A stretch of 64,000 nt of DNA from Planctomycetota bacterium (GTDB taxonomy: Bacteria; Planctomycetota; Phycisphaerae; Phycisphaerales; SM1A02): positions 72,582-136,581 of the forward strand of contig QWPV01000001.1 of the NCBI GenBank assembly GCA_003671055.1. The letters are read 5' to 3'. The position numbers were made by a program, and so were the translations under genes. Each line of letters opens with the position of its first letter. Within the stretch, counting starts at the first letter, position 1. The notes below the pieces were generated by a model. The model saw only the letters and a program-made list of their open reading frames with translations, was not told the origin of the DNA and did not search any database. Shown here piece by piece: positions 1 to 64,000 of this stretch.

Positions 1-201
1 GAATCGCGTTGCGACGCAGGCACGAATCCAAACAAATCCACTTGTGGCAGCAGCAGCTGCGGAGATCGCAGCCCATGCCATGTAGATCGGAACCCTTGAT
101 CCGTAACTCAACGACGGCGACAGCCCGGAGAGATGCCAACTCATCGCGCAATACGCGATCGCGCCCACCGCAAGCGGTCCCCAAAACATCCGTCGCCTCA
201 T
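1..201 (-). CDS. Partial membrane protein, N-terminal 67 residues
   Basis: An open frame starts with ATG at 199-201 and runs without a stop off the left edge. It encodes a basic start (MRRRMFWG), then two hydrophobic stretches of about 15-20 residues (roughly residues 8-28 and 40-58). This fits an inner-membrane protein with at least two helices. I do not recognise the family. It lies downstream, in the direction of transcription, of a pfkB 3' fragment, with about 80 bases between them that hold no gene. No clear Shine-Dalgarno site precedes the ATG, which is common in this window. The reading frame and hydrophobicity support coding; the function is unknown. Confidence 0.55.
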   Translation of the reverse strand, partial: MRRRMFWGPLAVGAIAYCAMSWHLSGLSPSLSYGSRVPIYMAWAAISAAAAATSGFVWIRACVATRF

Positions 202-283
202 GCACGACGAAAGAGTCAAGGTTTTGCGCGAAGAGCGAGTTGTATGCAAATGAATCCTGTCCTCGAGAGTACCGCGCGTCCAC

Positions 284-562
284 TCACGCAATCCGCGCCG
301 CGTCTCTGAATCTCGCGTGCCGCTGCGCGATTGCTGCGGGAGTTGCGTGACGGAGTCCGTCGAGGCTGAAGCCGCCGATGGTGAAGCTCGCCATCACGGT
401 TCCCCATGTGAGCGCGTCTTGCAGCGTTGCAAAATCAGTGGAGCCCATGCGCGCGATGTGACCCATCATGCCGCCCGCGAAACTATCACCAGCACCAGTA
501 GGATCGACGACCATATCTTCGGTTGCTGGAAAGATCCAATGTGCCTGCCCCCGATTACTCCC
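284..562 (-). pseudogene. PfkB-family kinase 3' fragment (duplicate)
   Basis: Bases 286-532 match 3211-3457, the 3' end of the intact kinase gene, with five substitutions in 247 bases (three synonymous; Ala for Glu and Val for Ile). The fragment encodes the C-terminal ATP-binding part with the PfkB signature DPTGAGDSF and its own TGA stop. Similarity breaks off upstream of the FPATED segment, and the frame then meets a stop near 570. No start and no sugar-binding half remain, so it cannot make a kinase. It lies directly downstream of the PEP-CTERM-like gene, which stops at 575. It is a truncated copy, not a separate gene. Confidence 0.85.
286..532. repeat. 247-bp direct repeat, copy A
   Basis: Direct repeat of 3211-3457, offset by 2,925 bp, about 98% identical by eye. 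The left boundary falls at the stop codon of the kinase frame and the right boundary inside the coding sequence. The two copies bracket two secreted-protein genes. Confidence 0.9.
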
Positions 563-574
563 GACATCTCAATC

Positions 575-1201
575 TCACCGCCGACGACGCGGAAAGATCA
601 CCGCTCCAATCCCGATGATCGGCAGAGCGGCAGGTGCAGGAATCGTTGAAAAATACACATCGTCGACGTACCACGCAGTTGTAATCACCCGGTCAAAGTA
701 AAAGTCGGTAACGACACCATCAAACGGATCTTCGCTTCCATTTTGCCCGTTCGGTCGGTACATAGACCCAACCCACGTCCCATTGAGGTAGAAGGAATAC
801 CAATCCACCGGGGTGAAAGCACTCAACCCAACGCTCGCGAAAGCGTTCACGGGCTGCGTAAAACGGAACGCAAGTTGGATGCCGTTAGCATCTGCAAGAC
901 CACCGCCATCATGCAACATCGCTCCGGCACCTCCAGAAGTTTCGTCAAACCTCCACCATTGCGCGGGCTGCTGAACAGGAACCCTATAGTCAAGGATCAA
1001 TCCCTGCGAGATGTACTCGTCCTCATAAATACCCATTGGAGGCAGGGCAGATACAAAGTCGATTGTCCTGGTTGCGCCGGCCGCAGCCTCCCACAAACCC
1101 TTATCTTTGTACCACACGATCGACGCCTCGACAGGTTCAACACACAGGGGAATGACAACAGCAGAGCAGAGACAAGCCACGGGAAAAAATAGAGCTCTCA
1201 T
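575..1201 (-). CDS. Secreted protein with PEP-CTERM-like C-terminal sorting signal
   Basis: A 208-residue protein. It begins with a signal peptide (residues 1-26, hydrophobic core LFFPVACLCSAVVIPL). It ends with a tripartite tail: a proline/alanine motif (IPAPAALP), a short hydrophobic helix and a terminal arginine cluster. This architecture matches the PEP-CTERM-like anchors common in Phycisphaerae surface proteins. The middle is rich in Trp, Tyr and Gly, as in beta-sandwich exoproteins, but shows no domain I can name. An AGGAG-type ribosome site (GGAGAGGAA) precedes the ATG. Only 2 nt separate it from the stop of the dockerin gene, so the two genes are probably co-transcribed. Its role (exopolysaccharide-associated or cell-surface) is inferred from the tail alone. 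Confidence 0.8.
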   Translation of the reverse strand: MRALFFPVACLCSAVVIPLCVEPVEASIVWYKDKGLWEAAAGATRTIDFVSALPPMGIYEDEYISQGLILDYRVPVQQPAQWWRFDETSGGAGAMLHDGGGLADANGIQLAFRFTQPVNAFASVGLSAFTPVDWYSFYLNGTWVGSMYRPNGQNGSEDPFDGVVTDFYFDRVITTAWYVDDVYFSTIPAPAALPIIGIGAVIFPRRRR

Positions 1202-1203
1202 AG

Positions 1204-3039
1204 TTATTCCTCTCCTACAAATTGGATGATCGCGCTCATCGTTTCACACATCGCGTTCAAACAGGGTCCATCCATGGTCGGCACACTCGCGCGAAAGTCT
1301 GCGCAACAGTCATAGCCAAACGCAGCCAACGCCAGTTCGAGCCCTGCGCAGGGCGGCGCAGCCCTAGCAATTTCTGGAAGGCAAAACGTGCCCCCGCAAG
1401 GCAAGCGCAATGGGACGCGCTCGGTATCGCTCCACATCTGCAGCAAGATGGCGAGGTCTAACGCATCTACCACGCCGTTTTGGTCAAGGTCCTGCTCCAT
1501 GTGTTGAGTTGAGCCCCATACGTTGAACAACATGGACAAATCGGGTGCGCCAATGCGCCAGTCATGATTGAAATCTCCTGCCTTTCCAAAAACTGCGAGG
1601 TAGTAGCCCCGTGCGCTTGGAGCGCTCACATCGTCTCGAACGATGACGATCACCTCTCCAAGCTCGTTGATTTCATACATCTGTAAAATTTCAAAGCCCT
1701 CCGTGCCGGACGGTGTAAGTGAGCCTGCCTTCCACCCGCAGAAATCCCAGTCTGTTGCACCCGCGCAGCGCGACCAAATGATCCCTAGTGCAGGTTCATA
1801 CTTCGTCGACCAGCCGAGCACGACGTCGGTTCCACATCCACTCGGCATGTGCCGCCATCGTTGCGCCGTCGCACCGGGAAATCCATTGGGACTCGGGAGC
1901 TTCCGCGCGTGCCCTGGCTCCGAATACGGCCAGAGGGCGCCCTGTTGCCCGCATGTACCAAGATGCGGCTCGACGAAACCTGCAACCATACCGCCCTCCT
2001 GTGAGATGGAACGAACTCCGGTGATCTGACCGTCTGAAATCGAGTGAGGAAACGTCGCATCGCGTCGAAACTCAACGAGACCACTTCCATAAAATTGCGC
2101 CCCACACCAGTACGGAAATGCGCATCCGAAGATCGTTGGCCCGTCTAGCGGGCACGGCGGATGCTCTGCAAGAGACATCGGACTTGGCATGTCAAAGCTG
2201 CCAACCGGAGCCATACCGTTGACAACATCGCAAGCCCAACTGCGCAAGCCATTCACGAAGTAACTATTGAAGAAGTTTGACGGCTGCGCATCTGTAATCG
2301 TGGATGCTGCGGCACCCGTCAATCTGAACTTCGCGTTTGTTCGGAAGCCGTCACAGATCTTCGCGCCCGTGCCCACAATCTCAACCGGTTTGAGATCCGG
2401 AAATGGTTCTGCCGCCACAGCAATCGACCAGCGAAATGGAGTGGTTGCGATCGGGTCAAGATCGATCATCTCAATGTGTGGCATTGCTGCTGATGTGTGC
2501 AAGCGCCACGCCGTTGCTCGACATGTTGAACCCGTGACCTCCGGAATGCCACCACTTCCGCCTACAACCAGCCCGTCATCCGTCAGATCGAGTGCATAGC
2601 CCGGCGTCGATGCTGAGGTTCCTGCGACGTAACTCATTAAATCATGCGCACCTGCTGCAAGCCCATACGCACCCACCGGCAACCAAATGAATGGTCGCGG
2701 TACGCAGCCAACTCCGTCCTGCACAAGAAACGTTCCAACGATTTGTCCATGCGCGTTCATGGAAATCACGCCGAGTTGATCCGCGCCTGCGAGCGCTGAT
2801 GCGTACCACGCGTCTCGCATAAACGTTGGAAACTGTTGAGTCCCGCAACCGTTAAGCGAGCCCAACCGCAGCACCGGCCGTGGGTGATACACGCGAGCCA
2901 CATTTTCGGAAGGACAGGGTGGTGAAGTTTGAAGCGCCACCGCGGGCTCGCCCATTGCGAGACTGGTCCCGAATGAAACGAGCGTGAGCCAACCAATCCC
3001 TCCAAAACAAAATCCCAGAACAACTCTATTACCTTGCAT
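1204..3039 (-). CDS. Secreted dockerin / HAF-repeat protein
   Basis: A 611-residue protein with an N-terminal signal peptide (to about residue 29). The long middle contains recurring segments like MNAHGQIVGTF, LTDDGLVVGG and INELGEVIV, which resemble HAF-type extracellular repeats. Near residues 480-535 sit two EF-hand-like calcium loops, DFNHDWRIGAPDL and DLDQNGVVDALDL, the duplicated pattern of a type I dockerin. A cysteine-rich tail of about 75 residues follows. GGAGGG lies upstream of the ATG. The next gene begins 2 nt after its stop. Dockerins bind cohesins; no cohesin gene is in the window. In planctomycetes such domains occur widely on secreted proteins that are not cellulosomal, so the ligand and role are unknown. 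Confidence 0.8.
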   Translation of the reverse strand: MQGNRVVLGFCFGGIGWLTLVSFGTSLAMGEPAVALQTSPPCPSENVARVYHPRPVLRLGSLNGCGTQQFPTFMRDAWYASALAGADQLGVISMNAHGQIVGTFLVQDGVGCVPRPFIWLPVGAYGLAAGAHDLMSYVAGTSASTPGYALDLTDDGLVVGGSGGIPEVTGSTCRATAWRLHTSAAMPHIEMIDLDPIATTPFRWSIAVAAEPFPDLKPVEIVGTGAKICDGFRTNAKFRLTGAAASTITDAQPSNFFNSYFVNGLRSWACDVVNGMAPVGSFDMPSPMSLAEHPPCPLDGPTIFGCAFPYWCGAQFYGSGLVEFRRDATFPHSISDGQITGVRSISQEGGMVAGFVEPHLGTCGQQGALWPYSEPGHARKLPSPNGFPGATAQRWRHMPSGCGTDVVLGWSTKYEPALGIIWSRCAGATDWDFCGWKAGSLTPSGTEGFEILQMYEINELGEVIVIVRDDVSAPSARGYYLAVFGKAGDFNHDWRIGAPDLSMLFNVWGSTQHMEQDLDQNGVVDALDLAILLQMWSDTERVPLRLPCGGTFCLPEIARAAPPCAGLELALAAFGYDCCADFRASVPTMDGPCLNAMCETMSAIIQFVGEE

Positions 3040-3141
3040 CTGCCATCCCTCCTCATGTTGGCGGAACGCATCAACTCCAACCGTTCAACCCTTCAAGCCG
3101 TGCATGAAAACGACCCTCAGCTTCAAGCATCTACGCAAAAA

Positions 3142-3153
3142 TTGACCGGTCAA
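3142..3153. promoter_or_regulatory. 12-bp palindrome upstream of the dockerin gene
   Basis: TTGACCGGTCAA is a perfect palindrome in the 169-bp gap between the kinase stop and the dockerin start. A second palindrome, TCTCGAGA, lies at 3161-3168. They could be operator sites for the dockerin/PEP-CTERM unit. No convincing -10 element is seen, so this is tentative. Confidence 0.3.
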
Positions 3154-3208
3154 GGAGATTCTCGAGAGATTTACAGCATATCGAACAATACTCTCGGCTC
3201 CGCTTCCC

Positions 3209-4153
3209 TTACGCAATCCGCGCCGCGTCTCTGAATCTCGCGTGCCGCTGCGCGATTGCTTCGGGGGTTGCGTGACGGAGTCCGTCGAGGCTGAAGCCGC
3301 CGATGGTGAAGCTCGCCATCACGGTGCCCCATGTGAGCGCGTCTTGCAGCGTTGCAAAATCAGTGGAGCCCATGCGCGCGATGTGACCCATCATGCCGCC
3401 TGCGAAACTATCACCAGCACCAGTAGGATCGATGACCATATCTTCGGTTGCTGGAAATGCTGGCACGGCTGCAACACCTTCGCGATGCACAAGCACTGCG
3501 CCGTGTTCGCCCTTCTTCACCACAACAAACTTCGGACCGTACGCAAGAATGCGTTCGCCTGCGGTCACTGCGTTTCGCACGCCCGTCAGGAGCGCGGCTT
3601 CGCTGTCGTTGAGTACAAGTCCATCCACTTCGCCGAGCAACTTCATGAGTTCGCCGTGCGCGATGTTGATCCAGAGATCCATCGTGTCGGCGATCGCGAT
3701 CTTGCGCTGCGGGAGTTGCGTGAGCAATCCTCGCTGCACTGCGGGATGCGTGTTGCCGAGGAAAACGTACTGACTATCTGCGAACACACTCGGCACGATT
3801 GACGGCGCTTCGCCCACGACACCGAGATCGGTGAAGAGCGTCTCGCGCTCATTCATGTTCTCGTGATACTTGCCGCCCCACGCGAAGGTCTTGCCATTCG
3901 CGCGCGTTTCGAGTCCGCGCAAGTCCACATCGCGCAACCCTTCAAGTGTCGCGCGATGTTCTGCGGGCCAATCCCCGCCGACGACGCCAACGACGCGTAC
4001 TGGCGTGAGCGGACACGCTGCAGCAGCGAAGAATGCAGCGCTTCCGCCGAGTACGCGTTCGCGGCGCGCGGAGGGAGTCTCGACGGTGTCAATACCAATG
4101 GTGCCTGTGACGATGAGTGACATATGTTCGATGCGAAGCGTGGTGCGCTTCAT
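3209..4153 (-). CDS. PfkB-family carbohydrate/nucleoside kinase
   Basis: A PfkB (ribokinase-like) kinase of 314 residues. It shows the N-terminal glycine motif GGSAAFFAAA near residue 37 and the C-terminal signature DPTGAGDSFAGG, which holds the catalytic Asp and the anion hole. The phosphate acceptor cannot be told from sequence; it could be a sugar or a nucleoside. The start at 4151-4153 is chosen because CAGGAAG lies 4 nt upstream and the ATG overlaps the stop of the preceding membrane-protein gene in an ATGA arrangement, implying coupling. A later ATG at 4121-4123 (MSLIVTG) matches the usual family start but has no ribosome site. The last 82 codons are duplicated at 286-532. Confidence 0.85.
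   Translation of the reverse strand: MKRTTLRIEHMSLIVTGTIGIDTVETPSARRERVLGGSAAFFAAAACPLTPVRVVGVVGGDWPAEHRATLEGLRDVDLRGLETRANGKTFAWGGKYHENMNERETLFTDLGVVGEAPSIVPSVFADSQYVFLGNTHPAVQRGLLTQLPQRKIAIADTMDLWINIAHGELMKLLGEVDGLVLNDSEAALLTGVRNAVTAGERILAYGPKFVVVKKGEHGAVLVHREGVAAVPAFPATEDMVIDPTGAGDSFAGGMMGHIARMGSTDFATLQDALTWGTVMASFTIGGFSLDGLRHATPEAIAQRHARFRDAARIA
3211..3457. repeat. 247-bp direct repeat, copy B (inside the intact kinase gene)
   Basis: The second copy of the repeat at 286-532. It covers the 3' end of the functional kinase gene including its TAA stop. Sequence identity ends right after the stop codon on one side and at codon FPA on the other. Confidence 0.9.
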
Positions 4154-4986
4154 GCTTCCTGTTTGACGAATGATCGAGCCCAACCGAATCCGAGTGGCAC
4201 ACCGACAAGCGCGCCTGCTGCCCAATCAATCGGCGTGATGTACATCAATCGCGGAAGCGTTTGCGCGACGAGTTGATCCGCTGGCGCAGCGAGTCCGTTG
4301 AAGATGAAAAACGCTTGTCCTGCTGCTGCGGCAATGACCGGCACACACACTAAGAACACCGGCTGTGTTTGTGGCGCGAGCATGCGTCCGATGATGCCGA
4401 CAGCCATACTTCCAACGATTGCGGCGCCGAGCGCTTGGCCCTTCATCACATTCGCGACGATGAGTGAAGCGAGAATCGGTGCGGCGATGCCAGCGATCCA
4501 ACTTCGCATCGCGGACTTGCCTGCGATTGCATCAATGTCGCGTTCGTGCTGGATCGGAAAATCTGGAAGTCGTCCCGCGAAACGGAAAATCGCGAACGAC
4601 GCAACGCCGAGCAACGCTGCCCACGCGAGCGATTCAAAGGGCATCGATGCGAGCCGCGACGAACCGAACATGAGATCTTCAACATTGCCCGATCGCATCG
4701 AGAGCACACTCAGACCTGCGCCCACTGCGAAGAGTCCCACGACAGCATTCACGAGTCGACCAACAACTGCACCAATTGCGACGATGACTACGAACGCGCC
4801 GATGAGTACCGACAGCCCCAAGCCGAGGCGAGCACTGTCGGTCACGAGCGGTCCTGCAACACCGCGATCACTCACGAGTGGCGCAATCGTCAGCGCAACA
4901 GTGAGGCTCGCGAGCGCAATGCCAAGGACAAGCACCGAAATGCGCCACGGACCGGATTCCGCTGGAATGTGTGCTGCGTCATTCAT
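4150..4986 (-). CDS. Multi-pass membrane protein
   Basis: From the ATG at 4984-4986 (MNDAAHIPAESG) it encodes 278 residues with about seven hydrophobic segments, for example VLVLGIALASLTVALTIA, LIGAFVVIVAIGAVVGRLV and VFLVCVPVIAAAAGQAFFIF. It is an inner-membrane protein of unrecognised family with no charged catalytic motif. The frame stays open up to 5127, but the extra N-terminus is Cys-rich, overlaps a long dyad repeat and looks non-coding. Its stop overlaps the kinase start by 4 nt, so the two are probably translated together. It is divergent from hutH. The start is uncertain because no Shine-Dalgarno site is visible. Confidence 0.65.
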   Translation of the reverse strand: MNDAAHIPAESGPWRISVLVLGIALASLTVALTIAPLVSDRGVAGPLVTDSARLGLGLSVLIGAFVVIVAIGAVVGRLVNAVVGLFAVGAGLSVLSMRSGNVEDLMFGSSRLASMPFESLAWAALLGVASFAIFRFAGRLPDFPIQHERDIDAIAGKSAMRSWIAGIAAPILASLIVANVMKGQALGAAIVGSMAVGIIGRMLAPQTQPVFLVCVPVIAAAAGQAFFIFNGLAAPADQLVAQTLPRLMYITPIDWAAGALVGVPLGFGWARSFVKQEA

Positions 4987-5090
4987 GAGGCGGAGGAGTG
5001 TGGCGCATTCAACCCGACACTGCAAGCACGCACGCATCGCCTGACTTCCGCCGCATGCCGATTCACTCGGCAAGGCGGAGTCGAAAGCGA

Positions 5091-5127
5091 ATGCAACGAT
5101 TTGCCCGTTGCGGGCAGAATCTTGCAT
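5091..5127. promoter_or_regulatory. Extended dyad repeat in the hutH upstream region
   Basis: Two 17-nt arms flank a 3-nt centre. The left arm is ATGCAACGATTTGCCCG at 5091-5107. The right arm, read on the other strand, is ATGCAAGATTCTGCCCG at 5111-5127. Only a few positions differ, and the inner GCCCG/CGGGC pairs perfectly. It sits 48-84 bp upstream of the hutH ATG, between divergent genes, so it is a plausible operator for a regulator of histidine use. An RNA hairpin is an alternative. Confidence 0.45.
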
Positions 5128-5174
5128 GAGTGCTCAAAATAATCCCTTCTGCTAGGCTCTCAGAAGGAACAACG

Positions 5175-6695
5175 ATGAGCACTTCGATAACGACTCTCAC
5201 CCTTGATGCCGCGCCGATTTCGATCGCGGATGTCGTTGCGGTTGCTTCAGGCACACGCCGCGTTGCGCTCAGCCTGAAGGCAATAGAAGGCGTTCGACGA
5301 GCGCGCGCTGTCATTGAACAAAAGGTCGCATCAGGCAAGGCGATCTACGGGCTGAACACGGGCTTCGGATCGCTCAGTCATGTGCGCATCGAAAAGGCGC
5401 AGATCAAGACGCTGCAATCCAACATCGTTCGCTCACACGCAGCTGGTGTTGGCGAAGCGCTTCCTCGCGAGGTGTCCCGCGCGATGCTCGTTTGCCTTGC
5501 AGCAAGTCTTGCACGCGGCGCATCGGGCGTGCGTGTCGAAACGCTCGAACGCATTCTGCTTCTGCTCAATGAAGGACTCGATCCAGTTGTTCCAAGCCGC
5601 GGTTCAGTGGGCGCGTCGGGTGACCTTGCGCCGCTTGCACATGCTGCGATGTGTTTGATTGGCGAGGGCGAAGTCTTCGACGGCAACGCTCGCGTTCCAA
5701 CAGCGGTCGCTTACGCGGCGCGCGGATTGAAGCCGCTCGAACTCGAAGAGAAAGAAGGGCTCGCGCTTCTCAATGGAACGCACTTGATGGCAGGGATGAG
5801 CGCGCTCTTGCTTGCCGATCTCCACCGGCTCTTCGACGCTGCGCTCGTTGCAGGCGCACTCGCGTTTGATGCTGCGAAAGCGAGTGATTCGTTCCTCCAT
5901 CCTGCGCTGCACGCGTTGCGCTGTCAGCCGGGACAGATTGCAGTCGCCGCACGATTGCGTGCACTCACGCAGGGCAGCGCGATTCTGGAAAGTCACAAGA
6001 CGCCGTCCGATCCGCGCGTGCAAGACCCCTACTGCCTTCGTTGCATGCCGCAGGTTTTGGGCGCAGCGTGCGATGCGATTGCCTACGCGACAGGCGCGGT
6101 AGAACGCGAACTCGGCGCGGTGACCGACAACCCACTCGTCATCGGTGACGAACTCTTTTCCGGCGGCAACTTTCACGGCATGCCGATTGCGATTCCGCTC
6201 GACGTTCTTGCGATCGCAGTCTCGCACATTGCAGGCATCAGCGAACGGCGAACATTCTGGGTGCTCAGCGCCAACGATCGCTATGTCGCGCACACGCCGT
6301 ACCTCGCGTCTGAACCAGGATTGCAATCCGGCTTGATGATCGCGCAGTACACCGCCGCAGCATGTGTGAACGAAATTATCACGCTCTGCAATCCATCGAG
6401 TGTTGCGAATGTAGTGACGAGCGCGGGTATCGAGGACTACAACAGTTTCGGTCCAGCTGCTGCGTTCAAGTTGAAACAGTGCATCGCACGCGCAACAAGT
6501 GTGATCGCGATCGAAGTCCTCACGATGTGCGAAGGCATCGACGCGCACCGTCCGCTGCGCTCTTCTGTGGCGCTTGAATCCGTGCATGCACGCGTACGAT
6601 CAATCGTGCCTCGCCTCACAGGCGACCGCAGTCCGGCACCGGATATTGCTGCAATTGAAGCAATGATCATGCGTGGCGATTGCATGCCCGCATAG
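5175..6695 (+). CDS. hutH: Histidine ammonia-lyase
   Basis: HutH deaminates L-histidine to urocanate and ammonia, the first step of histidine degradation in the cytoplasm. The 506-residue length fits the family. The MIO-cofactor motif [14 protein letters not shown] is present, with the self-cyclising Ala-Ser-Gly at residues 147-149. Also present are the N-terminal YGLNTGFG active-site loop and the C-terminal HGMPIA and [13 protein letters not shown] segments. The start at 5175 follows AGAAGGA with good spacing; a longer frame from 5130 is unlikely. hutU begins 22 nt downstream, so the two form an operon. No hutI, hutG or hut regulator is in the window. Confidence 0.96.
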
Positions 6696-6717
6696 GCGTC
6701 GCGATTACACTCTGCAT

Positions 6718-8406
6718 ATGACGACGACTCTCTCAGGGACTCCTTCTGGTCCACGCACTGTGATCGCTCCTCGCGGCAATGACCGCGTCTGCTCAAGTTG
6801 GGCAGCCGAAGCGGCGATGCGCATGCTCATGAACAACCTCGATCCCGCGGTTGCCGAGCGACCAGATGATCTCGTTGTCTACGGCGGACGCGGCAAAGCT
6901 GCGCGCAGTTGGGAAGCGTTCGATGCGATGGTGGCAACGCTGCGCGGACTGAAGGTCGACGAAACGATGCTCGTGCAAAGCGGCAAACCCGTCGGCGTTG
7001 CGCGCACGACGATTGACTCGCCGCGCGTGCTCATCGCGAATTCAAATCTCGTTCCCTTCTGGGCAACGCAGCAACACTTCGATGATCTCGCGGCCAAAGG
7101 GCTCATGATGTTCGGGCAGATGACTGCCGGTTCATGGATCTACATCGGCACGCAAGGCATCGTGCAAGGAACCTACGAAACCTACGCCGAATGCGCGCGT
7201 CAACATTTCGGAGGAACACTCAAGGGCACGCTCAATGTCACGGGCGGTTGCGGCGGCATGGGCGGCGCGCAGCCACTCGCAATCACCATGAATCATGGCG
7301 TTTGCTTGATTGCGGAGATTTCGCGCGAACGACTCGCCAAGCGCGTGCATGATCGATATCTCGACGAGGTCGTTGAAGATCTCGATAGCGCGATTGATCG
7401 CGCACTCGAACTCAAAGCGAAGGGACAGGGCATTTCCGTCGGATGGCTCGGCAACATCGTCCATCTCTTGCGTCGCTTGAAGGAACGCAACGTCACGCCC
7501 GACACGCTCACCGATCAAACGAGCGCGCACGATCCACTCGAAGGCTACTACCCCGTCGACATGACGCGCGAAGCTGCAGATATTCTTCGCGCGAGCAATG
7601 CAGCCGAGTATCAACGGATCTCGATGCAATCGATGGCGGAGCATGTGCGACTCATGGTCGAGCTCATGCATCGCGGCGCGAAGACCTTTGATTACGGCAA
7701 CAACATCCGTCAGCGCGCATTCGACGCTGGCTACGCCGATGCATTCGCGTTCCCCGGATTCGTTCCCGCCTACATTCGCCCGCAATTCTGCGTCGGCCGC
7801 GGTCCCTTCCGTTGGGTCGCACTGAGCGGCGATCCGCAAGACATCAAGACCACCGATGACGCACTGCTCAAACTTTTCCCACACGATGCGGGACTGCATC
7901 GATGGATTCACATGGCAGAAGAACGCATCGCATTCCAAGGTCTTCCCGCGCGCATCTGCTGGCTCGGCTACGGCGAACGGCACAAAGCCGGACTCCTCTT
8001 CAACGAACTCGTCCGCACAAAGAAGGTGAAAGCACCGATCGTCATCGGACGCGATCACCTCGATTGCGGATCGGTCGCAAGTCCAAATCGAGAAACCGAA
8101 GGCATGCTCGACGGCACCGACGCCGTCAGCGATTGGGCCATTCTCAACTTCGCACTCTCCACCGCATCAGGCGCAAGTTGGACCAGCTTCCACCACGGCG
8201 GCGGCGTCGGCATCGGCTACTCCCAACACGCAGGCCAAGTCATCGTCGCCGACGGCACCGACGACGCAGCCAGACGCATCGAACGAGTCCTCACCAACGA
8301 CCCCCTCATGGGCATCCTCCGCCACGCCGACGCCGGCTACGACCTCGCCCGCGAATGCGCGGCCAAGCACGCGATTCAGATTCCGTGTTCGCCGCGGCTT
8401 GCGTAA
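6718..8406 (+). CDS. hutU: Urocanate hydratase
   Basis: Urocanase converts urocanate to 4-imidazolone-5-propionate using tightly bound NAD+. The 562-residue protein carries the family hallmarks: the N-terminal [14 protein letters not shown], the NAD-binding [12 protein letters not shown] near residue 180, and [16 protein letters not shown] with the conserved Cys near residue 430. [19 protein letters not shown] follows toward the C-terminus. It lies 22 nt downstream of hutH and is clearly co-transcribed. The start at 6718 aligns with the family N-terminus, although no strong ribosome site is seen. It ends 1 nt before the convergent hepT-like gene. Confidence 0.96.
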
Positions 8407-8407
8407 A

Positions 8408-8764
8408 TCATCCGCGTTCCGTCGAGCGTCCGAGTTCTTGGAGGATCGCGCTGCGAGTTGTCGGCAACGCGTTGCGCACGATCGAGTAGAGAATCCTGTG
8501 GTCGATCCCGTCATATCCATGGGAGATCACATTGCGGAGCCCGATCGATTCACGCGCGCCAGGAATTCGCGCGAAGCACTCGGGGTCGCGCCGTTCGAGT
8601 CGGCGCATCGCTTCGCCGAGGATTTCGAGCCGTCGCTCAAAGATCGCTTGGGAGTTGCGATCATTGAGAAACTGTTCGAGTGAGATACTCGCGGCTTTCT
8701 CGAGGAGATCATCGATCTGCTGCAGCGAGTCTTCGAGAATTGCCTGACGCTCATGCCGCGACAT
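8408..8764 (-). CDS. hepT: HepT-like toxin (HEPN-domain RNase)
   Basis: A 118-residue helical HEPN protein with the R-x4-H-x-Y catalytic signature at Arg77, His82 and Tyr84 (RNVISHGY). This motif defines HepT toxins, RNases neutralised when the partner nucleotidyltransferase AMPylates the Tyr in the motif. The start at 8764 (MSRHERQ) is internal to a longer frame whose first 84 codons are only the antisense of the partner gene's opposite phase. It overlaps the upstream mntA-like gene by 14 nt, the usual antitoxin-first arrangement. The toxin-antitoxin assignment rests on family and context. Confidence 0.85.
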   Translation of the reverse strand: MSRHERQAILEDSLQQIDDLLEKAASISLEQFLNDRNSQAIFERRLEILGEAMRRLERRDPECFARIPGARESIGLRNVISHGYDGIDHRILYSIVRNALPTTRSAILQELGRSTERG

Positions 8765-9065
8765 AGATTGGAACCTGAGTCGCCTCGTGGATCGCGCGCC
8801 ATCTGGGATTACGGATTCCATTGACGCTGATGACATCGACGCGACGACCGAACAGTTGCTGCGCATCAAGGTAAAAATGCACCGCGCGCATGCCGAGATT
8901 GTCGGTGTACTCGCCGAAGTCGACGAGAAGATCGAGATCGCTTCGCGCAGGATCGAACTCCCCCGCGGCGACAGATCCAACGATCGAAACTGAGTGCAAC
9001 CCGTATCGCTGCGCAAGGCTGCACAGTGCGGGAATGTGCGCAGAGATTTCCGGAGGGAGATCCAT
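8751..9065 (-). CDS. mntA: MntA-type nucleotidyltransferase antitoxin
   Basis: A minimal nucleotidyltransferase of 104 residues. It shows the Pol-beta-fold motif G-S at residues 30-31 (IVGSVAAGEFDPARSDLDLL) followed by the metal-binding Asp43-x-Asp45. In characterised HepT/MntA pairs this enzyme transfers AMP from ATP onto the toxin's active-site tyrosine. It is the first gene of the pair, with hepT overlapping its 3' end. Active-site residues are intact, so the antitoxin is probably functional. It lies between hutU and tsaC with no other mobile features. Confidence 0.85.
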   Translation of the reverse strand: MDLPPEISAHIPALCSLAQRYGLHSVSIVGSVAAGEFDPARSDLDLLVDFGEYTDNLGMRAVHFYLDAQQLFGRRVDVISVNGIRNPRWRAIHEATQVPIYVAA

Positions 9066-9157
9066 GAATTGGGATCATAGTGATCGGCGGTGGATTTCGC
9101 CGCGCGAACATGCCGGGTTGGCCGGCGGGTTCCGTCAACCTGCGAATGAACGAAGCA

Positions 9158-10123
9158 TCACGCGCCCGCGCGGCGGATGCGATCATGAAGTGCGACCCAG
9201 AGGCCGTCGCGTTCTGGAGGGACGACGATGAGAACCAAGGTTGCGGCTGTTGCGTCGGCTTCGCGGAGTGCGGCGTAGAGACGCTGCGCGTAGGCGGCTG
9301 GTTCTGTGGGCATTTCGATGCGTGCGTGCGGGGCGGCGATTTGAATGTCGCTGCGTGCGAGCACTGCGGCTTTGCCTTCGTGCTTTGCGAGTCTTGTCGT
9401 GAGTGCGTCGGGTTGCACCACCTCGCAACGAATGCTGGGCGCGTAGTGCTTCGCCATTGTGCCGGGGCTTGCGTCTTGCTTTGTGAGATGCGGCATCATC
9501 ACTGTGCCCAAGATTGGGGTGAGATCTGCTTCACCAATTGCGCCTGGTCGCAGCACGATTGGGCGCGCGCGGCTGAGGTCGAGCACTGTGGATTCGATAC
9601 CGACGCTGCAGACTCCGCCGTCGAGGATGAGGAGGTCGTCGAAGTTTTTGAATTCTTCCGCGACGTGCTGTGGCGTTGTCGGTGAAATGCGACCCGAGCG
9701 ATTTGCGCTCGGTGCGGAGAGTGGACCGCCGAATGCTGCGATCACCGCAAGCGCGACGGGATGCGAAGGCGCGCGCACTGCGACCGTGCCTCGTCCGCCA
9801 ACGCCGATCGCTGCGATTTCTGGTCTTCGTGGCAGCACGATCGCGAGAGGACCTGGCCAGAACTTTGCCGCGAGTTTCTCGGCGCGTGCATCAAAGCCAA
9901 ACGTTGTGCGCTTCGCCATCGCTGCGTCGAGGACATGCGCGATAAGCGGATTCGACGCTGGTCGCCCCTTCATCGCGTACACCGCAGAGAGCGCTGCTTC
10001 ATTCGTCGAATCGCAGAAGAGTCCGTAGACAGTTTCCGTTGCGATCGCCACCGTTCCGCCTGCCTTCAACCGACGCGCCGCCTCGAGCACCATCTCGGGA
10101 GTTGCGGCTTCAATGCGCGGCAA
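9158..10123 (-). CDS. tsaC: L-threonylcarbamoyladenylate synthase (Sua5/TsaC)
   Basis: It makes threonylcarbamoyl-AMP from Thr, bicarbonate and ATP for the t6A37 modification of tRNAs that read ANN codons. The 321-residue length fits the two-domain Sua5 form: a YrdC domain at residues 8-200 and a C-terminal Sua5 domain after about 220. The YrdC motifs TETVYGLFCDS, KGRPASNPLI, PGPLAIVLPRR, VRAPSHPVAL and SAPSANRSGRISPTTP are all present. The linker SPGTMAKHYAP, typical of Sua5, is intact. It begins one base after the efflux-protein gene ends, so the two share a transcript. Function is confident. Confidence 0.93.
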   Translation of the reverse strand: MPRIEAATPEMVLEAARRLKAGGTVAIATETVYGLFCDSTNEAALSAVYAMKGRPASNPLIAHVLDAAMAKRTTFGFDARAEKLAAKFWPGPLAIVLPRRPEIAAIGVGGRGTVAVRAPSHPVALAVIAAFGGPLSAPSANRSGRISPTTPQHVAEEFKNFDDLLILDGGVCSVGIESTVLDLSRARPIVLRPGAIGEADLTPILGTVMMPHLTKQDASPGTMAKHYAPSIRCEVVQPDALTTRLAKHEGKAAVLARSDIQIAAPHARIEMPTEPAAYAQRLYAALREADATAATLVLIVVPPERDGLWVALHDRIRRAGA

Positions 10124-11977
10124 TTATGGCTGCTCCGGTGCGTTCGAGTTTCGCAAACGGCTCGAAGTCGTATGCGTCGAATCCTCCGACAATTCAAGCA
10201 CTTCAATGCGATTGACTTCTAGCCCATCGCCCATCGCCTGATGCAGTCGCGCGATTGACACTTGATACGCTGCGAGTGCGCCGATGTAGATGTTTTGACT
10301 CTGCGCGAGCGCGTTCTGCGTCTGGAACTTCAGTTGCAAGAACTCTGGACTCAGCGCTGCAAGCGTGCGCTCATCGACAAGCAACGCACGAAGATTCTCC
10401 GCTTGCGCAAGTCGCGTCTGACGATTCTGTTCCACCAATTCGCGATAGCTCACGCAGTCGATCAATGCGTTCTTCACCGCGAGCGCTGCGCTTTGCACTG
10501 CAGTGCGATACTGAATCACCGCTTGTGAACGCTGCAATCGCGCTTGTCGATACGCGCTCTCTGCAGCGCGATTGCCAATCGCTTGACTGAATTGCAAACC
10601 TGCTGCGTAGTCGACAAAGTCGCCATCGGCAACTTGTCCCACCGAACTTCCGAAGCCGCCCGCGAGACCAAACCATTCCACTTGTGTCGCGAGATTGAGT
10701 TGCGGCAGCAGACCGTTGTCGCTCACCACCACGCCGATGTCTGCAGTGTCGATTCCGATGAGCGCAGACTCCACTGCGGGCGAACACTCGAGTGCAGTCG
10801 TGAGCGAACTTCGCAAGTCCGCTTGAAACGGCGTTGCACTTGGGAAGTCGCTCGGCACGATCAACGTGTCGCCGCCGACAGGAAGTTCCGTCGAATTCAT
10901 CAGCGCCTTCAACGCGTTCGCTGCAATCTGCGTCGCGCGCTTGGCGTCAAGCACCGTTGCCTTGCGTTGCTCCACTGTCGCGACAGCATTCGCATACTCC
11001 GAAACCGTCGCATCAAATTGCCGACGCTTCGCAAGGACTTCGCGAACTTCCGTGCCAACTTCAACGAGCCACTGCGCTGTGACGAGTTGATTTCGTGCTT
11101 GCACGAGTGCCCAGTAGGTCGCTTCGGTGTCGCTCACAACCTTCAACAACTGCGCGCGCAACGCTTGAAACGCCGCGAGATCTTGATTCTGCGCGACGCG
11201 AATCTGCGCGAGATTCACTTCCGTGCCGAAGCCACGCAAAAGCGGTTGCGTGAAACCGAGCGTGAGCGCGGTCTGATACGCAGGGTCGGGCGTGTAGTAC
11301 TCGGTGTCGAGATTGTCGACGAAGTTTTCGGTGACGCCGACCGAGAACGATCCACCCGCAGTTAATTGCTTCTGCAGATTTGTCGAGAGTTGCAGAACGT
11401 TCTGATTCGTGACAGAAGGAATCACAGGGTCGGAGAAACCCGGAAAGAGAATCCCGATCGATGGCCGCTCAATGCGCTGATAGCCAGTCGCAGCGCCGAG
11501 CACCCAATCAAACGCCGCTTCTGCTTGCACGATTTGCGCGTCGGTCACTGCCTTCTGTAACTGCGCGTTTTGCACCGAGAGGTTGTTTGCCACCGCGGCT
11601 TGAATTGCGGATTGAAGCGACAACACAACTTGCGCCGCGCTCGCATCCGAACCGCCGAGCGGAATGCCAACATCAAGCGAGGGACCAAGGTCGCTCATCT
11701 TCGGACCGATCGCATCGAGTTCCTCCCGACGCGATGCAAGCATCGTTTCGATCTCGCCCTCGGAGGCTCCAATGATGGGCGCGGAGCCAGCGGGAACTTG
11801 CGCGACCTGCAACTCAATCGAGGAGCGGGCGGCAGCGGCGAGTTCGTCACCCGCCAGATGATCTGGATCGTTTTCGAGCGGCGACTGGCAGCCAACAACG
11901 ACCGACACCCCGAGGAGCGCGGCGAGGTTCTGGAGAACGGTTCGGGTGGAAAAACGGTGGACAGCGGGTCGGATCAT
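10124..11977 (-). CDS. TolC-like outer-membrane efflux lipoprotein
   Basis: From ATG 11975-11977 it encodes 617 residues. A lipoprotein signal ends in VVVGC (lipobox Cys near residue 29). Then come long alternating helical and beta segments typical of the outer-membrane efflux protein family, with two repeats (roughly residues 120-350 and 370-600). Markers are VANNLSVQNAQLQKAV, FTQPLLRGFGTEVN and YWALVQARNQLVTAQ. It is the outer-membrane channel of a tripartite exporter; no inner-membrane or adaptor gene is adjacent. The frame is open to 12298, but that extra part lacks a signal peptide and is probably untranslated. Confidence 0.88.
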   Translation of the reverse strand: MIRPAVHRFSTRTVLQNLAALLGVSVVVGCQSPLENDPDHLAGDELAAAARSSIELQVAQVPAGSAPIIGASEGEIETMLASRREELDAIGPKMSDLGPSLDVGIPLGGSDASAAQVVLSLQSAIQAAVANNLSVQNAQLQKAVTDAQIVQAEAAFDWVLGAATGYQRIERPSIGILFPGFSDPVIPSVTNQNVLQLSTNLQKQLTAGGSFSVGVTENFVDNLDTEYYTPDPAYQTALTLGFTQPLLRGFGTEVNLAQIRVAQNQDLAAFQALRAQLLKVVSDTEATYWALVQARNQLVTAQWLVEVGTEVREVLAKRRQFDATVSEYANAVATVEQRKATVLDAKRATQIAANALKALMNSTELPVGGDTLIVPSDFPSATPFQADLRSSLTTALECSPAVESALIGIDTADIGVVVSDNGLLPQLNLATQVEWFGLAGGFGSSVGQVADGDFVDYAAGLQFSQAIGNRAAESAYRQARLQRSQAVIQYRTAVQSAALAVKNALIDCVSYRELVEQNRQTRLAQAENLRALLVDERTLAALSPEFLQLKFQTQNALAQSQNIYIGALAAYQVSIARLHQAMGDGLEVNRIEVLELSEDSTHTTSSRLRNSNAPEQP

Positions 11978-12217
11978 GGGTGGAAGATCGCAAACGATAT
12001 CAGGTGTCTTCAGCGTGACTCGGTTTGAAGCAGCAGAATGCGGGACACGGACGAACCTGAGTTCTAGCTTCGTTTGATCTCCGGCATCGACTTCTGAACC
12101 GACGCCGATGCTCGTCAGTCGCCACCGGCCGCCCTGAAATTTCCACCCGCGCAAGGAGCGGAGATCTGAAGGAATTTCTCCGCTGCAAACGACTGAAACC
12201 TCACTACACTGCGCGCT

Positions 12218-13660
12218 ATGACGATCAGGACGATCCTCTCGGCAATTCTTGCGCTTTCGAGCGTCTCGCCTTTGTTTGTTGTCTGCACGGATGCACACGC
12301 AATTCCGCAGTCAACCAACGCAACCACGAAAGCTCCCTACACGGCGGTGACGACGCAAGCTGAAACGCTCGTGCGTTCGGGACCGAGTGTGGAGAGCGCG
12401 TATCCATTCGGAAAACTTCCGCAGGGATCCGTTGTGTTTGTGAGCGAGGAGAATCTCGGATGGGCGCGCATCTCGCTCAGCGGCGAGACCTTCACGGGAT
12501 GGTTCGGATATGTCCCCGCATCCGCAGCAGCAGTGGCATCGGAAGATGGCAAGACGCTCTCGATCACTGGTCGCAGTGAAGTGCGCGCACCAAACTTCGA
12601 AGCTAGTGGCGATCCTGAGAAGAGCTTCAAGATGATCGCTCCACTCATGGATGGCGACACACTTGAAATTCTTGAAGTCGTGAAGGGCGAACGCGGATCT
12701 TTCTACGCTGTTCGTCTTCCATCGAAGGCAACTGGTTGGGTGAATGCATCATCACTTCGTCCTGCGACGAGTGCAGAGAGCGTGACTGCAACTCCGGTTG
12801 CACCTTCGCCTCGTCCAATCGCAACACCAACCGCAACGGCCCCTGCGAACACGACGGATACGACGATTGCGGATGAGAGTGGACCGCGTCCGCTTGATGA
12901 GGTTCCAACATCCATCGTGCCTGAGCTTCCTGAAGCGATCACGCTTACTCCAACTCCAACGACAACTCCAACGACAACCGCGCCGCCGATTGCTCCATTA
13001 GATCCAGCGATTGCGCGCAACATCGCAGCAGCGAAGGCGCGCGCCGCAACCTACGAAGACCTCGAGAAAATCTGGGGTAAGTTGCGCAAAGCGCCGGTGG
13101 AGACTGCTGAACTCACGCAGTTGCGCGATCGATACCTCGCGTTCGCTGAAGACACTGCCACCACACCGATCCGCGCGAATCTCGCACAAACGCGTGCGGC
13201 GCAGATCGCGCTTCGCATTGAAGTGCAGGATTCGATTCTCGAACTCGCGCAGTTGAAGGCGAAGTCGAACGCAAGTGTGGATGGCATCGCGAATCTCGAA
13301 CTCGCGCTGCTCAATCGCAAGGGATACGACGCTGTGGGTCGCCTGAATGCATCGCTCGTCTATGACGGCGAACGGCTCCCGCTGCTCTATCGTTTGATGG
13401 ATAACGTCACTGGACAAACGATCGCGTACATCGTGCCTGGATCGAGTTTCGACCTCTCGTCGATGCTTGGTTTGATGATCGGCATCAAGGGTCCAATGAC
13501 CTACGACAACGCACTTCGCCTCAACACCCTCTCGCCAAGCGCGATTGACGTGCTTTCTGGGACGCAAACGCCCGCGACCGGACCAACGCCAATGACGCCT
13601 GCGATGACGGCGACTGGCGAATCGACGCCGAGCGCGAGCGATTCTGATACCGGGAAGTGA
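12218..13660 (+). CDS. Secreted protein with two bacterial SH3-like domains
   Basis: A 480-residue protein with a signal peptide (to about residue 28). Two SH3-like modules follow: one at about residues 40-110, with TLVRSGPSVESAYPFGKLPQG, and one ending in GWVNASSLRP near residue 187. Next is a low-complexity Pro/Thr/Ala linker (about 190-265), then a helical C-terminal half of no recognised family. Bacterial SH3 modules often bind peptidoglycan peptides, so a periplasmic or wall-associated role is likely but not proven. It is divergent from the TolC-like gene. The 240-bp gap between them holds no gene and no clear promoter. The tRNA gene lies 47 bp downstream. Confidence 0.75.
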   Translation: MTIRTILSAILALSSVSPLFVVCTDAHAIPQSTNATTKAPYTAVTTQAETLVRSGPSVESAYPFGKLPQGSVVFVSEENLGWARISLSGETFTGWFGYVPASAAAVASEDGKTLSITGRSEVRAPNFEASGDPEKSFKMIAPLMDGDTLEILEVVKGERGSFYAVRLPSKATGWVNASSLRPATSAESVTATPVAPSPRPIATPTATAPANTTDTTIADESGPRPLDEVPTSIVPELPEAITLTPTPTTTPTTTAPPIAPLDPAIARNIAAAKARAATYEDLEKIWGKLRKAPVETAELTQLRDRYLAFAEDTATTPIRANLAQTRAAQIALRIEVQDSILELAQLKAKSNASVDGIANLELALLNRKGYDAVGRLNASLVYDGERLPLLYRLMDNVTGQTIAYIVPGSSFDLSSMLGLMIGIKGPMTYDNALRLNTLSPSAIDVLSGTQTPATGPTPMTPAMTATGESTPSASDSDTGK

Positions 13661-13707
13661 GTTCGTACGCTGACGAGATCGTCGGCTATGATTCGCGCCC
13701 TCAGTTC

Positions 13708-13780
13708 GGGGCGTTAGCTCAATTGGCAGAGCGATGCCTTTGCAAGGCATAGGTTAGCGGTTCGACTCCGCTACGCTCCA
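13708..13780 (+). tRNA. tRNA-Ala (anticodon UGC)
   Basis: A 73-nt cloverleaf ending in discriminator A, with no encoded CCA. The acceptor stem GGGGCGT/ACGCTCC contains the G3-U70 wobble that specifies alanine. The D-arm is TAGCTCAATTGGCAGAGC. The anticodon loop TTTGCAA gives anticodon TGC. The T-arm GTTCGACTC is canonical. A strong hairpin terminator begins 10 nt later, so it is a monocistronic tRNA or the end of a transcript. Confidence 0.97.
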
Positions 13781-13789
13781 CTCCGAACC

Positions 13790-13826
13790 ACCGACCTCGC
13801 ATTTCGATGCGAGGTCGGTGTCGTTT
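13790..13826 (+). terminator. Rho-independent terminator after tRNA-Ala
   Basis: A perfect 13-bp stem (accgacctcgcat paired with atgcgaggtcggt) closes a TTCG tetraloop, followed by GTCGTTTT. It lies 9 nt beyond the tRNA 3' end. Confidence 0.85.
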
Positions 13827-13863
13827 TGGAGACTCGCAGCAACGACTACCTTGCACCTCGACG

Positions 13864-14475
13864 ATGAGCCGCGCGAAGAAGAATGCTTTTCTCAGTGCCG
13901 CAGAAACGGAACGCGTGTCTGCGCATCTTGCGTTACGCGGCGGCGATTCTTCCGTGACGCTCACAACTTCTCGCGCGGTGCTCTTTGTTGAAGGTGAAAC
14001 GGAACGGCTTGTGTTGCGCGATCACTCTTCGCTCGCTGCGTCTGCAATCTGCGTGCTCGATTTCGGCACCGTTGGTCTCGCGCCGTTGCTTCGCGTCGCG
14101 GATGCCATGGAGATTCCGTGGCACGCGCTTGTTGATTGCGATGAAGCGGGCGCGCACTACGCGGCGACTGCGCGCGATCATCTCCGGCGGCGCGTCGAAT
14201 CCCGTCACATCACGATCGCGGCTGAGCCGAGTTTCGAGCAGGCCTTGTGGAACGCAGGGTTTCGCGCGTCGATCATCCACGTCGCGCAACGGCATGGCGT
14301 GGAATTCGATGACGGCGAGTTGGCTTCGTTGCTTCGTGCGGCTCGACTCAAGGTGCCAAAGCCTTTGCTCGTCACGGAATCGATCAAACACGCTCGCGCA
14401 ATCGATCTGTCACACCAACTCCCTCGCGCAATGCAAACCGCGATCGATGCGGTGCAGTTGCTCAGCCTTCGTTGA
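13864..14475 (+). CDS. Stand-alone TOPRIM-domain protein (OLD-like)
   Basis: A 203-residue protein centred on a TOPRIM fold. The first acidic motif is VLFVEGETERLVL (Glu43, Glu45). The second is HALVDCDEAGAH, with the Asp91-x-Asp93 metal pair. The spacing and the segment ICVLDFGTVGLAPLLRVADAMEIP resemble the TOPRIM half of OLD-family nucleases. Those normally follow an ABC-type ATPase domain, which is absent here; there is no Walker A motif. It may be a free nuclease or primase-like domain, or the remnant of an OLD gene. It lies just past the tRNA-Ala terminator. Its 3' end overlaps the convergent rsmE by 14 nt. The start at 13864 has no clear ribosome site. Confidence 0.7.
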   Translation: MSRAKKNAFLSAAETERVSAHLALRGGDSSVTLTTSRAVLFVEGETERLVLRDHSSLAASAICVLDFGTVGLAPLLRVADAMEIPWHALVDCDEAGAHYAATARDHLRRRVESRHITIAAEPSFEQALWNAGFRASIIHVAQRHGVEFDDGELASLLRAARLKVPKPLLVTESIKHARAIDLSHQLPRAMQTAIDAVQLLSLR

Positions 14476-15211
14476 CTGCAAGTCGACTCTGCGCGAACAC
14501 CGCAGCAGCAGCAACCGCCGCCGTTTCGATGCGAAGGACATGCGCACCGAGCGTGACGACATTTCCACCGCTCGCTTGCAACAACGAAACTTCCGCATCA
14601 GTGAATCCGCCCTCTGGTCCGATCCACACGATCGCGCTTGCGTGCGAGGCGGACTCGCGCAGCGCGACATCGAGTGGACGCGACGTCGGTGCGAGATGCG
14701 CGATGAAACTCGCCGCTTGCCGGATCGCTTCACGTTGCATCACTTCAGCAATCGATCCACCTGCAACGAGTTCCGGCAACCACGCGCGCCGCGACTGCTT
14801 GCATGCCTCAATGAGAATGCGCTGCCAACGATCGTTGCGCGCGAGTTTCTCTTCGTCGACGACACTGCGCTCACAATCGATCGGAATGAATCGATCGACG
14901 CCTGCTTGGGTCGCCATGTCTAACAACGTCGCGAGACGATCACCCTTTGGAAGTGCGCACGCAATCGTCAATGTGCGCTGCACGCGCGGAGTCAGTCGCA
15001 CGCTCTCCACGCGCGCGAATCGTTCTCCACCGCGCGATCGTCCATCGATGATCTCTGCACTCGCGGTCGTACCGAAACCGTCGAAGAATGTGACGCTGTC
15101 GCCAGTGCCAAGCCGTCGAGCACCGAGCGCGTGCTTCGCTTCCTGCGCAGAAATCTCGACCTCGCTGCCCACTCCGCCAATTGCCTGCACGGAAATCCAC
15201 ACGTCAGCCAT
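14462..15211 (-). CDS. rsmE: 16S rRNA m3U1498 methyltransferase
   Basis: RsmE is a SPOUT (trefoil-knot) enzyme that methylates N3 of U1498 in 16S rRNA using SAM. The 249-residue protein has an N-terminal PUA-like part (EISAQEAKHALGARRLGTGD), the motif QAGVDRFIPIDCERSV, the residues EACKQSRRAWLPEL, and the SAM knot loops IVWIGPEGGFTDAE and VVTLGAHVLRIETAA. The start at 15211 has AGGAG at good distance and overlaps the 3' end of rsmJ by 8 nt, so translation is coupled. The two methyltransferases act on the same 30S region near the decoding site. Confidence 0.93.
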   Translation of the reverse strand: MADVWISVQAIGGVGSEVEISAQEAKHALGARRLGTGDSVTFFDGFGTTASAEIIDGRSRGGERFARVESVRLTPRVQRTLTIACALPKGDRLATLLDMATQAGVDRFIPIDCERSVVDEEKLARNDRWQRILIEACKQSRRAWLPELVAGGSIAEVMQREAIRQAASFIAHLAPTSRPLDVALRESASHASAIVWIGPEGGFTDAEVSLLQASGGNVVTLGAHVLRIETAAVAAAAVFAQSRLAVNEG

Positions 15212-15980
15212 TGGAAACTCCTGTGCGCGGGTGCGCGTAGACATCGAATCGCAGAAGCATGCCGTGCAACGACCACGATGGTCGCTCTTGCGCGAAGTCG
15301 CCTGCATGATCGGGACGCTTCACGACGATCCGCTCAACGCCCACTGCGCGCGCGGTCGCAAGCAGCGATCGTTCATTCGAAATGCGTTGCTCTTCGGACT
15401 CTTCGCCGAGAAGCTCTTTGAGGATCTGCATTTCCTTCGGTGGCAATGCGCTCTTCTTTCGCTTCGGCGGAAACATAGGATCGAGAAGTACCGCGGTCGA
15501 TTCCGTTGTGACGCCTTGACTCGCATACGCAGCAAATGCGCGCGCTGCGTCGAGTGCACACAAGGCAATGCGTGATGCTGTCTCGCGAATCGCTGCATCC
15601 GTCGATGCATTTGCGCGCGAAAGTCCATCGCTCCCGAGCGCAAACACGAACGGATCACGCTCGGAGGCAAACACACGACAGCCGGATGCTGCGATCAACC
15701 ATGCGTCGGTGAGAAGTCCAGCCGTTGCGTCGAAGACTTGTTGCGCATCTCCAATCGCACGGACGAGCGGTTGCCGCCGGAGCGCATTCGCAGAACCGAG
15801 AATGACTTTGGAGAAGTCCACATGGATGCCGCGTCCGCATTTCTCCGCGCTACGCCGAAGTTCGAGCCGCCCTTCCGCGTCCCTCGCAAGCACATGCGTT
15901 GGGGTGGAAGTACACGTCGCCGGAAGCGCGTGGCGCAGCGGATCTTCGGCGGGTAACTCGATGAAAATAGCGCGCGGCAT
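15204..15980 (-). CDS. rsmJ: 16S rRNA m2G1516 methyltransferase
   Basis: A 258-residue protein matching RsmJ, which methylates N2 of G1516 in helix 45 of 16S rRNA. The SAM-binding motif I region is DATAGLLTDAWLIAASGCRV near residue 90. The next acidic segment is ASERDPFVFALGSDGL. The catalytic-type motif LLDPMFPPKRKKSALPPKEM is well conserved with the family. The start MPRAIFIELP at 15978-15980 is chosen for length; the frame is open further upstream into the divergent cbs promoter. It is upstream of and overlaps rsmE. Confidence 0.88.
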   Translation of the reverse strand: MPRAIFIELPAEDPLRHALPATCTSTPTHVLARDAEGRLELRRSAEKCGRGIHVDFSKVILGSANALRRQPLVRAIGDAQQVFDATAGLLTDAWLIAASGCRVFASERDPFVFALGSDGLSRANASTDAAIRETASRIALCALDAARAFAAYASQGVTTESTAVLLDPMFPPKRKKSALPPKEMQILKELLGEESEEQRISNERSLLATARAVGVERIVVKRPDHAGDFAQERPSWSLHGMLLRFDVYAHPRTGVSNG

Positions 15981-16053
15981 GAGGTCGGGAGCAAGGGACG
16001 TCGGGCAGGATGTCGAGAAAGTAGCCGACACGGGGGTTTTGTACACTCGGGAC

Positions 16054-17442
16054 ATGACCGCGACCGCCACGCTTGCTCCCGTCTTCAGCAACATTCTCGA
16101 GATGATTGGGAACACCCCAATGCTCGAACTCAAGCGGTTCAATGTCGGCCCCTGCCGCTTGTTCGTGAAGATGGAGTGCCTCAACCCCGGCAATTCCATC
16201 AAGGACCGCATCGCGGTGACGATGATCGATGCTGCAGAGAAGTCCGGCAAGCTTCGCGCAGGTGGTCGCATCGTCGAAGCAACTGCCGGCAACACCGGAC
16301 TCGCGCTCGCGCTCATCGCAGGACAAAAGGGCTACCGACTCACCGTCGTCATGCCAGACAAGATGAGTGACGAAAAGATTTCGCATCTACGCGCGATGGG
16401 TGCTGAGGTGATCCTCACTCGCTCGGATGTTGCGAAGGGACATCCTGAGTATTACCAAGACATCGCCGAGCGCATCGCGCGCGAAGACCCCGATGCATTC
16501 TTCGTGAATCAGTTCGCGAACCCTGCGAATGTCCAAGCGCATTACGAAACCACCGCACCAGAAATTTGGGCGCAGCTCGATGGCAAAATCGACGCGTTTG
16601 TTGCGGGCGTCGGCTCCGGCGGCACCGTGAGTGGTGTGGGCCGCTACTTCAAGGAACGCAATCCTGCGTGCGAGATTGTGCTTGCAGATCCGGTGGGATC
16701 GATCCTCGCGCCGCTCGTGAATGAAAAGAAAACCGTCCCGCCAGGATCATGGCTCGTCGAAGGCATCGGCGAAGATTTCATTCCTTCCATTCTCGACATG
16801 ACGCTCGTCGACAAGGCGTATGCGATCACCGATGCAGAGTCTTTCGAAGTCGCGCGCGAGCTTCTCAAACTCGAAGGCGTGCTCGCAGGCTCTTCCGTCG
16901 GCACGCTGCTCGCTGCAGCATTGAAGTACTGCCGCGAGCAAACGACGCCGAAGATAGTGGTGACGCTCATCTGCGACAACGGCGCCAAGTACCTCTCGAA
17001 GATGTTCAACGACTTCTGGATGGTCGACAACGGATTTATTGCGCGACCAACTTACGGTGACATTCGCGATCTCATCGCGCGCCGCCATCTTGAACGCGAA
17101 GACTTCTGCCTCACGCCGAGCGTGCCGATTGCACAGGCGATTAAGCGCATGCGGATGTACTCCGTCTCGCAGATGGCAGTGCTCGACGAACACGATCGCG
17201 TCGTCGGTATTCTCGATGAAAGCGATGTGCTCCTCGCACTCGTGCGCGATCGCGACTGTTCCCGAAGCCCAGTCCGTGACTTCATGTCGAGCCGCGTGGA
17301 AACCGTGAAGCCCACGGCGAGCGTGCAAGACTTGATCCCAGTGTTCCGCGCCGATCGCGTCGCTGTCGTCGCGGATGCGAAGCACTTCTACGGACTCATC
17401 ACGCGCATCGATCTCATTAACTATCTTCGAAAGCAACTCTGA
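16054..17442 (+). CDS. cbs: Cystathionine beta-synthase (PLP fold with two CBS domains)
   Basis: It condenses serine (or O-acetylserine) with homocysteine to cystathionine. The N-terminal 320 residues are a fold-type II PLP domain with the Schiff-base lysine Lys50 in NPGNSIKDRIA, the cofactor-contacting EATAGNTG and the phosphate loop GVGSGGTVSG. Residues 335-462 form two CBS motifs (around SVSQMAVLDEHDRVVGILDE and ADRVAVVADAKHFYGLITR), a likely regulatory pair. The length of 462 matches bacterial CBS rather than plain cysteine synthase. The start MTATATLAP at 16054 is supported by family alignment; the frame is open much farther upstream, opposite rsmJ. The next gene starts 8 nt downstream. 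Confidence 0.92.
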   Translation: MTATATLAPVFSNILEMIGNTPMLELKRFNVGPCRLFVKMECLNPGNSIKDRIAVTMIDAAEKSGKLRAGGRIVEATAGNTGLALALIAGQKGYRLTVVMPDKMSDEKISHLRAMGAEVILTRSDVAKGHPEYYQDIAERIAREDPDAFFVNQFANPANVQAHYETTAPEIWAQLDGKIDAFVAGVGSGGTVSGVGRYFKERNPACEIVLADPVGSILAPLVNEKKTVPPGSWLVEGIGEDFIPSILDMTLVDKAYAITDAESFEVARELLKLEGVLAGSSVGTLLAAALKYCREQTTPKIVVTLICDNGAKYLSKMFNDFWMVDNGFIARPTYGDIRDLIARRHLEREDFCLTPSVPIAQAIKRMRMYSVSQMAVLDEHDRVVGILDESDVLLALVRDRDCSRSPVRDFMSSRVETVKPTASVQDLIPVFRADRVAVVADAKHFYGLITRIDLINYLRKQL

Positions 17443-17450
17443 GTTTCTTT

Positions 17451-18656
17451 ATGCCCACTCGCCCAACCCACCCTGCGACCGATTGCATTCACGGCGGACA
17501 ACACCCCGACCCCTCAACGGGCGCGGTCATGCCACCCATCTTCACGAGTTCCACATTCATTCAAGAATCGCCAGGTGTCCACAAGGGATTCGAATACTCG
17601 CGAAGCCACAATGTGACGCGCTTTGCGTTTGAACGATGCCTCGCGTCGCTCGAAGGCACGCAACTAAGCGAAGACGATGAGCGCACGATGGGTGGATTCG
17701 CGTTCGCCTCCGGACTTGCATCGATCGCAACAGCGCTCGAACTCGTTGACGCGGGCGACACCATTCTCTGCATGGACGATGTGTACGGCGGCACGCATCG
17801 ATTGCTCAATCGTGTGCGCAAGCGAAGCGCTGGCTACAAAGTCGTGCACGCGGATCTCAGCAACACTGCGCTCGCGCAGGAGATCATCAAGAGCTCGAAA
17901 CCAAAGATGGTGTGGCTTGAAACGCCGACCAATCCAACGCTGAAGCTCGTCGACATTCGCGCAGTGTGCGCGGCCGCTCGCGAAGCAGGCGCGATCTCGG
18001 TCGTCGACAACACCTTTGCAACACCGATGCTCACGCGTCCACTCGCACTCGGTGCTGACATCGTGATGCACTCCACCACGAAGTATGTTGGCGGCCACTC
18101 CGACACTGTCGGCGGCGCGCTCGTGACTGGATCGAAGCCACTCGCGGAACAACTACGGTTCTTGCAGAACGCGATTGGCAGTGTGATGGGACCGTTCGAT
18201 GCGTATCTCGGATTGCGCGGACTCAAGACGCTGCATGTGCGCATGGAACGACACTGCGCGAGCGGACTCATCCTCGCACAGCGACTCGAAGCGCATCCAA
18301 AGGTTGCGAGCGTCGTGTATCCAGGGCTGAAGAGTCATCCGCAACACGCGCTTGCTTCAGAACAGATGCGCTTTGATGGCGCGCCCGCATTCGGCGGCAT
18401 GATCACGATCTTCCTCAAGGGCGGCATCGCAGAGAGTCGACGATTCCTCGAAGCCGTGCATCTTTTCGCGCTCGCTGAAAGTCTCGGTGGAGTCGAGAGT
18501 CTTATCGAGCACCCAGCCATCATGACGCACGCGAGCATTCCAGAAGCGACGCGAACACAACTAGGCATCAGCGATTCCCTCGTGAGACTCAGCGTTGGTA
18601 TTGAACATGTCGAAGATCTGTGGAAGGACCTTGAGCACGCGCTTGCGAAGGTCTGA
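17451..18656 (+). CDS. Cystathionine gamma-lyase / gamma-synthase family PLP enzyme
   Basis: A 401-residue Cys/Met-metabolism PLP enzyme. The Schiff-base lysine is Lys211 in MHSTTKYVGGHSD. Other family markers are FASGLASIATAL, DDVYGGTHRLLNRV, LETPTNPTLKLVDI and the C-terminal ESLGGVESLIEHPAIMTH. Lying 8 nt after cystathionine beta-synthase, it most likely cleaves cystathionine to cysteine, completing reverse transsulfuration. The gamma-synthase direction cannot be excluded from sequence. There is an insertion near residues 70-82 (TQLSEDDERTMGG) where relatives are shorter. Confidence 0.9.
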   Translation: MPTRPTHPATDCIHGGQHPDPSTGAVMPPIFTSSTFIQESPGVHKGFEYSRSHNVTRFAFERCLASLEGTQLSEDDERTMGGFAFASGLASIATALELVDAGDTILCMDDVYGGTHRLLNRVRKRSAGYKVVHADLSNTALAQEIIKSSKPKMVWLETPTNPTLKLVDIRAVCAAAREAGAISVVDNTFATPMLTRPLALGADIVMHSTTKYVGGHSDTVGGALVTGSKPLAEQLRFLQNAIGSVMGPFDAYLGLRGLKTLHVRMERHCASGLILAQRLEAHPKVASVVYPGLKSHPQHALASEQMRFDGAPAFGGMITIFLKGGIAESRRFLEAVHLFALAESLGGVESLIEHPAIMTHASIPEATRTQLGISDSLVRLSVGIEHVEDLWKDLEHALAKV

Positions 18657-18676
18657 TTCCGCACTAGTGTTGTGGT

Positions 18677-19624
18677 ATGCAAGTGACTCGAATCTCACTC
18701 CTCGTTCTGAGTGTGCTTGCGATGCGCGCATCGGTGGCGCTCGCACTCGACCCACCAGCGGTTATGCAACCGAGCCTCCTTGCAGGTCCGCCGACGCAAT
18801 CACAAGCGCCTGCAACACCGTCCTTGCTCGAGCCATCCTTTGATCGTGCGTTCGAGCACGTCACGGGAGAAGTTGGAATCGTCGCAATCCTGAGACTCGA
18901 GTTGACGCCCGCGCAGCGCGAAATCGTGATTCAAATCGCCGAGGAGCGGATGGTTGCATTCAATCAAGTCGCAAAAAAGTCGTACGGGAAACTGATCGCG
19001 CTGCAGGGATTTGAAGAACAACTGCAGGGATCCGCGCGTGAGAAAGTTTCTGCCAGCATTGCGCTGCTGCGCGCCTATCTCGCAACTCGCACGATCATTC
19101 ACCGCGAAAGCGCGCTCGATGCACTTGCCGCGACCAATGCATTCGACGACGCACAACTCAGCACAGCGCGAGCGATGGTGACGGCGTACGAGAAAGCACT
19201 CCGTACGGAGCTCACCCTCGCAACGCCAAACCTCGCGGGCGACGAACTCGATCGACGGGTCTACCTCGCGACGCTCGGCGACATCCTCAAAGACAATCTC
19301 GAGCTCGACGCAAAAATGGGAAGCGAGGAGTTCGACGCCTTCAGCAGCGCGATCGAACTCACGCCCGTGCAAGAAGAGCGCGTCAAGATGCGATTCACGC
19401 CCGTTGCCGTACAAGAGTTCCTCGGCAATCGTGTCCCTTTGCTCACGCGCGTTCGAGCCCTTCTTGAAGTGAGCCGCGAACTCACCGCTTCGCAGCGCAA
19501 GCTCGCGTGGAAGTACATTCACGAGAAGGAACGCGCAGTCAACGATTCACGCAAGGATTCACGCAAGGATTCGGCTGAGGATGCGATGAGCGTCCCTGCG
19601 CCCGCGCCGATGATGTCAGAGTGA
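18677..19624 (+). CDS. Secreted protein of unknown function
   Basis: A 315-residue protein with an apparent signal peptide (LLVLSVLAMRASVALA, cleavage near residue 24). A Pro/Gln-rich stretch follows, then an all-helical, charged body. LELTPAQREIVIQIAEERM and LEVSRELTASQRKLAWKYI look like LTxxQ-type helices of periplasmic Spy/CpxP-like proteins, but similarity is weak. Near the C-terminus the heptanucleotide-rich repeat GATTCACGCAAG is duplicated, giving DSRKDSRKDS. It starts 20 nt after the transsulfuration gene and may share its transcript. Its stop overlaps the stop of the convergent operon by 9 nt. The function is unknown. Confidence 0.6.
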   Translation: MQVTRISLLVLSVLAMRASVALALDPPAVMQPSLLAGPPTQSQAPATPSLLEPSFDRAFEHVTGEVGIVAILRLELTPAQREIVIQIAEERMVAFNQVAKKSYGKLIALQGFEEQLQGSAREKVSASIALLRAYLATRTIIHRESALDALAATNAFDDAQLSTARAMVTAYEKALRTELTLATPNLAGDELDRRVYLATLGDILKDNLELDAKMGSEEFDAFSSAIELTPVQEERVKMRFTPVAVQEFLGNRVPLLTRVRALLEVSRELTASQRKLAWKYIHEKERAVNDSRKDSRKDSAEDAMSVPAPAPMMSE

Positions 19625-20377
19625 GACGTTCCATCGACCCTCACGCCACCACGCGATCTTTGGATCCACACGGAAGAGCGCGCCGAGATCCGAAACGTCG
19701 ATTTCCACAAGCGGCGCGCCGCTCGTGATCGCGATATCAATCGACAGCGGTCGTGGTTGCGGCATGAGGAGTGCAGCTTCAAGCAACAACATTCGGCGAA
19801 GCGCAGCGTTGTCGAGGACAGGACGAGTTCCTCCGCGAAGCGTCCGACACTCTCGTTCGAATCCCTCGCGTCCGCCAGGAATCATCGCGTCGTATTCATC
19901 GAGCAATGACTCCGCACTCGCAGCGCGAATCGTCGCGAGCGCGACTTGCCCACGCCCGATGCGGTAGTACGAGAGCGCACGCGAAAGCGCGAGTGCCTTG
20001 GATGGTTCGATGCCGCCAGCGCCACTCACATACTGCGTACCACCAAGGAGGGCAGCTGCGGCTTGCATGCGACGCTTCTCAAGCGGCGTCGACGCGAGCG
20101 ATGCGCGACCAAGTGCGGCGCTGCGCGCGAGTCGATCGCGATCAAGGGCGCCAGCGAGACCGAACAATTCACGCGCAAGTTGACGCTCTGCTTCGTTGGT
20201 TGCTGCGTCGGCAACTTCCTCGCCGAGCAGAAAGTAATCGAGTGGCCGCGTTGGATCGAGAGCCTCGAGCCTCGCATCCCAGCGCGTGGGCGCTGACGCC
20301 GAGACGCCGAGCGCACTCGGAAACATGCAGAAAAGCACTGCAAGACAAGCGATTCCTGTGTGTCGCGCCGTCATCAT
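19616..20377 (-). CDS. Small secreted protein, last gene of the ExbB/ExbD/VWA operon
   Basis: A 253-residue protein with a signal peptide (GIACLAVLFCMFPSALG, to about residue 30). The rest is mostly helical (RLEALDPTRPLDYFLLGEEVADAATNEAE and similar), suggesting a short TPR-like or alpha-solenoid module, and ends in a beta-rich tail. I do not recognise the family. Its ATG overlaps the stop of the 1006-residue membrane protein by 4 nt (ATGA), so it belongs to the same translationally coupled series. It overlaps the convergent secreted-protein gene by 9 nt and closes the operon. Confidence 0.65.
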   Translation of the reverse strand: MMTARHTGIACLAVLFCMFPSALGVSASAPTRWDARLEALDPTRPLDYFLLGEEVADAATNEAERQLARELFGLAGALDRDRLARSAALGRASLASTPLEKRRMQAAAALLGGTQYVSGAGGIEPSKALALSRALSYYRIGRGQVALATIRAASAESLLDEYDAMIPGGREGFERECRTLRGGTRPVLDNAALRRMLLLEAALLMPQPRPLSIDIAITSGAPLVEIDVSDLGALFRVDPKIAWWREGRWNVSL

Positions 20378-23300
20378 GGTTCATCCTCACGATGTGTGAC
20401 TTCCGCTTCGATGTTCACTGTCACCACTCGAGCAAATCCGATCATCGTCGCTGCGAGTTGGGCGGACGCACTCTGCGCGTTGCTGCGTGCGAGTGCTGTA
20501 TTGGCAAGAATCTCGCGAAGTGCGGGAGTTGCACTCGGACGCCGCGCCGCTTCGATCGCTGCAGCTTGTTCAACGAGCGACGCTGCGTCCGCAACTGCGC
20601 GTTGCAGCGACCCTTCTGCAAGTCCGCGTCGTGCAATGCGAAGTCTCTCAAGCTCAGCCGGAGCAGCGGGAAATGGTTCCGTCAGAAACCGGTCATCCGC
20701 AGCGACTCGCACCGCGCCGCCGAGCGCTGCGATCGAACCATCAAGCGTGACTGGGATATCCATGAGCAGAATGCTCGGCGCATACAGGACTGTGATCGCG
20801 TTCGCGCTGCCCATCACGCGCATCGACATGCGATCCACCGCCGCATCCGCGCTTGACTCAAGCGAAAGTATTCGCTCCACCAACGCCGCGCGCGCAACCG
20901 GAATCCAATCGCGACCAGTGAACTCTCGATTCAAGAGTGCTGCGAGAAACGCCGCCGCCTCTTCGCGCGGCTTCTGCTCAGCGAGTGCATCAAGCACCGC
21001 GAGCAAGACGGTCTTCCCACTCGCGAACTTGTCCGCAATCGCGCCCTGCGCAGCGCGTCTTGTGTCACTTGCGTTGCCAGCGAACGCCTCACGCGCAAGG
21101 ACTTCCGCATCGCGTGGACCGAGGTCGCCTGTGGCGGGCATCGCACGCAACGACGCGATGCGCTTCTGTCGTTCATCCGCATTCAACCCAGGCCGTGTGA
21201 ACTCGTCAGACCATGCACCGTCGGATGAACCTGAAGGCCGCAAACCACTCTCGCCGGCAAACGGTGCTTCAAGCGCACGGCGATCAAGTTTGAGCGCTTC
21301 GCCACTCGCACTCAACGCACGCCCTGCATCTGCAGCCTTTCCCGCGTCGAACAGTCGAACAGCGTGCACGACTTCAAGCGCGCTCTCTGCAATCGCAAGC
21401 GACTCCACATCGTCATGCGTTGTTTCAAGCTGCGCGGAAAGCGTCGCGATCGACGTTCGAATCAGATCGAGCGTGCTGCTCGCGAGGGCGAGGTTTTCCC
21501 CCTGCTCACCCGATTCTGCTTTCGGCCACGCGTCGAGAATCCGTCGCAAAGCAGCATCGCGGCGCAGCGCATTCGCATCAACAGGCAGCACCATCTCTGG
21601 CGAGAACCACGCGATGCGATGATTCCGATCAAGCATGCTCGTGAGTACCCACAGCCGAGTGGCTGCAATCGCGGGATTCGCAAACCACGAGCCGAACGCG
21701 GTGCGCGCCTGATCGCCAGACACGCCGCGGTTCGACCAGTCGATATCCGTGATCAATCGACCAAGGGCATCGCTCGCGTCATTCTGCAAGTCAATCGGCG
21801 CAACGTTGAGGAGGATCGCCTCAATCGCAATGAGACGCGCGCCTTCACGCAATTTCGCATTCTCACTCGCGGCGTCCACTGCTTCAAGCCAGCGTGACCA
21901 ATCATCGAGCGTCACTGTGGCAAGTCCTGTGGTCGTCGCATCCGCAAGCGCGTGCGCACTGTTCGAGAGACTCGCAATCGCGGCGTAGTTGAATCGCTGC
22001 GTCGTGACGGACGCTGGAATCGACACTCCATCTCGACGCAACGCTTCACGCGCTGCACTCGCGACATCTGCTTCGATCTTCGCATCTCGCACGATCTCCG
22101 CGAGAAGGCCTGCAGCCAAGGCGTTTCGCCACACACGATGCCATGGTGCGACAGGCTCGAGCAGCGCGTCTGACTCAGGAAGTCCATGCACCGCCAGTAC
22201 CAGCGCGCGTGCAGACGCTTCGCCCTTCACATACTGCGCGACTTGCAGCGTTGCCTGGATGAACTCCGTTCGAAAAGCACCTGAGACCGCCCACGAGATT
22301 CCTGCCTCACGCATCACCGTCGCAAGATCAGCGGCATGTTTACCACTCAAGCGACCGCCGTTGGTTGAGATCGCGCGACTTAGTAGATCGAGTTCGGTCA
22401 GGTACTCCGGCCATTTCGCGGAGAGTTGAAGCGCAACTGCAGGCGTCGCGCTCGACGCAAATCCAGGCGCGCGCGAGTACTTCGCCGCGTTCGCGAGTGC
22501 TTCGATGTTCGTATCTGGCGGCGCGAACTTTTGCGCGAGCGCTGCAGCGGCTCGCTCACGCTTCGTCGAATCGTCGTCGATTGCTGCGATCGTCGGCAGA
22601 GGCATGCTGCCGCCCGTTGCACTGTTCCCATCAACACCAGACCCACGCACAATCATCCACACGAGCGCAAGTGTGCAGAGCACCGAACCAATGCCGAAGA
22701 AAATCGCGAGTCGTAAGATCGACCACGGTGACCGACCTTGCATGTCATCTGTGATCGAGCCGCCGATGCGATCCATCACCGCTTCGACCGCGCCTGGCTT
22801 CTGCGGTCGACTAGCGTGTGCGCGCTCGGCGGAGACACCGATCGCAGCCATATCTTTTTGCAGCGCCGCCGCACCGCCATCGCGCATGAACTTTGCGAGA
22901 CCAGCAACTACGCGCTGCAGCCCCTCGTTACTCACGCCATGTTCAGCAGCGATCGCAGCGAGTTGCGCGGCCGTCTTCGGATTCCAACCGCCACCGCTCA
23001 CGAGGATCGTGAGGACCACGCGATCAAACTCCGTGAGGTTCTCTTCTGTCACTCCCGCGCGCGGCCGCGTCGGCGTGAATCCCGCAGCATTTTGGCCTGT
23101 TCCCGCGCCGCGTTCGATGCGTAACTTCGCCAACGGATGCACGGGCGCGAGGCTCGGTTCTCGCATCAACGAAAGCTCAAGTTCAACCTCGCGTGCGTAG
23201 GCTTCGAGTTGATGAATCGCGCGCGCTGCATCAGGCGAGTCCGCATACGGATGCGCGCGCACCTTCGCGATGAGCCGTGCAAGCGCGGCTTCGACCGCAG

Positions 23301-23394
23301 CATCCGTTGTTGTTCCTGCTCCAACGCCAAGCACACCGCGCGCGCTTCGATCACTGCCGATCTCGATGAATCGATCAAGTGGTGTGAGCTTCAT
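20374..23394 (-). CDS. Large single-pass membrane protein of the ExbB/ExbD/VWA operon
   Basis: A 1006-residue protein. Residues 1-225 are cytoplasmic-looking and include a helical, winged-helix-like part (FDRVVLTILVSGGGWNPKTAAQLAAIAAEHG). One transmembrane helix lies at about 226-249 (SILRLAIFFGIGSVLCTLAL). About 750 residues of helical, solenoid-like sequence follow, presumably periplasmic. No enzyme motif is visible. The ATG overlaps the preceding TPR-like gene by 4 nt and its own stop overlaps the next gene by 4 nt. A topology spanning the inner membrane suits a scaffold that connects cytoplasmic and periplasmic parts of the ExbB/ExbD complex; this is inference from position and topology only. 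Confidence 0.7.
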   Translation of the reverse strand: MKLTPLDRFIEIGSDRSARGVLGVGAGTTTDAAVEAALARLIAKVRAHPYADSPDAARAIHQLEAYAREVELELSLMREPSLAPVHPLAKLRIERGAGTGQNAAGFTPTRPRAGVTEENLTEFDRVVLTILVSGGGWNPKTAAQLAAIAAEHGVSNEGLQRVVAGLAKFMRDGGAAALQKDMAAIGVSAERAHASRPQKPGAVEAVMDRIGGSITDDMQGRSPWSILRLAIFFGIGSVLCTLALVWMIVRGSGVDGNSATGGSMPLPTIAAIDDDSTKRERAAAALAQKFAPPDTNIEALANAAKYSRAPGFASSATPAVALQLSAKWPEYLTELDLLSRAISTNGGRLSGKHAADLATVMREAGISWAVSGAFRTEFIQATLQVAQYVKGEASARALVLAVHGLPESDALLEPVAPWHRVWRNALAAGLLAEIVRDAKIEADVASAAREALRRDGVSIPASVTTQRFNYAAIASLSNSAHALADATTTGLATVTLDDWSRWLEAVDAASENAKLREGARLIAIEAILLNVAPIDLQNDASDALGRLITDIDWSNRGVSGDQARTAFGSWFANPAIAATRLWVLTSMLDRNHRIAWFSPEMVLPVDANALRRDAALRRILDAWPKAESGEQGENLALASSTLDLIRTSIATLSAQLETTHDDVESLAIAESALEVVHAVRLFDAGKAADAGRALSASGEALKLDRRALEAPFAGESGLRPSGSSDGAWSDEFTRPGLNADERQKRIASLRAMPATGDLGPRDAEVLAREAFAGNASDTRRAAQGAIADKFASGKTVLLAVLDALAEQKPREEAAAFLAALLNREFTGRDWIPVARAALVERILSLESSADAAVDRMSMRVMGSANAITVLYAPSILLMDIPVTLDGSIAALGGAVRVAADDRFLTEPFPAAPAELERLRIARRGLAEGSLQRAVADAASLVEQAAAIEAARRPSATPALREILANTALARSNAQSASAQLAATMIGFARVVTVNIEAEVTHREDEP

Positions 23395-26060
23395 GGCGTT
23401 GCTCCTCGCGTCGTTCCTTGCTTCGAACGCACTTCTATCTCAAGCGCCTCGAACCGCTCTTTCCAAAGACCTGGCCCGAGATCCGCGTGCAACTTTCGAT
23501 GCTGCTCAAGCACCGCAGCGCTGCGATCTGCATCAATGAGCAACAAGACTCGCGCGAGGTCGTACTTCGCGGCAAACCAAGGCTCTGTTCGAGTTGCCAA
23601 CCCACTCACGAGCGACTTGAGATGGCCAACCGCGACTTCATGCGCGCCAGACTTCTCCGCGAACAACGCCGCTGATTGCAGAATGCCCGCCTCGCGATTC
23701 CCTGCATCAATCAACACCTGCGCAATCTGCAGTCCACGCTTGGCATCCTCGCTCGACGCACTCGACAACACCATCTCCTTGCGAGCATCAAGCAACACGC
23801 GCACGAACGCCACATTCGCGGGCGATTGCGCCGCCTTCTCAAGTCCGCCCTCTCGGAGCAAGAGCGCTTCTGCTGCGCGTACTGAAGTCGCGACAAACGC
23901 GCTTCTTCGCGGATCGTCCTTCGCTGTTGCGCGCCGCGCGATCTCTGCGCCACGCAGTGCGAGCCGAAGCCCTGCATCCGCCCACAGATCGGTCGCGCTC
24001 GGCAATTCAAATTGCGCGAGTCCGCTCTCGACTAACTCCCACTGGTTCTGCATGATCGCCAACTGCAATCGTCGGTACGCCAACTCTTCGCGCGCCTCTG
24101 CGAGTTCGAATTCGCCGCGCGCGACAGACGCATCGATGGCTGTCAACAGTGACGCAGCGAGCGCGGTGTCCAAGACTTCGTTCGCGAGCGCGACTTCAAG
24201 CGCCTGTCGCGCAATGCCCACACTATTTCCGGGCAACCCTTCAGCAGTTGGATCAATCGGCAGCGAGACAAGCACGCCGATGTATCGACGCCCAAGCGCA
24301 GTCCGCTCAGTCGCAACTTTCGCAGCGCGGAAATTTCGATAGAGCGCGCCGAGCGCCGCACGACGCGACGAGTCGAAGGATGGATCGGTGCTCGGCACCG
24401 ACAACAATTTCTCGACATCCGCAGTGGATGGCGTGGAGTCCGTCTGCACTCTGCGCACCATCAAGTCGACCACGCGTAACGAAGCCGGGAAACGCCGAAG
24501 AAATCCATCGCTCAGCAGCGCGATCTCCGCTTCAAGCGCGGTGCGCTCCGCACCACGCATCGTTCGCGCATACTCATCAAGACATGCGATCGAAGCCCAC
24601 GCTGCGTCTTCTCCGCGCTCTCCAGTGAGGTTTACTGCGACTTCTTCAAATGCCTTCGCTGCCTCGCGATATGCACGCGCGCCACGAAGACTCCACGCTC
24701 GCATGAGTTTGCAACCATCTCGTGCTTCGGGATAGCCGTCGACATCCGCAGCAGCAAGCGCTTCTTCGAGCGCATTGAGCGCTTCGCGATTTGCGCGGAC
24801 AACATTTTCGAGCGCACTCGTATCGACGCTCGATCCTTGCTCTTCCGCGAGGAGTCGCGCAGACTCATACGCGGTGTCCGTAGCGCGCGCCGTGTCGTAC
24901 TGGGAGAGCGACGCAACGTAGCGCGCGACGAAGCCATCGCCTTCGAGTCCGCGACCACCGAACTGCTCGACGATGTCGCGCACTTGCGCGAGTTCTCGCT
25001 TCGTCGCAAGTTGCGCAAGGGCTTCACGCGCAAGTGCGAGTGCGGCACCATCATTGGTGGTATCGCGAAGTCCGCCCGCAGCTGCGACGCGATACCACGC
25101 CGTTGCAGTGCTGTCTTGAGACGCAAGTGCTTTGAGCACCGTACGCGCACTTGCCCAATCTTTCGCACGCACTGCAGCAGCGAGTCGCCATCCATCGAGC
25201 CGAGCCCTCGTCGCTTCAAAGGTTGTGGGCTCTTCGAGAAGTTTCAACCAACGCGATGCTTCACCGTAACCTTGCGTCTCCGCTTTCGCGAGTCCAAGTC
25301 CGAGCAACGCCGATGCGAATGCTTCTTCGCCACGCAAATCCATCGAGACTTCCGCGGGTTCGAGTCGACCGTTGCGTGCGCCCGCGATCTCCGCAAAGAT
25401 TGCAACGGAAGCTTCAGCCTCTGCGCGCGACTCACTCAAGAGGCACTTGTACAAGTGCGCCCAGCCGAGCAGAAACCTCGCGTCAGAAGCGATCTGCTCG
25501 ACGCGTTGAATATCCTGACGCGCGAGATCTTGCGTGAGGCCAACCATCGAATCGATCCGACGGTCGAGGTCACTCGCTCGTTGCATCGACTCCTTCTGCA
25601 ATCGTTCAAGCGTGGGAATCGCCAACGCGAGTTCGGCAAGCGCAAAGCTCGCCGACTCCGTGGGCAATCGCACTGCGGCACGAAGATCCTCCGCGATTTC
25701 CGCGGCGCCACGGTAATGCGCACGAGCGATCGCGAGATCAAGTCGATGCGTTGCGTCGCCAAGACTCTCTTCGAGTGCGCCATTCGCGCGTGCGACAAGC
25801 GCCGCGCGATCCTTCCCTCGCACCGAGAGATCGAGCAATCGCACATAGGTCGATGCCAATCGTTCGCGGACTCGCTTGAGTTCGTCGCCGGTGGATTGCT
25901 TCGTGAGCAATTCCAGTCGCGTGGCAAGAAGTTCATCAAGCGCGTGTGCTTCGAGCCAGTCCGCGAGTTCGTCACCACGCGCCGAGCCCACGCACATCAC
26001 GCAGACCATGCTCGCCACTGCGAGGAATCGACGCGAGGAATGGAACAACTTCTGTTTCAT
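23391..26060 (-). CDS. Secreted alpha-helical repeat (TPR-like) protein
   Basis: An 889-residue protein with a signal peptide (FLAVASMVCVMCVGSARG, to about residue 29). The rest is a long series of amphipathic helix pairs rich in Ala, Leu, Arg and Glu, with TPR-like spacing (for example AEDLRAAVRLPTESASFAL and SALLGLGLAKAETQGYGEA). It is probably a periplasmic protein-binding solenoid. Its ATG overlaps the stop of the second exbD by one base (TGATG), and its stop overlaps the next start by 4 nt. In Tol/Ton-like systems TPR proteins often bridge to the outer membrane, but here that is only a suggestion. Confidence 0.7.
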   Translation of the reverse strand: MKQKLFHSSRRFLAVASMVCVMCVGSARGDELADWLEAHALDELLATRLELLTKQSTGDELKRVRERLASTYVRLLDLSVRGKDRAALVARANGALEESLGDATHRLDLAIARAHYRGAAEIAEDLRAAVRLPTESASFALAELALAIPTLERLQKESMQRASDLDRRIDSMVGLTQDLARQDIQRVEQIASDARFLLGWAHLYKCLLSESRAEAEASVAIFAEIAGARNGRLEPAEVSMDLRGEEAFASALLGLGLAKAETQGYGEASRWLKLLEEPTTFEATRARLDGWRLAAAVRAKDWASARTVLKALASQDSTATAWYRVAAAGGLRDTTNDGAALALAREALAQLATKRELAQVRDIVEQFGGRGLEGDGFVARYVASLSQYDTARATDTAYESARLLAEEQGSSVDTSALENVVRANREALNALEEALAAADVDGYPEARDGCKLMRAWSLRGARAYREAAKAFEEVAVNLTGERGEDAAWASIACLDEYARTMRGAERTALEAEIALLSDGFLRRFPASLRVVDLMVRRVQTDSTPSTADVEKLLSVPSTDPSFDSSRRAALGALYRNFRAAKVATERTALGRRYIGVLVSLPIDPTAEGLPGNSVGIARQALEVALANEVLDTALAASLLTAIDASVARGEFELAEAREELAYRRLQLAIMQNQWELVESGLAQFELPSATDLWADAGLRLALRGAEIARRATAKDDPRRSAFVATSVRAAEALLLREGGLEKAAQSPANVAFVRVLLDARKEMVLSSASSEDAKRGLQIAQVLIDAGNREAGILQSAALFAEKSGAHEVAVGHLKSLVSGLATRTEPWFAAKYDLARVLLLIDADRSAAVLEQHRKLHADLGPGLWKERFEALEIEVRSKQGTTRGATP

Positions 26061-26473
26061 CAGCGGAACGGCACGTAGGTCACATTTGTGTAACCCGCAT
26101 CATGCGCGGCTTGCACCGCGCCAGCAGCGAATCCGAAATCGACACCATCTCGCACGCGGACGAACACACTGTCTTCCGGATTCAGCGCACGGAGAGCGAC
26201 CGTGAGTGACTCTTTGTCGCCGTAGGTTCCGCCGCCGACACGATAGAGCCGCGTGCCATTTTCCTGCACCACGTCAATGTTCTGCAATTCAAGGTCCGTG
26301 CGCTTCTCGCTGCCCTGCTGTGTTGCGAGTTGAGGATCAAGTTGCGCCTCTTGCACCACCGCAGATTGCGTGAACAAGAAGTACCCGAGCAGCAGAAATG
26401 TCGCATCAATCATCGCCGCGAGATTAATCTCGGGTTTACGGTCGCGCTCGGATCCTCGTCGCTGGAATCTCAT
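26060..26473 (-). CDS. ExbD/TolR-family protein, second copy
   Basis: A 137-residue ExbD-like protein: a short cytoplasmic N-terminus, one transmembrane helix with the conserved proton-path Asp (EINLAAMIDATFLLLGYFLF), and a periplasmic domain ending FGFAAGAVQAAHDAGYTNV. The Asp that carries protons in ExbD and TolR is kept. The helix has extra aromatic and glycine residues compared with its upstream partner, and the linker is Gln-rich. The ATG overlaps the stop of the first exbD by 4 nt. Two non-identical ExbD subunits alongside one ExbB recall the Myxococcus Agl and Gld-like motors, although the precise role here is unknown. Confidence 0.88.
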   Translation of the reverse strand: MRFQRRGSERDRKPEINLAAMIDATFLLLGYFLFTQSAVVQEAQLDPQLATQQGSEKRTDLELQNIDVVQENGTRLYRVGGGTYGDKESLTVALRALNPEDSVFVRVRDGVDFGFAAGAVQAAHDAGYTNVTYVPFR

Positions 26474-26898
26474 TTCGCAGATCCCTCCGTCGCGACCCGA
26501 ACCGCCTGCACGCCTGCTCGCGAGAGACGCTCGAGCACCTCGTTGATGACCTCAGTGCGCGCAGCACGATCCGCGCGAATGAGCGGTCGTAACTTCGCAA
26601 CTCCGCCTTCAGTGATTGCCCCTGCCTCCGTCACGAGTTCGCCAATGCGGTCGAGCGACACAGGTTGTTCATTCACGAGAATGCTCCCGTCTGCGAGCAC
26701 ATTCAACACAACCCCAGCTTGCGCCTTTGCATAATCCTTCTGCCCAGGTTCCTTGGGAAGCGCTACGTCGGTACGCGCTAGTTGCGCCGCTTGACCAGTC
26801 ACAAGAAAGAAAATGAGCAATTGAAAAACGATATCGATCAGCGGTGTCATGTCCACCACTGCGCCGCGGAAGGAGTTATTGCGAGGAGCAAATCGCAT
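26470..26898 (-). CDS. exbD: ExbD/TolR-family protein, first copy
   Basis: A 142-residue ExbD-family protein. The N-terminal helix DMTPLIDIVFQLLIFFLVTG carries the essential Asp in LID. A periplasmic domain of about 100 residues follows, with the LVNEQPVSLDRIGELV strand-helix-strand typical of ExbD. ATG 26896-26898 is preferred, with GGAA 7-10 nt upstream; an in-frame TTG at 26910 would add four residues. exbB ends 31 bp upstream. The stop overlaps the second exbD by 4 nt. It should form, with ExbB, the proton-driven stator of the operon. Confidence 0.9.
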   Translation of the reverse strand: MRFAPRNNSFRGAVVDMTPLIDIVFQLLIFFLVTGQAAQLARTDVALPKEPGQKDYAKAQAGVVLNVLADGSILVNEQPVSLDRIGELVTEAGAITEGGVAKLRPLIRADRAARTEVINEVLERLSRAGVQAVRVATEGSAK

Positions 26899-26929
26899 CG
26901 TGCGTTCCAATCACTACTGCTTCGAATCG

Positions 26930-27640
26930 TTAGACGCGCGCCACCTTCGTCTTGCCTGTGCTCTCAATGATCGCGACGACTTCTTCCATCTCGGAGGCCG
27001 CATCTCCAGCAAGCCGATCGACGCGGTTGCGGAAGAAGCTGTAGAGCGAGACGCACGGAATCGCGACCACGAGACCTTGGAAAGTTGTGATGAGTGCAAT
27101 CGCGATGTTGGCGGCGAGTGCCTCGTAGTAGGTCGAATCGTGTGCTGCGCTTGACGCGACAGTTTCGAATGCGCCGATCATTCCCTGCACCGTGCCGAGC
27201 AGTCCCAACAGCGGGCCGACCGAACCAATCACGCCGATCACATCCATCGTGCGATACAGGCGCGCCGTTTGTTCGATGCCGCTCTCTTCAAGCGCGCTCT
27301 TCATCTCGAATGCGCCAAAGGGCGATGCGATGAATCGCTTTAATCCAGGCGCGAGGGTTCGCAGGAAGTAGCAGTCGTTCGCGGGCAAGAGCGAGTACTC
27401 GAGCGCCTGCTCAAGTTGACCGCGCCGAAGCAGTTCCTTCACCGCGTTGATGCGATCACGCGGCATCTGCACGGATGCGCGGATCTGCACAAAGTGCACG
27501 ACCACAAACGCAAACGCGACGATCGAGAGGAGCACGATGATGTAGCCGATCGCTCCACCGCCCGTGATGAACTTGAGTGCGGAGGTTCCGCCGCTTGGGG
27601 CTGCGGTATTCGCTGCTGCTTGCAATAGAAAATGCGTCAT
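26930..27640 (-). CDS. exbB: ExbB/TolQ/MotA-family proton channel protein
   Basis: A 236-residue inner-membrane protein with three hydrophobic helices: about 30-52 (GYIIVLLSIVAFAFVVVHFV), about 135-160 and 170-195. The family signatures VGPLLGLLGTVQGMIGAF and ALITTFQGLVVAIP keep the conserved helix-2 and helix-3 threonines of ExbB and TolQ. With ExbD it forms a pentameric proton channel that drives periplasmic work. The ATG overlaps the stop of the upstream secreted-protein gene by 4 nt. There is no tonB, tolA or pal in the window; the VWA protein two genes upstream is the likely output component. Confidence 0.92.
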   Translation of the reverse strand: MTHFLLQAAANTAAPSGGTSALKFITGGGAIGYIIVLLSIVAFAFVVVHFVQIRASVQMPRDRINAVKELLRRGQLEQALEYSLLPANDCYFLRTLAPGLKRFIASPFGAFEMKSALEESGIEQTARLYRTMDVIGVIGSVGPLLGLLGTVQGMIGAFETVASSAAHDSTYYEALAANIAIALITTFQGLVVAIPCVSLYSFFRNRVDRLAGDAASEMEEVVAIIESTGKTKVARV

Positions 27641-28791
27641 GGTTGTTGCTTCCTGTCAATCTCTGGTGCGGCCGCCGGCACCGCTGCGCGCTTCAAAAGT
27701 GGGTCGCCGTCAAGTGTGGCGATGATGCGTTCAATCGATTTCGCGCTTTTCGCGTCGCCGTACGCGCGACACGCTCCCGCAGCTTCAAGCAAAGCGAGTC
27801 GCCCGAGCGCGGAACTTCCTTCGGTTGCGGCAACGCTCAAGAGTTCAAGCGTTCCTTCTTCCTGTGCAGCACGATCGGGTTGTGATACGAGCGCGCGACC
27901 GATTGCCATGGATCGCCACGCGAGAAGATATGGAGGCGCATCCCCGCCGCCCACTTGCTTCGCGATGGCGAGAAATCCTTCGGACAACTTGCGTCGATCA
28001 CGCGCATCACTCGCAAGAAGAATCTCTTCGAGCGTGATGAGAAGTTTCTCGCTCGTGGATGGGCTTGCACTCGGTGCAGCATGCTGCGGCGCGCGGCGCA
28101 GGATTCTCGCGAAGCGCGGCGCCCAAATGACGCTCGTGCCACCGTCTTTCACCGCGCTCTCAAGAGCTGCAGCAACCCGCGTGGCAAGCTCGGGCGATGT
28201 GAACGGACTGATCTCGCTCGAGAACATCGTGCTCGCATCAAGCACAGGCGGAAGCGTGTTGAATGGCGTTGCATTCGCGCCGCCGCCAGCACTGCGCGCT
28301 TCGACAAGCGTCATCCATGGCTCGATTGCGGCAACATTGTCTCCGCGCGCGAGTGCGCACCGAAGCAGTCCCTCGGCAATGAGTTGACCAAGGTCTCCCT
28401 TCCGAGTGCGAAGCGCGCTCCACGTCTCACGGAACAACGGTTCCGCGAGTTCAACATCATCACGCAACAGTCGAGTGCGTGCGCGCCACACACTCTCGCC
28501 GAATTTCAACTGCGCATCGATGTTTCCTGGCGCGGTCGTTCCGCTCACCGTTCGCACTTCATCCCAACGCGCGAACTGATCGACTCCATCCGCGCCCTTG
28601 ATGCGCAATCCAGACTCTTCAACAATCGCCGCTGCGCCATCAAGCGCGGGCAACCCGCCTCGACGTTCGACATGCACCTCAGCAAGCGCGACTTGTGCAA
28701 TGCTGCCGAGTGTCGCAGCGACGCTGAGCACGAGTGTTCGTAGTGAAGATGAACGGGGAATTCGCATGAGCAGAGAGCGTGACGAAGACAT
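27637..28791 (-). CDS. Secreted protein between the VWA and exbB genes
   Basis: About 384 residues, with a signal peptide (TLVLSVAATLGSIAQVALA). A small beta-rich N-terminal part follows (VHVERRGGLPALDGAAAIVEE), then helical repeats through to the C-terminus, ending in an Ala/Pro tail. The family is not recognised. The start at 28791 lies three bases after the VWA stop. An alternative ATG at 28765-28767 (MRIPRSS) gives a more typical signal peptide and cannot be ruled out. Its stop overlaps exbB by 4 nt. It is presumably a periplasmic partner of the ExbB/ExbD complex, by context only. Confidence 0.7.
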   Translation of the reverse strand: MSSSRSLLMRIPRSSSLRTLVLSVAATLGSIAQVALAEVHVERRGGLPALDGAAAIVEESGLRIKGADGVDQFARWDEVRTVSGTTAPGNIDAQLKFGESVWRARTRLLRDDVELAEPLFRETWSALRTRKGDLGQLIAEGLLRCALARGDNVAAIEPWMTLVEARSAGGGANATPFNTLPPVLDASTMFSSEISPFTSPELATRVAAALESAVKDGGTSVIWAPRFARILRRAPQHAAPSASPSTSEKLLITLEEILLASDARDRRKLSEGFLAIAKQVGGGDAPPYLLAWRSMAIGRALVSQPDRAAQEEGTLELLSVAATEGSSALGRLALLEAAGACRAYGDAKSAKSIERIIATLDGDPLLKRAAVPAAAPEIDRKQQP

Positions 28792-28794
28792 CAA

Positions 28795-29820
28795 TCAGGG
28801 CGACGCTGGAATGGTGATACGAACTCCGCCAGTGACGGGCACGAATCGAAAGACGCCTTCGTTTTCACGCGCGATCTGTTCGAGCGCCAACCGACCAACA
28901 TCCGAGCCAAAGCAAATCGTGTTGATGATCGACGCGCGCCGCTGCTTATGATTGAGGCGAGTGATTTCATCCGGCGCGCCAGGTGGAATCTCACCATCCG
29001 TCAGGAAAAACACGACATCCGCGGATGCCGAAAGCTCAGCAAGTCGCTCGAACGAGGTCATCGGATACGTGCCACCGCCCGCGGCTTGCTCTTCAATCCA
29101 ACGCTTGAGTCGAAGCACATTGCCTCGCGTCGCGCGCGTCCATGTCTCTTGCCAATCAGGCACCCGCTTGTCATCGGAGAAAAGAATGACGTAGAAACTT
29201 GCGAAGTCCGGGAGCGCCGCGACGGAACGCTTCAACTCGTTCAGCGCAACGACGAAGCGATCGTCGGCCTGCATCGAACCTGAAACATCGACGATAAATG
29301 CGAATCGCGCGCCGCGACCGCCAACGCCAAAGAAACTTGTTCCACCGCCGCCGCGACCACTTCCAATGCCGATGCCTTGACCAGGTCCGCCAGTACCAAC
29401 GATGCCGCCGGGACCTGGCGCCTCAAGCATCCCAAAACTATTCTGTGTCGGGTCACTGCTCGCGAGATCCGCACTCAGCGCAGGAATCTCATCCGGGTCC
29501 GGCATAATTTCGCCCGCTGCGAGCGGCGAAGGATCCGGAAGTTCAACGTCCTCCGTCGGCTGCACGGGCTCTTGCGCTTCGGCGAGATTGAATTCAACGG
29601 GCTCGGAATATCGCGCTTCAACCGCAGGTTCGCGATACCACCACAGCGAGAGCATCATCATGATGTGCACAACAATCGATACCGCGAATGCGAAGAGAAG
29701 CAGGTGCACCCAGTACTCACGCGCATATCGCTTCCGCTCTCCTTGAAGGGTCACGACGCGAACAGCCTTGCCTCTCCTCAGGGGCGTCGGTGGCGGAGTT
29801 GGGCTTGCGGGAAGTTGCAT
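28795..29820 (-). CDS. TonB-like transmembrane protein with a VWA domain
   Basis: A 341-residue protein from ATG 29818-29820. It has a basic cytoplasmic N-terminus (1-36) and one transmembrane helix (about 37-62). An acidic Pro-rich spacer (64-120) and a Gly-rich stretch (136-170) follow, then a VWA domain (170-341). The helix contains S48-x3-H52 (SIVVH) with Leu59, matching the Ser/His/Leu spacing of TonB's transmembrane motif. The VWA MIDAS is intact: DVSGS at 178-182, Thr251 and Asp275 in LTDGEI. It heads the ExbB/ExbD operon. I infer a force transducer energised by ExbB/ExbD whose periplasmic end is a metal-dependent adhesion domain. An earlier in-frame start at 29883 is less likely. Confidence 0.85.
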   Translation of the reverse strand: MQLPASPTPPPTPLRRGKAVRVVTLQGERKRYAREYWVHLLLFAFAVSIVVHIMMMLSLWWYREPAVEARYSEPVEFNLAEAQEPVQPTEDVELPDPSPLAAGEIMPDPDEIPALSADLASSDPTQNSFGMLEAPGPGGIVGTGGPGQGIGIGSGRGGGGTSFFGVGGRGARFAFIVDVSGSMQADDRFVVALNELKRSVAALPDFASFYVILFSDDKRVPDWQETWTRATRGNVLRLKRWIEEQAAGGGTYPMTSFERLAELSASADVVFFLTDGEIPPGAPDEITRLNHKQRRASIINTICFGSDVGRLALEQIARENEGVFRFVPVTGGVRITIPASP

Positions 29821-29915
29821 GAAATCCCTGCGCGGCTGGGCGGGTCGTGAGCGGTTAGGGGCCCCGAGTCGGCGAGCCCACATGTTCTTACGAGATCCCT
29901 CTCAAAGTGCACGCC

Positions 29916-29927
29916 TGCATCGATGCA
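29916..29927. promoter_or_regulatory. Palindrome between divergent VWA operon and pyrH
   Basis: TGCATCGATGCA is a perfect 12-bp palindrome in the 201-bp divergent region between the VWA gene start (29820) and pyrH (30022). It may be an operator or only a chance palindrome. No clear -35/-10 pair is seen in this region. Confidence 0.25.
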
Positions 29928-30021
29928 AATGAGCGAGATTTCGCGGAGAATGTACTTCAGCCGCGCACCAAGCGCTGCGTCCATCTTCCCTCGCTCTTCT
30001 GAGAGTTCCCGAGATCCCGCC

Positions 30022-30747
30022 ATGCCGATGAGCCGCCCCAACAATCGCATCCTTCTCAAGATCTCTGGTGAGAGTTTGGCGCAGCCGGGGCAACTCGGTA
30101 TTAGCACGGAAGAGTTGAAAGTCATCGCGGGAGAAATCGTCTCGGCGGCAGACCTCGGTGGCGAGATTGCAGTCGTCGTCGGGGGCGGCAACATCGTTCG
30201 CGGCGCTCGACTAGCTGCAGGTGGAACGATTCATCAATCCACCGCGGATTACATGGGCATGCTCGCGACCGTCATGAACGGAATGGCGCTAAAGGAAGTC
30301 ATCGAAGGGCTCGGGCGACCAGCCCGCATCATGAGCGCGATCAATGTCCCCGCTGTTGCCGAGCCGTTCATTCGCGCGCGCGCGGTTCGGCATCTTGAGA
30401 AGGGACGCGTCGTCGTCCTTGTTGCAGGAACTGGGAACCCCTTCTTCACCACCGATACCTGCGCTTCACTTCGCGCCATCGAACTCAACGCGAGCATGCT
30501 GCTCAAAGCGACCAAGGTTGACGGCATCTACACCGCTGATCCGCACAAGGATCCCTCCGCGAAGCGCTTCGACACCCTCACTTTCGCGGAAGCGATCGAG
30601 AAGAAGCTCGGCGTCATGGATCTCACCGCGTTGACGATGTGCATGGAACACGACCTTCCTGTGTGCGTCTTCGACTACCGCGTCGCCGGCAACATCCGTC
30701 GCGTTGTGAGCGGTGAACGCATCGGAACTCTCGTCACAAAAGCCTGA
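30022..30747 (+). CDS. pyrH: Uridylate kinase
   Basis: PyrH phosphorylates UMP to UDP with ATP, in pyrimidine nucleotide synthesis. It belongs to the amino-acid-kinase fold. The 241-residue protein has the family motifs LLKISGESL, VVVGGGNIVRG, ADYMGMLATVMNG, GTGNPFFTTDTCA, LLKATKVDGIYTADP and MDLTALTMC. The start at 30022 (MPMSRPNN) or the ATG at 30028 both fit; no strong ribosome site separates them. frr follows after 57 bp, the classical pyrH-frr order. rpsB and tsf, often upstream, are not here. Confidence 0.95.
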   Translation: MPMSRPNNRILLKISGESLAQPGQLGISTEELKVIAGEIVSAADLGGEIAVVVGGGNIVRGARLAAGGTIHQSTADYMGMLATVMNGMALKEVIEGLGRPARIMSAINVPAVAEPFIRARAVRHLEKGRVVVLVAGTGNPFFTTDTCASLRAIELNASMLLKATKVDGIYTADPHKDPSAKRFDTLTFAEAIEKKLGVMDLTALTMCMEHDLPVCVFDYRVAGNIRRVVSGERIGTLVTKA

Positions 30748-30804
30748 TTTGACGGGCGCTTCGCTGAAACGGCGCACACGTAGCGCGGTATTCTTCTCGT
30801 TCCT

Positions 30805-31371
30805 ATGGACATCGACACGCTCATCCTCGAAACCGACGACCTCATGCAAAAAACTTCGGATTACCTGCAGAAGGAATTCCGAGGAATGCGTACAGGTCGC
30901 GCGACAACAGCCCTGCTTGAGTATGTGAAAGTCGAGTACTACGGCTCCCATACGGACTTGCGTGAACTCGCGATCGTCAATGTTGCCGATGCGACGCAAC
31001 TCATGGTGAAGCCGTTCGATCCTAGTTCGAAGAACGAGATCGTGAAGGCGATCGAAGCCGCGGGCGTCGGAGCGCGCGCACAAGTTGAAGGAAACGCGAT
31101 CCGCGTCAGCATCCCTGCGCCCTCTTCCGATCGACGCAAGCAACTCGTCGTGCAAGTGAAGAAGTTGGCGGAAGAATCGAAGATCGCGATTCGCAACGAG
31201 CGACGCGACTGCAACAAGGCCATCGAAGGTCTCATTGCGGACAAGAAGAATGCCATCCCCGAAGACGCCGCGAAGAAGTCCAAGGAAGAAGTTGACGAGA
31301 TGACAAAGAAGTATTGCGAGCGCATTGATGAGCTCGCAGAGAAAAAGGTGACGGAGATTGAGGAAGTCTGA
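30805..31371 (+). CDS. frr: Ribosome recycling factor
   Basis: RRF splits post-termination ribosomes together with EF-G. The 188-residue length and two-domain pattern are typical. The N-terminal EFRGMRTGRATTALLEYVKVEYYGS and the domain 2 segment ATQLMVKPFDPSSKNEIVKAIE are conserved. The C-terminal helix RRDCNKAIEGLIADKK and the following Glu/Lys-rich helix complete the three-helix bundle. It lies downstream of pyrH, probably in the same transcript. The gene after it starts 127 bp downstream with its own unidentified signals. Confidence 0.95.
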   Translation: MDIDTLILETDDLMQKTSDYLQKEFRGMRTGRATTALLEYVKVEYYGSHTDLRELAIVNVADATQLMVKPFDPSSKNEIVKAIEAAGVGARAQVEGNAIRVSIPAPSSDRRKQLVVQVKKLAEESKIAIRNERRDCNKAIEGLIADKKNAIPEDAAKKSKEEVDEMTKKYCERIDELAEKKVTEIEEV

Positions 31372-31498
31372 GTCCGCGCCATTGCCGCGCACTGATTTCT
31401 TCACTCGTTCCCCGTGATTCTTTCGCGCACGGCGTTTCCTCATCCGAGGAATGCCGCGCTCGCGCTGACCGAGTGCTCCTGTTTCGAGACACTAACGA

Positions 31499-33826
31499 AT
31501 GCCAACTGTTGAACCCCGATTCGTTCTTTCCCGCGAGTGCTTCTTTTTCGTGGCGATCGCGACCTTCGCAATTTTGCAGCCAGCACTCGCGCAAACTCCG
31601 CCGACGAGTGCTCCGAAGACCGTTGTCATCACGGAAGACAACACGATCGTGACTGAGAGTTGCATCGTGCGCCCGCTCATCGGCGTACTTCTCGATGCGG
31701 ATGGCAATGGAATCCTGCATATCCACGGCAATCCCGAAGGAAAGCCCATCGTCGTCGACTTCGATGGCGGGCTCCTTCTCGGTGGTGCGAATCGGTCAGA
31801 GCGCTTGACGGGCATCGGTATCGTCGTGACGGGAAAGAATGTGACGCTTCGTAATGGAAAAATCAAAGGGTTCAAAGTCGCGATCCAAGGCGACGGTTGC
31901 GATGGACTCGTGCTTGAAGATTTCGACACGAGCGACAACTACGCGCAACTCCTGAAATCGAAGCCATGGAAAGAAGCTGGCTCAGATTGGCTCTTCCCTC
32001 ACGAGAACGATAAAGGCGAGTGGGCGCAACAACACGGCGCGGGCGTGTCGATCTCGAACGCGAAGAACATTACGATTCGCCGCGTCAAGAATCACAACAC
32101 ACAGAATGGCATCTTGCTCGCTCGTGTGAACGGATCGAAGGTCTACGACAACGATTGCTCCTTCCTCTCCGGGTGGGGTCTCGCAATGTGGCGCAGCAGT
32201 TCCAACACGATTGCGCGAAACAGTTTCGACTTCTGCATCCGTGGCTACTCCAACGGCGTCTATTCGCGCGGGCAAGACTCTGCTGGAATTCTGCTGTTCG
32301 AACAATGCTCCAACAACATCATTGCGTTGAATAGTTGCACGCACTCCGGCGACGGCATCTTCGGATTTGCAGGGCGTGAAGCACTTGGCGAAAGCCCTTG
32401 CCCCGCTTCCACACTTGATGCAAATGGACTCAACACGTGGTACCGCGGACAAGGCTGCAATGAGAACAAGATCGTCGCGAACGACTTGTCCTTCGCCGCC
32501 GCGCACGGTTTGGAAATCACATTCAGCTTCGGCAACGAAGTGCTCAAGAATCGCTTCGAAGGCAACGGTTTCTGCGGGATTTGGGGGGGTTACTCGCGCA
32601 ACACGTACATTGCGTTGAACACTTTCGAAGGCAATGGCGGCGCAGGTCATGGCCGAGAGCGCGGCGGAATCGCGATGGAGCACGCGCAAGGCACCCGCAT
32701 CGAGGACAACGAATTCTCCCTCGAGCCACAAGGCGTCGCGTTCTGGATGGATGAGGATGCAGCGCTCGCGAAACTTCCTTGGGCCGCCGTGAATGGCGTC
32801 GAGACAAAAGACAATCGCATTCAGTCAAATCGTTTCACGAAGGAAGACCAAGCAATCGTGCTCATCGGCGCGACGAACACATTCCTCGGTCACAACACAT
32901 TCACCGAATGTGCCGCTGAGGTTGTGGAAGAGCAGACCAGCAACACGACGCAAGGTGACGCGAGCACCGCGCTATCCGCGCAGCCCACGGACGTGATCGA
33001 CCAACTGCTCGCCTCGCTGCCCGGCGAACGCGACGCAGTTGGACTCCGCGACAAGTTGCGTGGACGCGAGAACATCGTGATGCTCGATCGCGGACCTTAT
33101 CCGTGGGATCGGCCAGTGGTTGTGCGACTCAATCAATCACAGAGTCGTGCGCAGTACGGTCTGTATGGATTCCCGAAAATGGCTGGCGCTGATGTCCTCG
33201 GCCGCGGACCTCTCTTCGTCGGCGTCGCAAGAGATGACAAGGGTGCAGAGGTTGCGGCGGATCCTCCAGGCTTCGTCACTCCTTACATCATGCAGATTCG
33301 CGCGATCAATAAGGTGAAGGTGCGATACACGGATCTCCTCGCTCCGGCTGAATGGCGCACGCGCTTCTTCGCCCTTGATGCAGGGGCAGGCGCAATCAAT
33401 CCTGCGAAGGAAAATGCTGCATTTCAAGCACTTGCAGCCCAACAAGAGGCCGTGTTCGTTCTGCGTGAGTTGCTCTTCGACTACGGAAACCGGGCGCCAC
33501 AGCAGGCTATCGATGACCCCGACGTAAAGAAGCTCGCGCTTCCTGCGGATGGCTGGGGCATGATCGCGGACACCACGCTCCACTTCATCCCTGGCAAGTA
33601 CCGCATCCATGTCGAAACTCGTGATGCAGCGCGCGTCACGTTTGATGACCGCGTCGTGCTCAATCACTTTGATCGCACGAGCGACGAAGGCATCTTTGAT
33701 GACAGCTTCGCGTTCGAGTTGACCGAAGAGCGAGATATTCCAATCAAGGTCGAGCATTTCGACGCAAGCGGCGACGCCTACTTGCGTATCTACTTTGAGG
33801 CCATCGATCCGATCATCAAGGGATAG
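31499..33826 (+). CDS. Secreted right-handed beta-helix protein with PA14-like C-terminus
   Basis: A 775-residue protein with a signal peptide (VAIATFAILQPALAQ, to about residue 32). Residues 60-470 are repeated short strands with Asn ladders, such as SSNTIARNSFDF, CSNNIIALNSCTHSGDG and NKIVANDLSF. This is the parabolic-repeat/NosD style of a right-handed parallel beta-helix, a fold often found in polysaccharide lyases and surface adhesins. The C-terminal 120 residues (IADTTLHFIPGKYRIHVETRD ... AYLRIYFEAIDP) resemble a PA14-type beta domain. A carbohydrate-related role is plausible, but no catalytic residues are identifiable. It sits between frr and nrdR and probably has its own promoter. Confidence 0.8.
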   Translation: MPTVEPRFVLSRECFFFVAIATFAILQPALAQTPPTSAPKTVVITEDNTIVTESCIVRPLIGVLLDADGNGILHIHGNPEGKPIVVDFDGGLLLGGANRSERLTGIGIVVTGKNVTLRNGKIKGFKVAIQGDGCDGLVLEDFDTSDNYAQLLKSKPWKEAGSDWLFPHENDKGEWAQQHGAGVSISNAKNITIRRVKNHNTQNGILLARVNGSKVYDNDCSFLSGWGLAMWRSSSNTIARNSFDFCIRGYSNGVYSRGQDSAGILLFEQCSNNIIALNSCTHSGDGIFGFAGREALGESPCPASTLDANGLNTWYRGQGCNENKIVANDLSFAAAHGLEITFSFGNEVLKNRFEGNGFCGIWGGYSRNTYIALNTFEGNGGAGHGRERGGIAMEHAQGTRIEDNEFSLEPQGVAFWMDEDAALAKLPWAAVNGVETKDNRIQSNRFTKEDQAIVLIGATNTFLGHNTFTECAAEVVEEQTSNTTQGDASTALSAQPTDVIDQLLASLPGERDAVGLRDKLRGRENIVMLDRGPYPWDRPVVVRLNQSQSRAQYGLYGFPKMAGADVLGRGPLFVGVARDDKGAEVAADPPGFVTPYIMQIRAINKVKVRYTDLLAPAEWRTRFFALDAGAGAINPAKENAAFQALAAQQEAVFVLRELLFDYGNRAPQQAIDDPDVKKLALPADGWGMIADTTLHFIPGKYRIHVETRDAARVTFDDRVVLNHFDRTSDEGIFDDSFAFELTEERDIPIKVEHFDASGDAYLRIYFEAIDPIIKG

Positions 33827-33862
33827 TCACTCGACAATCACCTTCGCCACAGAGGACCCGCT

Positions 33863-34372
33863 ATGCAGTGTCCCGCATGCAAAGCAGACGACGACAAGGT
33901 CATTGACAGCCGCCCTTCTGATGATGGTGCTGTGGTGCGTCGACGGCGCGAGTGCAATCTCTGCGCGAAACGCTTCACAACCTACGAGCGCCTTGAACGC
34001 ACCGCGCGATTAGTGGTTGTGAAACGCGATGGCACCTGCGTGCCTTTCGAGATTGAAAACATCATGCGCGGTATCCAAGCCGCCTGCGGCAAGCGCCCTG
34101 TGCCCGAAGCGGCGAAACTGCACCTCGCGCAAGAGGTCGATGATGAGTTGCATGCAGAGTTCGATCGCGAAGTGAAGAGCGACGAGGTCGGCAAGCGCGT
34201 CGCGAAAAAGCTGCGCGCCCTCGACAAGATCGCGTATGTTCGCTTCGCAAGCGAGTACCACGGATTCCGCAACCTCGAGGAATTTGCCGAGGAAATCAGG
34301 CACTTGCTCGATGAACCGCCCGAGTTCGTCGACCAATCCCCTTTGTTCGACGACACGAGTACCACTCCCTAA
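33863..34372 (+). CDS. nrdR: Transcriptional repressor NrdR
   Basis: NrdR represses ribonucleotide reductase genes in response to ATP/dATP. The 169-residue protein has an N-terminal zinc ribbon (CPAC at residues 3-6, CNLC at 32-35). The basic segment VVRRRRECNLCAKRFTTYER follows, then an ATP-cone (VVKRDGTCVPFEIENIMRGI) through EVGKRVAKKLRALDKIAYVRFASEY. All four zinc cysteines are kept. AGAGG lies 7 nt upstream of the ATG. No nrd genes and no NrdR box pair are seen in the window, so it acts elsewhere. It lies 26 bp upstream of thrS. Confidence 0.95.
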   Translation: MQCPACKADDDKVIDSRPSDDGAVVRRRRECNLCAKRFTTYERLERTARLVVVKRDGTCVPFEIENIMRGIQAACGKRPVPEAAKLHLAQEVDDELHAEFDREVKSDEVGKRVAKKLRALDKIAYVRFASEYHGFRNLEEFAEEIRHLLDEPPEFVDQSPLFDDTSTTP

Positions 34373-34398
34373 TCGACGCCTATACACTTGCGCCCCTC

Positions 34399-36483
34399 AT
34401 GGTGCGCATCACACTCAAAGACGGAACGACAAAGGACTTTGAAACCCCGCCAACCGCTGGCGAGGTCGCTCTCGCAATCGGCGCAGGCCTCGCGAAAGCC
34501 GCGCTTGGCGCCAAGGTGAACGGCGAGCTCGTCGACCTCGCGCATCGCATCCACGCGGACGCGAAACTCGAAGTTGTGACGGCAAAGAATCGCGACGGAT
34601 CTATCAGCACCGAGTCGCTCTACCTCTTGCGCCATTCATGCGCGCACATCATGGCGGAAGCGATCACGCGACTCTTCCCAGGCGTGCAACTCGTCTACGG
34701 TCCACCGCTCGAAACAAACTTCTATTACGACATGGCATTCCCCGAGGGGAAGGCAATGTCGACCGACGACTTCGAACGCGTCGAAGCGGAGATGGCGAAA
34801 ATCATCGGGGAAAACCGCCCATTCACACGCTACGACCTCCCGCTCGCACAGGGCATGGAGAAGCTCGCGCGCGAAGGTTCGAAGTACAAACTCGACAACG
34901 CACAACGCGCCGCCGATGCAGGTTCCACTGCACTCTCGTGGTACGCGACTGGAACGCCTGGATCAGATTGGGAAGATCTCTGCCGTGGTCCGCATGTGCC
35001 CACCACAGGAAAGATTGGCGCATTCAAAGTGCTCTCGCTTGCGTCGAGCTATTGGAAGGGCGATGAAAAGTCCGATCGCCTGACGCGTGTGTACGGCACC
35101 GCGTTTGCGACGAAGGAAGAGCTCGAGCAGTTCACGAAACAATCCGAGGAAGCGAAGAAGCGTGACCACCGACTTCTCGGCAAACAACTCAGACTCTTTC
35201 ATATCGACGAGATGGTTGGACCTGGCCTCGTGCTTTGGACTCCCAACGGCGGCATCGTGCGCAACGAGTTGCAAAACTTCATCGGCACTGAACTTCGCCG
35301 ACAAGGCTACTTCCAAGTCTTCACGCCCCACATCGGCAAGCTCGATCTGTATCGCACCAGCGGCCACTTCCCCTACTACCGCGAGAGTCAGTATCCGCCA
35401 ATCATCGAACACGATGCGATGGCGAAGCTCGCTGCAGAGGGCTGCACCTGTGGCGAATTGTCGAACCGGATGGCGAGCGGCGAAGTCGACGGGTACATGC
35501 TTAAGCCGATGAATTGCCCGCACCACATTCGCATTTACGCGAGTGAACCGCGCAGTTACCGCGATCTGCCTGTGCGACTCGCGGAGTTTGGCACTGTCTA
35601 TCGGTGGGAGCAATCGGGCGAAATCGGTGGCATGACACGCGTGCGTGGATTCACCCAAGATGACGCGCATCTCTTCGTGCGCGAAGATCAGATCGATGAA
35701 GAAGTGCTCGGATGCCTTTCGATCGTGAAGCTGATCTTCGGCACGCTCGGCATCAACGACTATCGCGTTCGTGTTGGACTGCGAGATCCAGATAGCACGA
35801 AGTATGTCGGTGAAAGCGAGAACTGGGACAAGGCGGAAGCTGCGTGCCGCAATGCTGCAGCAACACTCGGCGTTCCCTATAGCGAAGAGCCTGGCGAGGC
35901 TGCGTTCTACGGACCGAAGATTGACTTCGTCGTGAAGGATGTCATCGGACGCAGTTGGCAACTCGGCACGGTGCAAGTGGATTACAACTTGCCCATTCGT
36001 TTCGATCTCAGTTATGTCGGCGCGGACAACAAGCCGCATCGACCAGTGATGATTCACCGTGCACCGTTTGGTTCGATGGAACGCTTTGTCGGCGTGCTCA
36101 TCGAACACTTCGCAGGCGCCTTCCCACTCTGGCTCTCGCCTGAACAAGTGCGCGTCCTTCCGATTTCCGAGAAGAGCGCGGACTATGCGAACGAACTCGT
36201 CCGCGCGCTCAAGGACAGAGGCGTGCGCGCGACTGTCGATCACGCGAACGAGCGCGTGCAGGCGAAAATCAAAGTCGCAGCAGAGTCGAAGATCCCGTAC
36301 ATGGCGGTCGTGGGACCGCGCGACGCTGAAAACCGCGTCGTCAGCGTGCGGGCGCGAGGCATCGAAGCAAATCTGGGAGAGATTCCATTCGCTGCGTTTG
36401 TCGAGGGTGTGGCTCGCGAAGCCGAACAGCGGTTGCTCAGCGGAGCACTCGGAACCGTGCAAGCGGGGTTCTCAAAGCCCTGA
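34399..36483 (+). CDS. thrS: Threonine-tRNA ligase
   Basis: ThrRS charges tRNA-Thr. The 694 residues are in order: a TGS domain (1-60); the second N-terminal editing domain with H-x3-H (HSCAH near 77-81) and the SAD segment CRGPHVPTTGKIGAFKVLS; a class II core with KPMNCPHHIRIY, RVRGFTQDDAH and the motif 3 region GSMERFVGVLIEH; and an anticodon domain (about 575-680, VRVLPISEKSADYANELV). The core has an extra insert of about 25 residues (IIEHDAMAKLAAEGCTCGEL) between the TSGHFPYY motif and KPMNCP, absent from the E. coli enzyme. CPHH replaces the common CPGH. It is followed by infC, the classical neighbour. Confidence 0.96.
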   Translation: MVRITLKDGTTKDFETPPTAGEVALAIGAGLAKAALGAKVNGELVDLAHRIHADAKLEVVTAKNRDGSISTESLYLLRHSCAHIMAEAITRLFPGVQLVYGPPLETNFYYDMAFPEGKAMSTDDFERVEAEMAKIIGENRPFTRYDLPLAQGMEKLAREGSKYKLDNAQRAADAGSTALSWYATGTPGSDWEDLCRGPHVPTTGKIGAFKVLSLASSYWKGDEKSDRLTRVYGTAFATKEELEQFTKQSEEAKKRDHRLLGKQLRLFHIDEMVGPGLVLWTPNGGIVRNELQNFIGTELRRQGYFQVFTPHIGKLDLYRTSGHFPYYRESQYPPIIEHDAMAKLAAEGCTCGELSNRMASGEVDGYMLKPMNCPHHIRIYASEPRSYRDLPVRLAEFGTVYRWEQSGEIGGMTRVRGFTQDDAHLFVREDQIDEEVLGCLSIVKLIFGTLGINDYRVRVGLRDPDSTKYVGESENWDKAEAACRNAAATLGVPYSEEPGEAAFYGPKIDFVVKDVIGRSWQLGTVQVDYNLPIRFDLSYVGADNKPHRPVMIHRAPFGSMERFVGVLIEHFAGAFPLWLSPEQVRVLPISEKSADYANELVRALKDRGVRATVDHANERVQAKIKVAAESKIPYMAVVGPRDAENRVVSVRARGIEANLGEIPFAAFVEGVAREAEQRLLSGALGTVQAGFSKP

Positions 36484-36506
36484 CCGAGATGTTTTTGCAA
36501 AAAGTC

Positions 36507-36529
36507 GGGGAGAAGTCGGTGAACTCCCC
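36507..36529 (+). promoter_or_regulatory. Hairpin between thrS and infC
   Basis: GGGGAG pairs with CTCCCC around an 11-nt loop, 24 bases after the thrS stop. Only a weak T-rich stretch follows (ttcgatt), so it may be an inefficient terminator or attenuator rather than a strong stop. The 319-nt gap between thrS and infC otherwise holds only a 59-codon open frame. Confidence 0.4.
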
Positions 36530-36606
36530 TTCGATTGGGCTTCCCCCACCCCTGTTTAGATGCTATGTTTCAGGCTCATGCTTAACTCCTCCGCGCGCAT
36601 TTCCTC

Positions 36607-36786
36607 ATGATCACCGTCCTCACCGGACGTGTCCTCATGGTTGCCATGCCACGCGTGAGCACGCTTGATTCAAGCGGCGCCTCAGTTGTTGAGCAAGCCA
36701 ATCAGTCTCTTGTCGCGGCGCTCTGCAGAACATTCTGCTCGTCGCATTTCTCGCAACTCACACTGCACAGTTTCACCGGCTCGTAA
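36607..36786 (+). CDS. Possible 59-residue leader ORF upstream of infC
   Basis: An ATG at 36607 opens a frame of 59 codons (MITVLTGRVLMVAMPRVSTL...) that ends with TAA at 36784-36786, just ahead of the infC ribosome site at 36790. The peptide is not similar to anything I recognise and has no clear Shine-Dalgarno site. It could be a regulatory upstream frame or chance. It is listed because the 319-nt infC leader is otherwise unexplained. Confidence 0.2.
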   Translation: MITVLTGRVLMVAMPRVSTLDSSGASVVEQANQSLVAALCRTFCSSHFSQLTLHSFTGS

Positions 36787-36802
36787 CAGAAGGAACGCAC
36801 CT

Positions 36803-37471
36803 ATCTATCCGCCACGCAGACCCATGGGGGGACACCGTCCAGACTCACGCGATTTCGGTCCCCGCATCAACGACCGCATCCGCATTACTCCCATTCGTCT
36901 CATTGACGATGCAGGAGAGATGATTGGCGTCATCGAACTCGATGAAGCGCGAAAGATGGCGCAAGAGAAGGGACTCGATCTCGTTGAGATCGCTGCAGAT
37001 AGCCGACCACCCGTCGTGAAGATGATGGACTATGGTCGCTTCAAGTACGAGAGTGCAAAGAAAGAGCGAGCGAACAAGGTTCGCAACAAAGTCTCCGAGA
37101 TGAAGGAAGTTCGTCTCGGTCGCTCGATGAAAATTGATCCGCACGATGTTGGCATCCGCGTCGCACAAGCGCGTCGATTCCTTATCGAAGGTCATCGCGT
37201 GCAAATCGTCCAAAACTTCCGCGGCCGCGAAATGGCGCATCGTCACAAGGGTGAAGATCGCATGGATGACATCATCACATCCCTCGCTGATCTCGCGAAG
37301 GTCGAGATGGCGCCACGCCTGAACGGCCGTCGACTCACGATGGTCATGGTGCCTGAGCGCCAGAAAATCGAAGCGTGGAAGCGCAAGATGATCGCGGAAG
37401 GCAAGCCAATTCTCCCCAGCGTCCCCGAGATGATGGATGAGATGGAAGACGATGACGACGACGACGAATGA
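36803..37471 (+). CDS. infC: Translation initiation factor IF-3, probable AUC start
   Basis: IF-3 binds the 30S subunit, prevents 50S joining and checks the start codon. The body is canonical: FGPRINDRIRITPIRLID, GLDLVEIAADSRPPVVKMMDYGRFKYE, the lysine-rich linker, then the C-domain GRSMKIDPHDVGIRVAQARRF with FRGREMAHRHKG. The C-terminus is very acidic (MEDDDDDDE). The frame opens at ATC 36803-36805, with AAGGA at 36790-36794 and an 8-nt spacer. The first ATG, 36824, lies 29 nt beyond that ribosome site. Rare AUU or AUC starts are known for infC and let IF-3 limit its own synthesis. If ATG is used instead, the protein is seven residues shorter. rpmI and rplT do not follow. Confidence 0.93.
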   Translation: MYPPRRPMGGHRPDSRDFGPRINDRIRITPIRLIDDAGEMIGVIELDEARKMAQEKGLDLVEIAADSRPPVVKMMDYGRFKYESAKKERANKVRNKVSEMKEVRLGRSMKIDPHDVGIRVAQARRFLIEGHRVQIVQNFRGREMAHRHKGEDRMDDIITSLADLAKVEMAPRLNGRRLTMVMVPERQKIEAWKRKMIAEGKPILPSVPEMMDEMEDDDDDDE

Positions 37472-37538
37472 TGCCGCGCGCGCGATAAGCGCCGCAGCAT
37501 GCAGTACGGCGACGCCGCAGCCACATGAAGACATTTCC

Positions 37539-37566
37539 ACAACGCGCCCTCAACCGGGCGCGTTGT
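37539..37566 (+). terminator. Hairpin terminator after infC
   Basis: A perfect 11-bp stem (acaacgcgccc paired with gggcgcgttgt) with a 6-nt loop, 68 bases past the infC stop. The T-run after it is poor (gcgttctg), so it may act with Rho or only protect the 3' end. Confidence 0.55.
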
Positions 37567-37608
37567 GCGTTCTGTGGCGAACGCGCTGAAATTTTTTCTC
37601 GCCTGGGC

Positions 37609-37643
37609 TTGACATTTATGCATTTTGATGCATAATCATGCAT
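37609..37643 (+). promoter_or_regulatory. argR-operon promoter overlapped by an ArgR-type operator
   Basis: TTGACA at 37609-37614 and CATAAT at 37631-37636, with a 16-nt spacer, form a good sigma-70 promoter. A perfect palindrome, TTATGCATTTTGATGCATAA (37616-37635), fills the space between and covers part of the -10. It is similar to ARG boxes (TGAAT/ATTCA-like half sites in an AT-rich 18-20-mer). ATGCAT recurs at 37618, 37628 and 37638, exactly one turn apart. Occupation by ArgR would block RNA polymerase, so the operon is probably autoregulated by arginine. The argR ATG lies 101 bases downstream of the -10. Confidence 0.8.
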
Positions 37644-37736
37644 GGGCGACGGATCGCCTAAATACATTCTGCGCCTGAGGGGTTGTGTTTCGAGAGCCGC
37701 CGCTGGCTTTGTCCGTTCAGTTCCCTATTTCCTCCC

Positions 37737-38183
37737 ATGAAACTTCGTCGCCAATCCATCATCCGCAAACTCGTCGCAGGCGATGGCCTTCGCACGCATG
37801 TGGAATTGCAGGATCGGCTGCGAGATGCGGGCATCGAAGCAACGCAGCCAACACTTTCGCGCGATCTTCGTGAGCTCGGCATTCTTCGCGGTCCTGAGGG
37901 ATATCAACTCCCTTCGACCGAAGCGACTGCGCCCTCAGCAGAAGCTCGACTGACTGCAGCGATTCGACGGGAGCTTGTCGGCGTCGATGTCGGCGGAACG
38001 CTCGTCGTCCTGCACACGCCGAGCGGCCACGGCAACGCGCTTGCGATCGAAATCGATGCTGGACAACTTGACGGCGCGCTCGGCACCATCGCTGGTGACG
38101 ACACAATCTTCATCGCCGCGCGCTCTGAAGCCGCAGCGCAACGCATCGCCAAAAAACTTCGCGCCATCGCGAACATTGACTGA
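37737..38183 (+). CDS. argR: Arginine repressor
   Basis: ArgR is a hexameric arginine-responsive repressor. The 148-residue protein has an N-terminal winged helix (HVELQDRLRDAGIEATQPTLSRDLRELGI) and a C-terminal oligomerisation and arginine-binding domain with SGHGNALAIEIDAG and GTIAGDDTIFIAA, where the paired Asp residues bind arginine. The start MKLRRQSI at 37737 fits the family length; the frame is open 18 codons upstream. It is the first gene of the arginine operon and lies 24 bp before argC. Its promoter contains a matching palindrome, so autoregulation is likely. Confidence 0.95.
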   Translation: MKLRRQSIIRKLVAGDGLRTHVELQDRLRDAGIEATQPTLSRDLRELGILRGPEGYQLPSTEATAPSAEARLTAAIRRELVGVDVGGTLVVLHTPSGHGNALAIEIDAGQLDGALGTIAGDDTIFIAARSEAAAQRIAKKLRAIANID

Positions 38184-38207
38184 CCTCAACTCTCTTCCCT
38201 TCCACCG

Positions 38208-39320
38208 ATGCACACACGCGGCTCAATCTCTTCCTTCTCTCTCGACGCAACGCGCGCACAAACGCGCCGTGTGGCCGTTGTTGGCGCAACTGGCTACGCG
38301 GGATCCGAACTCTGCGCGCTGCTGCTTGCACACCCACGAGTAGAAATCGCGGCGATCTACGGATCTGCGCGCCGTGGCGACGAACCAGCGCAGCGCTTGG
38401 CTGATCTCTTCCCGCGACTCGAAGGACGCACAGAACTCTGCGTTCGACCACTCGACGCAGCGGAACTGCTGCAGAGCGACGTCGACACAGTCTTCCTCGC
38501 AACACCGCACGAAACAAGTCACGAACTCGTGCCGCAACTCATCACCAGCGGCAAGTTGGTTGTGGATCTTTCTGCAGCGTTTCGACTCTCTAACACCGCT
38601 GTGTTCGAGCGCGCGTACGGATTCAAGCACGAGCACGCAGAGCTTCTTCGCACTGCGGTCTACGCGCTCCCTGAACTTGCTGCCGACGCAATCCCACTCA
38701 CGAATCTCCTCGCGATTCCTGGCTGCTACCCAACCTCCGTCATTCTCCCCACGCGTCCGCTCGTCGACGCTGGACTCATCGACCTCGATCGAGGCGCGAT
38801 TGTTGACAGCACCTCGGGCGTCTCTGGCGCAGGTCGCAAAGCCGAGATCAAGGCACTCTTCTGTGAAGTCAGCATGCAAGCCTATGGCGTGTGGAAGCAT
38901 CGCCATCGACCAGAGATGACGGAGCATGCGCGCATCGCGACTGTGTTCACGCCTCACCTTGGTTGCTTCGATCGCGGCATCCTCTCAACGATTCACTTGT
39001 TTCTCAATGAAGGTGTGACGGAAGCGGATGTCCGCGCGTGCCTTACAAGTACATACGCCGATGCACCATTCGTGCGCGTGCTTCGCGCTGGTCAGTGGCC
39101 TTCGATCGCGTCTGTTGAACGCACGAACTACTGCGATATCGGTATCAGCGCGGAAGGTCGCCATCTCATCATCGAGAGCGCGCTTGACAATCTTCTCAAG
39201 GGCGCTGCAGGACAAGCGCTGCAAGCCTTCAACATCCACTGCGGCTTCGCACAGATCACCGGGTTGCTCGCACCAAGCACGACGAAGGAGGTCGCATGCA
39301 TCGCACACTCACCGTCGTAA
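38208..39320 (+). CDS. argC: N-acetyl-gamma-glutamyl-phosphate reductase
   Basis: ArgC reduces N-acetylglutamyl phosphate to the semialdehyde with NADPH, the third step of arginine synthesis. The 370-residue protein has the Rossmann motif VAVVGATGYAGSELCALL near residue 23, the catalytic cysteine in IPGCYPTSVIL, and STSGVSGAGRK. The C-terminal NYCDIGISAEGRHLIIESALDNLLKGAAGQALQ is diagnostic. About 20 N-terminal residues precede the Rossmann start and may be non-essential. The last 25 nt overlap argB in another frame, implying coupled translation. Confidence 0.96.
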   Translation: MHTRGSISSFSLDATRAQTRRVAVVGATGYAGSELCALLLAHPRVEIAAIYGSARRGDEPAQRLADLFPRLEGRTELCVRPLDAAELLQSDVDTVFLATPHETSHELVPQLITSGKLVVDLSAAFRLSNTAVFERAYGFKHEHAELLRTAVYALPELAADAIPLTNLLAIPGCYPTSVILPTRPLVDAGLIDLDRGAIVDSTSGVSGAGRKAEIKALFCEVSMQAYGVWKHRHRPEMTEHARIATVFTPHLGCFDRGILSTIHLFLNEGVTEADVRACLTSTYADAPFVRVLRAGQWPSIASVERTNYCDIGISAEGRHLIIESALDNLLKGAAGQALQAFNIHCGFAQITGLLAPSTTKEVACIAHSPS

Positions 39321-40105
39321 AAATTGGCGGCGCACTGCTTGACTCCGCGGATACGTTTCACGGAACGTTCACAGCCTTGCTCGCGCTCCACGAAGAGATT
39401 CGTGCGGCGGGTGGACTCGGCGTTGTCCTTGTGCATGGCGGAGGCGCAGCCGTCGATCGTCAATTCGCGCGGCTCGGACTGCAAAGCGAAAAACGCCAAG
39501 GCATTCGCATCACACCCGCAGAGCACATCGATGATCTCGTGAGTGTTCTTGCGGGTAGTGTCCACCAGCGACTGCTCGGACTCTTGCAATCACTCGGCGC
39601 ACGTGCGGTGGGGCTGTCGCTCGGCGACGGCGGACTCTGCCAATGTCGCGTGACGACCCGATTTCCTTTTGATGCCGGTCTTGTCGGTGAAGTTGTGAAT
39701 GGAGATCCCTCTGTGCTCACGACGCTCCTCGCGGGCGGCTTCATGCCGGTGCTCAACAGCATCGGTGTATCGAGCGATGGCACACCGCTCAATGTCAACG
39801 CCGATGATGCAGCAAGCGCGATCGCGCGAATCGCGAATGCCAGCGAACTTCTGCTGCTCACCGATGTCGCAGGCGTGCTTGACGCGACTGGTGCAGTGAT
39901 TGCAGAACTCGATGCTGTTCGTATTGATGCACTCATCGCGGACGGCACGATTTCCGGCGGCATGACAGCCAAAGTGCTTGCTGCACTCGAAACATCGCTT
40001 GCTGCGGGTTGCCCGGTGCGCATCGCAAGTTGGAAGATGCAAGATCGCCTCTCTTCAGCCAACGCGGGAACGCGGATCGTCACGCGCGTTGCGGTACTTG
40101 CCTAA
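39296..40105 (+). CDS. argB: Acetylglutamate kinase
   Basis: ArgB phosphorylates N-acetylglutamate with ATP, step two of the pathway. The 269 residues fit the amino-acid-kinase family. The motifs are VVKIGGALL, LVHGGGAAVDRQFARLGL, VLNSIGVSSDGTPLNVNADDAA and ELLLLTDVAGVLDATGAV, followed by the C-terminal GGMTAKVLAALE. It lacks the N-terminal helix typical of arginine-inhibited hexameric ArgB, so it may not be feedback inhibited; this is inferred from length only. It overlaps argC by 25 nt and is followed by argF after 36 bp. Confidence 0.96.
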   Translation: MHRTLTVVKIGGALLDSADTFHGTFTALLALHEEIRAAGGLGVVLVHGGGAAVDRQFARLGLQSEKRQGIRITPAEHIDDLVSVLAGSVHQRLLGLLQSLGARAVGLSLGDGGLCQCRVTTRFPFDAGLVGEVVNGDPSVLTTLLAGGFMPVLNSIGVSSDGTPLNVNADDAASAIARIANASELLLLTDVAGVLDATGAVIAELDAVRIDALIADGTISGGMTAKVLAALETSLAAGCPVRIASWKMQDRLSSANAGTRIVTRVAVLA

Positions 40106-40141
40106 CCAAGAGTTCGCGCCTTCAAATCGAGAACGACTCTC

Positions 40142-41104
40142 ATGACCACGATTTCCATTTCACAATCCTCTTCACTCGCTCGACGAAGCGTGCTCACGCT
40201 CGCGGATCTTTCGCGCGAAGAGATTCGCACGACGCTTGATCTCGCGAAAACGTTGAAGCGCGACTACACGCCGTTTGCGGATGCGCTCAAGCAGCGCGCG
40301 GTGGTCTTGCTCTTCGAGAAGCCTTCGCTCCGCACGCGCGTCTCGCTTGAGATCGGTATCGCGAAACTTGGCGGCAGTTGCGTGTATCTCGATCACCAAG
40401 GCTCACCCATCGGGCAACGCGAAACAATCGCGGATTACGGCAGAAACCTCGAACGCTGGGCTGACGCGCTCGTCTGCCGAGTCTTCCATCACCACACACT
40501 CACGGAGCTGCAGCGCTGGACGAAGGTTCCCATCGTCAACGCACTCTGCGACGCACATCATCCATGCCAGATCCTCGCGGATGCGTTGACACTCGAAGAA
40601 CATGGGATTGATCTCTCCTCTATGCGACTCGCGTGGCTCGGTGATGGCAACAATGTCTGCCACAGCCTGATGCAACTCACCGCACTCTTTGGTGGCCACA
40701 TGGTTGTCGCGACACCAGACGACTGTAAACCTGATGCTGCGTGGGTCGCGCGAACATCCGAACTCGCGTCCGCGACCGGCGCTCGCTTCACCTACACCAG
40801 CGACGCGAAGGCGATCGCCGGATGCGATGCGGTCTACACCGATGCGTGGATCTCGATGGGGCAATCCGACAGTGCTACGAAGAAAGCCTCGATGCTTCCA
40901 TACCAAGTCACAGACGCGACGATGAAACTCGCGGGTCAGAACGCGCTGTTCATGCACTGCCTTCCTGCGCATCGAGGCGAAGAAGTTCTCGACAGCGTCA
41001 TGGACTCGCCGCAGTCCGTTGTCTTTGATCAAGCGGAAAACCGCATGCACGCGCAGAACGCGCTTCTCCTTCAATTGCTCGGTGCCGACAAGCACGCGAG
41101 CTAA
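40142..41104 (+). CDS. argF: Ornithine carbamoyltransferase
   Basis: It makes citrulline from ornithine and carbamoyl phosphate. The 320-residue protein has the carbamoyl-phosphate motif FEKPSLRTRVSLE (S-x-R-T-R form), DALVCRVFHHHTL, HHPCQILADALTLEE and the C-terminal HCLPAHRGEEV. The substrate loop reads DAWISMGQ, the SMG type of OTCase. N-acetylornithine transcarbamylases lack this combination, so ornithine is the likely substrate. It stands between argB and argG. argD, the acetylornithine transaminase, is not in the cluster. Confidence 0.93.
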   Translation: MTTISISQSSSLARRSVLTLADLSREEIRTTLDLAKTLKRDYTPFADALKQRAVVLLFEKPSLRTRVSLEIGIAKLGGSCVYLDHQGSPIGQRETIADYGRNLERWADALVCRVFHHHTLTELQRWTKVPIVNALCDAHHPCQILADALTLEEHGIDLSSMRLAWLGDGNNVCHSLMQLTALFGGHMVVATPDDCKPDAAWVARTSELASATGARFTYTSDAKAIAGCDAVYTDAWISMGQSDSATKKASMLPYQVTDATMKLAGQNALFMHCLPAHRGEEVLDSVMDSPQSVVFDQAENRMHAQNALLLQLLGADKHAS

Positions 41105-41158
41105 CCCTTCATCACACTCACCGATTCCCGTTCGCACGATTTGTAGAAAGCCACTCTA

Positions 41159-42388
41159 GTGACCAACCCCAAGAAGATTTGCATCGCGTACTCCGGCGGA
41201 CTCGACACCTCCTGCATCATTCCGTGGCTTCGCGAAAACTACGAGTGCGAAGTCGTTGCGGCTGTTGCGGATGTTGGGCAAGGCGATCGCGAACTCGATG
41301 GCATTGAAGAGAAGGCGAAGAGCTCCGGCGCTTCCTCCTGCATCATCGTGGATCTCAAACGCGAGTTCCTCGACGACTTCGCGTTCCCCATGGCTCTCTC
41401 TGGTGCTGTCTATGAAGGCCGCTACCTCATGGGTACATCGATCGCGCGACCGATCATCGCGAAGGCGCAAGTCGAAGCAGCGCTCGCCACTGGTTGCGAT
41501 GCGCTCGCGCACGGATGCACCGGCAAGGGCAACGATCAAGTGCGATTCGAATCGACCTACGCCGCACTCGCACCGCAATTGACTGTGATTGCACCATGGC
41601 GAATGCCGAACTTCGAACTCAAGAGTCGCGAAGCAATGCTCGGGTACCTCAAGACCCGCAACATCCCCTGCGCAGCGAGCGCAGAGAAGATCTACTCGCG
41701 CGATGCGAACATCTGGCACATTTCGCACGAGGGCGGCGCACTCGAAGAGCCATGGAATGCGCCACCAGAAGACGTGTGGATGTTGACCGTCTCACCACAA
41801 CAAGCACCAGATCAGTTCCAAGATGTGCTCGTCTCCTTTGAGAAGGGAGTGCCCGTTTCTGTCGATGGAAAGTCGCTCGGAAGCGTTGCGCTCATGCACA
41901 CGCTCAACGCCATCGGTGGTCGTCACGGCGTGGGCCGTGTGGACATTTGCGAGAACCGACTCGTCGGCATGAAGAGCCGTGGCGTGTATGAAACTCCAGG
42001 CGGCACGATTCTCACGGAAGCATTCCGTGGTCTTGAGCAATTGGTGTACGACCGCGAGACACTTCACTATCGCGAGAAGCTCGCGCTCGACTTTGCGAAG
42101 ATCATCTACAACGGCACCTGGTACACGCCGTTGCGTGAAGCAATTTGGGCTGCCTTCAGCACGATGTCGCAAGTCATGACGGGTGATGTTGTCGTGCGTG
42201 TGTACAAGGGCAGCGCGCAGACCGCGCGTCGACGAAGTCCGCATTCACTCTTTAGCCATTCCTTCGCAACATTCGGACAGGATGAGGTCTACGACCACGC
42301 GGATGCCACGGGCTTCATCAAACTCTTCGCACTGCCGAGCCGTATCCGCGCACTGAAGGCGATGGATGTTGTGCATGCAACCCACTGA
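41159..42388 (+). CDS. argG: Argininosuccinate synthase
   Basis: It joins citrulline and aspartate using ATP. The start is GTG at 41159. The 409-residue protein shows the N-type ATP pyrophosphatase loop IAYSGGLDTSCI at residues 8-19. Other family segments are AHGCTGKGNDQVRFE, the citrulline-binding YSRDANIWHISHEGG, VDICENRLVGMKSRGVYETPGG and DFAKIIYNGTWYTPLREA. Length and motifs are standard. argH follows 21 bp downstream with the AAGAGGAG ribosome site. Confidence 0.96.
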   Translation: MTNPKKICIAYSGGLDTSCIIPWLRENYECEVVAAVADVGQGDRELDGIEEKAKSSGASSCIIVDLKREFLDDFAFPMALSGAVYEGRYLMGTSIARPIIAKAQVEAALATGCDALAHGCTGKGNDQVRFESTYAALAPQLTVIAPWRMPNFELKSREAMLGYLKTRNIPCAASAEKIYSRDANIWHISHEGGALEEPWNAPPEDVWMLTVSPQQAPDQFQDVLVSFEKGVPVSVDGKSLGSVALMHTLNAIGGRHGVGRVDICENRLVGMKSRGVYETPGGTILTEAFRGLEQLVYDRETLHYREKLALDFAKIIYNGTWYTPLREAIWAAFSTMSQVMTGDVVVRVYKGSAQTARRRSPHSLFSHSFATFGQDEVYDHADATGFIKLFALPSRIRALKAMDVVHATH

Positions 42389-42409
42389 GTACCGAAGAGG
42401 AGACGCACG

Positions 42410-44290
42410 ATGAGCACGCTCTATGCAGGACGATTTGAAACCGAAGCAGATCCGCTGTTCCGACGCTTCAACGATTCACTTCCCTTCGACCGAGTCCTCG
42501 TTACTGAGGATCTCACTGGTTCGGTTGGATGGGCGAAGGCGCTCGCGAAAGCGGGCGTGCTCACTTCCAACGAACTTCCACGCTTGCTTGCAGCACTTGA
42601 AGAAGTGCGTGTTTACGCCGAGACTCAACCTGATGCGCTCGCGCTTGCCGACGATGAAGATGTGCATTCTTGGGTCGAGCGTGAACTCGTCGCGCGTGTG
42701 GGCGACCTTGGAAAGAAGCTTCACACTGGTCGATCGCGAAACGATCAAGTCGCGACTGATCTTCGGTTGTGGACAGCGCGCGCGCTGCAGTTGCGACGCA
42801 ATGAGATAGAGAACGCGATCGATGCGTTGCTGTGCATTGCAGAGCGTGAGAAGGCAACGCCGTTTCCAGGCTACACGCACATGCAGCGTGCGCAACCGAT
42901 CCTGTTCGCGCACTGGTGCTTGGCGTATGTTGAAATGCTCTCACGCGATTCAGATCGATTCGCCGACGCTGAACGCCGTACGCTTGTGTGCCCACTTGGC
43001 TCGGGCGCACTCGCTGGAACTGCGTATCCGATCGATCGCGTTGCGCTTGCGGAGAGCCTCGGCTTCCACTCCGCGAGTTCGAATTCACTTGATGCGGTGT
43101 CTGACCGCGACTTCGTCGTCGAGAGCCTCTCTGCATGCGCGCTCTGTGCGGTGCATCTTTCGCGACTTGCAGAAGATCTCATCTTCTATACGACAAGTGA
43201 AGCGGGACTCATCGAACTCAGTGATGAGGTGACGAGCGGTTCAAGCTTGATGCCACAGAAGAAGAACCCCGACGCGCTCGAACTCATTCGCGGCAAGGCG
43301 GGCCGACAAATTGGCAACCTCGTCGCGATGCTCACGACAATCAAAGGTTTGCCACTTGCGTACAACAAAGATTTGCAAGAGGACAAAGAACCCCTGTTCG
43401 ATGCGATGGATCATCTGTCGATCTCACTGCGCATGCTTGTGCGCGTCGTCGAGGGAATGACGGTCAACCACGAACGCGCACTCGCTGCGGCGATTGGTGG
43501 CTATTCGAACGCGACGGAACTTGCTGACTATCTTGTGGGCAAGGGTGTTCCCTTCCGCGACGCGCATCATGCAGTCGGACGCATCGTGCGTGACGCGATC
43601 AAAGAATCGAAGCCGCTCGAGGGCATGACCGTTGAGCAGATGTTGAAGAGCAGCCCGAATATCGGGCAGGACGTGTATGCCTCGCTTACTGTCGACAGTG
43701 CGTTGCGCAAGCGCGATGTCGCTGGAGGCACCGCGCCTAATCGTGTCGCAGAAATTCTCGGAGGTCGACGCGCCCGCATGGGTATGCGACGGCTCACAAC
43801 TCCCGCAGGTGGCGTTCGTGTTCGCCGCGCGCGTGTGGACGACCTCGATGGCATCGTTGCGCTCGTCGAGCACTGGGCTGCCGAAGGCGAAAACCTTCCT
43901 CGCTCGCGCGAAGACATTCTTGAGTGCATCAATGAGTTTGGTGTCGCGGTGCGCGATGGCAAAGTTGTAGGGTGCGGTGCGTTGTGGGTCTACACGCCGC
44001 AACTTGCGGAGATTCGCTCGCTCGGCGTTTCCCCAGATTCGATCGGCCACGGCATCGGGCAGAAGATGATGGAGTTCTTCATCGACTGGACGAGTCGATT
44101 GCACATTCCGAAAGTCTTCGTCCTCACACGTGCGCCAAAGTATTTCGTGAAGTTTGGTTTCCGCCAAGTGAGCGTGAACAGTCTTCCTGAAAAGGTGCTG
44201 AAGGACTGCGCGAAATGCCCGAAGAATCAGGCGTGTGATGAAATCGCGATGGTGCTTGATGTTGCGCTTCCGAAAGAGAATGGCAAGTGA
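42410..44290 (+). CDS. argH: Argininosuccinate lyase fused to an N-acetyltransferase (probable NAGS)
   Basis: Residues 1-460 are argininosuccinate lyase, which splits argininosuccinate to arginine and fumarate. The signature GSSLMPQKKNP is at 277-287, with HTGRSRNDQVATDLRLW and YTHMQRAQPILFAHW upstream. Residues 469-615 form a GNAT domain: VRVRRARVDDLDGIVALVE, the CoA loop IGHGIGQKM near 545-552, RAPKYFVKFGF, and a Cys-rich tail LPEKVLKDCAKCPKNQACDE. This tail resembles short N-acetylglutamate synthases. ArgH-ArgA fusions are known in some marine proteobacteria. With argJ next door, the GNAT domain would replenish N-acetylglutamate. No stop or frameshift separates the parts. Confidence 0.93.
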   Translation: MSTLYAGRFETEADPLFRRFNDSLPFDRVLVTEDLTGSVGWAKALAKAGVLTSNELPRLLAALEEVRVYAETQPDALALADDEDVHSWVERELVARVGDLGKKLHTGRSRNDQVATDLRLWTARALQLRRNEIENAIDALLCIAEREKATPFPGYTHMQRAQPILFAHWCLAYVEMLSRDSDRFADAERRTLVCPLGSGALAGTAYPIDRVALAESLGFHSASSNSLDAVSDRDFVVESLSACALCAVHLSRLAEDLIFYTTSEAGLIELSDEVTSGSSLMPQKKNPDALELIRGKAGRQIGNLVAMLTTIKGLPLAYNKDLQEDKEPLFDAMDHLSISLRMLVRVVEGMTVNHERALAAAIGGYSNATELADYLVGKGVPFRDAHHAVGRIVRDAIKESKPLEGMTVEQMLKSSPNIGQDVYASLTVDSALRKRDVAGGTAPNRVAEILGGRRARMGMRRLTTPAGGVRVRRARVDDLDGIVALVEHWAAEGENLPRSREDILECINEFGVAVRDGKVVGCGALWVYTPQLAEIRSLGVSPDSIGHGIGQKMMEFFIDWTSRLHIPKVFVLTRAPKYFVKFGFRQVSVNSLPEKVLKDCAKCPKNQACDEIAMVLDVALPKENGK

Positions 44291-45492
44291 GCGAACTTCT
44301 GTTTCCACGCGGTTTCCGCGCAGTAACCGCAGCGGCGTCAATCAAAAAGGTCGGCCGTGACGATCTCGCACTCCTCGTCATGCCTGATGGCGCGACGGCG
44401 GCTGCCCTCTTCACGACGAACTTGTTTTGCGCAGCGCCTGTGCAATTGTCGCGGCAGCATCTCAAGGATTCGCGTGGTCACGCGAGCGCATTGCTTCTCA
44501 ACTCAGGATGCGCCAACGCAGCAACTGGCTCGCTCGGCGCATCGAATGCAATCGATTGCGTGGAGCTCATCGCCAATGCACTCGGTGTGAGCGCACTGAG
44601 CGTACTGGTGAATTCAACGGGCGTCATCGGCACGCAACTTCCGATGGATCGCATCGCCCCGCTGCTTGCACCACTCGCGAAGTCCGCATGCGAGGCTGAC
44701 GACGCGGGGTCACTTGAAGCGTACGCGCGCGCGATCATGACCACGGATACGCGACCGAAGATGTCCACTCGCGTGCTTCAGATCGGCGACATCCGCATTC
44801 GACTCAGCGGTGTCGCGAAGGGCGCGGGAATGATTCATCCCAACATGGCAACGATGATTTCGGTCGTCACCACGGATGCGCAACTCTCCGCGAGCGAGTT
44901 GGACATGCTGCTTCGCGACGCTGCCGACAAATCCTTCCACCGCATCAGCGTGGATGGCGACACGTCCACAAATGACTCGCTCTTCGCATTCGCGTCTGGG
45001 AAAGCTGGTCGCGTTGATCCGGAATTGCTCCGCACTGCGCTCATCGAAGTCTGTCAGGAACTTGCGCGCATGATCGTGACGGATGGCGAGGGCTTTACGC
45101 GCTCGATGTCCGTTCGCGTCGAAGGCGCGCGCACGAAAGAAGAAGCGACAACGGTTGCGAAGACCGTTGCGCAGAGCCTGTTGGTGCGATGCGCCGTCAC
45201 AGGTGGCGATCCAAACTGGGGACGCATCGTTGCAGCCGCCGGCCGCGCGGGTGTGCGGTTCGATCCTTCGGAGTTGCGCTTGTATGTTGGTGGGATTGAA
45301 ATCTTCGCGCAAGGCCAACCCGTCGTATGCGATGCGCAAGCAGTCCGCGCTGCGTTTAATGGTGAGCATGTCGCGATGATCCTTCACCTTGGCGCAACAA
45401 CCGGAGAAGTGGGCGACACGAACGCCGATGAGTTCCTCACCTCAGGTCTTACCGAAGAGTACGTTCGCCTCAACGCGGACTACACGACGTAA
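44287..45492 (+). CDS. argJ: Bifunctional ornithine acetyltransferase / N-acetylglutamate synthase
   Basis: ArgJ moves the acetyl group from N-acetylornithine to glutamate, making the pathway cyclic. The 401-residue protein starts with GTG at 44287, overlapping the argH TGA by 4 nt (GTGA). The precursor self-cleaves at the Ala-Thr of HPNMATMISVVTTDA, giving two chains. Other motifs are LFTTNLFCAAPV, NSGCANAATG, VNSTGVIGTQLPMDRI, SVDGDTSTNDSL and CAVTGGDPNWGRIVAAAGRAGV. It ends the arginine operon and faces a long hairpin shared with the convergent chemoreceptor gene. Confidence 0.96.
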   Translation: MSELLFPRGFRAVTAAASIKKVGRDDLALLVMPDGATAAALFTTNLFCAAPVQLSRQHLKDSRGHASALLLNSGCANAATGSLGASNAIDCVELIANALGVSALSVLVNSTGVIGTQLPMDRIAPLLAPLAKSACEADDAGSLEAYARAIMTTDTRPKMSTRVLQIGDIRIRLSGVAKGAGMIHPNMATMISVVTTDAQLSASELDMLLRDAADKSFHRISVDGDTSTNDSLFAFASGKAGRVDPELLRTALIEVCQELARMIVTDGEGFTRSMSVRVEGARTKEEATTVAKTVAQSLLVRCAVTGGDPNWGRIVAAAGRAGVRFDPSELRLYVGGIEIFAQGQPVVCDAQAVRAAFNGEHVAMILHLGATTGEVGDTNADEFLTSGLTEEYVRLNADYTT

Positions 45493-45505
45493 CTTTCATC
45501 CCCCT

Positions 45506-45564
45506 CACTACAACGCACATTGAGGCGCGCAACACGAGTATCACGCGCCTCAACGATTGTAGTG
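45506..45564. terminator. Bidirectional hairpin between argJ and the chemoreceptor
   Basis: Two stacked stems: cactacaa/ttgtagtg (45506-45513 with 45557-45564) and ttgaggcgcg/cgcgcctcaa (45520-45529 with 45544-45553). A small internal loop lies between them and a 14-nt loop caps the structure. The position between convergent genes suggests a terminator for both. T-runs are weak on both sides. Confidence 0.6.
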
Positions 45565-45581
45565 ATGCGTACTGCTCGATC

Positions 45582-47720
45582 TCAACCGCTAAACCGCGCG
45601 AGTGCAGCGCGCAACTGCGTGACTTCAGTCGCCGCCCGTTGCGCAGCGGCTGCAACTTCCGCTGATTGCGCCGCGGACTGCTGCGTGTGCTCGGTTGCTG
45701 CGAAGATTGCCTTGTCAATCTGCTGAATACCTCCCGCTTGCTCGCGCTGCTCGCTCGCGATCACATCGACAGTCTGCGCGACATCTTTGGCAGCAGCGAC
45801 AATCTGCATGAGCGCGCTTCCAACTTCGGTGCCGATCGCAACACCTCGCCGCACACAGACATTGCTCGTCTCGACAAGATCAGCAGTTTTTCGAGCCGCC
45901 TCTCCTGAGCGTGTCGCAAGTGCGCGAACTTCCTGCGCGACAACTGCGAATCCTCGGCCAGCATCACCCGCACGCGCAGCTTCAACCGCAGCATTGAGTG
46001 CGAGCAAGTTCGTCTGGAATGCAATCTCATCAATCGCTCGAATGATCTGCGAAATTTCCGCCGAGCTCTTCTCGATGGCGCCGAGCGCTTCGCTCATGCG
46101 TGACATCGAACCTCCAGCGACCTCTGCCGCAGTCAGACCCTCTCCCGCAACCGTCGCCGCGTGAGTGGATCGATTGGATCCCTTCAGCGTGCGGCCACTG
46201 AGCTCTGCGACAGATGCAGTCATTTCCTCGAATGTTGACGCTTGCTCTGATGCGACTTCCGCAAGCGCGTGGCTCGTGCTCGTCAGCGAATCGACCCCGC
46301 CCTCAATCTCAACTGCGCTTGTGCGCACGACCGCGATCGAGTCTCCGAGCGCAGCAACGAATCGGTCGAATGCCCCTCCAATCGAGGCAAGCTCATCCGC
46401 TCCCTTGAGGCCAACCCTTACGCTTAAATCTCCGCGTTCGATTCGACCGAGGCTCTCAACAACTCTGCCTGCGCGCTTGGAGATCCATCGTCCGATCAAC
46501 AGAAGCACACCAGTCACAACCACCACCGCAATTCCACCAACGGTGATATTTGCGATAGCAAGTTGACGGACTGGTGCGAGCACTTCCGCTCGATCAACCT
46601 CTGCGAGGATGACCCATGGATGCCCCAGATAATCGAATGGCATTGCAGCGGCGATGAATTGTGCGCTCTCCGTCTCATGCGTTCCAAAGGTCTCTTTGCC
46701 AGCAAACGCACCGTCGACTGCGTCACCTTCACGCTTCGCCAATAGGACCGTCGGATCCTTTGAAAGGCGAGTGTTCGTACGCGCGAAACGATCTTCACCG
46801 ACGAGTACGCAGTCACCGCTGACGCCAAGGCCTGCCGCGAGATTGCAGATCGCATCCATCTGATCGATGGGAACCTGCGCTGCAACGGCGCCAATCACGA
46901 CACCGTCTTTGAAGACAGGCGCGGCGATGAATCCTGCAGCAGCGTTGTAACTGGGTGCATAGGGCGCGTAGTCGCTCGCGATAGCGTTGGGAGTCGTCGC
47001 TGCAAGCGCCGCGCGAACAGTGACGGCGAGACCGGACTTCGCCCAGGCGCCTGATGTGAGATTCGTCGCGAAATCCGTTTCCTTAAAGCAGGTGTAGACG
47101 ACATCTCCATTTGTGTTGACGAGGAAGATGTCGTAGTACTTGAAGCGATCAAGCACGCCGTGAAATCGCGGATGCAATTGCGCATGCGCCGTTCCATACA
47201 GCGTTCCTTCCGCGCCTTCATCGAGCAAGAGTTTCGATCCAATCGGATGGGGATTGCGGCAGATGTACTCAGCCTGTAATTCTGCTGCGCGATCACTCGC
47301 TGGAAGAATTGCCGCTGCACCTTTCCAAGGCGCACCACCATCACGGAAGCGCTTCGCGAGTTCGCGCTCATGATGTGCGATGAGTTCGGCGCGCGAGGCC
47401 ACCGCGTTCACTGCTGGTTCAAGGAAGCCTTCGGTGAATCGCTCGATCGCGAGAATCGTGGTCGGCTCCGATGCTATCGACTCAACCTGTGCGCGCATCG
47501 ATCGCGCATGACCTTCGACGCCTGCAGCACGCGCTTCAAGTGTCGCTCCGAGCGCGGCCTGCTGCGCTGCGATGAGTGATGACTCTGCAACTAAAAAACT
47601 TCCGTACCCGACGCTGAATGCGACGAGCGCAACCGCAATACCGCCGACGATTGCGAGGCGAACGCCGAGTTGATGATGCCACTTCGAAAGCGGGCGGCAC
47701 TGTGCATTCGGTTGAAACAT
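45582..47720 (-). CDS. Methyl-accepting chemotaxis protein with periplasmic Cache sensor
   Basis: From ATG 47718-47720, 712 residues. A first transmembrane helix (about residues 18-42) is followed by a large periplasmic Cache-like domain (about 45-380, with [21 protein letters not shown]). Next come a second helix ([17 protein letters not shown]), a HAMP domain and a long helical signalling domain. The hairpin tip [23 protein letters not shown] is the hallmark that contacts CheA/CheW. No CheR-tethering pentapeptide is visible at the C-terminus. No che genes are near. The ligand is unknown. The frame is open to 47834, but the shorter start gives a normal N-terminus. Confidence 0.93.
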
Positions 47721-47875
47721 AGATGGGACTTCGTTGGAGATACGAAAGGAGCAGTCTCGATGACTGCAACTTCGGAGTTCCACCGACGGTCGACTTGTGA
47801 TTACGCAGATACCCAAGACGAATAGGGAAACCACCCTAGTCCTGCATGGGAAGGGCGAACATTCGTGCTCGGGTT

Positions 47876-48871
47876 CTAAGCGAACTGACGCAGGAATCTC
47901 GCGTCGTTCTCAAAGAGCAATCGAATGTCCGTGATCCCATACTTCCGCATCGCAATTCGTTCGATGCCGAGTCCGAATGCGAATCCTGTCCATTCCTCAG
48001 GATCAATGCCCACTGCAGTGAGGACATTTGGATCAACCATGCCACATCCGCCGAGTTCGACCCACTTCCATTCGCCCTTGATCTTCATCTTCATGTCGAG
48101 CTCTGCGGATGGTTCGGTGAACGGGAAAAAACTCGGGCGCATGCGCACTTCGGCTTCAGGCCCGAAGAAAACTTTCGCAAACTGCACGAGCGTCGTCTTC
48201 AAGTCCACCATCGACACGCCTCGATCGATGTAGAGGCCTTCGACTTGATGGAACATTGAGTAGTGCGTCGCATCATGCGTGTCGGGGCGATACACACGAC
48301 CGATCGCGATCACCTTCAGTGGCGGCTTCTGCGACTCCATCGCACGGATCTGCACTGTGGATGTTTGCGTGCGAAGCAGCAACTTCCCCGCCGCTTCACC
48401 ACCGAGATAAAAGTTGTCCGCTGGTCCACGCGCAGGATGATCGGCTGGAATATTGAGTGCGTTGAAGTTGTGCCACTCATCTTCGAGCTCGGGGCCATCC
48501 GCGATTGCGAATCCCATCCGTGAGAAGACATCGACGATCTCTTCGATCGTGCGAGCGATCACGTGACGGCATCCCTGCGGCAGTTCCACCGCTGGTTCTG
48601 TCACATCAATCTGCGGGCCACTCACTGTGGCGCCGAGCGTGAGCTTCCTCGACTCGTACGCAGCCTCAAGCGTCCCCTTGCATTGATTGAGGCGCGCGCC
48701 AACAGCGGGCTTCTCGTCCTTGGACACGGACTTCAGTGCCGCCATGAAGTCACGCAGCGCGCCCTGCGGTCCAATCCACTTTGACTTCCACGCTTCAAGT
48801 GCCGCCGCGTCCGTGAGGGCGGTGATGGATTCGAGCGCAGCGCGTTCCTTCGCGTCAATTTCAGCAAGCAT
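47876..48871 (-). CDS. pheS: Phenylalanine-tRNA ligase alpha subunit
   Basis: The catalytic subunit of the (alpha-beta)2 enzyme that charges tRNA-Phe. From ATG 48869-48871 it has 331 residues. There is an N-terminal coiled coil ([18 protein letters not shown]), then the class II core: [78 protein letters not shown], and motif 3 [19 protein letters not shown]. The Phe-pocket region is intact. pheT, usually next, is absent: the downstream neighbour on this strand is the chemoreceptor. It lies just beyond the terminator of the ribosomal cluster. Confidence 0.95.
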
Positions 48872-48891
48872 CGCCTGAGTGTAACGGCGAG

Positions 48892-48928
48892 CAAAAATGA
48901 ACGCGCGGCTGAGCAATGCTCAGCCGCG
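48892..48928 (-). terminator. Rho-independent terminator of the ribosomal-protein cluster
   Basis: On the minus strand CGCGGCTGAG pairs with CTCAGCCGCG (48904-48913 with 48919-48928), loop 5 nt, followed by CGTTCATTTTTGC. It lies 22 bases past the rplQ stop. Confidence 0.85.
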
Positions 48929-48950
48929 TGTTCGAATGAATGATGAACGG

Positions 48951-49562
48951 TCAGTCAGCAGCTGGTGCTGCGGCCGCTGGTGCTGCGGCCTTCTTGCGAA
49001 GTTCAGCCGCGTAGGCGGTGCGGCGATCCGCTGTTTGACGGCGAGTCGAACGACGACCGCTGACCTGCGGACCATCTTCCTTGCCAACAAATTGGAGGAG
49101 AACAAGGTCGGTGCCGTCGCCGAGGCGGTGCTTGTCAAGCTTGATGATGCGGGTGTAACCACCAGCGCGACCTTCAAACAATGGAGCGACCTTCGTCAAG
49201 ATGTGCTGCACAAGGCGTGGCGCCTTGCGAAGTTCACCGTAACGGTTGAACTCGATGTCGTCTGCAGAGGCGACTTCGAAGAATGCGTTCGTGCGCTTCG
49301 ACTCAGGCACGCTCGGATCCGCAACCCACGCGTGGATCTTGCGATCCGTGAGTGTGGCTGTGATGCGTCGGCGCGTGTTGAGATCTGATGAACCCTTCGC
49401 GAGAGTAATGAGTTTCTCGACGAATGGCTGCACAGCCTTTGCCTTCGCAAAGGTTGTCTCAATCTGACCATGCTCGAAAAGACCAGCCGCCAAATTGCGC
49501 AACATGGCGCGGCGGTGGCCCGCTTTCACACAGAGTTGTCTACCGAATACACGATGGCGCAT
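48951..49562 (-). CDS. rplQ: 50S ribosomal protein L17
   Basis: L17 binds 23S rRNA near the exit tunnel. The N-terminal MRHRVFGRQLCVKAGHRRAMLRNLA segment and RNLAAGLFEHGQIETTFAKAK are characteristic, as is GGYTRIIKLDKHRLGDG. At 203 residues it is much longer than the usual 120-130: an added C-terminal tail is Arg-rich then Ala-rich (AELRKKAAAPAAAAPAAD). It is the last gene of the cluster, 107 bp after rpoA, and precedes the terminator. Confidence 0.95.
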   Translation of the reverse strand: MRHRVFGRQLCVKAGHRRAMLRNLAAGLFEHGQIETTFAKAKAVQPFVEKLITLAKGSSDLNTRRRITATLTDRKIHAWVADPSVPESKRTNAFFEVASADDIEFNRYGELRKAPRLVQHILTKVAPLFEGRAGGYTRIIKLDKHRLGDGTDLVLLQFVGKEDGPQVSGRRSTRRQTADRRTAYAAELRKKAAAPAAAAPAAD

Positions 49563-49669
49563 GTTGATTACCTCAGTCGTTAAATGCCGTTCTCATGACG
49601 GCGAAAAGTCAATCAGTCAGAACACATGATCAAACGGACGAGCAGTCGCGAGCAGAACTCGCAATCCAC

Positions 49670-50668
49670 TTAGGACGGGAGAACACCTTCAGGCAGTTGC
49701 ATTCCAAGGTGAAGATCGAGGTGAGCGAGTTGCTCCTCAACTTCCTTGAGCGAAGTCTTACCAAAGCTGCGGACGCCGAGAAGATCGTCTTCTGTGCGGC
49801 ACACGAGCTCAGCAATTGTTTCGATGCGTGCGGTTTCGAGGCAGTTGCGTGCACGAACCGAAAGATCGAGTTCGCTCACTGGCATTTGCAGCTTGCGGAT
49901 GAACTCATCATCAGTCGCGCTCTGCGAGGCAACGTCTTCGGAGACAACGCTGCTGCCGATGTCTTCGAACTGCACGAATGGATTGAGATGCTTGCGCAGG
50001 ATCTTGCTAGCTTCAACGAGTGCCATCTCAGGAGAGACGGTGCCGTTGGTCCAGATGTCCATCACAAGGCGTTGATAGGTTGTCTTCTGACCGACGCGAG
50101 TGTCTTCGCAGTGGAAGCGCACGCGCTGCACTGGCGAGAAGATCGCATCGATTTCGATTTCACCAATAAGCTGCTCGCCCTTGGAGAACTGCTCGCTCGC
50201 TGGCATGTAGCCACGACCGCGCGCAACGGTGAACTCGACGCCGAAATCAACCTTGTCGGTGAGGGTCGCGATGACCTTCTCGGGGTTGTGAATTTCAACG
50301 GACGAATCGCACTCAATGAGATCTGCAGTGACATCGCCAGGACCAGTTGCTTCGAGGCGAAGCGTCTTGGTCTCTGCATCCCCACTCATAGAAACAACGA
50401 CACCCTTGATGTTCAGGATGATGTCGGTGACATCTTCGAGTACGCCTGGGAGCGAGGAGAATTCGTGCTCGACACCGGTGATACGAACCTTGGTGATCGC
50501 TGCGCCCTCAATCGAGGAGAGCAGGACACGACGAAGGCTGTTGCCGATGGTCGTACCAAAGCCAGGCTCGAACGGTTCAATGATGAACCGACCGAAGTTT
50601 TGCGTATAGCTCTTCGAGTCTTTTACGACTCGGGACGGAAGTTCAAGACCGCGCCATCGAACATGCAT
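49670..50668 (-). CDS. rpoA: RNA polymerase alpha subunit
   Basis: A 332-residue alpha subunit. The N-terminal domain (to about 235) carries GRFIIEPFEPGFGTTIGNSLRRVLLSS, the dimerisation core, plus ITGVEHEFSSLPGVLEDVTDIILN. The C-terminal domain (about 265-325) has LDLSVRARNCLETARIETIAELV and FGKTSLKEVEEQL, the DNA UP-element and activator contact surface. Usual neighbours rpsD and rpsK are expected upstream; here rpsK lies 208 bp upstream and rpsD is missing. The start fits family length. Confidence 0.97.
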   Translation of the reverse strand: MHVRWRGLELPSRVVKDSKSYTQNFGRFIIEPFEPGFGTTIGNSLRRVLLSSIEGAAITKVRITGVEHEFSSLPGVLEDVTDIILNIKGVVVSMSGDAETKTLRLEATGPGDVTADLIECDSSVEIHNPEKVIATLTDKVDFGVEFTVARGRGYMPASEQFSKGEQLIGEIEIDAIFSPVQRVRFHCEDTRVGQKTTYQRLVMDIWTNGTVSPEMALVEASKILRKHLNPFVQFEDIGSSVVSEDVASQSATDDEFIRKLQMPVSELDLSVRARNCLETARIETIAELVCRTEDDLLGVRSFGKTSLKEVEEQLAHLDLHLGMQLPEGVLPS

Positions 50669-50843
50669 AGGGAAACTCCAGAATCCAGCAGAACCTTGAA
50701 AAGGTCGTTCGTTGCCTCTCGGCGCGTGCCACCCTGCTGGGCGGTGACAGCGAGCCTTCTGTGCAGCGAACCTAACGCTCAGACATCATTCGAAACAGTG
50801 CTGAGAAACAAACTTCGGCACTGAGGAAACTCAAATCAAACCT

Positions 50844-50911
50844 TAGACGCGCCGCTTCTTCGGCGCGCGACATCCATTAGACGCGACGCTTCTTCGGCGC
50901 ACGACATCCAT
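50844..50911. repeat. 34-bp tandem duplication of the rpsK 3' end
   Basis: Two adjacent 34-bp copies, 50844-50877 and 50878-50911, differ at two positions. The copy within rpsK encodes the last codons RAPKKRRV up to the stop; the other lies just beyond the stop, in a different frame. It looks like a recent slip duplication. Confidence 0.85.
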
Positions 50912-51275
50912 TGTGTGGGATACCCGTGTGATCTTCGATCGCAGTGACCTTGATGCCGTTCGCTGCGAGAGCAGTGATTGCGCTCTCACGACCAGGACCA
51001 GGACCCTTCACGCGAACTTCCACTTCCTTGAGACCCATGCGCTTCGCCTTCGACACTGCCTTCTCCGATGCGCGGGAAGCCGCGAATGGAGTCGACTTGC
51101 GTGCACCCTTGAATCCAACGGTGCCTGCGGAGTCTTGAGCGATCACATCGCCGTTGGTGTCGGTGATGGCAACAATCGTGTTGTTGAAACTCGCGTTGAT
51201 GTGCACGATTCCGCGCACGACGGACTTTCGAACCTTGCTCTTCTTCGTGGATGTTGATGTTGCAGGCGTTGCCAT
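50877..51275 (-). CDS. rpsK: 30S ribosomal protein S11
   Basis: S11 shapes the platform and mRNA exit of the 30S subunit. The 132-residue protein has [37 protein letters not shown] and the end [27 protein letters not shown] Lys-rich start ([12 protein letters not shown]) precedes the conserved part. It lies after rpsM and before rpoA, without rpsD between. Its 3' end is tandemly duplicated. Confidence 0.97.
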
Positions 51276-51359
51276 GGTCGTTGCTTTCGTCGAATCGTCT
51301 ATCTAAACAAACTGCTACTCGTCTACCGCTTCGGGCATCGGTTACCGCTATAGGCATCG

Positions 51360-51378
51360 GGGCAAATGCCCTTTGCCC
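51360..51378. promoter_or_regulatory. Hairpin in the rpsM-rpsK gap
   Basis: GGGCAAA pairs with TTTGCCC around TGCCC in the 118-bp gap. GGCATCGG-like segments recur around it (near 51333, 51352 and 51376). It may be an RNA control element or processing site for the alpha operon; there is no T-run for a terminator. Confidence 0.3.
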
Positions 51379-51393
51379 ATCGGCGTGGGGCTT

Positions 51394-51771
51394 TTAGCCC
51401 TTCACGCCCTTCTTACCAGCGACCGTCTTCTTGCGACCCTTACGGGTACGCGCGTTCGAACGGGTGCGCTGGCCGTGCACTGGCAGGCTGCGTCGATGAC
51501 GATCGCCACGCCAGCACTTGATGTCCTTGAGTCGTTGGATGTCTTGCGCGACTTGGCGTCGCAGCGCACCCTCAACGATGAACTCCGTATCGACGATCGC
51601 AGTGATCGCAGCGATCTCGGCTTCCTTGAGGTCGTTGGTACGACGTTCAGGATCGATCCCAACCTTGTTGAGAATGTCGAGTGCGGTCTTGCGTCCAATC
51701 CCATGGATGTATGGGAGTGAGAATGCAATCTTCTTCTTCTCTGGGATGTCGATGCCGGCGATACGGGGCAT
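51394..51771 (-). CDS. rpsM: 30S ribosomal protein S13
   Basis: S13 sits in the head of the 30S subunit and contacts the P-site tRNA and L5. The 125 residues include MPRIAGIDIPEKKKIAFSLP, IHGIGRKTALDILNKVGID and RQVAQDIQRLKDIKCWRGDRHRRSLPVHGQRTRSNARTRKG in normal form, ending in a Lys-rich tail. Gene order infA-rpmJ-rpsM-rpsK is standard. Confidence 0.97.
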   Translation of the reverse strand: MPRIAGIDIPEKKKIAFSLPYIHGIGRKTALDILNKVGIDPERRTNDLKEAEIAAITAIVDTEFIVEGALRRQVAQDIQRLKDIKCWRGDRHRRSLPVHGQRTRSNARTRKGRKKTVAGKKGVKG

Positions 51772-51879
51772 AGGTGGAGTCCTTGTTCAGTGCAGTTCCG
51801 CGCAGTTGTCTTGTGCGGAAGTTCAGTCAGGAAAAGTCGGTGATAGAAACGTGTGAATCAACTTCAAGCTGACCAGCGG

Positions 51880-51996
51880 TCAACCTTGGCGTTGCTTCAA
51901 ACGGGGATTCTTCTTGTTGATAACAAATCGCTTGCCCTTGCGGACAACGATCTGACAATCTTGGGTGCGGCGCTTGATACTGGATCGAACCTTCAT
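51880..51996 (-). CDS. rpmJ: 50S ribosomal protein L36, zinc-ligand-poor form
   Basis: A 38-codon frame from ATG 51994-51996 encodes [30 protein letters not shown] and PRLKQRQG in sequence, the whole length of L36. Standard zinc-binding L36 uses Cys11, Cys14, Cys27 and a His near 32. Here position 11 is Thr, Cys14 is kept, and position 27 is Asn, so zinc binding is unlikely. Position between infA and rpsM is the canonical rpmJ slot. Confidence 0.95.
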
Positions 51997-52046
51997 AGTG
52001 GGCCTCTTACTGTGCTTGCGTTCGTAACAGGAAAGTCGGAGAGAAA

Positions 52047-52262
52047 TCAGAATCGGTAGATGATCCGACCCTTGGTCATGTCGTACGGGCTCATCTCAAT
52101 CGTGACACGGTCACCTGGCAGAATTCGGATGAAGAACTTTCTCATCTTGCCGCTGACATACGCCAGAATTTCCTGGTCGTTCTGAAGGCGCACTCGGAAC
52201 TTTGCGTCCGGGAGAGCTTCAGTTACTTCAGCGTCAAGGGTGATTTTGTCTTCTTTAGGCAT
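52047..52262 (-). CDS. infA: Translation initiation factor IF-1
   Basis: IF-1 occupies the 30S A site during initiation. The 71-residue S1/OB-fold protein has [38 protein letters not shown] and [14 protein letters not shown], matching the family throughout. It stands between secY and rpmJ; adk and map, often between secY and infA, are absent. Confidence 0.96.
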
Positions 52263-52322
52263 GCAGTCTTGCGCCGTTGCGCGTCCTCAATCAGTCGTGA
52301 ATCAGTCGTGCGGTTTGAATAA

Positions 52323-53741
52323 TCAACCCTTAGCGCTACGGACGCGCGGTGCGCGGTCCCCAACACCCTTGGAAAGGAAGCCAGAATAATTTCGCATGAG
52401 CAGGTTCGCTTCGATTCGTTGAATCAAGTCGAGACCAACGCTCACGACGATGAGCAGGCCTGTTCCTCCAAGGAACTGGCTGACATTGAACGGAATACCC
52501 ATCTCCGATGAAACCACGGTTGGAATGATCGCGATAGCGGCAAGGAATCCTGCGCCCACATATGTGATGCGCTCCATGACCTGCTCGAGATATTCAGCGG
52601 TGTACGGACCAGGTCGAATACCAGGAATGAAACTGCCGTGCTGCTTCAACTGCTTCGCCATCTCATCTGGAGAGAACTGCACAGTCGTCCAGAAGTAACT
52701 GAAGAAGAAGATCATCGCGATCTCACAGAGGACATAGAGGTATCCGCTGTTCTCAAAGTTCGAAGACAGGAACGCTGTGCTCGAGCTCCACCAATTCGCA
52801 TCACCAGTCGAGCGCGCGGAATCCGCGAGCATGCCGAAGATCCACGAAGGGAAGACCATGAGCGAACTCGCAAACACGATCGGCATAACGCCCGCGTGAT
52901 TGAGGCGGAGCGGGAGGTAATGGCGTTGACCGCCGAACACCTTGCGTCCACGCGTGTGCTTCGCTTGTTGAATCAGAATGCGACGCTGCGCAACCGTAAT
53001 CACGACTGCGCCAGCAACGACAAAGAGGAATCCACCGATGAGGAGCAGCAGTCCGATCGGACCAAGCTTCCCGGCTTCGCCCTGAATCGATGGATCGAAG
53101 TTGCTGACGACCCAATCCAGTGCGCTTGGCATGCGTGCCAAGATTCCTGCGGTGAGAATCAGGGAAACGCCGTTGCCGATGCCATGCTTGTCGATTTGCT
53201 CGCCAAGCCACATCAAGAACAGGCTGCCTGCCGTGAGCGCAACGATGCCTGCGAGATAGAAGTTGAACATACCCGCAGTGGAATTCAGGTACTGCGGCTG
53301 CACGAGATTCGAACTCACGAGGTACTGCAACCACATGTATCCCTGCATGATGCAGAGACCAACGGTTGCGTAACGCGTCCACTCCATAATCTTCTGTTGG
53401 CCGCTCGCGCCTTCCTTGCGGAGTTCCTGGAACGCAGGAAGCACGGTCGTCAATAGTTGGAAAATAATACCTGCCGTGATGTACGGCATGATTCCGAGAC
53501 CGAAGATCGTCGACTGCTGCAAACTGCCGCCAGAGAAGATCGATGCGTACTCGAGAATACGACCGAAGCCGCTCGTCTCACCTTGGGTTGCCTTCTGCGC
53601 TGCTTGGGCCAACTGTTGTTGATCTACCCCAAGCAATGGGATCCAAAATCCGATGCGATAGATCGCCAACATGCCGAGCGTGAAGAACACGCGACGGCGG
53701 AGGTCGGGGATCCTAAAGATGTTGGCGAAGGCTTGAATCAT
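52323..53741 (-). CDS. secY: Protein translocase subunit SecY
   Basis: SecY is the channel of the Sec translocon for secreted and inner-membrane proteins. The 472 residues hold about ten transmembrane helices. Markers are RRVFFTLGMLAIYRIGFWIPL (TM1), FGLGIMPYITAGIIFQLLTTVLP, EQIDKHGIGNGVSLILTAGIL, the cytosolic loop GRKVFGGQRHYLPLRLNHAGVMPIVFASSLM, and FIPGIRPGPYTAEYLEQVMERITYVGAGFL. It lies between rplO and infA. The loop between TM7 and TM8 carries an insert (ARSTGDANWWSSSTAFLSS). Confidence 0.96.
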   Translation of the reverse strand: MIQAFANIFRIPDLRRRVFFTLGMLAIYRIGFWIPLLGVDQQQLAQAAQKATQGETSGFGRILEYASIFSGGSLQQSTIFGLGIMPYITAGIIFQLLTTVLPAFQELRKEGASGQQKIMEWTRYATVGLCIMQGYMWLQYLVSSNLVQPQYLNSTAGMFNFYLAGIVALTAGSLFLMWLGEQIDKHGIGNGVSLILTAGILARMPSALDWVVSNFDPSIQGEAGKLGPIGLLLLIGGFLFVVAGAVVITVAQRRILIQQAKHTRGRKVFGGQRHYLPLRLNHAGVMPIVFASSLMVFPSWIFGMLADSARSTGDANWWSSSTAFLSSNFENSGYLYVLCEIAMIFFFSYFWTTVQFSPDEMAKQLKQHGSFIPGIRPGPYTAEYLEQVMERITYVGAGFLAAIAIIPTVVSSEMGIPFNVSQFLGGTGLLIVVSVGLDLIQRIEANLLMRNYSGFLSKGVGDRAPRVRSAKG

Positions 53742-53793
53742 GCGTATTGAGATCTCAAAGACTGCGTTCTCAAGGGGACGGACGAGCTCTTAA

Positions 53794-54258
53794 TTACTGA
53801 CTGGCTTTGCCTACGACCAATGTCGCTGAGCCGCCTGCTGCTTCAATCTTGGACTTGGCTGTATCGCTGAACTTTGATGCAACGAAGGTGATCTTCTTGG
53901 CGATATCGCCATGACCGAGCACCTTAAGCGGCAACTTCATGTTCTTCACGAGACCGAGCTTCACGCAAAGCGCGAGGTCGACCGTCGTTCCTGCATCAAC
54001 AACGTCAGCGATCTGGCTGACATTGACGACGTGGTAGTCCGTGCGGAAACCAGTGTTCTTGAATCCACGCTTGGGGAAGCGTCGAGCAAAGGGCGTTTGA
54101 CCGCCTTCGTAGGAAGGACGGCTCGTCCAACCAGCGCGGCTCTTCGCACCGTTGTGTCCGCGAGTCGAAGTGCCACCGATACCGGAGCCTTCACCGCGTC
54201 CAACGCGCTTGCGCTTCTTGTTTGCTCCCGCCTTGGCGGTGATGTCATGGATCATCAT
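53794..54258 (-). CDS. rplO: 50S ribosomal protein L15
   Basis: L15 is an assembly protein inside the 50S core. The 154-residue protein begins IHDITAKAGANKKRKRVGRGEGSG, with the conserved G-R-G-x-GSG turn and GHNGAKSRAGWTSRPSYEGGQTPFARRFPKRGF. It ends in the L18e-like part (IAKKITFVASKFSDTAKSKIEAAGGSATL). Two in-frame ATG codons lie at the start. rpmD, normally between rpsE and rplO, is missing, and the 107-bp gap holds nothing else. Confidence 0.96.
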   Translation of the reverse strand: MMIHDITAKAGANKKRKRVGRGEGSGIGGTSTRGHNGAKSRAGWTSRPSYEGGQTPFARRFPKRGFKNTGFRTDYHVVNVSQIADVVDAGTTVDLALCVKLGLVKNMKLPLKVLGHGDIAKKITFVASKFSDTAKSKIEAAGGSATLVVGKASQ

Positions 54259-54365
54259 GGCTGTTTACTTCGTCTTTCATTCCGGAAGATTCCGGATTCG
54301 CTGACTTGAACTCTTGTACTGCGATTCTAACTCGTTACTCAACGCTGCAGATATCGAATGCTGAA

Positions 54366-55073
54366 TCAGGCTGGAGGCGCGCCTGCTGGAGCGTCATCGC
54401 GACCGCGACGACCACCACCACCACCACTGCCACCACTGCCACCGCCGCCACTGCCGCCGCGGCGTGGAGCGCGGCCCTTATTGCGACCGTCATCAACCGT
54501 GTTCTGTGGTGCTGCCATCTTTTCGCCGGAGCGATTGGTTGGCATGAATGCTGCGCCGCGCTTGATCGCGACCTCGACACGGGTCTGTGCGATTGAGCAA
54601 CCGCGGAGCATTTCGATCGTCTCGCGTGAGCGAAGCTTCTCGAGCGCATCGAAGGTTGCCTTCACCGCGTTCTTGCCGTTCGAGGATCCGTAGACCTTCG
54701 AGAGGCAATCTTGAATACCGAACATCTCAAGCACTGCGCGCACTGAAGCACCAGCCTTGATGCCGGTACCAGGAGCTGCAGGAATGAGGCGCACACTCGT
54801 CGCACCGAAGCGACCATCGGAGGTGTGTGGAATCGTCTTTCCTTGCATTGGGAAGTTGCGCATCTTGCGACGGCCTTCCTTCTGCGCCTTCTCGATGCTC
54901 TGTGGAACCTGGTTGCTCTTCGCGTAGCCAATGCCAACGCGACCGCTTCGGTTGCCCACCACGACGAGCGCGGCAAAGCTAAAGCGACGACCACCAGCGA
55001 CCGTTGCGCTCGTGCGATACACGCCGACCGTGGTCGATTCGATGTTACTTGTTTCGTCGATGATCTCAGCCAT
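54366..55073 (-). CDS. rpsE: 30S ribosomal protein S5 with a Gly-rich C-terminal extension
   Basis: S5 helps mRNA unwinding and decoding accuracy. The conserved core (residues 15-165) contains RTSATVAGGRRFSFAALVVVGNRSGRVGIGYAKS and IPHTSDGRFGATSVRLIPAAPGTGIKAGASVRAVLEM. The C-terminus continues into a basic, low-complexity tail (RNKGRAPRRGGSGGGGSGGS ... RRGRDD). At 235 residues it is longer than the usual 165-ish. It starts with MAEIIDETSN. No rpmD follows. Confidence 0.95.
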   Translation of the reverse strand: MAEIIDETSNIESTTVGVYRTSATVAGGRRFSFAALVVVGNRSGRVGIGYAKSNQVPQSIEKAQKEGRRKMRNFPMQGKTIPHTSDGRFGATSVRLIPAAPGTGIKAGASVRAVLEMFGIQDCLSKVYGSSNGKNAVKATFDALEKLRSRETIEMLRGCSIAQTRVEVAIKRGAAFMPTNRSGEKMAAPQNTVDDGRNKGRAPRRGGSGGGGSGGSGGGGGRRGRDDAPAGAPPA

Positions 55074-55166
55074 GTTTGAATCGCCTGTTTGCAGAACCTA
55101 GAACAAGAAGATGAAAGCAGAATGTTCCGGTTTGAGCAGTCCAACCCGTAACGTCAGGAAAAACTC

Positions 55167-55529
55167 TTAGAACGAAAGACCACCCGCACGGGCGCTCTCT
55201 GCGACAGCCTTCACGCGACCGTGAAAACGGAATCCATTGCGATCGAACACGACCGCAGCGACACCCTTAGCCTTCGCGCGCTCCGCGATCAAGGTGCCGA
55301 TGGTGCTTGCCTCAGCCGACTTATTGCCGCTCGAGACGAAGCCCTTATCGCGTGTGCTCGCCGATGCGAGCGTGTGACCAGACAAGTCATCGATGACCTG
55401 CGCGTAGATGTGGCTGAGTGATCGGAACACCGTAAGGCGTGGGCGACTTGGCGTACCAAGAAGCGTCTTTCGGATGCCTGCCTTGCGGCGGGTGCGCTTC
55501 ACTCTTTTTTCTGATGCTGCTGAAGACAT
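55167..55529 (-). CDS. rplR: 50S ribosomal protein L18
   Basis: L18 binds 5S rRNA. From ATG 55527-55529, preceded by GAGGAA, 120 residues. The conserved [32 protein letters not shown] and [26 protein letters not shown] are all present. It sits between rplF and rpsE. The longer frame upstream is not needed. Confidence 0.95.
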
Positions 55530-55589
55530 ATTCGTTCCTCTGAAAAGTTGGTGTAGGCCCAGACTCCTTACCATCGCGGTTGCGAAGGT

Positions 55590-56150
55590 TTATGCGCCGA
55601 AGGCCTTGCCTTGCTTACGTGTAATTGTTTCGGTTGCGTACTTGATGCCCTTGCCGTTGTATGGCTCAGGCTTGCGCTGCATGCGGACTTGCGCGGCGAA
55701 TCCACCGACGGCTTGCTTGTCGGTGCCGCTAATGTTGATGGCGTTGCCTTCAACGACACAGGTGACGCCTGTGGGAACTGCCATGATGATCGGGTGGCAG
55801 AAGCCAACGTTGAGCACAAGGTTCTTGCCCTGCAACTTCGCAACATAGCCAACGCCGTTGACTTCGAGCTTCTCTGCATAGCCCGCAGTCACGCCTTTGA
55901 TCATGTTGTTGATGGTGGCCCGAGTCGTGCCCCAGTAGGCGCGGCGGTTACCGATATCGACCTTGGTCATATCGTCAACACCGCAGATGATTTCCTGCTT
56001 GGTGTCGTCGACGGCGACCGTCATCTCAGGACGAATCACGAACTTCAGCGTGCCCTTTGGGCCGGTGACAGAAACCTCGCGGGTCTTTGCAGCGATAGCT
56101 ACTTTGACTCCGGCGGGGACTGGGATGGGTTGCTTTCCAATGCGGGACAT
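55590..56150 (-). CDS. rplF: 50S ribosomal protein L6
   Basis: L6 forms part of the factor-binding region near the L7/L12 stalk. The 186 residues begin MSRIGKQPIPVPAGV and show two alpha-beta repeats, including ATINNMIKGVTAGYAEKLEVNGVGYVA. The C-terminal segment PEPYNGKGIKYATETITRKQGKAFGA is the family's end motif. Gene order rpsH-rplF-rplR is standard. Confidence 0.96.
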   Translation of the reverse strand: MSRIGKQPIPVPAGVKVAIAAKTREVSVTGPKGTLKFVIRPEMTVAVDDTKQEIICGVDDMTKVDIGNRRAYWGTTRATINNMIKGVTAGYAEKLEVNGVGYVAKLQGKNLVLNVGFCHPIIMAVPTGVTCVVEGNAINISGTDKQAVGGFAAQVRMQRKPEPYNGKGIKYATETITRKQGKAFGA

Positions 56151-56232
56151 GGTGAGTTCCTGCTGAAGTATCGAGAGTGAGGACTGAAAGACTGAATTCG
56201 AAAGAGACGCTTAGAAGACGCTTAGCACACGA

Positions 56233-56631
56233 TTAGAAGATGAGGGCGATGACTTCGCCGCCAACCTTTTGCTCGCGCGCCTTGCGATCGCTCATCACGC
56301 CACTGCTTGTCGAGACGATCGACATGCCGAGGCCCTCATGCGGCCGAGGCAGCGAGTCGAACGCGGAGTACACGCGTCGACCGGACTTGGAGACGCGCTC
56401 GATACCACTGATGAGTTGCTCACCACGCGCGCCGTACTTCAAATGAATGCGGATGATGCCTTGGCGGCCGTCTGCAACATGCTCAAAGTCAGAGATGTAA
56501 CCCTCTTCCTTCAAGACAGAGGCGACGCCGCGGTTCAACTTGTTAGAAAGCGTGACGACAGACTTCTCGCGATTACGCAGAGCGTTGCGAATTCGGGTGA
56601 GCATGTCAGCGGTCAGGTCTTGGATGGACAT
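56233..56631 (-). CDS. rpsH: 30S ribosomal protein S8
   Basis: S8 binds 16S helix 21 and, in E. coli, represses the spc operon. From ATG 56629-56631, 132 residues. Conserved parts are DLTADMLTRIRNALRNREKSVVTLSNKLNRGVASVLKEEGYI and the C-terminal STSSGVMSDRKAREQKVGGEVIALIF. The upstream 8 codons of the open frame are dispensable. It is followed by rplF. Confidence 0.96.
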   Translation of the reverse strand: MSIQDLTADMLTRIRNALRNREKSVVTLSNKLNRGVASVLKEEGYISDFEHVADGRQGIIRIHLKYGARGEQLISGIERVSKSGRRVYSAFDSLPRPHEGLGMSIVSTSSGVMSDRKAREQKVGGEVIALIF

Positions 56632-56734
56632 GGATCGTTCCTTCGTGGCCAACATTGGCCGGAGCTATCTCAACTGCAATCTCAGACGCATGTGGCACGC
56701 GCGACTCATACGAGCAGCGCGACCAACTCTTCAA

Positions 56735-56920
56735 TCACCAGCTTGCTTTTCGCATACCCGGAATCATTCCCTTGAGCGCGAGCTCACGGAGCATGATGCG
56801 GCTGATGCGGAATTTTCGGTACACACCGCGCTTACGCCCGGTGATTTCGCAACGGACTTCCTTGCGCGTAGAAAACTTCGGGATTCGCTTCATGCGGATG
56901 AAGGTTCGCTTGCTTGCCAT
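56735..56920 (-). CDS. rpsN: 30S ribosomal protein S14, short form without a zinc site
   Basis: A 61-residue S14 that aligns end to end with the short zinc-type protein: [29 protein letters not shown] at the end is typical. The four zinc cysteines of that type lie at 24, 27, 40 and 43. Here they are Cys24, Thr27, Ser40 and Met43, so a zinc ribbon cannot form. Zinc-free S14 is usually the longer form of about 100 residues, making this short version noteworthy. It lies between rplE and rpsH. Confidence 0.93.
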
Positions 56921-56988
56921 ACTGGTGATTCCTATTCGTTCGGATCGTTTGACGCATCAAGAGTGGTGCACTCTCGATGATGGATGAT

Positions 56989-57585
56989 TTACTTCTTAAC
57001 CTTCTTCTCTTCTGGTTGGACGAAGGGCATTCCCAACTCTCCAAGCACGAAGCGACTCATCTTGGCATTCGAATTCTCGAACACCATCGTGATGTGCATA
57101 CCGTGCGTAATCGTCGAGTTCGACATGTTGATTTCTGGCCACACCGCTTGCTCGGTAAGACCGAAGGAGTAACTGCCGCCCTGATCGAACGCGGTGTCTT
57201 TCACGCCTCGGAAATCCTTAATACGAGGAATCGCGAGGTTGATGAGTCGATCCAGGAAGTGCCACATTCGCTCGCGACGCATGGTCACCATCACGGCGCT
57301 TGGGTTGCCTTCACGAACCTTGAAGTTCGCAACAGCCTTGCGTGCCTTGATGAGAATTGCGCGCTGACCAGAGATCGTTGCGAAGTTCTTGAGGAACTGA
57401 TCGCGGACTTCTGGCTTGAGCTTCTGATTGTCGAGATACTTGCCGAGGCCAGCGTTCACGACAATCTTCTTCAGCACGGGCACTTGGTGCGCGTTCTCCA
57501 ACTTGAACTCAGTCATCGTCTTCGCGACGATGGAGTCCTTGTAGAGTTGTTGGAGGCGGGGGTTTGTTTTCGTAGTAGCGGGCAT
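56989..57585 (-). CDS. rplE: 50S ribosomal protein L5
   Basis: L5 binds 5S rRNA and contacts the P-site tRNA elbow. The 198-residue protein has KIVVNAGLGKYLDNQK, GQRAILIKARKAVANFKVREGNPSAVMVTMRRERMWHFLDRLINLAIPRIKDFRG and QAVWPEINMSNSTITHGMHITMV in standard form. A short N-terminal addition (MPATTKTNPRLQ) precedes the family start. A long frame on the opposite strand here is only antisense. Confidence 0.96.
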   Translation of the reverse strand: MPATTKTNPRLQQLYKDSIVAKTMTEFKLENAHQVPVLKKIVVNAGLGKYLDNQKLKPEVRDQFLKNFATISGQRAILIKARKAVANFKVREGNPSAVMVTMRRERMWHFLDRLINLAIPRIKDFRGVKDTAFDQGGSYSFGLTEQAVWPEINMSNSTITHGMHITMVFENSNAKMSRFVLGELGMPFVQPEEKKVKK

Positions 57586-57654
57586 TGGTCTGGATTCCTA
57601 AATGGACTCGATGCTGCACTGAGCGCAGATGCAAGTGCTATCTCTTACTTAGAC

Positions 57655-58107
57655 TTAGGCTTTGGTGGCCTTCGCTGCCTTCGTAGCTTTCGGGGCCTTT
57701 GTGGCTGTCGCGGCCTTTGTGGCTGTTGCGACCTTCGTGACCTTCGCAGCTTTCGTGCCTGCCGTCTTCTTCACCGCACCGCGTGGACCGTGGAGTGTGG
57801 ACAATTCCTTGCCACCACGGACTGCGACGCGAACTTTCGAGCCATCCGCCTTCGTGACGAAGCGAACGCGCGAAGCCTTGCCCTCGATCGAAGGGTTGAC
57901 ATTACTGCGATGAATTGGTGCTTCCTGCTTGAGGATCGTGCCTTGCGGACGAGTCTGGGTGCGCTTGAGATGGAAGGTGCGAATGTTCGCGCCCTTCACC
58001 ACCACGCGGTCGCCTTCAGTCTCAACGCGGAGGACTTCACCAACGACACCCTTTGAGGCGCCCTTGATCACGATGACAACATCGCCCTTTTTAATGTGAT
58101 TCGGCAT
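57655..58107 (-). CDS. rplX: 50S ribosomal protein L24 with a Lys/Ala/Thr repeat tail
   Basis: L24 starts 50S assembly. From ATG 58105-58107, 150 residues. The KOW motif region HIKKGDVVIVIKGASKGVVGEVLRVE and the core FHLKRTQTRPQGTILKQEAPIHRSNV are normal. The last 45 residues form a low-complexity tail of repeating K-A/V-T units (VATATKAATATKAPKATKAA). The tail is encoded by near-repeats of a 15-18-nt unit. The ATG lies one base after the rplN stop, so the two genes are coupled. Confidence 0.94.
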   Translation of the reverse strand: MPNHIKKGDVVIVIKGASKGVVGEVLRVETEGDRVVVKGANIRTFHLKRTQTRPQGTILKQEAPIHRSNVNPSIEGKASRVRFVTKADGSKVRVAVRGGKELSTLHGPRGAVKKTAGTKAAKVTKVATATKAATATKAPKATKAAKATKA

Positions 58108-58108
58108 A

Positions 58109-58495
58109 TCAGATGACCTCCGTTGCGAGCGACACAATCTTCATAAAGTTCTTCTCGCGCAATTCGCGTGCAACGGCACCGAAAATGCGGGTTCCCTTGG
58201 GGTTGCCATCTTCGTCGACAAGAACGCACGCGTTCGAATCGAAGCGCACGTACGAACCGTCTTCGCGGCGGGTCGGCGACTTGCAACGGACGATGATGGC
58301 TTGCGCCTTATCGCCGGCCTTGACTTCGCCGTTAGGAAGCGCCTTCTTGATACTCACAACGATGCGGTCGCCAATGCCCATTGTGGGGCGAGTGAACTTA
58401 CCGGAGGCTGTTGAGCAGCCGAGGACGCCGATCACCATCGCCAATTTGGCGCCGGAGTTGTCTGCGACTTCGAGTCTGGATTCCTTCTGGATCAT
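58109..58495 (-). CDS. rplN: 50S ribosomal protein L14
   Basis: L14 sits at the 30S interface. The 128 residues begin [26 protein letters not shown] and include [67 protein letters not shown]. All family positions are normal apart from slightly altered loops. It is followed by rplX with a 1-nt gap. Confidence 0.97.
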
Positions 58496-58566
58496 GGTGG
58501 GTCCTACCTATCTTCGAACTCTGATGCTGCGTGCGAAGCACGAGCTATTCAACCTGGTCAAACGAA

Positions 58567-58881
58567 TCAGCGAGCTGCGATTTCCTTCAGCGTGAGATGC
58601 GAGCCTTCCGGCGCCTTCTCAACAATGCGAACCAACACCCAGTGCTTCGTGCGAGAAATGGGACGGCATTCCGCCACTTCCACGCGATCACCCATGTGCG
58701 ATTCGTTGTTCTCATCGTGCACGTGAAGCACGGTCTTCTTCTTGATGTACTTCCCGTACTTGATGTGACGGGAGACGTATGGAATCACGACCGTGCGCGT
58801 CTTGTTGCGCGAATCGCTTTCCACGACACCGATGCGGCGTGGCGAATTCTCAGGTGTGATGATTTCGGTCGTATGACTCAC
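58567..58881 (-). CDS. rpsQ: 30S ribosomal protein S17
   Basis: S17 is a primary 16S-binding OB-fold protein. The 104-residue protein has RRIGVVESDSRNKTRTVVIPYVSRHIKYGKYIKKKTVLHVHDENNESHMGDRVEVAECRPISRTKHW, close to the consensus with Val for the usual Lys-Met steps. It is longer by about 15 residues at the N-terminus (MSHTTEIITPENS). Its ATG overlaps the rpmC stop by 4 nt. Confidence 0.95.
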   Translation of the reverse strand: MSHTTEIITPENSPRRIGVVESDSRNKTRTVVIPYVSRHIKYGKYIKKKTVLHVHDENNESHMGDRVEVAECRPISRTKHWVLVRIVEKAPEGSHLTLKEIAAR

Positions 58882-59090
58882 TTGCTCGTCTCCTTCGCAG
58901 CAGTCTTCGTGCGTGCGGTGGTCTCGGTGAGAACGCGCGCGATGTCCTTGCGCGTCTTCTTGAATTGGGAGTTGTCAGCGACTTTCTCGCTCACGCTTTG
59001 ACGACGAAGATCGAAGAGACGACGGCGGAGGCTAGTGGCCTCGGTCGAGAGGTCTTCTGCGGTCATCGAATGGATTGCCTTAGCTTTCAT
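58878..59090 (-). CDS. rpmC: 50S ribosomal protein L29
   Basis: L29 lines the peptide-exit region. The 70-residue helical-hairpin protein contains LSTEATSLRRRLFDLRRQSVSEKVADNSQFKKTRKDIARVLTE, the L29 signature, plus a Lys/Thr/Ala-rich tail. The stop overlaps rpsQ by 4 nt, and rplP lies 25 bp upstream, the standard order rplP-rpmC-rpsQ. Confidence 0.94.
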   Translation of the reverse strand: MKAKAIHSMTAEDLSTEATSLRRRLFDLRRQSVSEKVADNSQFKKTRKDIARVLTETTARTKTAAKETSK

Positions 59091-59115
59091 GGGTATCAGT
59101 GCTCCAAACTATCAA

Positions 59116-59538
59116 TCAAACCGCGAGGCGACGTCCGACGAATCGGCAACGAACGGGCATCTTGTATGCGATGCGCGCCAATGCTTGCTTCGCGAGATCT
59201 TCAGGAACGCCAGCCACCTCAAACAACATGGTGCCTGGCTTGATGCGTGCTGCCCAGTAATCAACATCGGCTTTACCCTTACCCATGCGGGTTTCGAGTG
59301 GCTTCTTCGAAATTGGCTTGTCTGGGAAGACGCGAATGTAAATCTTGCCTTGACGACGGAGGAAGTGCTGTGCCGCAATACGACCAGCTTCGATCTGCCG
59401 CGCCGAGAGCCAATGTGGCTCAAGCGTTTGCAGACCGTAGTCGCCAAATGCAACATAGTTGCCGCGCGTTGCACAGCCCTTGAGCTTGCCTCGCTGCTGC
59501 TTTCGAAACTTGACGCGTTTTGGCATCAGGCCTGACAT
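59116..59538 (-). CDS. rplP: 50S ribosomal protein L16
   Basis: L16 organises the A-site region of 23S rRNA. The 140 residues include MPKRVKFRKQQRGKLKG, FGDYGLQTLEPHWLSARQIEAGRIA, GKIYIRVFPDKPISKKPLETRMGKGKADVDYWAARIKPGTMLFEV, matching the family. The ATG at 59536-59538 has GGAG 7-10 nt upstream, adding MSGL before the usual MPKR start. It follows rpsC. Confidence 0.96.
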   Translation of the reverse strand: MSGLMPKRVKFRKQQRGKLKGCATRGNYVAFGDYGLQTLEPHWLSARQIEAGRIAAQHFLRRQGKIYIRVFPDKPISKKPLETRMGKGKADVDYWAARIKPGTMLFEVAGVPEDLAKQALARIAYKMPVRCRFVGRRLAV

Positions 59539-59622
59539 CGGTCGTCTCCAACTAACTTGGGAATCTGAACTGCGGACAAGACTACTACTACGAAACTATT
59601 CAACACTGACCCAACACCATGA

Positions 59623-60327
59623 TTAGTGTCGGCCACGAGCACGGGCGCGACCACCCGCTGCACTCGAGGCAGTCTGGTCTTCGTCGTGATCGGTGAAGAG
59701 GCCCTTGAAGACCCACACCTTGACACCGATAGACCCGTAGGTGGTGTGGCTCTCAGAGAGCGCAAAGTCCACGTTGGCCTGCAGTGTTGAAAGTGGGATC
59801 GATCCGAGGCGCGTGTTGAGCGTGCGGCTCATTTCTGCGCCACCGAGTCGGCCTGAGAGAAGGATGCGAATGCCCTTCGCGCCGTTCTGCATCGCGACTT
59901 CAGCGCGCTGCTTGAGGACGCGGCGGAAGTTCGCGCGCTTCTTGAGTTGCTCTGCAATGACTTCACCGATGAGCTTCGCGTCAGCATCGGGATTCTTAAT
60001 CTCGATGATCTTGATCGCGACCTTACGGCCGGTGAGGACTTGAAGATCTTGCGTGAGCTTCTCGACTTCGCCACCCTTGACGCCAACAACTTGGCCAGGG
60101 CGCGCAGTCTTGAGGATCACGGTGAGTTCATCGCGCGTGCGCTCGATGAGGATGTCAGACACCGCTGCGTAGGGTGGCGTCTTGTTGAGACGCTTGTCCA
60201 CGAACTTGCGGAGCTTGTAGTCCTCAATGAGGAGCGACCCGAAGAGTGCCTTAGGGGCAAACCAGCGAGAGCGGTGAGCCTCTGTGACTCCGACGCGGAA
60301 ACCGAATGGATGGACTTTTTGTCCCAT
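59623..60327 (-). CDS. rpsC: 30S ribosomal protein S3
   Basis: S3 is at the mRNA entry tunnel. The 234 residues begin MGQKVHPFGFRVG. A KH-type part (RTRDELTVILKTARPGQVVGVKGGEVEKLTQDL) and the C-terminal ANFRRVLKQRAEVAMQNGAKGIRILLSGRLGGAEMSR follow. GSIGVKVWVFKG completes the core. The C-terminal tail is Arg/Gly-rich. It follows rplV with a 9-nt gap. Confidence 0.97.
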   Translation of the reverse strand: MGQKVHPFGFRVGVTEAHRSRWFAPKALFGSLLIEDYKLRKFVDKRLNKTPPYAAVSDILIERTRDELTVILKTARPGQVVGVKGGEVEKLTQDLQVLTGRKVAIKIIEIKNPDADAKLIGEVIAEQLKKRANFRRVLKQRAEVAMQNGAKGIRILLSGRLGGAEMSRTLNTRLGSIPLSTLQANVDFALSESHTTYGSIGVKVWVFKGLFTDHDEDQTASSAAGGRARARGRH

Positions 60328-60336
60328 AGTGTTTAC

Positions 60337-60717
60337 TCAGCGTTCGGAAACTGCGACGTGAATGTGGCACGTGCGCTTGAAGATGTTGAATGCACGTCCG
60401 CGATCCTTCGGCTGGAACCGTTTGATCGTGGGACCCTCGTCAATGCGCGACTCGCTCACAACGAGCTTGCTCGCGTCTGCGTTCTTTTCCTCAGCGTTGG
60501 CAATCGCGCTCTTGAGGACATAGATGATGAACGCCGCGCCGCGCTTCTTCTCGAACTGAAGCGCGGTGAGCGCCTCGTCGACTCGCATGCCGCGAATGAG
60601 ATCCGCAACCAAGCGAATCTTTCGTGGCGCGATGCGCGCGAAGCGGTGGCAAGCGTTGAAGCCCTTTTCGGCGACCGGCTTACCAACAACGGTATTTTCA
60701 AGTGGTGTTCTGCCCAT
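60337..60717 (-). CDS. rplV: 50S ribosomal protein L22
   Basis: L22 lines the exit tunnel through its beta-hairpin. The 126 residues contain ARIAPRKIRLVADLIRGMRVDEALTAL and the hairpin region SESRIDEGPTIKRFQPKDRGRAFNIFKRTCHIHVAV, where the sequence departs slightly from the usual RGRA-x-I/L-K/R-T/S tip. A 20-residue N-terminal extension (MGRTPLENTVVGKPVAEKG) is present. It lies between rpsS and rpsC. Confidence 0.95.
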   Translation of the reverse strand: MGRTPLENTVVGKPVAEKGFNACHRFARIAPRKIRLVADLIRGMRVDEALTALQFEKKRGAAFIIYVLKSAIANAEEKNADASKLVVSESRIDEGPTIKRFQPKDRGRAFNIFKRTCHIHVAVSER

Positions 60718-60740
60718 GGGGGTTCAGTGACTTCCTAAGT

Positions 60741-61019
60741 TTAGGAAGAAACATCCTCCTTCTTGTTTGTATGACCACGGAAAGTGGTGGAGAACGAGAA
60801 TTCTCCGAGCTTGTGTCCAACCATATCTTCGGTGCAGAACACATCAACGAACGTACGTCCGTTGTGCACCTGGAAGGTCAGACCGACGAATTCAGGGACG
60901 ATCGTGCAGGTGCGCGAGTACGTCTTGATAGGAACTTTACGAGGCAACGCGAGGACCTTCTCTGCCTTGCGGTAGAGCTTCTCGTCGACGTAGGGGCCTT
61001 TTTTAGTAGAGCGGCTCAT
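60741..61019 (-). CDS. rpsS: 30S ribosomal protein S19
   Basis: S19 pairs with S13 in the 30S head. The 92-residue protein is canonical: MSRSTKKGPYVDEKLYRKAEKV, KTYSRTCTIVPEFVGLTFQVHNGRTFVDVFCTEDMVGHKLGEFSFSTTFRGHTNKK. It follows rplB after 25 bp and precedes rplV. Confidence 0.97.
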   Translation of the reverse strand: MSRSTKKGPYVDEKLYRKAEKVLALPRKVPIKTYSRTCTIVPEFVGLTFQVHNGRTFVDVFCTEDMVGHKLGEFSFSTTFRGHTNKKEDVSS

Positions 61020-61044
61020 AGTGGAGGGCCTTTCATCAAATCAA

Positions 61045-61899
61045 TCAGAGGACGAGTTGACCGTAGCGCGTGCTTCGACGGCGACGAATGATGCGCTCAT
61101 CACTCGACTTACCGTAACGACGGGTACGCCCGCCCTTTGCTTGAGTACCAGACGAGTTCGATGGCTCTTGGCCGCCCTTCGAGCGACCTTCACCACCACC
61201 GTGCGGGTGCTGATGGTGGCACATTGCAACGCCGCGAGTCGTTGGACGACGACCGAGCCAGCGATTGCGACCTGCCTTACCGAGCACAACATTCGCGTGA
61301 TCGGCATTGCCGACTTCGCCGATGGTTGCGCGGCAATCCATAGAGACTTGGCGAATTTCGCCCGACGGAAGCACGAGGGTTGCCCATCGACCTTCTTTAT
61401 TCGTCAAGCGCGCCGACATGCCTGCCGAGCGGCAGAGTCGTCCGCCAGCCTTGGGCTCCATCTCGATGTTGTGCACCGAAAGACCTGTTGGAATGTGTCG
61501 GATTGGCATGCAATTGCCAACCTTTGGTTCCACAGGATCCGCTGAACTCTCGATGACGGTGCCTTGCACGATGCCCTTAGGGGCAAGGATGTAGCGCACT
61601 TCGCCGTCGGTGTACTTCACCAACGCGATGTGGCAGCTGCGATTGGGATCGTATTCAATCGTCGCAATGGTTGCGGTCATCCCGTCCTTGTTGCGACGGA
61701 AGTCGATCTTGCGGTAGCGACGCTTGTGGCCGCCACCCTTGCCGAGGATCGTGATCTTGCCCTGCACGTTCCGTCCACCAGATTTGGTGATCGGTACAAG
61801 CAGCGACTTTTCTGGCTTCGATCCAGTTGTTTCGATGTGAAGATTCACCGACGCGTTGCGGCGTCCTGCGGTGACCTTCTTGTAAATGCGAATTGCCAT
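61045..61899 (-). CDS. rplB: 50S ribosomal protein L2
   Basis: L2 supports the peptidyl-transferase centre. The 284 residues include the N-terminal GGRNVQGKITILGKGGGHKRRYRKIDFRRNKDGM. The C-terminal segment NVVLGKAGRNRWLGRRPTTRGVAMCHHQHPHGGGEGRSKGG carries the conserved His residues in the usual GxAMNPVDHPHGGGEG position. Here it reads GVAMCHHQHPHGGGEG, with CHHQ in place of the common NPVD. It follows rplW by 58 bp. Confidence 0.96.
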   Translation of the reverse strand: MAIRIYKKVTAGRRNASVNLHIETTGSKPEKSLLVPITKSGGRNVQGKITILGKGGGHKRRYRKIDFRRNKDGMTATIATIEYDPNRSCHIALVKYTDGEVRYILAPKGIVQGTVIESSADPVEPKVGNCMPIRHIPTGLSVHNIEMEPKAGGRLCRSAGMSARLTNKEGRWATLVLPSGEIRQVSMDCRATIGEVGNADHANVVLGKAGRNRWLGRRPTTRGVAMCHHQHPHGGGEGRSKGGQEPSNSSGTQAKGGRTRRYGKSSDERIIRRRRSTRYGQLVL

Positions 61900-61957
61900 G
61901 GTGTGTCCTTCGTTTCTCGAGGGCTCTCTAGAGAGTTCGAGCTTGTTTCTCGAGGGC

Positions 61958-62239
61958 TCAGAAGAGCTCGAGCTTGTCCTCAGGATGGATTTTCACGAGA
62001 GCACGCTTCCACGTCTTGCCCTCGACCTTGCCGTATGCGTACGCGCGAGTGCGGAGACGACGCGTTTGTGTTGCGACGCCGAGCACGCGAACCTTGAAGA
62101 GCGTTTCGACTGCGAGACGGATGTCCGCCTTGCTTGCAATCTTGCTCACTTCGAAGGCAATGCGATTGCCATGCGCTGCAGCCCAGGCTGCCTTCTCCGT
62201 CACGATAGGACGAATGATTGTGTAAGTTGGGTCGTGCAT
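61958..62239 (-). CDS. rplW: 50S ribosomal protein L23
   Basis: L23 docks the signal-recognition particle and trigger factor at the exit tunnel. The 93 residues include IIRPIVTEKAAWAAAHGNRIAFEVSKIASKADIRLAVETLFKVRVLGV and the YGKVEGKTWKRALVKI region of the extended loop. The ATG overlaps the rplD stop by one base (TAATG), coupling translation. Confidence 0.95.
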   Translation of the reverse strand: MHDPTYTIIRPIVTEKAAWAAAHGNRIAFEVSKIASKADIRLAVETLFKVRVLGVATQTRRLRTRAYAYGKVEGKTWKRALVKIHPEDKLELF

Positions 62240-62916
62240 TAGGCAGTCTCCTTCGCGGGATTGTTGCGACCACTCTCAGAGTGTTCGAAGCACGATTCAT
62301 CGAGGAACGAAACCAACGCGGCCTTGTCAAGAACAAGGAAACGGTGATTGAGCAACTCGAACACGTTCAACTGATCGACGCGGCAGGTATCCACGCCTTC
62401 GATGTTGCGCGCCGAGAGTTGTGCATTCCGGTTTGCACGATCGAGCGCGATCAAAGTCGTGCGGTTGATGCCGACCGTCGCGAGGAGTGTGACGAAATCG
62501 GAAGTCTTTGGTGCCGCAAAGTTCAAATCGAGGAAGCACTTCACTTCGCCGTCCACGAGCTTCGCGAGAAGCGCGTTGCGATTTGCAAGACGACGCATCT
62601 TCTTCGGGAGTTCCGAACGGAATGCTTCGCGCGTGCGATCCTTCTTGAAGCACACACCACCACCCTTGCGGGTAGGCGTGCGAGAAGCACCAGCGCGTGC
62701 GTTGCCGGTGCCCTTTTGCTTGTAGATCTTGCGGGTTGAACCCACGATGTCGCCACGCGACTTCGTTCGGGCGCTTCCCTGACGCTGGTTGGTGTGCGTC
62801 GTGACGTATGCCTGCTTGAGCAGTGCGAACCGCACTTCGCCGCCGAGCGTTTGCTCGTCGATCGAGAGGGTCTCTACTTGCTTGCCGGCTTTGTCGTATA
62901 TCGGCAGTTGAATCAT
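62239..62916 (-). CDS. rplD: 50S ribosomal protein L4
   Basis: L4 lines the exit tunnel and in E. coli also regulates its own operon. From ATG 62914-62916, with GGAAGG 9-14 nt upstream, 225 residues: the start MIQLPIYDKAGKQVETLSI, then QRQGSARTKSRGDIVGSTRKIYKQKGTGNARAGASRTPTRKGGGVCF (the tunnel loop), and ends as usual. The frame remains open for 91 more codons upstream, but these match nothing and fold into hairpins. The C-terminal 20 residues are a variable tail. Confidence 0.95.
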   Translation of the reverse strand: MIQLPIYDKAGKQVETLSIDEQTLGGEVRFALLKQAYVTTHTNQRQGSARTKSRGDIVGSTRKIYKQKGTGNARAGASRTPTRKGGGVCFKKDRTREAFRSELPKKMRRLANRNALLAKLVDGEVKCFLDLNFAAPKTSDFVTLLATVGINRTTLIALDRANRNAQLSARNIEGVDTCRVDQLNVFELLNHRFLVLDKAALVSFLDESCFEHSESGRNNPAKETA

Positions 62917-63204
62917 TGCTTCGCCTTCCGCGGCTTGCGCCGCTTCCGCCTCCTCCTCCCCGCGCCTGTTATTAGTGGCGTGGGGCAGGATTTGACTCGG
63001 TGAGTCCGGAACTTCCGAACTTGGTTCGCACCGGATGTCTGTTCCAGTCGGTTCCTTCTTGCAAAGGTCGTCTTCGCTGAAGACTGACCCTGCTTTCAGG
63101 CCTCTCTGGTTCCGCAGGTGAACGCTTTGTTCACCTGAGGTTTCATCTGACTGAGACTCAAGAAGCCCAGCACTCGCTGAGCTTCGCAATCTTGAGTCGC
63201 TCGT
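62917..63204 (-). ncRNA. Structured intergenic RNA between rplC and rplD
   Basis: These 288 nt, transcribed in the minus direction, fold into consecutive hairpins. They are: 63155-63198 (GACTCAA/TTGAGTC plus GAAGC/GCTTC plus CAGC/GCTG with a GAGT loop); 63115-63137 (CAGGTGAAC/GTTCACCTG, 5-nt loop); 63089-63100 (CCTG/CAGG); 63070-63084 (GTCTTC/GAAGAC); 63016-63028 (CGAAC/GTTCG) inside TCCGG/CCGGA; 62994-63006 (GACTC/GAGTC); and 62958-62985 (CCCC..GCC/GGC..GGGG). The fifth and sixth share two nucleotides, allowing alternatives. No coding content is convincing. A ribosomal-protein leader, a regulatory RNA or an inserted element are all possible. Confidence 0.6.
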
Positions 63205-63891
63205 TTATGCTTTCACTAACTTCTTCGCTTTGCGCTTGTAAAGACGAGTTGCTGCGCGAATGACGAGAATGCCATTGGTCGCACCAGGAACTGCACCCTT
63301 TACAAGGATGACATTGTTTTCAGCGTCGATCTTCACAACGTCAAGGCTTCGAGCCGTGACTTGATCGTCGCCCATTTGGCCAGCCATGCGCTTGCCCTTC
63401 TTGATCTTCGCACCGTGTCCGCGATCGGTACCGTGCGATCCAATCGAGCCTGGCGAACGGTGCTTGCGCTCCGTACCGTGCGTTGCAGTAAGGCCCTTGA
63501 AGCCGAACTTCTTCATAACGCCTTGGAAGCCCTTACCCTTGCTGATTCCGACGACATCGACGTAGCCGACGCCTGCAAGAATTGATGCATCGACTGTTGC
63601 GCCGACCGTGAACACGCCGGCTTCCGCATCATCCTTGCAGCGCAGTTCCTTATGAATGCGCTTGGGAGCGGTTCCAGCCTTGATATCGTGGCCAATGACA
63701 GCCATGGTCGAATTGCGTGGCTTCACGTCTTCGAAACCCAATTGCACGGCTGCATAGCCATCTGTTGCGATGGTCTTGATCTGCGTGACAATGCAGGGTC
63801 CTGCTTGAATGACGGTGACAGGAATGTTCTTGCCGCCTTCGAGGAAGAAGCGGGTCATTCCAATCTTGCGTCCGATGATTGCCTGTGCCAT
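63205..63891 (-). CDS. rplC: 50S ribosomal protein L3
   Basis: L3 contacts the peptidyl-transferase centre. The 228 residues begin MAQAIIGRKIGMTRFF and include DVVGISKGKGFQGVMKKFGFKGLTATHGTERKHRSPGSIGSHGTDRGHGAKIKKGKRMAGQMG. The glutamine-bearing GxxMAGxMG turn is present. The C-terminus is Lys-rich. It is the first gene of the cluster in this window; rpsJ, if present, lies beyond the right edge. The last 109 bp hold only a GGTCGCGACC palindrome and no gene. Confidence 0.97.
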   Translation of the reverse strand: MAQAIIGRKIGMTRFFLEGGKNIPVTVIQAGPCIVTQIKTIATDGYAAVQLGFEDVKPRNSTMAVIGHDIKAGTAPKRIHKELRCKDDAEAGVFTVGATVDASILAGVGYVDVVGISKGKGFQGVMKKFGFKGLTATHGTERKHRSPGSIGSHGTDRGHGAKIKKGKRMAGQMGDDQVTARSLDVVKIDAENNVILVKGAVPGATNGILVIRAATRLYKRKAKKLVKA

Positions 63892-64000
63892 TGCGCGGGT
63901 GCTTTCGTTGGGCTTCTGACGAGTCGCGCGGTCGCGACCCTCACAGTCGGTTTCAGACAGAGGTCAGCGGCGGTTGCCTTGACGTGTCTCTCATGTGTGC

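Follow-up and report, generated by a model that had tools for sequence, protein, structure and literature searches.

Insertion of a dockerin and PEP-CTERM-like gene pair behind a pfkB-family kinase gene, with a displaced copy of the gene end, in a Planctomycetota genome

A pair of genes encoding a dockerin-bearing and a PEP-CTERM-like secreted protein has been inserted behind a pfkB-family sugar kinase gene in the Planctomycetota genome G000, where the kinase gene remains whole and a second copy of its last 247 bp lies on the far side of the inserted genes. The same footprint, comprising a whole gene, an insert and a copy of that gene's own end, recurs in this genome behind a LysM gene (contig C30), a membrane-protein gene (C1) and an M20 peptidase gene (C34), referred to here as cases 2, 3, and 4, respectively, with pfkB as case 1. 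Comparison with sister genomes suggests that the module was inserted behind pfkB after the lineage split from its sister species.

The stretch of DNA analysed (the window) comprises 64,000 nucleotides and corresponds to bases 72582-136581 of contig C1 of G000, a genome of 2.85 Mb in 100 contigs. All other genomes of the genus that were compared (G001, G002, and G003) are referred to as sisters, and G059 belongs to another genus. Locus L017 is C1:61000-80000, and a position in it equals the window position + 11582. A 100-N scaffold gap immediately precedes the window start, and the match of the first bases of the window across this gap (table 1) is probably an assembler k-mer overlap and not a biological duplication. 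The names DPP-IV-like peptidase, purM, arfB-like, rplK, zinc-ribbon membrane protein, and hisF were read by eye from translations, without a family search.

The pfkB repeat and the cassette it encloses

A repeat search of window positions 1-9000 returned a single direct-repeat family, two copies of 250 nt that are 98% identical at a spacing of 2925. Inside the gene the copies differ by 5 mismatches over 247 bp, their longest identical run is 74 bp, and a self-BLAST E value of 1e-120 excludes chance. These values agree with the first-pass annotation, which had described a 98% identical, 247-bp copy of the kinase's 3' end lying 2,925 bp away, and which had also correctly given the order on the coding strand as kinase, dockerin gene, PEP-CTERM-like gene, and kinase fragment (all on the minus strand). 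An orthologue of the kinase is present in 30 of the 31 genomes searched.

Table 1. Features of the pfkB locus (window coordinates)
Feature	Position	Strand	Remarks
Part of membrane-protein gene	1..127	.	Identical to the 127 bp before the 100-N gap (these 127 bp and the gap: G000:C1:72355-72581)
Native pfkB downstream sequence beside fragment	258..282	.	Alignment with G002 and G003
3'-terminal repeat, displaced pfkB fragment	283..532	-	Last ~82 codons and TGA stop; second pfkB match G000:C1:72868-73116
REP-like interspersed repeat exactly at the fragment's internal border	533..561	-	Core pattern 84 times in G000, 1-4 per sister genome
PEP-CTERM-like secreted protein gene, 208 aa	575..1201	-	Tail judged by eye; one G000 paralogue on C30
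Dockerin-bearing secreted protein gene, 611 aa	1204..3039	-	PF00404 over cut-off, type I dockerin; relatives at 42-44% in G003 and G059
Novel DNA between dockerin gene and intact pfkB	3040..3207	.	Unlike native downstream sequence
3'-terminal repeat, copy within intact pfkB	3208..3457	-	Stop codon TAA joined to novel downstream DNA
Intact pfkB-family sugar kinase gene	3209..4225	-	PF00294, E=1.4e-19; mechanical ORF, true start probably further in

Profile searches against Pfam and NCBIfam found no integrase or transposase match among the cassette ORFs or among six ORFs scanned in an adjoining 7.2-kb insert, bearing out the earlier remark that neither is visible. The same searches found no model match for the 208-aa ORF, and its PEP-CTERM-like assignment was made by eye. 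There is no tRNA in the 19-kb locus and there are no inverted repeats of at least 20 bp in window positions 1-9000. The cassette has a GC content of 0.554 compared with 0.582 (sd 0.012) in same-size windows from 40 unselected stretches of the genome, 1.1% of these 271 windows being lower. The adjoining 7.2-kb insert (L017 4607-11851), bounded by GTACC at both sides, is not a GC outlier (fraction below 0.115, 78 windows) and is a separate or compound event. A short tandem array (AGGAGTGCGTTGG and a 41-bp unit) at L017 10840-10972 adjoins the repeat cluster of this inserted region.

Comparison with sister species and recurrence within the genome

In each of the three sisters a single pfkB end lies close to the neighbouring peptidase gene (101, 91, and 86 bp away in G001, G002, and G003, respectively, by BLAST) and the cassette is absent, compared with a distance of about 10 kb between the peptidase gene and pfkB in G000. 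Among the 31 genomes searched the extra pfkB tail is found only in G000, second matches elsewhere being distant kinases. The lone pfkB end and missing cassette in all three sisters identify the cassette as an insertion. An old tandem duplication common to relatives, which the first-pass annotation had named as the finding that would overturn its reading, is ruled out since the relatives have neither cassette nor fragment.

The polarity of the insertion can be read from its flanks. In an alignment with the three sisters, the displaced fragment is followed by native sequence (GTGAGT...GCGGTAC) common to G002 and G003, and the TAA of intact pfkB is followed by novel DNA; likewise, a BLAST match to G003 runs ~30 bp beyond the stop codon from the fragment but not from intact pfkB. 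Native flank beside the fragment and not beside the intact gene is the geometry predicted by single-crossover (Campbell-type) insertion. At the five positions where the two copies of the gene end differ, each copy matches G001 at two, and there is no signal of an interspecies donor for the intact pfkB end.

Three further loci carry the footprint. In case 2 the full LysM gene (L022 7381-8394, on C30; PF01476) precedes a paralogue of the PEP-CTERM-like gene, beyond which the final codons and the terminator of the LysM gene occur a second time; this tail copy extends over 278 bp with 11 mismatches (96%) and no identical run above 99 bp. In case 3 the last 355 bp of the membrane-protein gene to the left of the window are repeated 2.2 kb away at 99% identity (L017 8926-9280 and 11128-11482), with three small secreted-type ORFs between the copies. 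This case is less certain because the intact copy runs into an N gap and the identical run of 227 bp exceeds 127. In case 4 a 1.9-kb insert separates the M20 peptidase gene (PF01546) from a 66-bp copy of the gene end (97%), which has native downstream DNA beside it. The case 4 site is empty in G001, where the gene is directly joined to that native DNA, and G002 and G003 lack the insert, giving case 4 the same polarity as the pfkB locus. At its start the case 4 insert repeats the initial 126 bp of a small secreted-type gene located further downstream, and its first (departure) joint is a 7-bp microhomology, GAGAGAT, found both in the gene end and in the peptide-gene start 2.1 kb downstream; an ISL3 transposase remnant and a piece of rplK (88% identical) make up the other end of the insert.

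Other repeats of G000 were set apart from these cases. A 94-100% identical duplication in L081 on C60 (2053-3685 and 7487-8892, 5.4 kb apart across an N gap) was left out of the count on account of its larger size, its integrase-core (rve) ORF and the scaffold gap; at its edge lies what appears by eye to be a truncated hisF. A repeat in L061 on C4 (1-127 and 5672-5798), in which the contig opens with the initial 127 bp of a DUF418 gene running straight into an ISL3 remnant, is possibly the mirror image, a duplicated gene start, and is suggestive but was also left out since it is cut by the contig end. L198 on C48 contains a 191-bp repeat (6821-7011 and 12549-12724, 87%), and the beginning of this repeat occurs once more, over a short length, next to the first copy. 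Direct repeats in L080, L092, and L107 were rejected as footprints, being neighbouring paralogues as judged from their translations.

Scanning for direct repeat pairs (minimum length 80 bp, minimum identity 80%, gap at least 300 bp, spacing up to 14 kb) returned 14 pairs in 38 selected stretches of G000 (607 kb) and 5 pairs in 40 unselected stretches (775 kb), rates that are not directly comparable because the selected stretches had been picked for containing repeats, the window or homologues. Among the 14 pairs are cases 1-3 together with REP arrays, pairs of paralogues, pieces from contig ends or k-mers, the C60 duplication, and a pair in L077. Two of the 5 pairs in unselected DNA are case 4, and the others lie in L142, L198, and L201. 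The sisters yielded no pairs in G001 (11 stretches, 214 kb), G002 (11, 177 kb), or G003 (11, 162 kb), and G012 yielded one 86-bp pair in 10 stretches (200 kb). One case in 775 kb of unselected DNA indicates a low rate of the footprint, and in unselected DNA the difference between one case in G000 and none in the sisters is not significant.

Members of the module family also occur outside G000. A dockerin and PEP-CTERM-like pair is present in G003 (L164 1016-3010 and 3007-3663; 42% and 31% identity) and another in G059 (44% and 35%), and on the strength of these homologues the pair is a conserved module. In G003 it sits between an arfB-like gene and purM, which are adjacent in G000, G001, and G002; since this site is empty in the other genomes of the genus, members of the module family have entered different places in different sister species. 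No gene-end copy accompanies the G003 module, so that duplication of a gene end is not an invariable feature of the module, and PEP-CTERM-like members lie inside the footprint in two of two instances in G000 and none of one in G003. In L166, at a contig end of G059 (C17), a dockerin tail and PEP-CTERM-like start are repeated at 85% identity (1-208 and 890-1097), which looks like a tandem duplication of the second module gene.

The search for the same cassette at other places, suggested by the first-pass annotation, thus brought to light the module family in G003 and G059 but no second copy of the cassette in G000. Copying from elsewhere in G000 was rejected accordingly, the only relative there being the PEP-CTERM-like paralogue on C30 (60-65% identical). 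Only two relatives of the dockerin protein were found in GTDB r220, those of G003 and G059, both diverged, and the PEP-CTERM-like protein has any match in 19 of 121 family genomes, mostly weak. Carriage by phages, plasmids or viruses was likewise rejected, with no dockerin match in plasmids, phages or viral contigs.

Possible routes of insertion

What we infer from this footprint concerns the route of insertion, the donor and any benefit of the module. Insertion was presumably not site-specific and proceeded without a dedicated enzyme, foreign DNA being captured at a gene end, and we tentatively regard as the most likely route, at somewhat under an even chance, a single crossover with a fragment that bore this gene end and whose own ends had been joined. 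A fragment comprising the gene end and the module, derived from a donor of the same species (the copies diverge by 1-4%), would have had its ends joined and would then have undergone one crossover within the gene end. The product would be an unbroken gene followed by the module, with the tail that had belonged to the recipient's gene displaced beyond it. Selection may have maintained the surface-protein module. In favor of capture we count the empty site in three of three sisters, the native flank at the fragment, the low GC content, the recurrence, the module at a second site, a precedent in Escherichia coli described below and a ComEC-type competence protein, which was found in G000, G002, and G003 and not found in G001. 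The single crossover is ranked first because of the E. coli precedent and the 1-4% divergence between copies, although later drift would explain this divergence equally well. The first-pass annotation had proposed recombination of a circular cassette carrying the gene's 3' end; insertion with Campbell-type geometry stands, but neither a circle nor a donor with the module behind pfkB was found in G000, plasmids, phages or viral contigs. Two further points count against a single crossover: it leaves the module's first arrival behind pfkB unexplained, and the patchwork insert and microhomology of case 4 fit template switching better.

Microhomology-mediated replicative template switching is therefore the main rival, a possible though less probable route. 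Replication would have departed from pfkB at the stop codon, continued on a foreign template and re-entered the gene 247 bp upstream, producing the same footprint with the tail copied twice and requiring neither a circle nor a donor homologous to pfkB. The GAGAGAT at the departure joint of case 4, and the pieces of two neighbouring genes re-used in its insert, are consistent with such a route. Against it, the window cassette has no other copy in the genome, and to our knowledge copying from incoming foreign DNA is poorly documented in bacteria.

It is unlikely that the pfkB end was duplicated in tandem first and the module inserted later between the copies, or that a larger duplication was trimmed by deletions. 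The arrangement in G059 (dockerin gene, PEP-CTERM-like gene, dockerin tail at 85%, second PEP-CTERM-like start), an apparent tandem duplication of a gene together with the end of the gene upstream of it, speaks for such a history, but two or more steps would be needed at each of four loci, and novel DNA after intact pfkB together with native DNA after the fragment fits one insertion step.

A dedicated mobile element, for example REP-like repeats with IS200-like (Y1) transposases, that moves modules and duplicates gene ends is in our estimation improbable, and we give equally little credence to its broader form, an integrase-free capture system that, via these repeats and transposases or another enzyme, adds surface-protein modules behind genes and regenerates the gene ends, so that displaced tails pile up downstream as a record of insertions. 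The REP-like family (AATCGRGGACAGGCAC) has 84 cores in G000 compared with 1-4 in each sister (a reversed-pattern control gave 0), and there are four matches to Y1_Tnp in G000 (two over the cut-off, open frames of 389-421 aa) compared with none in the three sister genomes; a REP-like core lies within 1.5 kb of three of the four Y1_Tnp genes. A core is also found at the copy border in case 3 (L017 8900-8937) and at the internal border of the pfkB fragment, so that a REP stands at a border in two of four cases. With 2 of 16 borders within 25 bp of a core, the probability of this by chance is about 0.007 if borders are non-coding, but the two borders are neighbors and not independent, both lying in one repeat-rich 10-kb region. 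The native stretch at 258-282 also contains an 11-base match to the REP-like core (TCGAGGACAGG). Further against a dedicated element, a REP stands at one end of the cassette only (533-561) with none in 3040-3207, the LysM case has no REP-like repeat within 200 bp, ISL3 remnants instead of REPs lie beside or near the copies in the LysM and C34 cases, and duplication lengths range from 66 to 355 bp. Mobile-element remnants at the borders are a tendency, not a rule.

An assembly artefact merging two strain versions of the locus in one metagenome scaffold is highly improbable. In its favor are the division of the genome into 100 contigs and, 283 bp away from the fragment, a scaffold gap showing a 127-bp overlap. 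Against it, further contigs show the pattern as well, 127-base k-mers span the pfkB and LysM repeats because their identical runs are at most 74 bp and 99 bp, and the pfkB repeat should be resolved because it lies within one contig and contains no identical run of 127 bp.

Relation to known systems and meaning

Integrases that enter the 3' end of a gene bring a replacement end. The footprint resembles their products in that the gene is kept whole and the old tail is displaced, but differs in that no integrase was found, and in having no tRNA in 19 kb, no common target sequence, and no fixed repeat length. A site-specific integrative element would be expected to carry an integrase or recombinase gene, and none was found in the insert (the cassette and the six adjoining ORFs scanned); instead of a constant attachment sequence, the repeats are different gene ends of 66, 247, 278, and 355 bp. 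A tRNA-type attachment site was rejected in the absence of a tRNA in the locus. As for insertion sequences and transposons, window positions 1-9000 contain no inverted repeats of at least 20 bp, such as would be expected at their termini, and the duplication is of 247 bp rather than short and fixed. Of the features of Campbell-type insertion, the locus has direct repeats of the crossover region flanking the insert, the outer copy beside native flank, the inner gene joined to the insert, and an empty site in relatives; no circular or end-joined donor carrying the repeat was seen in G000, plasmids, phages or viral contigs.

The closest precedent comes from E. coli transfers designed to detect homology-facilitated illegitimate recombination (HFIR), in which 56 of 60 clones had partial gene-end duplications; they measured 109-950 bp in 14 sequenced clones and were attributed by the authors to a single crossover of a re-circularised molecule (PMC3240628). 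As described there, a partial gene-end duplication surrounds the insert and no integrase takes part, as in G000, where the duplications measure 66-355 bp; the E. coli events arose by laboratory conjugation with a designed plasmid, in contrast to natural recurrent modules here (PMC3240628). HFIR usually yields deletions, according to the same account (PMC3240628). No coupled deletion in the recipient accompanies the footprint, which is instead a duplication; HFIR entails 3-10 bp of microhomology at one joint, and 7 bp are found in the C34 case. HFIR has also been proposed to account for gene displacement in the type VI effector arrays of Vibrio, where a new module likewise stands behind a conserved anchor with old gene parts shifted downstream (PMC5361080). 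Whole immunity genes and partial effectors are displaced in those arrays, whereas in G000 the anchor is whole and only a tail copy is displaced (PMC5361080). REP elements and REP-associated tyrosine transposases resemble the G000 repeats in being short interspersed repeats expanded in one genome alongside Y1_Tnp genes (PMC3733652). Those systems are marked by a GTAG or CGTC tag (PMC3733652), and the connection of the G000 repeats with the duplications is one of position only; a Y1 transposase is present in the genome, and a REP was not found at both ends of the segment.

The footprint is not described in the titles and abstracts of one paper collection searched for REPIN/RAYT with gene duplication, partial duplication at islands, and planctomycete PEP-CTERM with dockerin transfer. 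The kind of event is already known, and the evidence favors general recombination. The repeated occurrence of the footprint in this genome suggests a recurring, though probably ordinary, capture of DNA that needs no integrase. Were a dedicated enzyme to act, it would represent a novel mode of gene movement. The parts worth following up are the recurrence and the occurrence of the module at different sites in sister species. Because displaced gene tails are easy to scan for, the idea is testable across many genomes. Together the four footprints of G000, two at sites that are empty in sister species, illustrate how modules lacking an integrase enter planctomycete genomes while the target gene stays unbroken.

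Follow-up and report, generated by a model that had tools for sequence, protein, structure and literature searches.

The operon and its proteins

The operon described here lies on the minus strand of a 64,000-nucleotide stretch of planctomycete DNA (contig QWPV01000001.1; hereafter the window), in which an ORF reading confirmed all eight genes, closely spaced between positions 29883 and 19616. The first gene, A (28795-29883, minus strand like those that follow), encodes a TonB/TolA-like transducer with an N-terminal transmembrane (TM) segment bearing an S-x3-H-x6-L motif, a linker, and a C-terminal VWA domain with a complete MIDAS. It is followed by B (27637-28794), a secreted protein; by C (26930-27640), an ExbB/TolQ-type motor ring protein; and by D (26470-26910) and E (26060-26473), encoding ExbD1 and a divergent second ExbD, ExbD2. 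Thereafter come F (23391-26060), encoding a secreted TPR solenoid protein of 889 aa; G (20374-23394), encoding a single-pass membrane protein of 1006 aa; and H (19616-20377), encoding a secreted helical protein of 253 aa. A and B abut, 4-nt overlaps join B to C, D to E, F to G, and G to H, and a 1-nt overlap joins E to F; the eight tightly coupled minus-strand genes (29820-19616) put forward in an earlier, sequence-only reading are thus borne out. For A, the in-frame ATG at 29820 matches the start of the homologue alignment better than does 29883 and is the more likely start. B begins at a TTG, with an alternative ATG at 28791, and ExbD1 at a TTG at 26910; the 31-bp gap previously noted before the first exbD holds if the ATG at 26898 is used. 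Pfam matches were obtained for A (VWA_3, above the cut-off), C (MotA_ExbB), and both D and E (ExbD), while B, F, G, and H returned zero matches in Pfam, NCBIfam, and PADLOC.

The flanking genes, named from sequence, lie on the opposite strand, with pyrH and frr upstream and cystathionine/cysteine synthase-type genes downstream. Convergent with H is a plus-strand gene for a 315-aa secreted protein (18677-19624), which shares a 9-nt overlap with the terminal part of H; a few relatives (L040, L047, L049, and L064) likewise conserve it next to the operon.

The motor proteins retain most of the residues expected of their families. In ExbB, Thr150 and Thr186 are invariant and correspond by motif to the essential Thr148 and Thr181 (PMC12905483). 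The TM3 Glu (E176 equivalent), present in the ExbB of the ordinary Ton system of the same genome, is Ile in the window protein and is replaced by Leu, Ile, Val, Gln, Thr, or Lys in most members, for which reason the proton path may differ. Its loss was rejected as a diagnostic of the eight-gene type, as L059 keeps the Glu and core-type loci (see below) carry Thr, Gln, Lys, or Glu. As the sequence-only reading had it, both ExbD proteins keep the proton-carrying TM Asp, within MTPLID in ExbD1 and AAMID in ExbD2, in the window as well as in the homologues examined. Elsewhere in the window's genome, a lone ExbB-like gene (G000:C78:5908-6201, L045) has no adjoining ExbD and has a counterpart in related genomes.

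In the 341-aa form of A, the TM segment ends near residue 62 and the VWA domain starts near residue 172, the two being separated by an acidic/Gly-rich linker of ~100 aa. The TM segment carries the docking motif S48-x3-H52-x6-L59, of which S48 and H52 are invariant across 20 homologues, with a Leu at the correct spacing for L59 in most of these; S-x3-H is likewise kept in nearly all other VWA loci. This corresponds to the SHLS motif through which TonB and TolA contact ExbB and TolQ (PMC12905483), the last Ser of which is Arg in the window protein. In the homologue alignment, the MIDAS residues D178, S180, S182, T251, and D275 are all invariant.

An AlphaFold2 model of B (pLDDT 85) comprises a small β domain (residues 40-84) followed by TPR-like helices (92-361), for which Foldseek returned weak TPR-protein matches only (best E 0.026). 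G is divided into a cytoplasmic J-domain-like region (~18-78), a helical region with an invariant GGWN motif (122-184), a TM segment (223-251), and a periplasmic helical-repeat region (319-1004). The model of G (pLDDT 74, pTM 0.41) shows helices at 18-78 that would suit a J-like domain, along with an all-helical periplasmic part, and its Foldseek matches were generic ARM/HEAT-type solenoids with no specific relative among them (best E 0.0015). Neither the B nor the G matches point to a function. As the DnaJ profile match is weak (E 0.6 in the window, 0.019 in L078), we use "J-like" as a suggestion; the corresponding region of the window protein has no HPD motif. In two distant versions of the operon, the last gene (L078:6434-7228 and L076:6414-7193) has a secreted product containing four CxxCxGxG-like motifs of DnaJ type, and the G-like gene just before it begins with a J-like domain.

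Conservation, fusions, and relocation of the motor

A profile search found F in 32 of 41 relatives, at full length in most sampled members of three families of the order. When the 20-kb regions around F-bearing loci were annotated with iterated profiles (named GTDB contigs being added later), nearly every region proved to carry all eight genes on a single strand, with their order unchanged. After the removal of duplicate VWA sequences, the strict order VWA-B-ExbB-ExbD1-ExbD2-F-G-H was present at 51 distinct loci, mostly from the window's order, with 7 further distinct loci displaying the same order with G and H fused as one ORF. Taken with the distribution of F, these strict and fused loci place the operon far beyond chance. 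The strict order extends to L127, which belongs to the same phylum but to a family that lies outside the class of the window, and in which all eight genes are present; in L128, only G was undetected among the eight. The association of the partner genes with exbB/exbD, as proposed in the sequence-only reading, thus recurs well outside the window.

In the rest of the phylum, the loci run VWA, a ~1-kb secreted protein (B'), ExbB, two ExbDs in succession, and a ~800-930-aa secreted protein (F'), with weak F-profile matches in other families having been judged by their neighbourhood. Profile-profile comparison found B homologous to B' (97.9%, E 4e-13) and F to F' (99.7%, E 9e-27) over their full lengths, part of the latter similarity being the common TPR pattern. 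On the strength of these homologies, the six genes A-F constitute the ancient core, with G and H as an extension. The VWA transducer itself was found in 40 of the 41 relatives, including 35 of 35 genomes of good quality, which shows the VWA machine to be near-universal in this planctomycete order. Across the phylum, a VWA-profile count of 311 of 392 genomes takes in VWA proteins of other kinds and does not serve here as a measure of machine prevalence. In other planctomycete families, L132, L133, L135, and L136 hold VWA proteins with an S-x3-H TM segment and no adjoining ExbB; at L132, MoxR/DUF58-type genes lie ~5 kb downstream of the VWA gene.

Gene fusions provide hints of interaction between the partner proteins. 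At seven distinct loci G carries H fused at its C-terminus, and at six B is fused to F. The latter fusion typifies one subclade (L093, L203, L206, L210, L201, L205, and L218) in which the operon reads A-(B.F)-G-H and is without ExbB/ExbD, with S-x3-H being retained in the VWA TM segment. Loss of the motor from these loci was considered and rejected: a genome search revealed a stand-alone exbB-exbD-exbD set elsewhere in 4/4 distinct split-operon genomes (five were queried, of which G132 and the L194 genome gave identical matches). The relocated ExbB branches inside the ExbBs of the eight-gene type (support 100/98), and the neighbours of the relocated set in G132 are unrelated genes. In each genome tested, the motor is thus retained along with the arm even though the two are unlinked.

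Two other motor loci are found in the window's genome. At G000:C6 (L044:4503-9764) lies a second core-type locus, encoding VWA, ExbB, ExbD, ExbD, and an 833-aa TPR-like secreted protein, without B; its VWA protein keeps S-x3-H in the TM segment, and its later MIDAS motif is changed from TDG to STN. At G000:C32 (L043:6615-13714) lies an ordinary Ton system, comprising an ExbB with a long periplasmic N-terminus, ExbD, TonB, and a TPR protein, together with a TonB-dependent receptor of 1003 aa.

Relation to known motor-driven systems

The operon shares with TonB-ExbB-ExbD its motor and its S-x3-H TM transducer, yet differs in having VWA in place of TonB_C, no receptor, two ExbDs, and solenoid partners. 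Scans against Pfam and NCBIfam found no TonB_C domain in A, the only one in the genome being that of the C32 Ton locus. Within the limits set by draft genomes and divergent families, TonB_C was undetected in 24 of the 41 relatives (present in 17); among the 32 that carry gene F, 22 gave no TonB_C match and 20 no match to the TonB-dependent receptor plug domain. No receptor gene lies near the operon.

With TolQRA-TolB-Pal, the operon has in common the motor family and the transducer architecture, and it differs in the absence of the TolA C-terminal domain, TolB, and Pal. CpoB, a periplasmic TPR protein, is part of Tol-Pal as well. Within the same limits of draft genomes and divergent families, TolB_N was undetected in all 41 relatives, a count that a highly divergent TolB could escape, and neither tolB nor pal was found in the window operon or at homologous loci. 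OmpA-type domains occur in all 41 relatives, and the window's genome encodes two Pal-like OmpA lipoproteins elsewhere, neither beside a motor. The earlier observation that no TonB, TolA, Pal, or TolB gene adjoins the operon was correct, and with no TonB_C in A, no receptor, and no tolB or pal at these loci, the machine is neither a Ton nor a Tol-Pal system.

Agl/Glt and GldLM likewise have a proton motor that drives an extensive trans-envelope assembly, TPR-type parts included. No matching gene set was seen in the operon, where B, F, G, and H match no Pfam or NCBIfam family, and its transducer topology is TonB-like and not GldM-like. The TPH-vWA family pairs TolQ with vWA in the absence of TolR and has its proton Asp in the VWA TM segment, whereas the operon encodes two Asp-bearing ExbDs and a VWA TM segment with S-x3-H. 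With respect to Zorya and other defence systems, 0/8 proteins matched PADLOC models.

The closest counterpart is the class of vWA motor-coupled force transducers predicted by Williams-Jones et al. in 2025 (Mol Biol Evol msaf138, PMC12204202). These proteins have an SHLS TM segment, a disordered linker of ~100 residues, and a C-terminal VWA domain; their neighbours are a TPR gene, a TolQ-like gene, and a heterologous pair of TolR-like genes; and they occur in PVC bacteria, including Planctomycetes, as well as in other phyla, with no function assigned there. Further predicted features of the class are docking of the TM segment at the edge of the pentamer and a motor-box strand. The operon has the docking TM segment (except for the last Ser), the ~100-residue linker leading to VWA, and the TolQ-like, two TolR-like, and TPR genes, and this kind of machine was therefore already known by prediction. 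The sequence-only reading had proposed a complete, uncharacterised proton-driven machine with a VWA output; its motor-and-arm inference is well supported by S-x3-H, the MIDAS, the ExbB Thr and ExbD Asp residues, and phylum-wide synteny, whereas the novelty of the class gives way to the 2025 prediction (PMC12204202). The completeness proposed there is tentative, as G and H extend the A-F core, the operon holds no outer-membrane partner, and one subclade keeps its motor genes elsewhere. There are differences from the 2025 class: the VWA gene is first here and downstream of the motor genes there, and B, G, and H are added here in fixed order; the passages of the paper considered here mention neither fusions nor split operons nor a second paralogous locus. 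Our literature search found no description of the eight-gene version, of B, G, or H, of the fusions or split operon, or of near-universality in this order. We thus regard the operon as a larger variant of the 2025-predicted class, adding B, a member of the ancient core, along with G and H.

Proposed machine and possible roles

Irrespective of its role, the operon probably specifies a trans-envelope machine of the TolQRA/ExbBD-TonB type that is driven by the proton-motive force, with VWA in place of the C-terminal domain of TonB or TolA. An ExbB pentamer together with an ExbD1/ExbD2 pair would form a 5:2 motor, on which the VWA protein would dock via its S-x3-H TM segment, with the acidic/Gly-rich linker spanning part of the periplasm. 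As the VWA arm is pulled or cycled, its MIDAS metal site might grip and release a ligand; the operon itself includes no outer-membrane protein or lipoprotein on which the arm might act. B, F, and H would serve as periplasmic solenoid partners, while G, in the inner membrane, would connect a J-like domain on the cytoplasmic side with an extended helical scaffold in the periplasm.

As to what such a machine might do, our tentative guess is housekeeping upkeep of the connection between the outer membrane and peptidoglycan, i.e., occupation of the Tol-Pal niche in planctomycetes, as suggested by the pattern of gene presence and absence; against it stand the two Pal-like OmpA lipoproteins encoded elsewhere in the genome and the chance that a highly divergent TolB escaped detection. 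The main rival, itself unlikely, is a surface motility or adhesion motor comparable to the GldLM of Bacteroidota or the Agl/Glt gliding machinery of Myxococcus, in which an adhesin would be moved or presented across the envelope by the VWA arm. Binding of adhesive ligands is known for VWA domains, and the solenoid periplasmic partners look like a trans-envelope scaffold; a gliding-type role for VWA transducers was also suggested by Williams-Jones et al. (PMC12204202). Against this, neither the operon nor its conserved surroundings include an adhesin, β-barrel, or outer-membrane lipoprotein gene, and the machine is found across essentially all genomes of the order, more in keeping with housekeeping than with an optional motility trait.

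A regulatory VWA, with the MIDAS-ligand state gating the motor or signalling to the cytoplasm via the J-like domain of G and Hsp70 with no force being transmitted, would draw on that domain (through its weak DnaJ profile matches and modelled helices) and on the CxxCxGxG motifs of L076 and L078. We consider it distinctly improbable, given that the window J-like region has no HPD and that the minimal core is without G yet keeps the VWA docking motif and linker. Two-ExbD arrangements are known in some Ton systems. Nevertheless, Ton-like uptake, with the VWA domain standing in for that of TonB to open outer-membrane transporters, is very improbable, as the TonB-like motor and docking motif are outweighed by the frequent non-detection of TonB_C and plug domains in F-bearing relatives, the lack of a nearby receptor, and the separate Ton locus beside its receptor in the same genome.

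Returning to envelope upkeep, a fuller version of the proposal, more doubtful than the role guess alone, is that the Planctomycetota, having no recognisable Tol-Pal system, rely for general proton-driven envelope maintenance on the VWA machine, whose ancient parts (A-F, at least six) were duplicated early into two lineages, with the eight-part version also tying the motor across the membrane to a cytoplasmic J-domain-like module. If so, force or state in the envelope might be linked through this module to the work of cytoplasmic chaperones. The operon adds three previously unrecognised parts (B, G, and H) and a fixed gene order to a class predicted only in 2025. The near-universality of the machine in an order in which TolB went undetected, as TonB frequently did, makes it testable what, other than Tol-Pal, may hold and remodel the envelope of planctomycetes. 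A natural experiment is offered by the split-operon subclade, whose motor is encoded elsewhere and in which B is fused to F, and which parts the motor from the load-bearing components.

Follow-up and report, generated by a model that had tools for sequence, protein, structure and literature searches.

The closest described relatives of the system analyzed here are the 'vWA force transducers' of the PVC group, which were predicted in June 2025 with the Planctomycetes named among their carriers (Williams-Jones et al., 2025, Mol Biol Evol msaf138, PMC12204202). These proteins combine a transmembrane helix bearing the SHLS motif with a disordered linker and a vWA fold, and are encoded next to a tolQ-like gene, two tolR-like genes and a TPR gene; AF3 models put the conserved His on the edge of the motor, and no phenotype or function was reported (PMC12204202). 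Our literature search for a published phenotype of vWA force transducers also found none. The same work describes the TPH-vWA class, in which a vWA protein with a pore Asp in its helix is paired with a TolQ-like motor and no ExbD, and points out that TonB itself is often unlinked to motor genes (PMC12204202). In full, the motif reads S-x3-H-x6-L-x3-S, and in TonB and TolA a motor box or D-box is spaced 10–15 residues past the helix (PMC12905483). Cryo-EM shows TonB Ser16 and His20 in contact with Ser34 and Trp38 in TM1 of ExbB, with Trp38 touching Pro190 (PMC12215075).

In the window (the whole stretch of 64,000 nucleotides that was analyzed), a seven-gene operon, all on the minus strand, encodes a VWA protein, the protein H385, ExbB, two ExbD proteins, a protein of 889 aa and a protein of 1006 aa, in this order. 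Adjacent genes touch or share a few bases, the one exception being a gap of ~20 bases between ExbB and the first ExbD, and the operon is divergent from pyrH-frr; scans for sigma-70 promoters and terminators gave hits at chance level. The VWA protein, a candidate force transducer of 341 aa (28795–29820, minus strand), was analyzed by translation, Pfam, alignment, AlphaFold2 and Foldseek. An alternative upstream start is present at 29883, and the shorter start agrees with a near homologue (L005). Counting codons from the start at 29820 places helix residues 37–62 at positions 29635–29712 (minus strand), and the codons of S48, H52 and L59 at 29679–29677, 29667–29665 and 29646–29644. Translation of the minus strand from 29820 to 28795 places these three residues exactly where the preliminary description, which was silent on the strand, had put them.

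The AlphaFold2 monomer (30-sequence alignment, mean pLDDT 78) contains a single long helix at residues 14–61, a linker of about 96 residues (~62–157) that is disordered, with low pLDDT and without secondary structure, and is Pro/acid-rich and then Gly-rich, and a well predicted VWA fold at ~159–330. Only VWA models of Pfam are matched (VWA_3 just above the cut-off), and a Pfam search for a TonB_C or TolA C-terminal domain gave no match. The Foldseek matches of the model are VWA/I domains, including BatB (3ibs), and a sequence search of solved structures returned chance matches only. About 13 residues past the helix, the pattern V-E-F-x-L is conserved (VEFNL in codons 75–79, 29584–29598, minus strand; family consensus V-E-F-A-L/V), a candidate motor box or D-box; the AlphaFold2 monomer has no strand at this site.

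Since all 61 homologues have the five MIDAS residues (D178-x-S180-x-S182, T251 and D275) unchanged, a metal-dependent ligand contact of the VWA head is likely to be under selection. Of the MIDAS adhesion head proposed in the preliminary description, the metal site thus stands with all its residues intact, whereas adhesion finds no support. A partner protein in the periplasm or outer membrane is no less likely, and the secreted proteins encoded in the operon itself are nearer candidates for the ligand.

The spacing previously noted in the helix, Ser48-x3-His52 with Leu59 at +11, is indeed that of Ser16/His20/Leu27 in Escherichia coli TonB. Drift of the Ser and His among related VWA proteins, which had been named as refuting the idea, is not seen: across 61 aligned homologues, whose median identity to the window protein is 31% overall and 26% within the helix, position 48 is Ser in 60 and Ala in one, position 52 is His in 59 and Asn in two, and 58 proteins retain both residues. 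When the helices of the 61 homologues were shuffled (2000 rounds), Ser and His occurred together at the two columns in a mean of 0.19 proteins and in 3 at the most. Every other column within residues 28–110 is conserved at 77% or less. The same motif emerges when only the segment of highest hydrophobicity in each protein is considered, and in the 30-row modelling alignment S48 and H52 are invariant, together with residues of the VWA part and of the approach to it. A further 25 homologous loci, most of them belonging to other classes of the phylum, comprise 19 with SxxxH, one with TxxxH and five with neither. Within the order and beyond it, no residue of the N-terminal helix and spacer is better conserved than this Ser and this His. 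The fourth residue of the motif, Ser at +15, is absent (Arg63 in the window protein, at a position that is not conserved in the family), and position 59 is Leu in 35/61 homologues and Ala in 17. Since the Leu of TonB reportedly does not touch ExbB (PMC12905483), the informative pair is Ser and His.

The three motor genes, all on the minus strand, encode an ExbB/TolQ-like proton channel (26930–27640; Pfam, alignment) and two ExbD/TolR-like proteins, the first (26470–26910; Pfam, pattern) with the helix Asp D26 in PLIDIVF and the second (26060–26473; Pfam, Asp read in the translation) with D23 in MIDATF. A simple pattern finds this Asp in 54/54 sequences of the first ExbD and 51/54 of the second, and the exception in locus L079 shows an Asp by eye. 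Compared with E. coli ExbB and TolQ reference sequences that were verified at the named residues only, the window ExbB has the equivalents of S34, T148, T181 and P190, with F replacing W38. Across the operon ExbBs, Ser34 is kept in 55/55, Thr148, Thr181 and Pro190 each in 54 with one gap, and the Trp38 equivalent is Leu, Val or another residue. Trp38 is missing also from the Ton ExbB of the same genome; Pro190 is retained in the VWA-linked motors and not in the local Ton ExbB. Ser34 was rejected as a specific signature of docking because the Ton ExbB has it too, as do other ExbB-like channels in these genomes; being near-universal among ExbB homologues, it permits docking and does not prove it. 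The absence of Trp38, the partial conservation of Leu59 and the missing fourth Ser count against TonB-like docking.

The operon is conserved across the order, and all seven genes recur in identical order in two genomes from another part of the phylum (L200, L201). Among 64 loci encoding a homologue of the VWA protein, pyrH is nearby in 61, and ExbB and both ExbDs are encoded beside the VWA gene in 54. The other ten comprise four loci cut by contig ends (L042, L045, L049, L050), two with a different VWA protein (L073, L076) and four from which the motor genes are truly absent (L062, L064, L085, L089). One membrane-anchored VWA homologue (in genome G021) has neither motor neighbours nor the Ser/His pair. 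Several loci of one planctomycete family (L204–L207, L210, L213, L214) encode VWA proteins with SxxxH and have no motor gene detected within ~10 kb.

The remaining operon genes, also on the minus strand, encode putative envelope proteins. H385 (27637–28794), second in the operon and delineated by synteny and its model (pLDDT 87), consists of an anchor or signal helix, a small beta domain and TPR-like helices; its listed start is TTG, with an ATG one codon further on, and it has no Pfam match and no PDB fold match at E ≤ 0.001. The 889 aa secreted protein (23391–26060), recognized by synteny in the order, appears by eye to consist of TPR-like helical repeats, a label that we infer because no Pfam model, TPR included, matches it. 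The last gene, likewise traced by synteny, encodes the 1006 aa protein (20374–23394), which has one internal TM helix and no convincing Pfam match; ~225 residues precede this sole clear TM helix, the first 70 of them faintly J-domain-like by eye.

The same genome encodes a second system of this kind on another contig (C6, L113:5503-10764), which consists of VWA, ExbB, ExbD, ExbD and a long secreted protein; the gene of the latter contains a run of N. This VWA protein is divergent (31% identity over part of its length) and carries SIAMH in its helix. Relatives of it are found in 95/101 genomes of the order, some of these matches possibly being other VWA proteins, and SxxxH is present in 22/22 of the helices that were read. 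A canonical Ton set (ExbB, ExbD, TonB with TonB_C, and a TonB-dependent receptor) is encoded on a third contig, C32. The helix of this canonical TonB (L114:9483-10205) has AVLVH, i.e., Ala-x3-His, with the His and without the Ser. Of 41 genomes covered in the family, all encode MotA_ExbB, 13 have TonB_C above the cut-off and 12 the TonB-receptor plug, and a search for TolB (TolB_N) detected it in none. These counts indicate that most ExbB/ExbD sets in the family lack a known Ton or Tol transducer; VWA genes adjoin these sets. In families f5 and f6, VWA genes also occur in tandem pairs (L141, L147, L150), some of which have an ExbB-like gene nearby; a relationship to the paired vWA class already published is conceivable.

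Since relatives across the phylum retain the docking residues almost without exception, a motor-driven transducer appears very probable. Specifically, we propose, with a probability of about 0.77 and on the strength of sequence comparison, that the VWA protein is the ExbB-docked force transducer for the operon's own proton-driven ExbB-ExbD-ExbD motor, and that the partner is gripped by the VWA head. The helix would dock on the edge of ExbB via Ser48 and His52 in the manner of TonB and TolA, as the conservation of these residues suggests, and a short VEFNL strand following it would probably dock on the ExbD pair. The disordered linker of ~96 residues could span part of the periplasm, allowing the VWA head to grip its partner via the MIDAS metal site, and proton flow would then be converted into a pull on that partner, which might be one of the secreted proteins of the operon, an outer-membrane protein or a cell-wall protein. 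The VWA proteins with SxxxH that have no motor gene within ~10 kb count against motor coupling, though TonB, too, is often encoded apart from its motor (PMC12204202).

Several natural variants bear on this scheme. In genus g7 (G028, G057, G123), the motif His of the operon VWA protein is replaced by Asn, and the second VWA protein of G028 and G057 retains the His. Swayne and Postle reportedly found in 2011 that Asn substitutes for His20 of TonB without loss. The operon of genus g3 has no motor genes; loss of the motor was considered and rejected, because an operon-clade ExbB with two ExbDs is encoded elsewhere in those genomes (L120:2681-4424, L156). In the tree, this relocated ExbB clusters at 0.99 support with one of another family, which suggests that the motor was replaced by transfer. 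Two further genomes, G022 (L089) and G104 (L085), retain the genes for VWA, H385 and the 889 and 1006 aa proteins and lack the exbB-exbD-exbD block; their VWA helices carry SVLVH and SLVIH, and the best remaining ExbBs of both genomes fall in another clade. The relocated and missing motors are compatible with transducers that use a motor encoded elsewhere, assembly gaps being possible as well.

Alternatively, the VWA protein could be an anchored periplasmic scaffold in which Ser and His serve as a static attachment to ExbB, for assembly or gating, with force transmitted by another protein of the operon, e.g., that of 1006 aa. The operon does encode further conserved envelope proteins, and conservation alone does not separate docking from force transmission; however, the succession of motor helix, ~96-residue disordered linker and globular head is the layout of TonB and TolA, and linker and head recur in two diverged VWA families, so we consider this scaffold unlikely. 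Still less probable, in our estimate, is that Ser and His reflect a general feature of helix-helix packing or proton relay, for example in VWA dimerization, unrelated to the TonB port. Small and polar residues can mediate packing of helices, and Trp38 of ExbB is not conserved, but packing would hardly account for the exact TonB/TolA spacing in two VWA families that are fixed beside ExbB/ExbD, for the His shared with the genome's own TonB (AVLVH) or for the absence of the pair from the motor-less homologue in G021; moreover, Asn in one genus fits a non-protonated contact, as reported for TonB H20N. A TPH-vWA arrangement, with the VWA helix inside the ExbB pore as a MotB/ExbD-like partner, has a precedent in the existence of that class (PMC12204202) and is nevertheless contradicted by the sequence, given a helix without Asp and two Asp-bearing ExbDs encoded next door, so that we give it practically no weight.

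Beyond the role of the VWA protein as a motor-driven transducer, it is tempting to speculate that the near-universal VWA-ExbB-ExbD-ExbD systems of Phycisphaerales are the main trans-envelope force transducers of this order and act in the role of Tol-Pal, in outer-membrane attachment or constriction, holding the partner with a metal-dependent VWA head in place of strand addition and, in some species, driven in trans by a motor other than the original one. We regard this extension as tentative and, on balance, rather doubtful. If the transducer role of the VWA protein is correct, the TonB/TolA energy port would be a modular socket into which various effector heads can plug, the idea could be probed precisely through two residues, and much of Planctomycetota, a large branch of it, would gain a candidate for its main envelope-spanning machine. 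The natural variants provide ready tests, namely Asn in place of His in one genus, a relocated motor in another and a missing motor in two genomes.

Among the known systems, BatA and BatB share with the window protein a bacterial membrane-anchored VWA fold, but their topology differs and we know of no link of theirs to ExbB/ExbD or to SxxxH. The AglRQS gliding motor of Myxococcus with its vWA adhesin CglB, for which PMC12204202 cites Islam et al. (2023), also combines a TolQR-type motor with a vWA protein. CglB, however, is a separate outer-membrane lipoprotein and is not known to be anchored by a helix with SxxxH. With TPH-vWA, the window system has in common a membrane-anchored vWA head and a TolQ-type motor; it differs in that the helix lacks the Asp and that two ExbD genes adjoin. 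The S-x3-H-x6-L pattern of the motor-binding helix, the linker and the ExbB/TolQ plus ExbD/TolR motor are shared with E. coli TonB and TolA, whereas the VWA head in place of their C-terminal domain, the missing fourth Ser and the two different ExbDs are not.

The agreement extends furthest with the vWA force transducers of Williams-Jones et al., which likewise have an N-terminal Ser/His helix, a disordered linker of ~100 residues and a C-terminal vWA domain, together with an adjacent tolQ-like gene and a pair of tolR-like ones; their TPR neighbour may correspond to the 889 aa protein, which is TPR-like by eye. The likeness to the Tichowtungia vWA family rests on the published description of its layout and gene content. 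In the published loci, vWA is downstream of the TPR, tolQ-like and tolR-like genes, whereas here the VWA gene leads the operon and the TPR-like gene lies downstream of the motor, and two more conserved genes (H385 and that of the 1006 aa protein) are part of the operon. The hybrid transducer on the TonB energy port envisaged in the preliminary description is right in outline, in line with the near-invariance of Ser and His and with a gene fixed beside ExbB/ExbD/ExbD, but the idea is not new, having already been published as a prediction (PMC12204202). What is new here is the VWA-first gene order, the two extra genes, the quantified near-invariance of Ser and His and the genus with His replaced by Asn, as well as the relocated or missing motors and the distribution of these systems against Ton and Tol.
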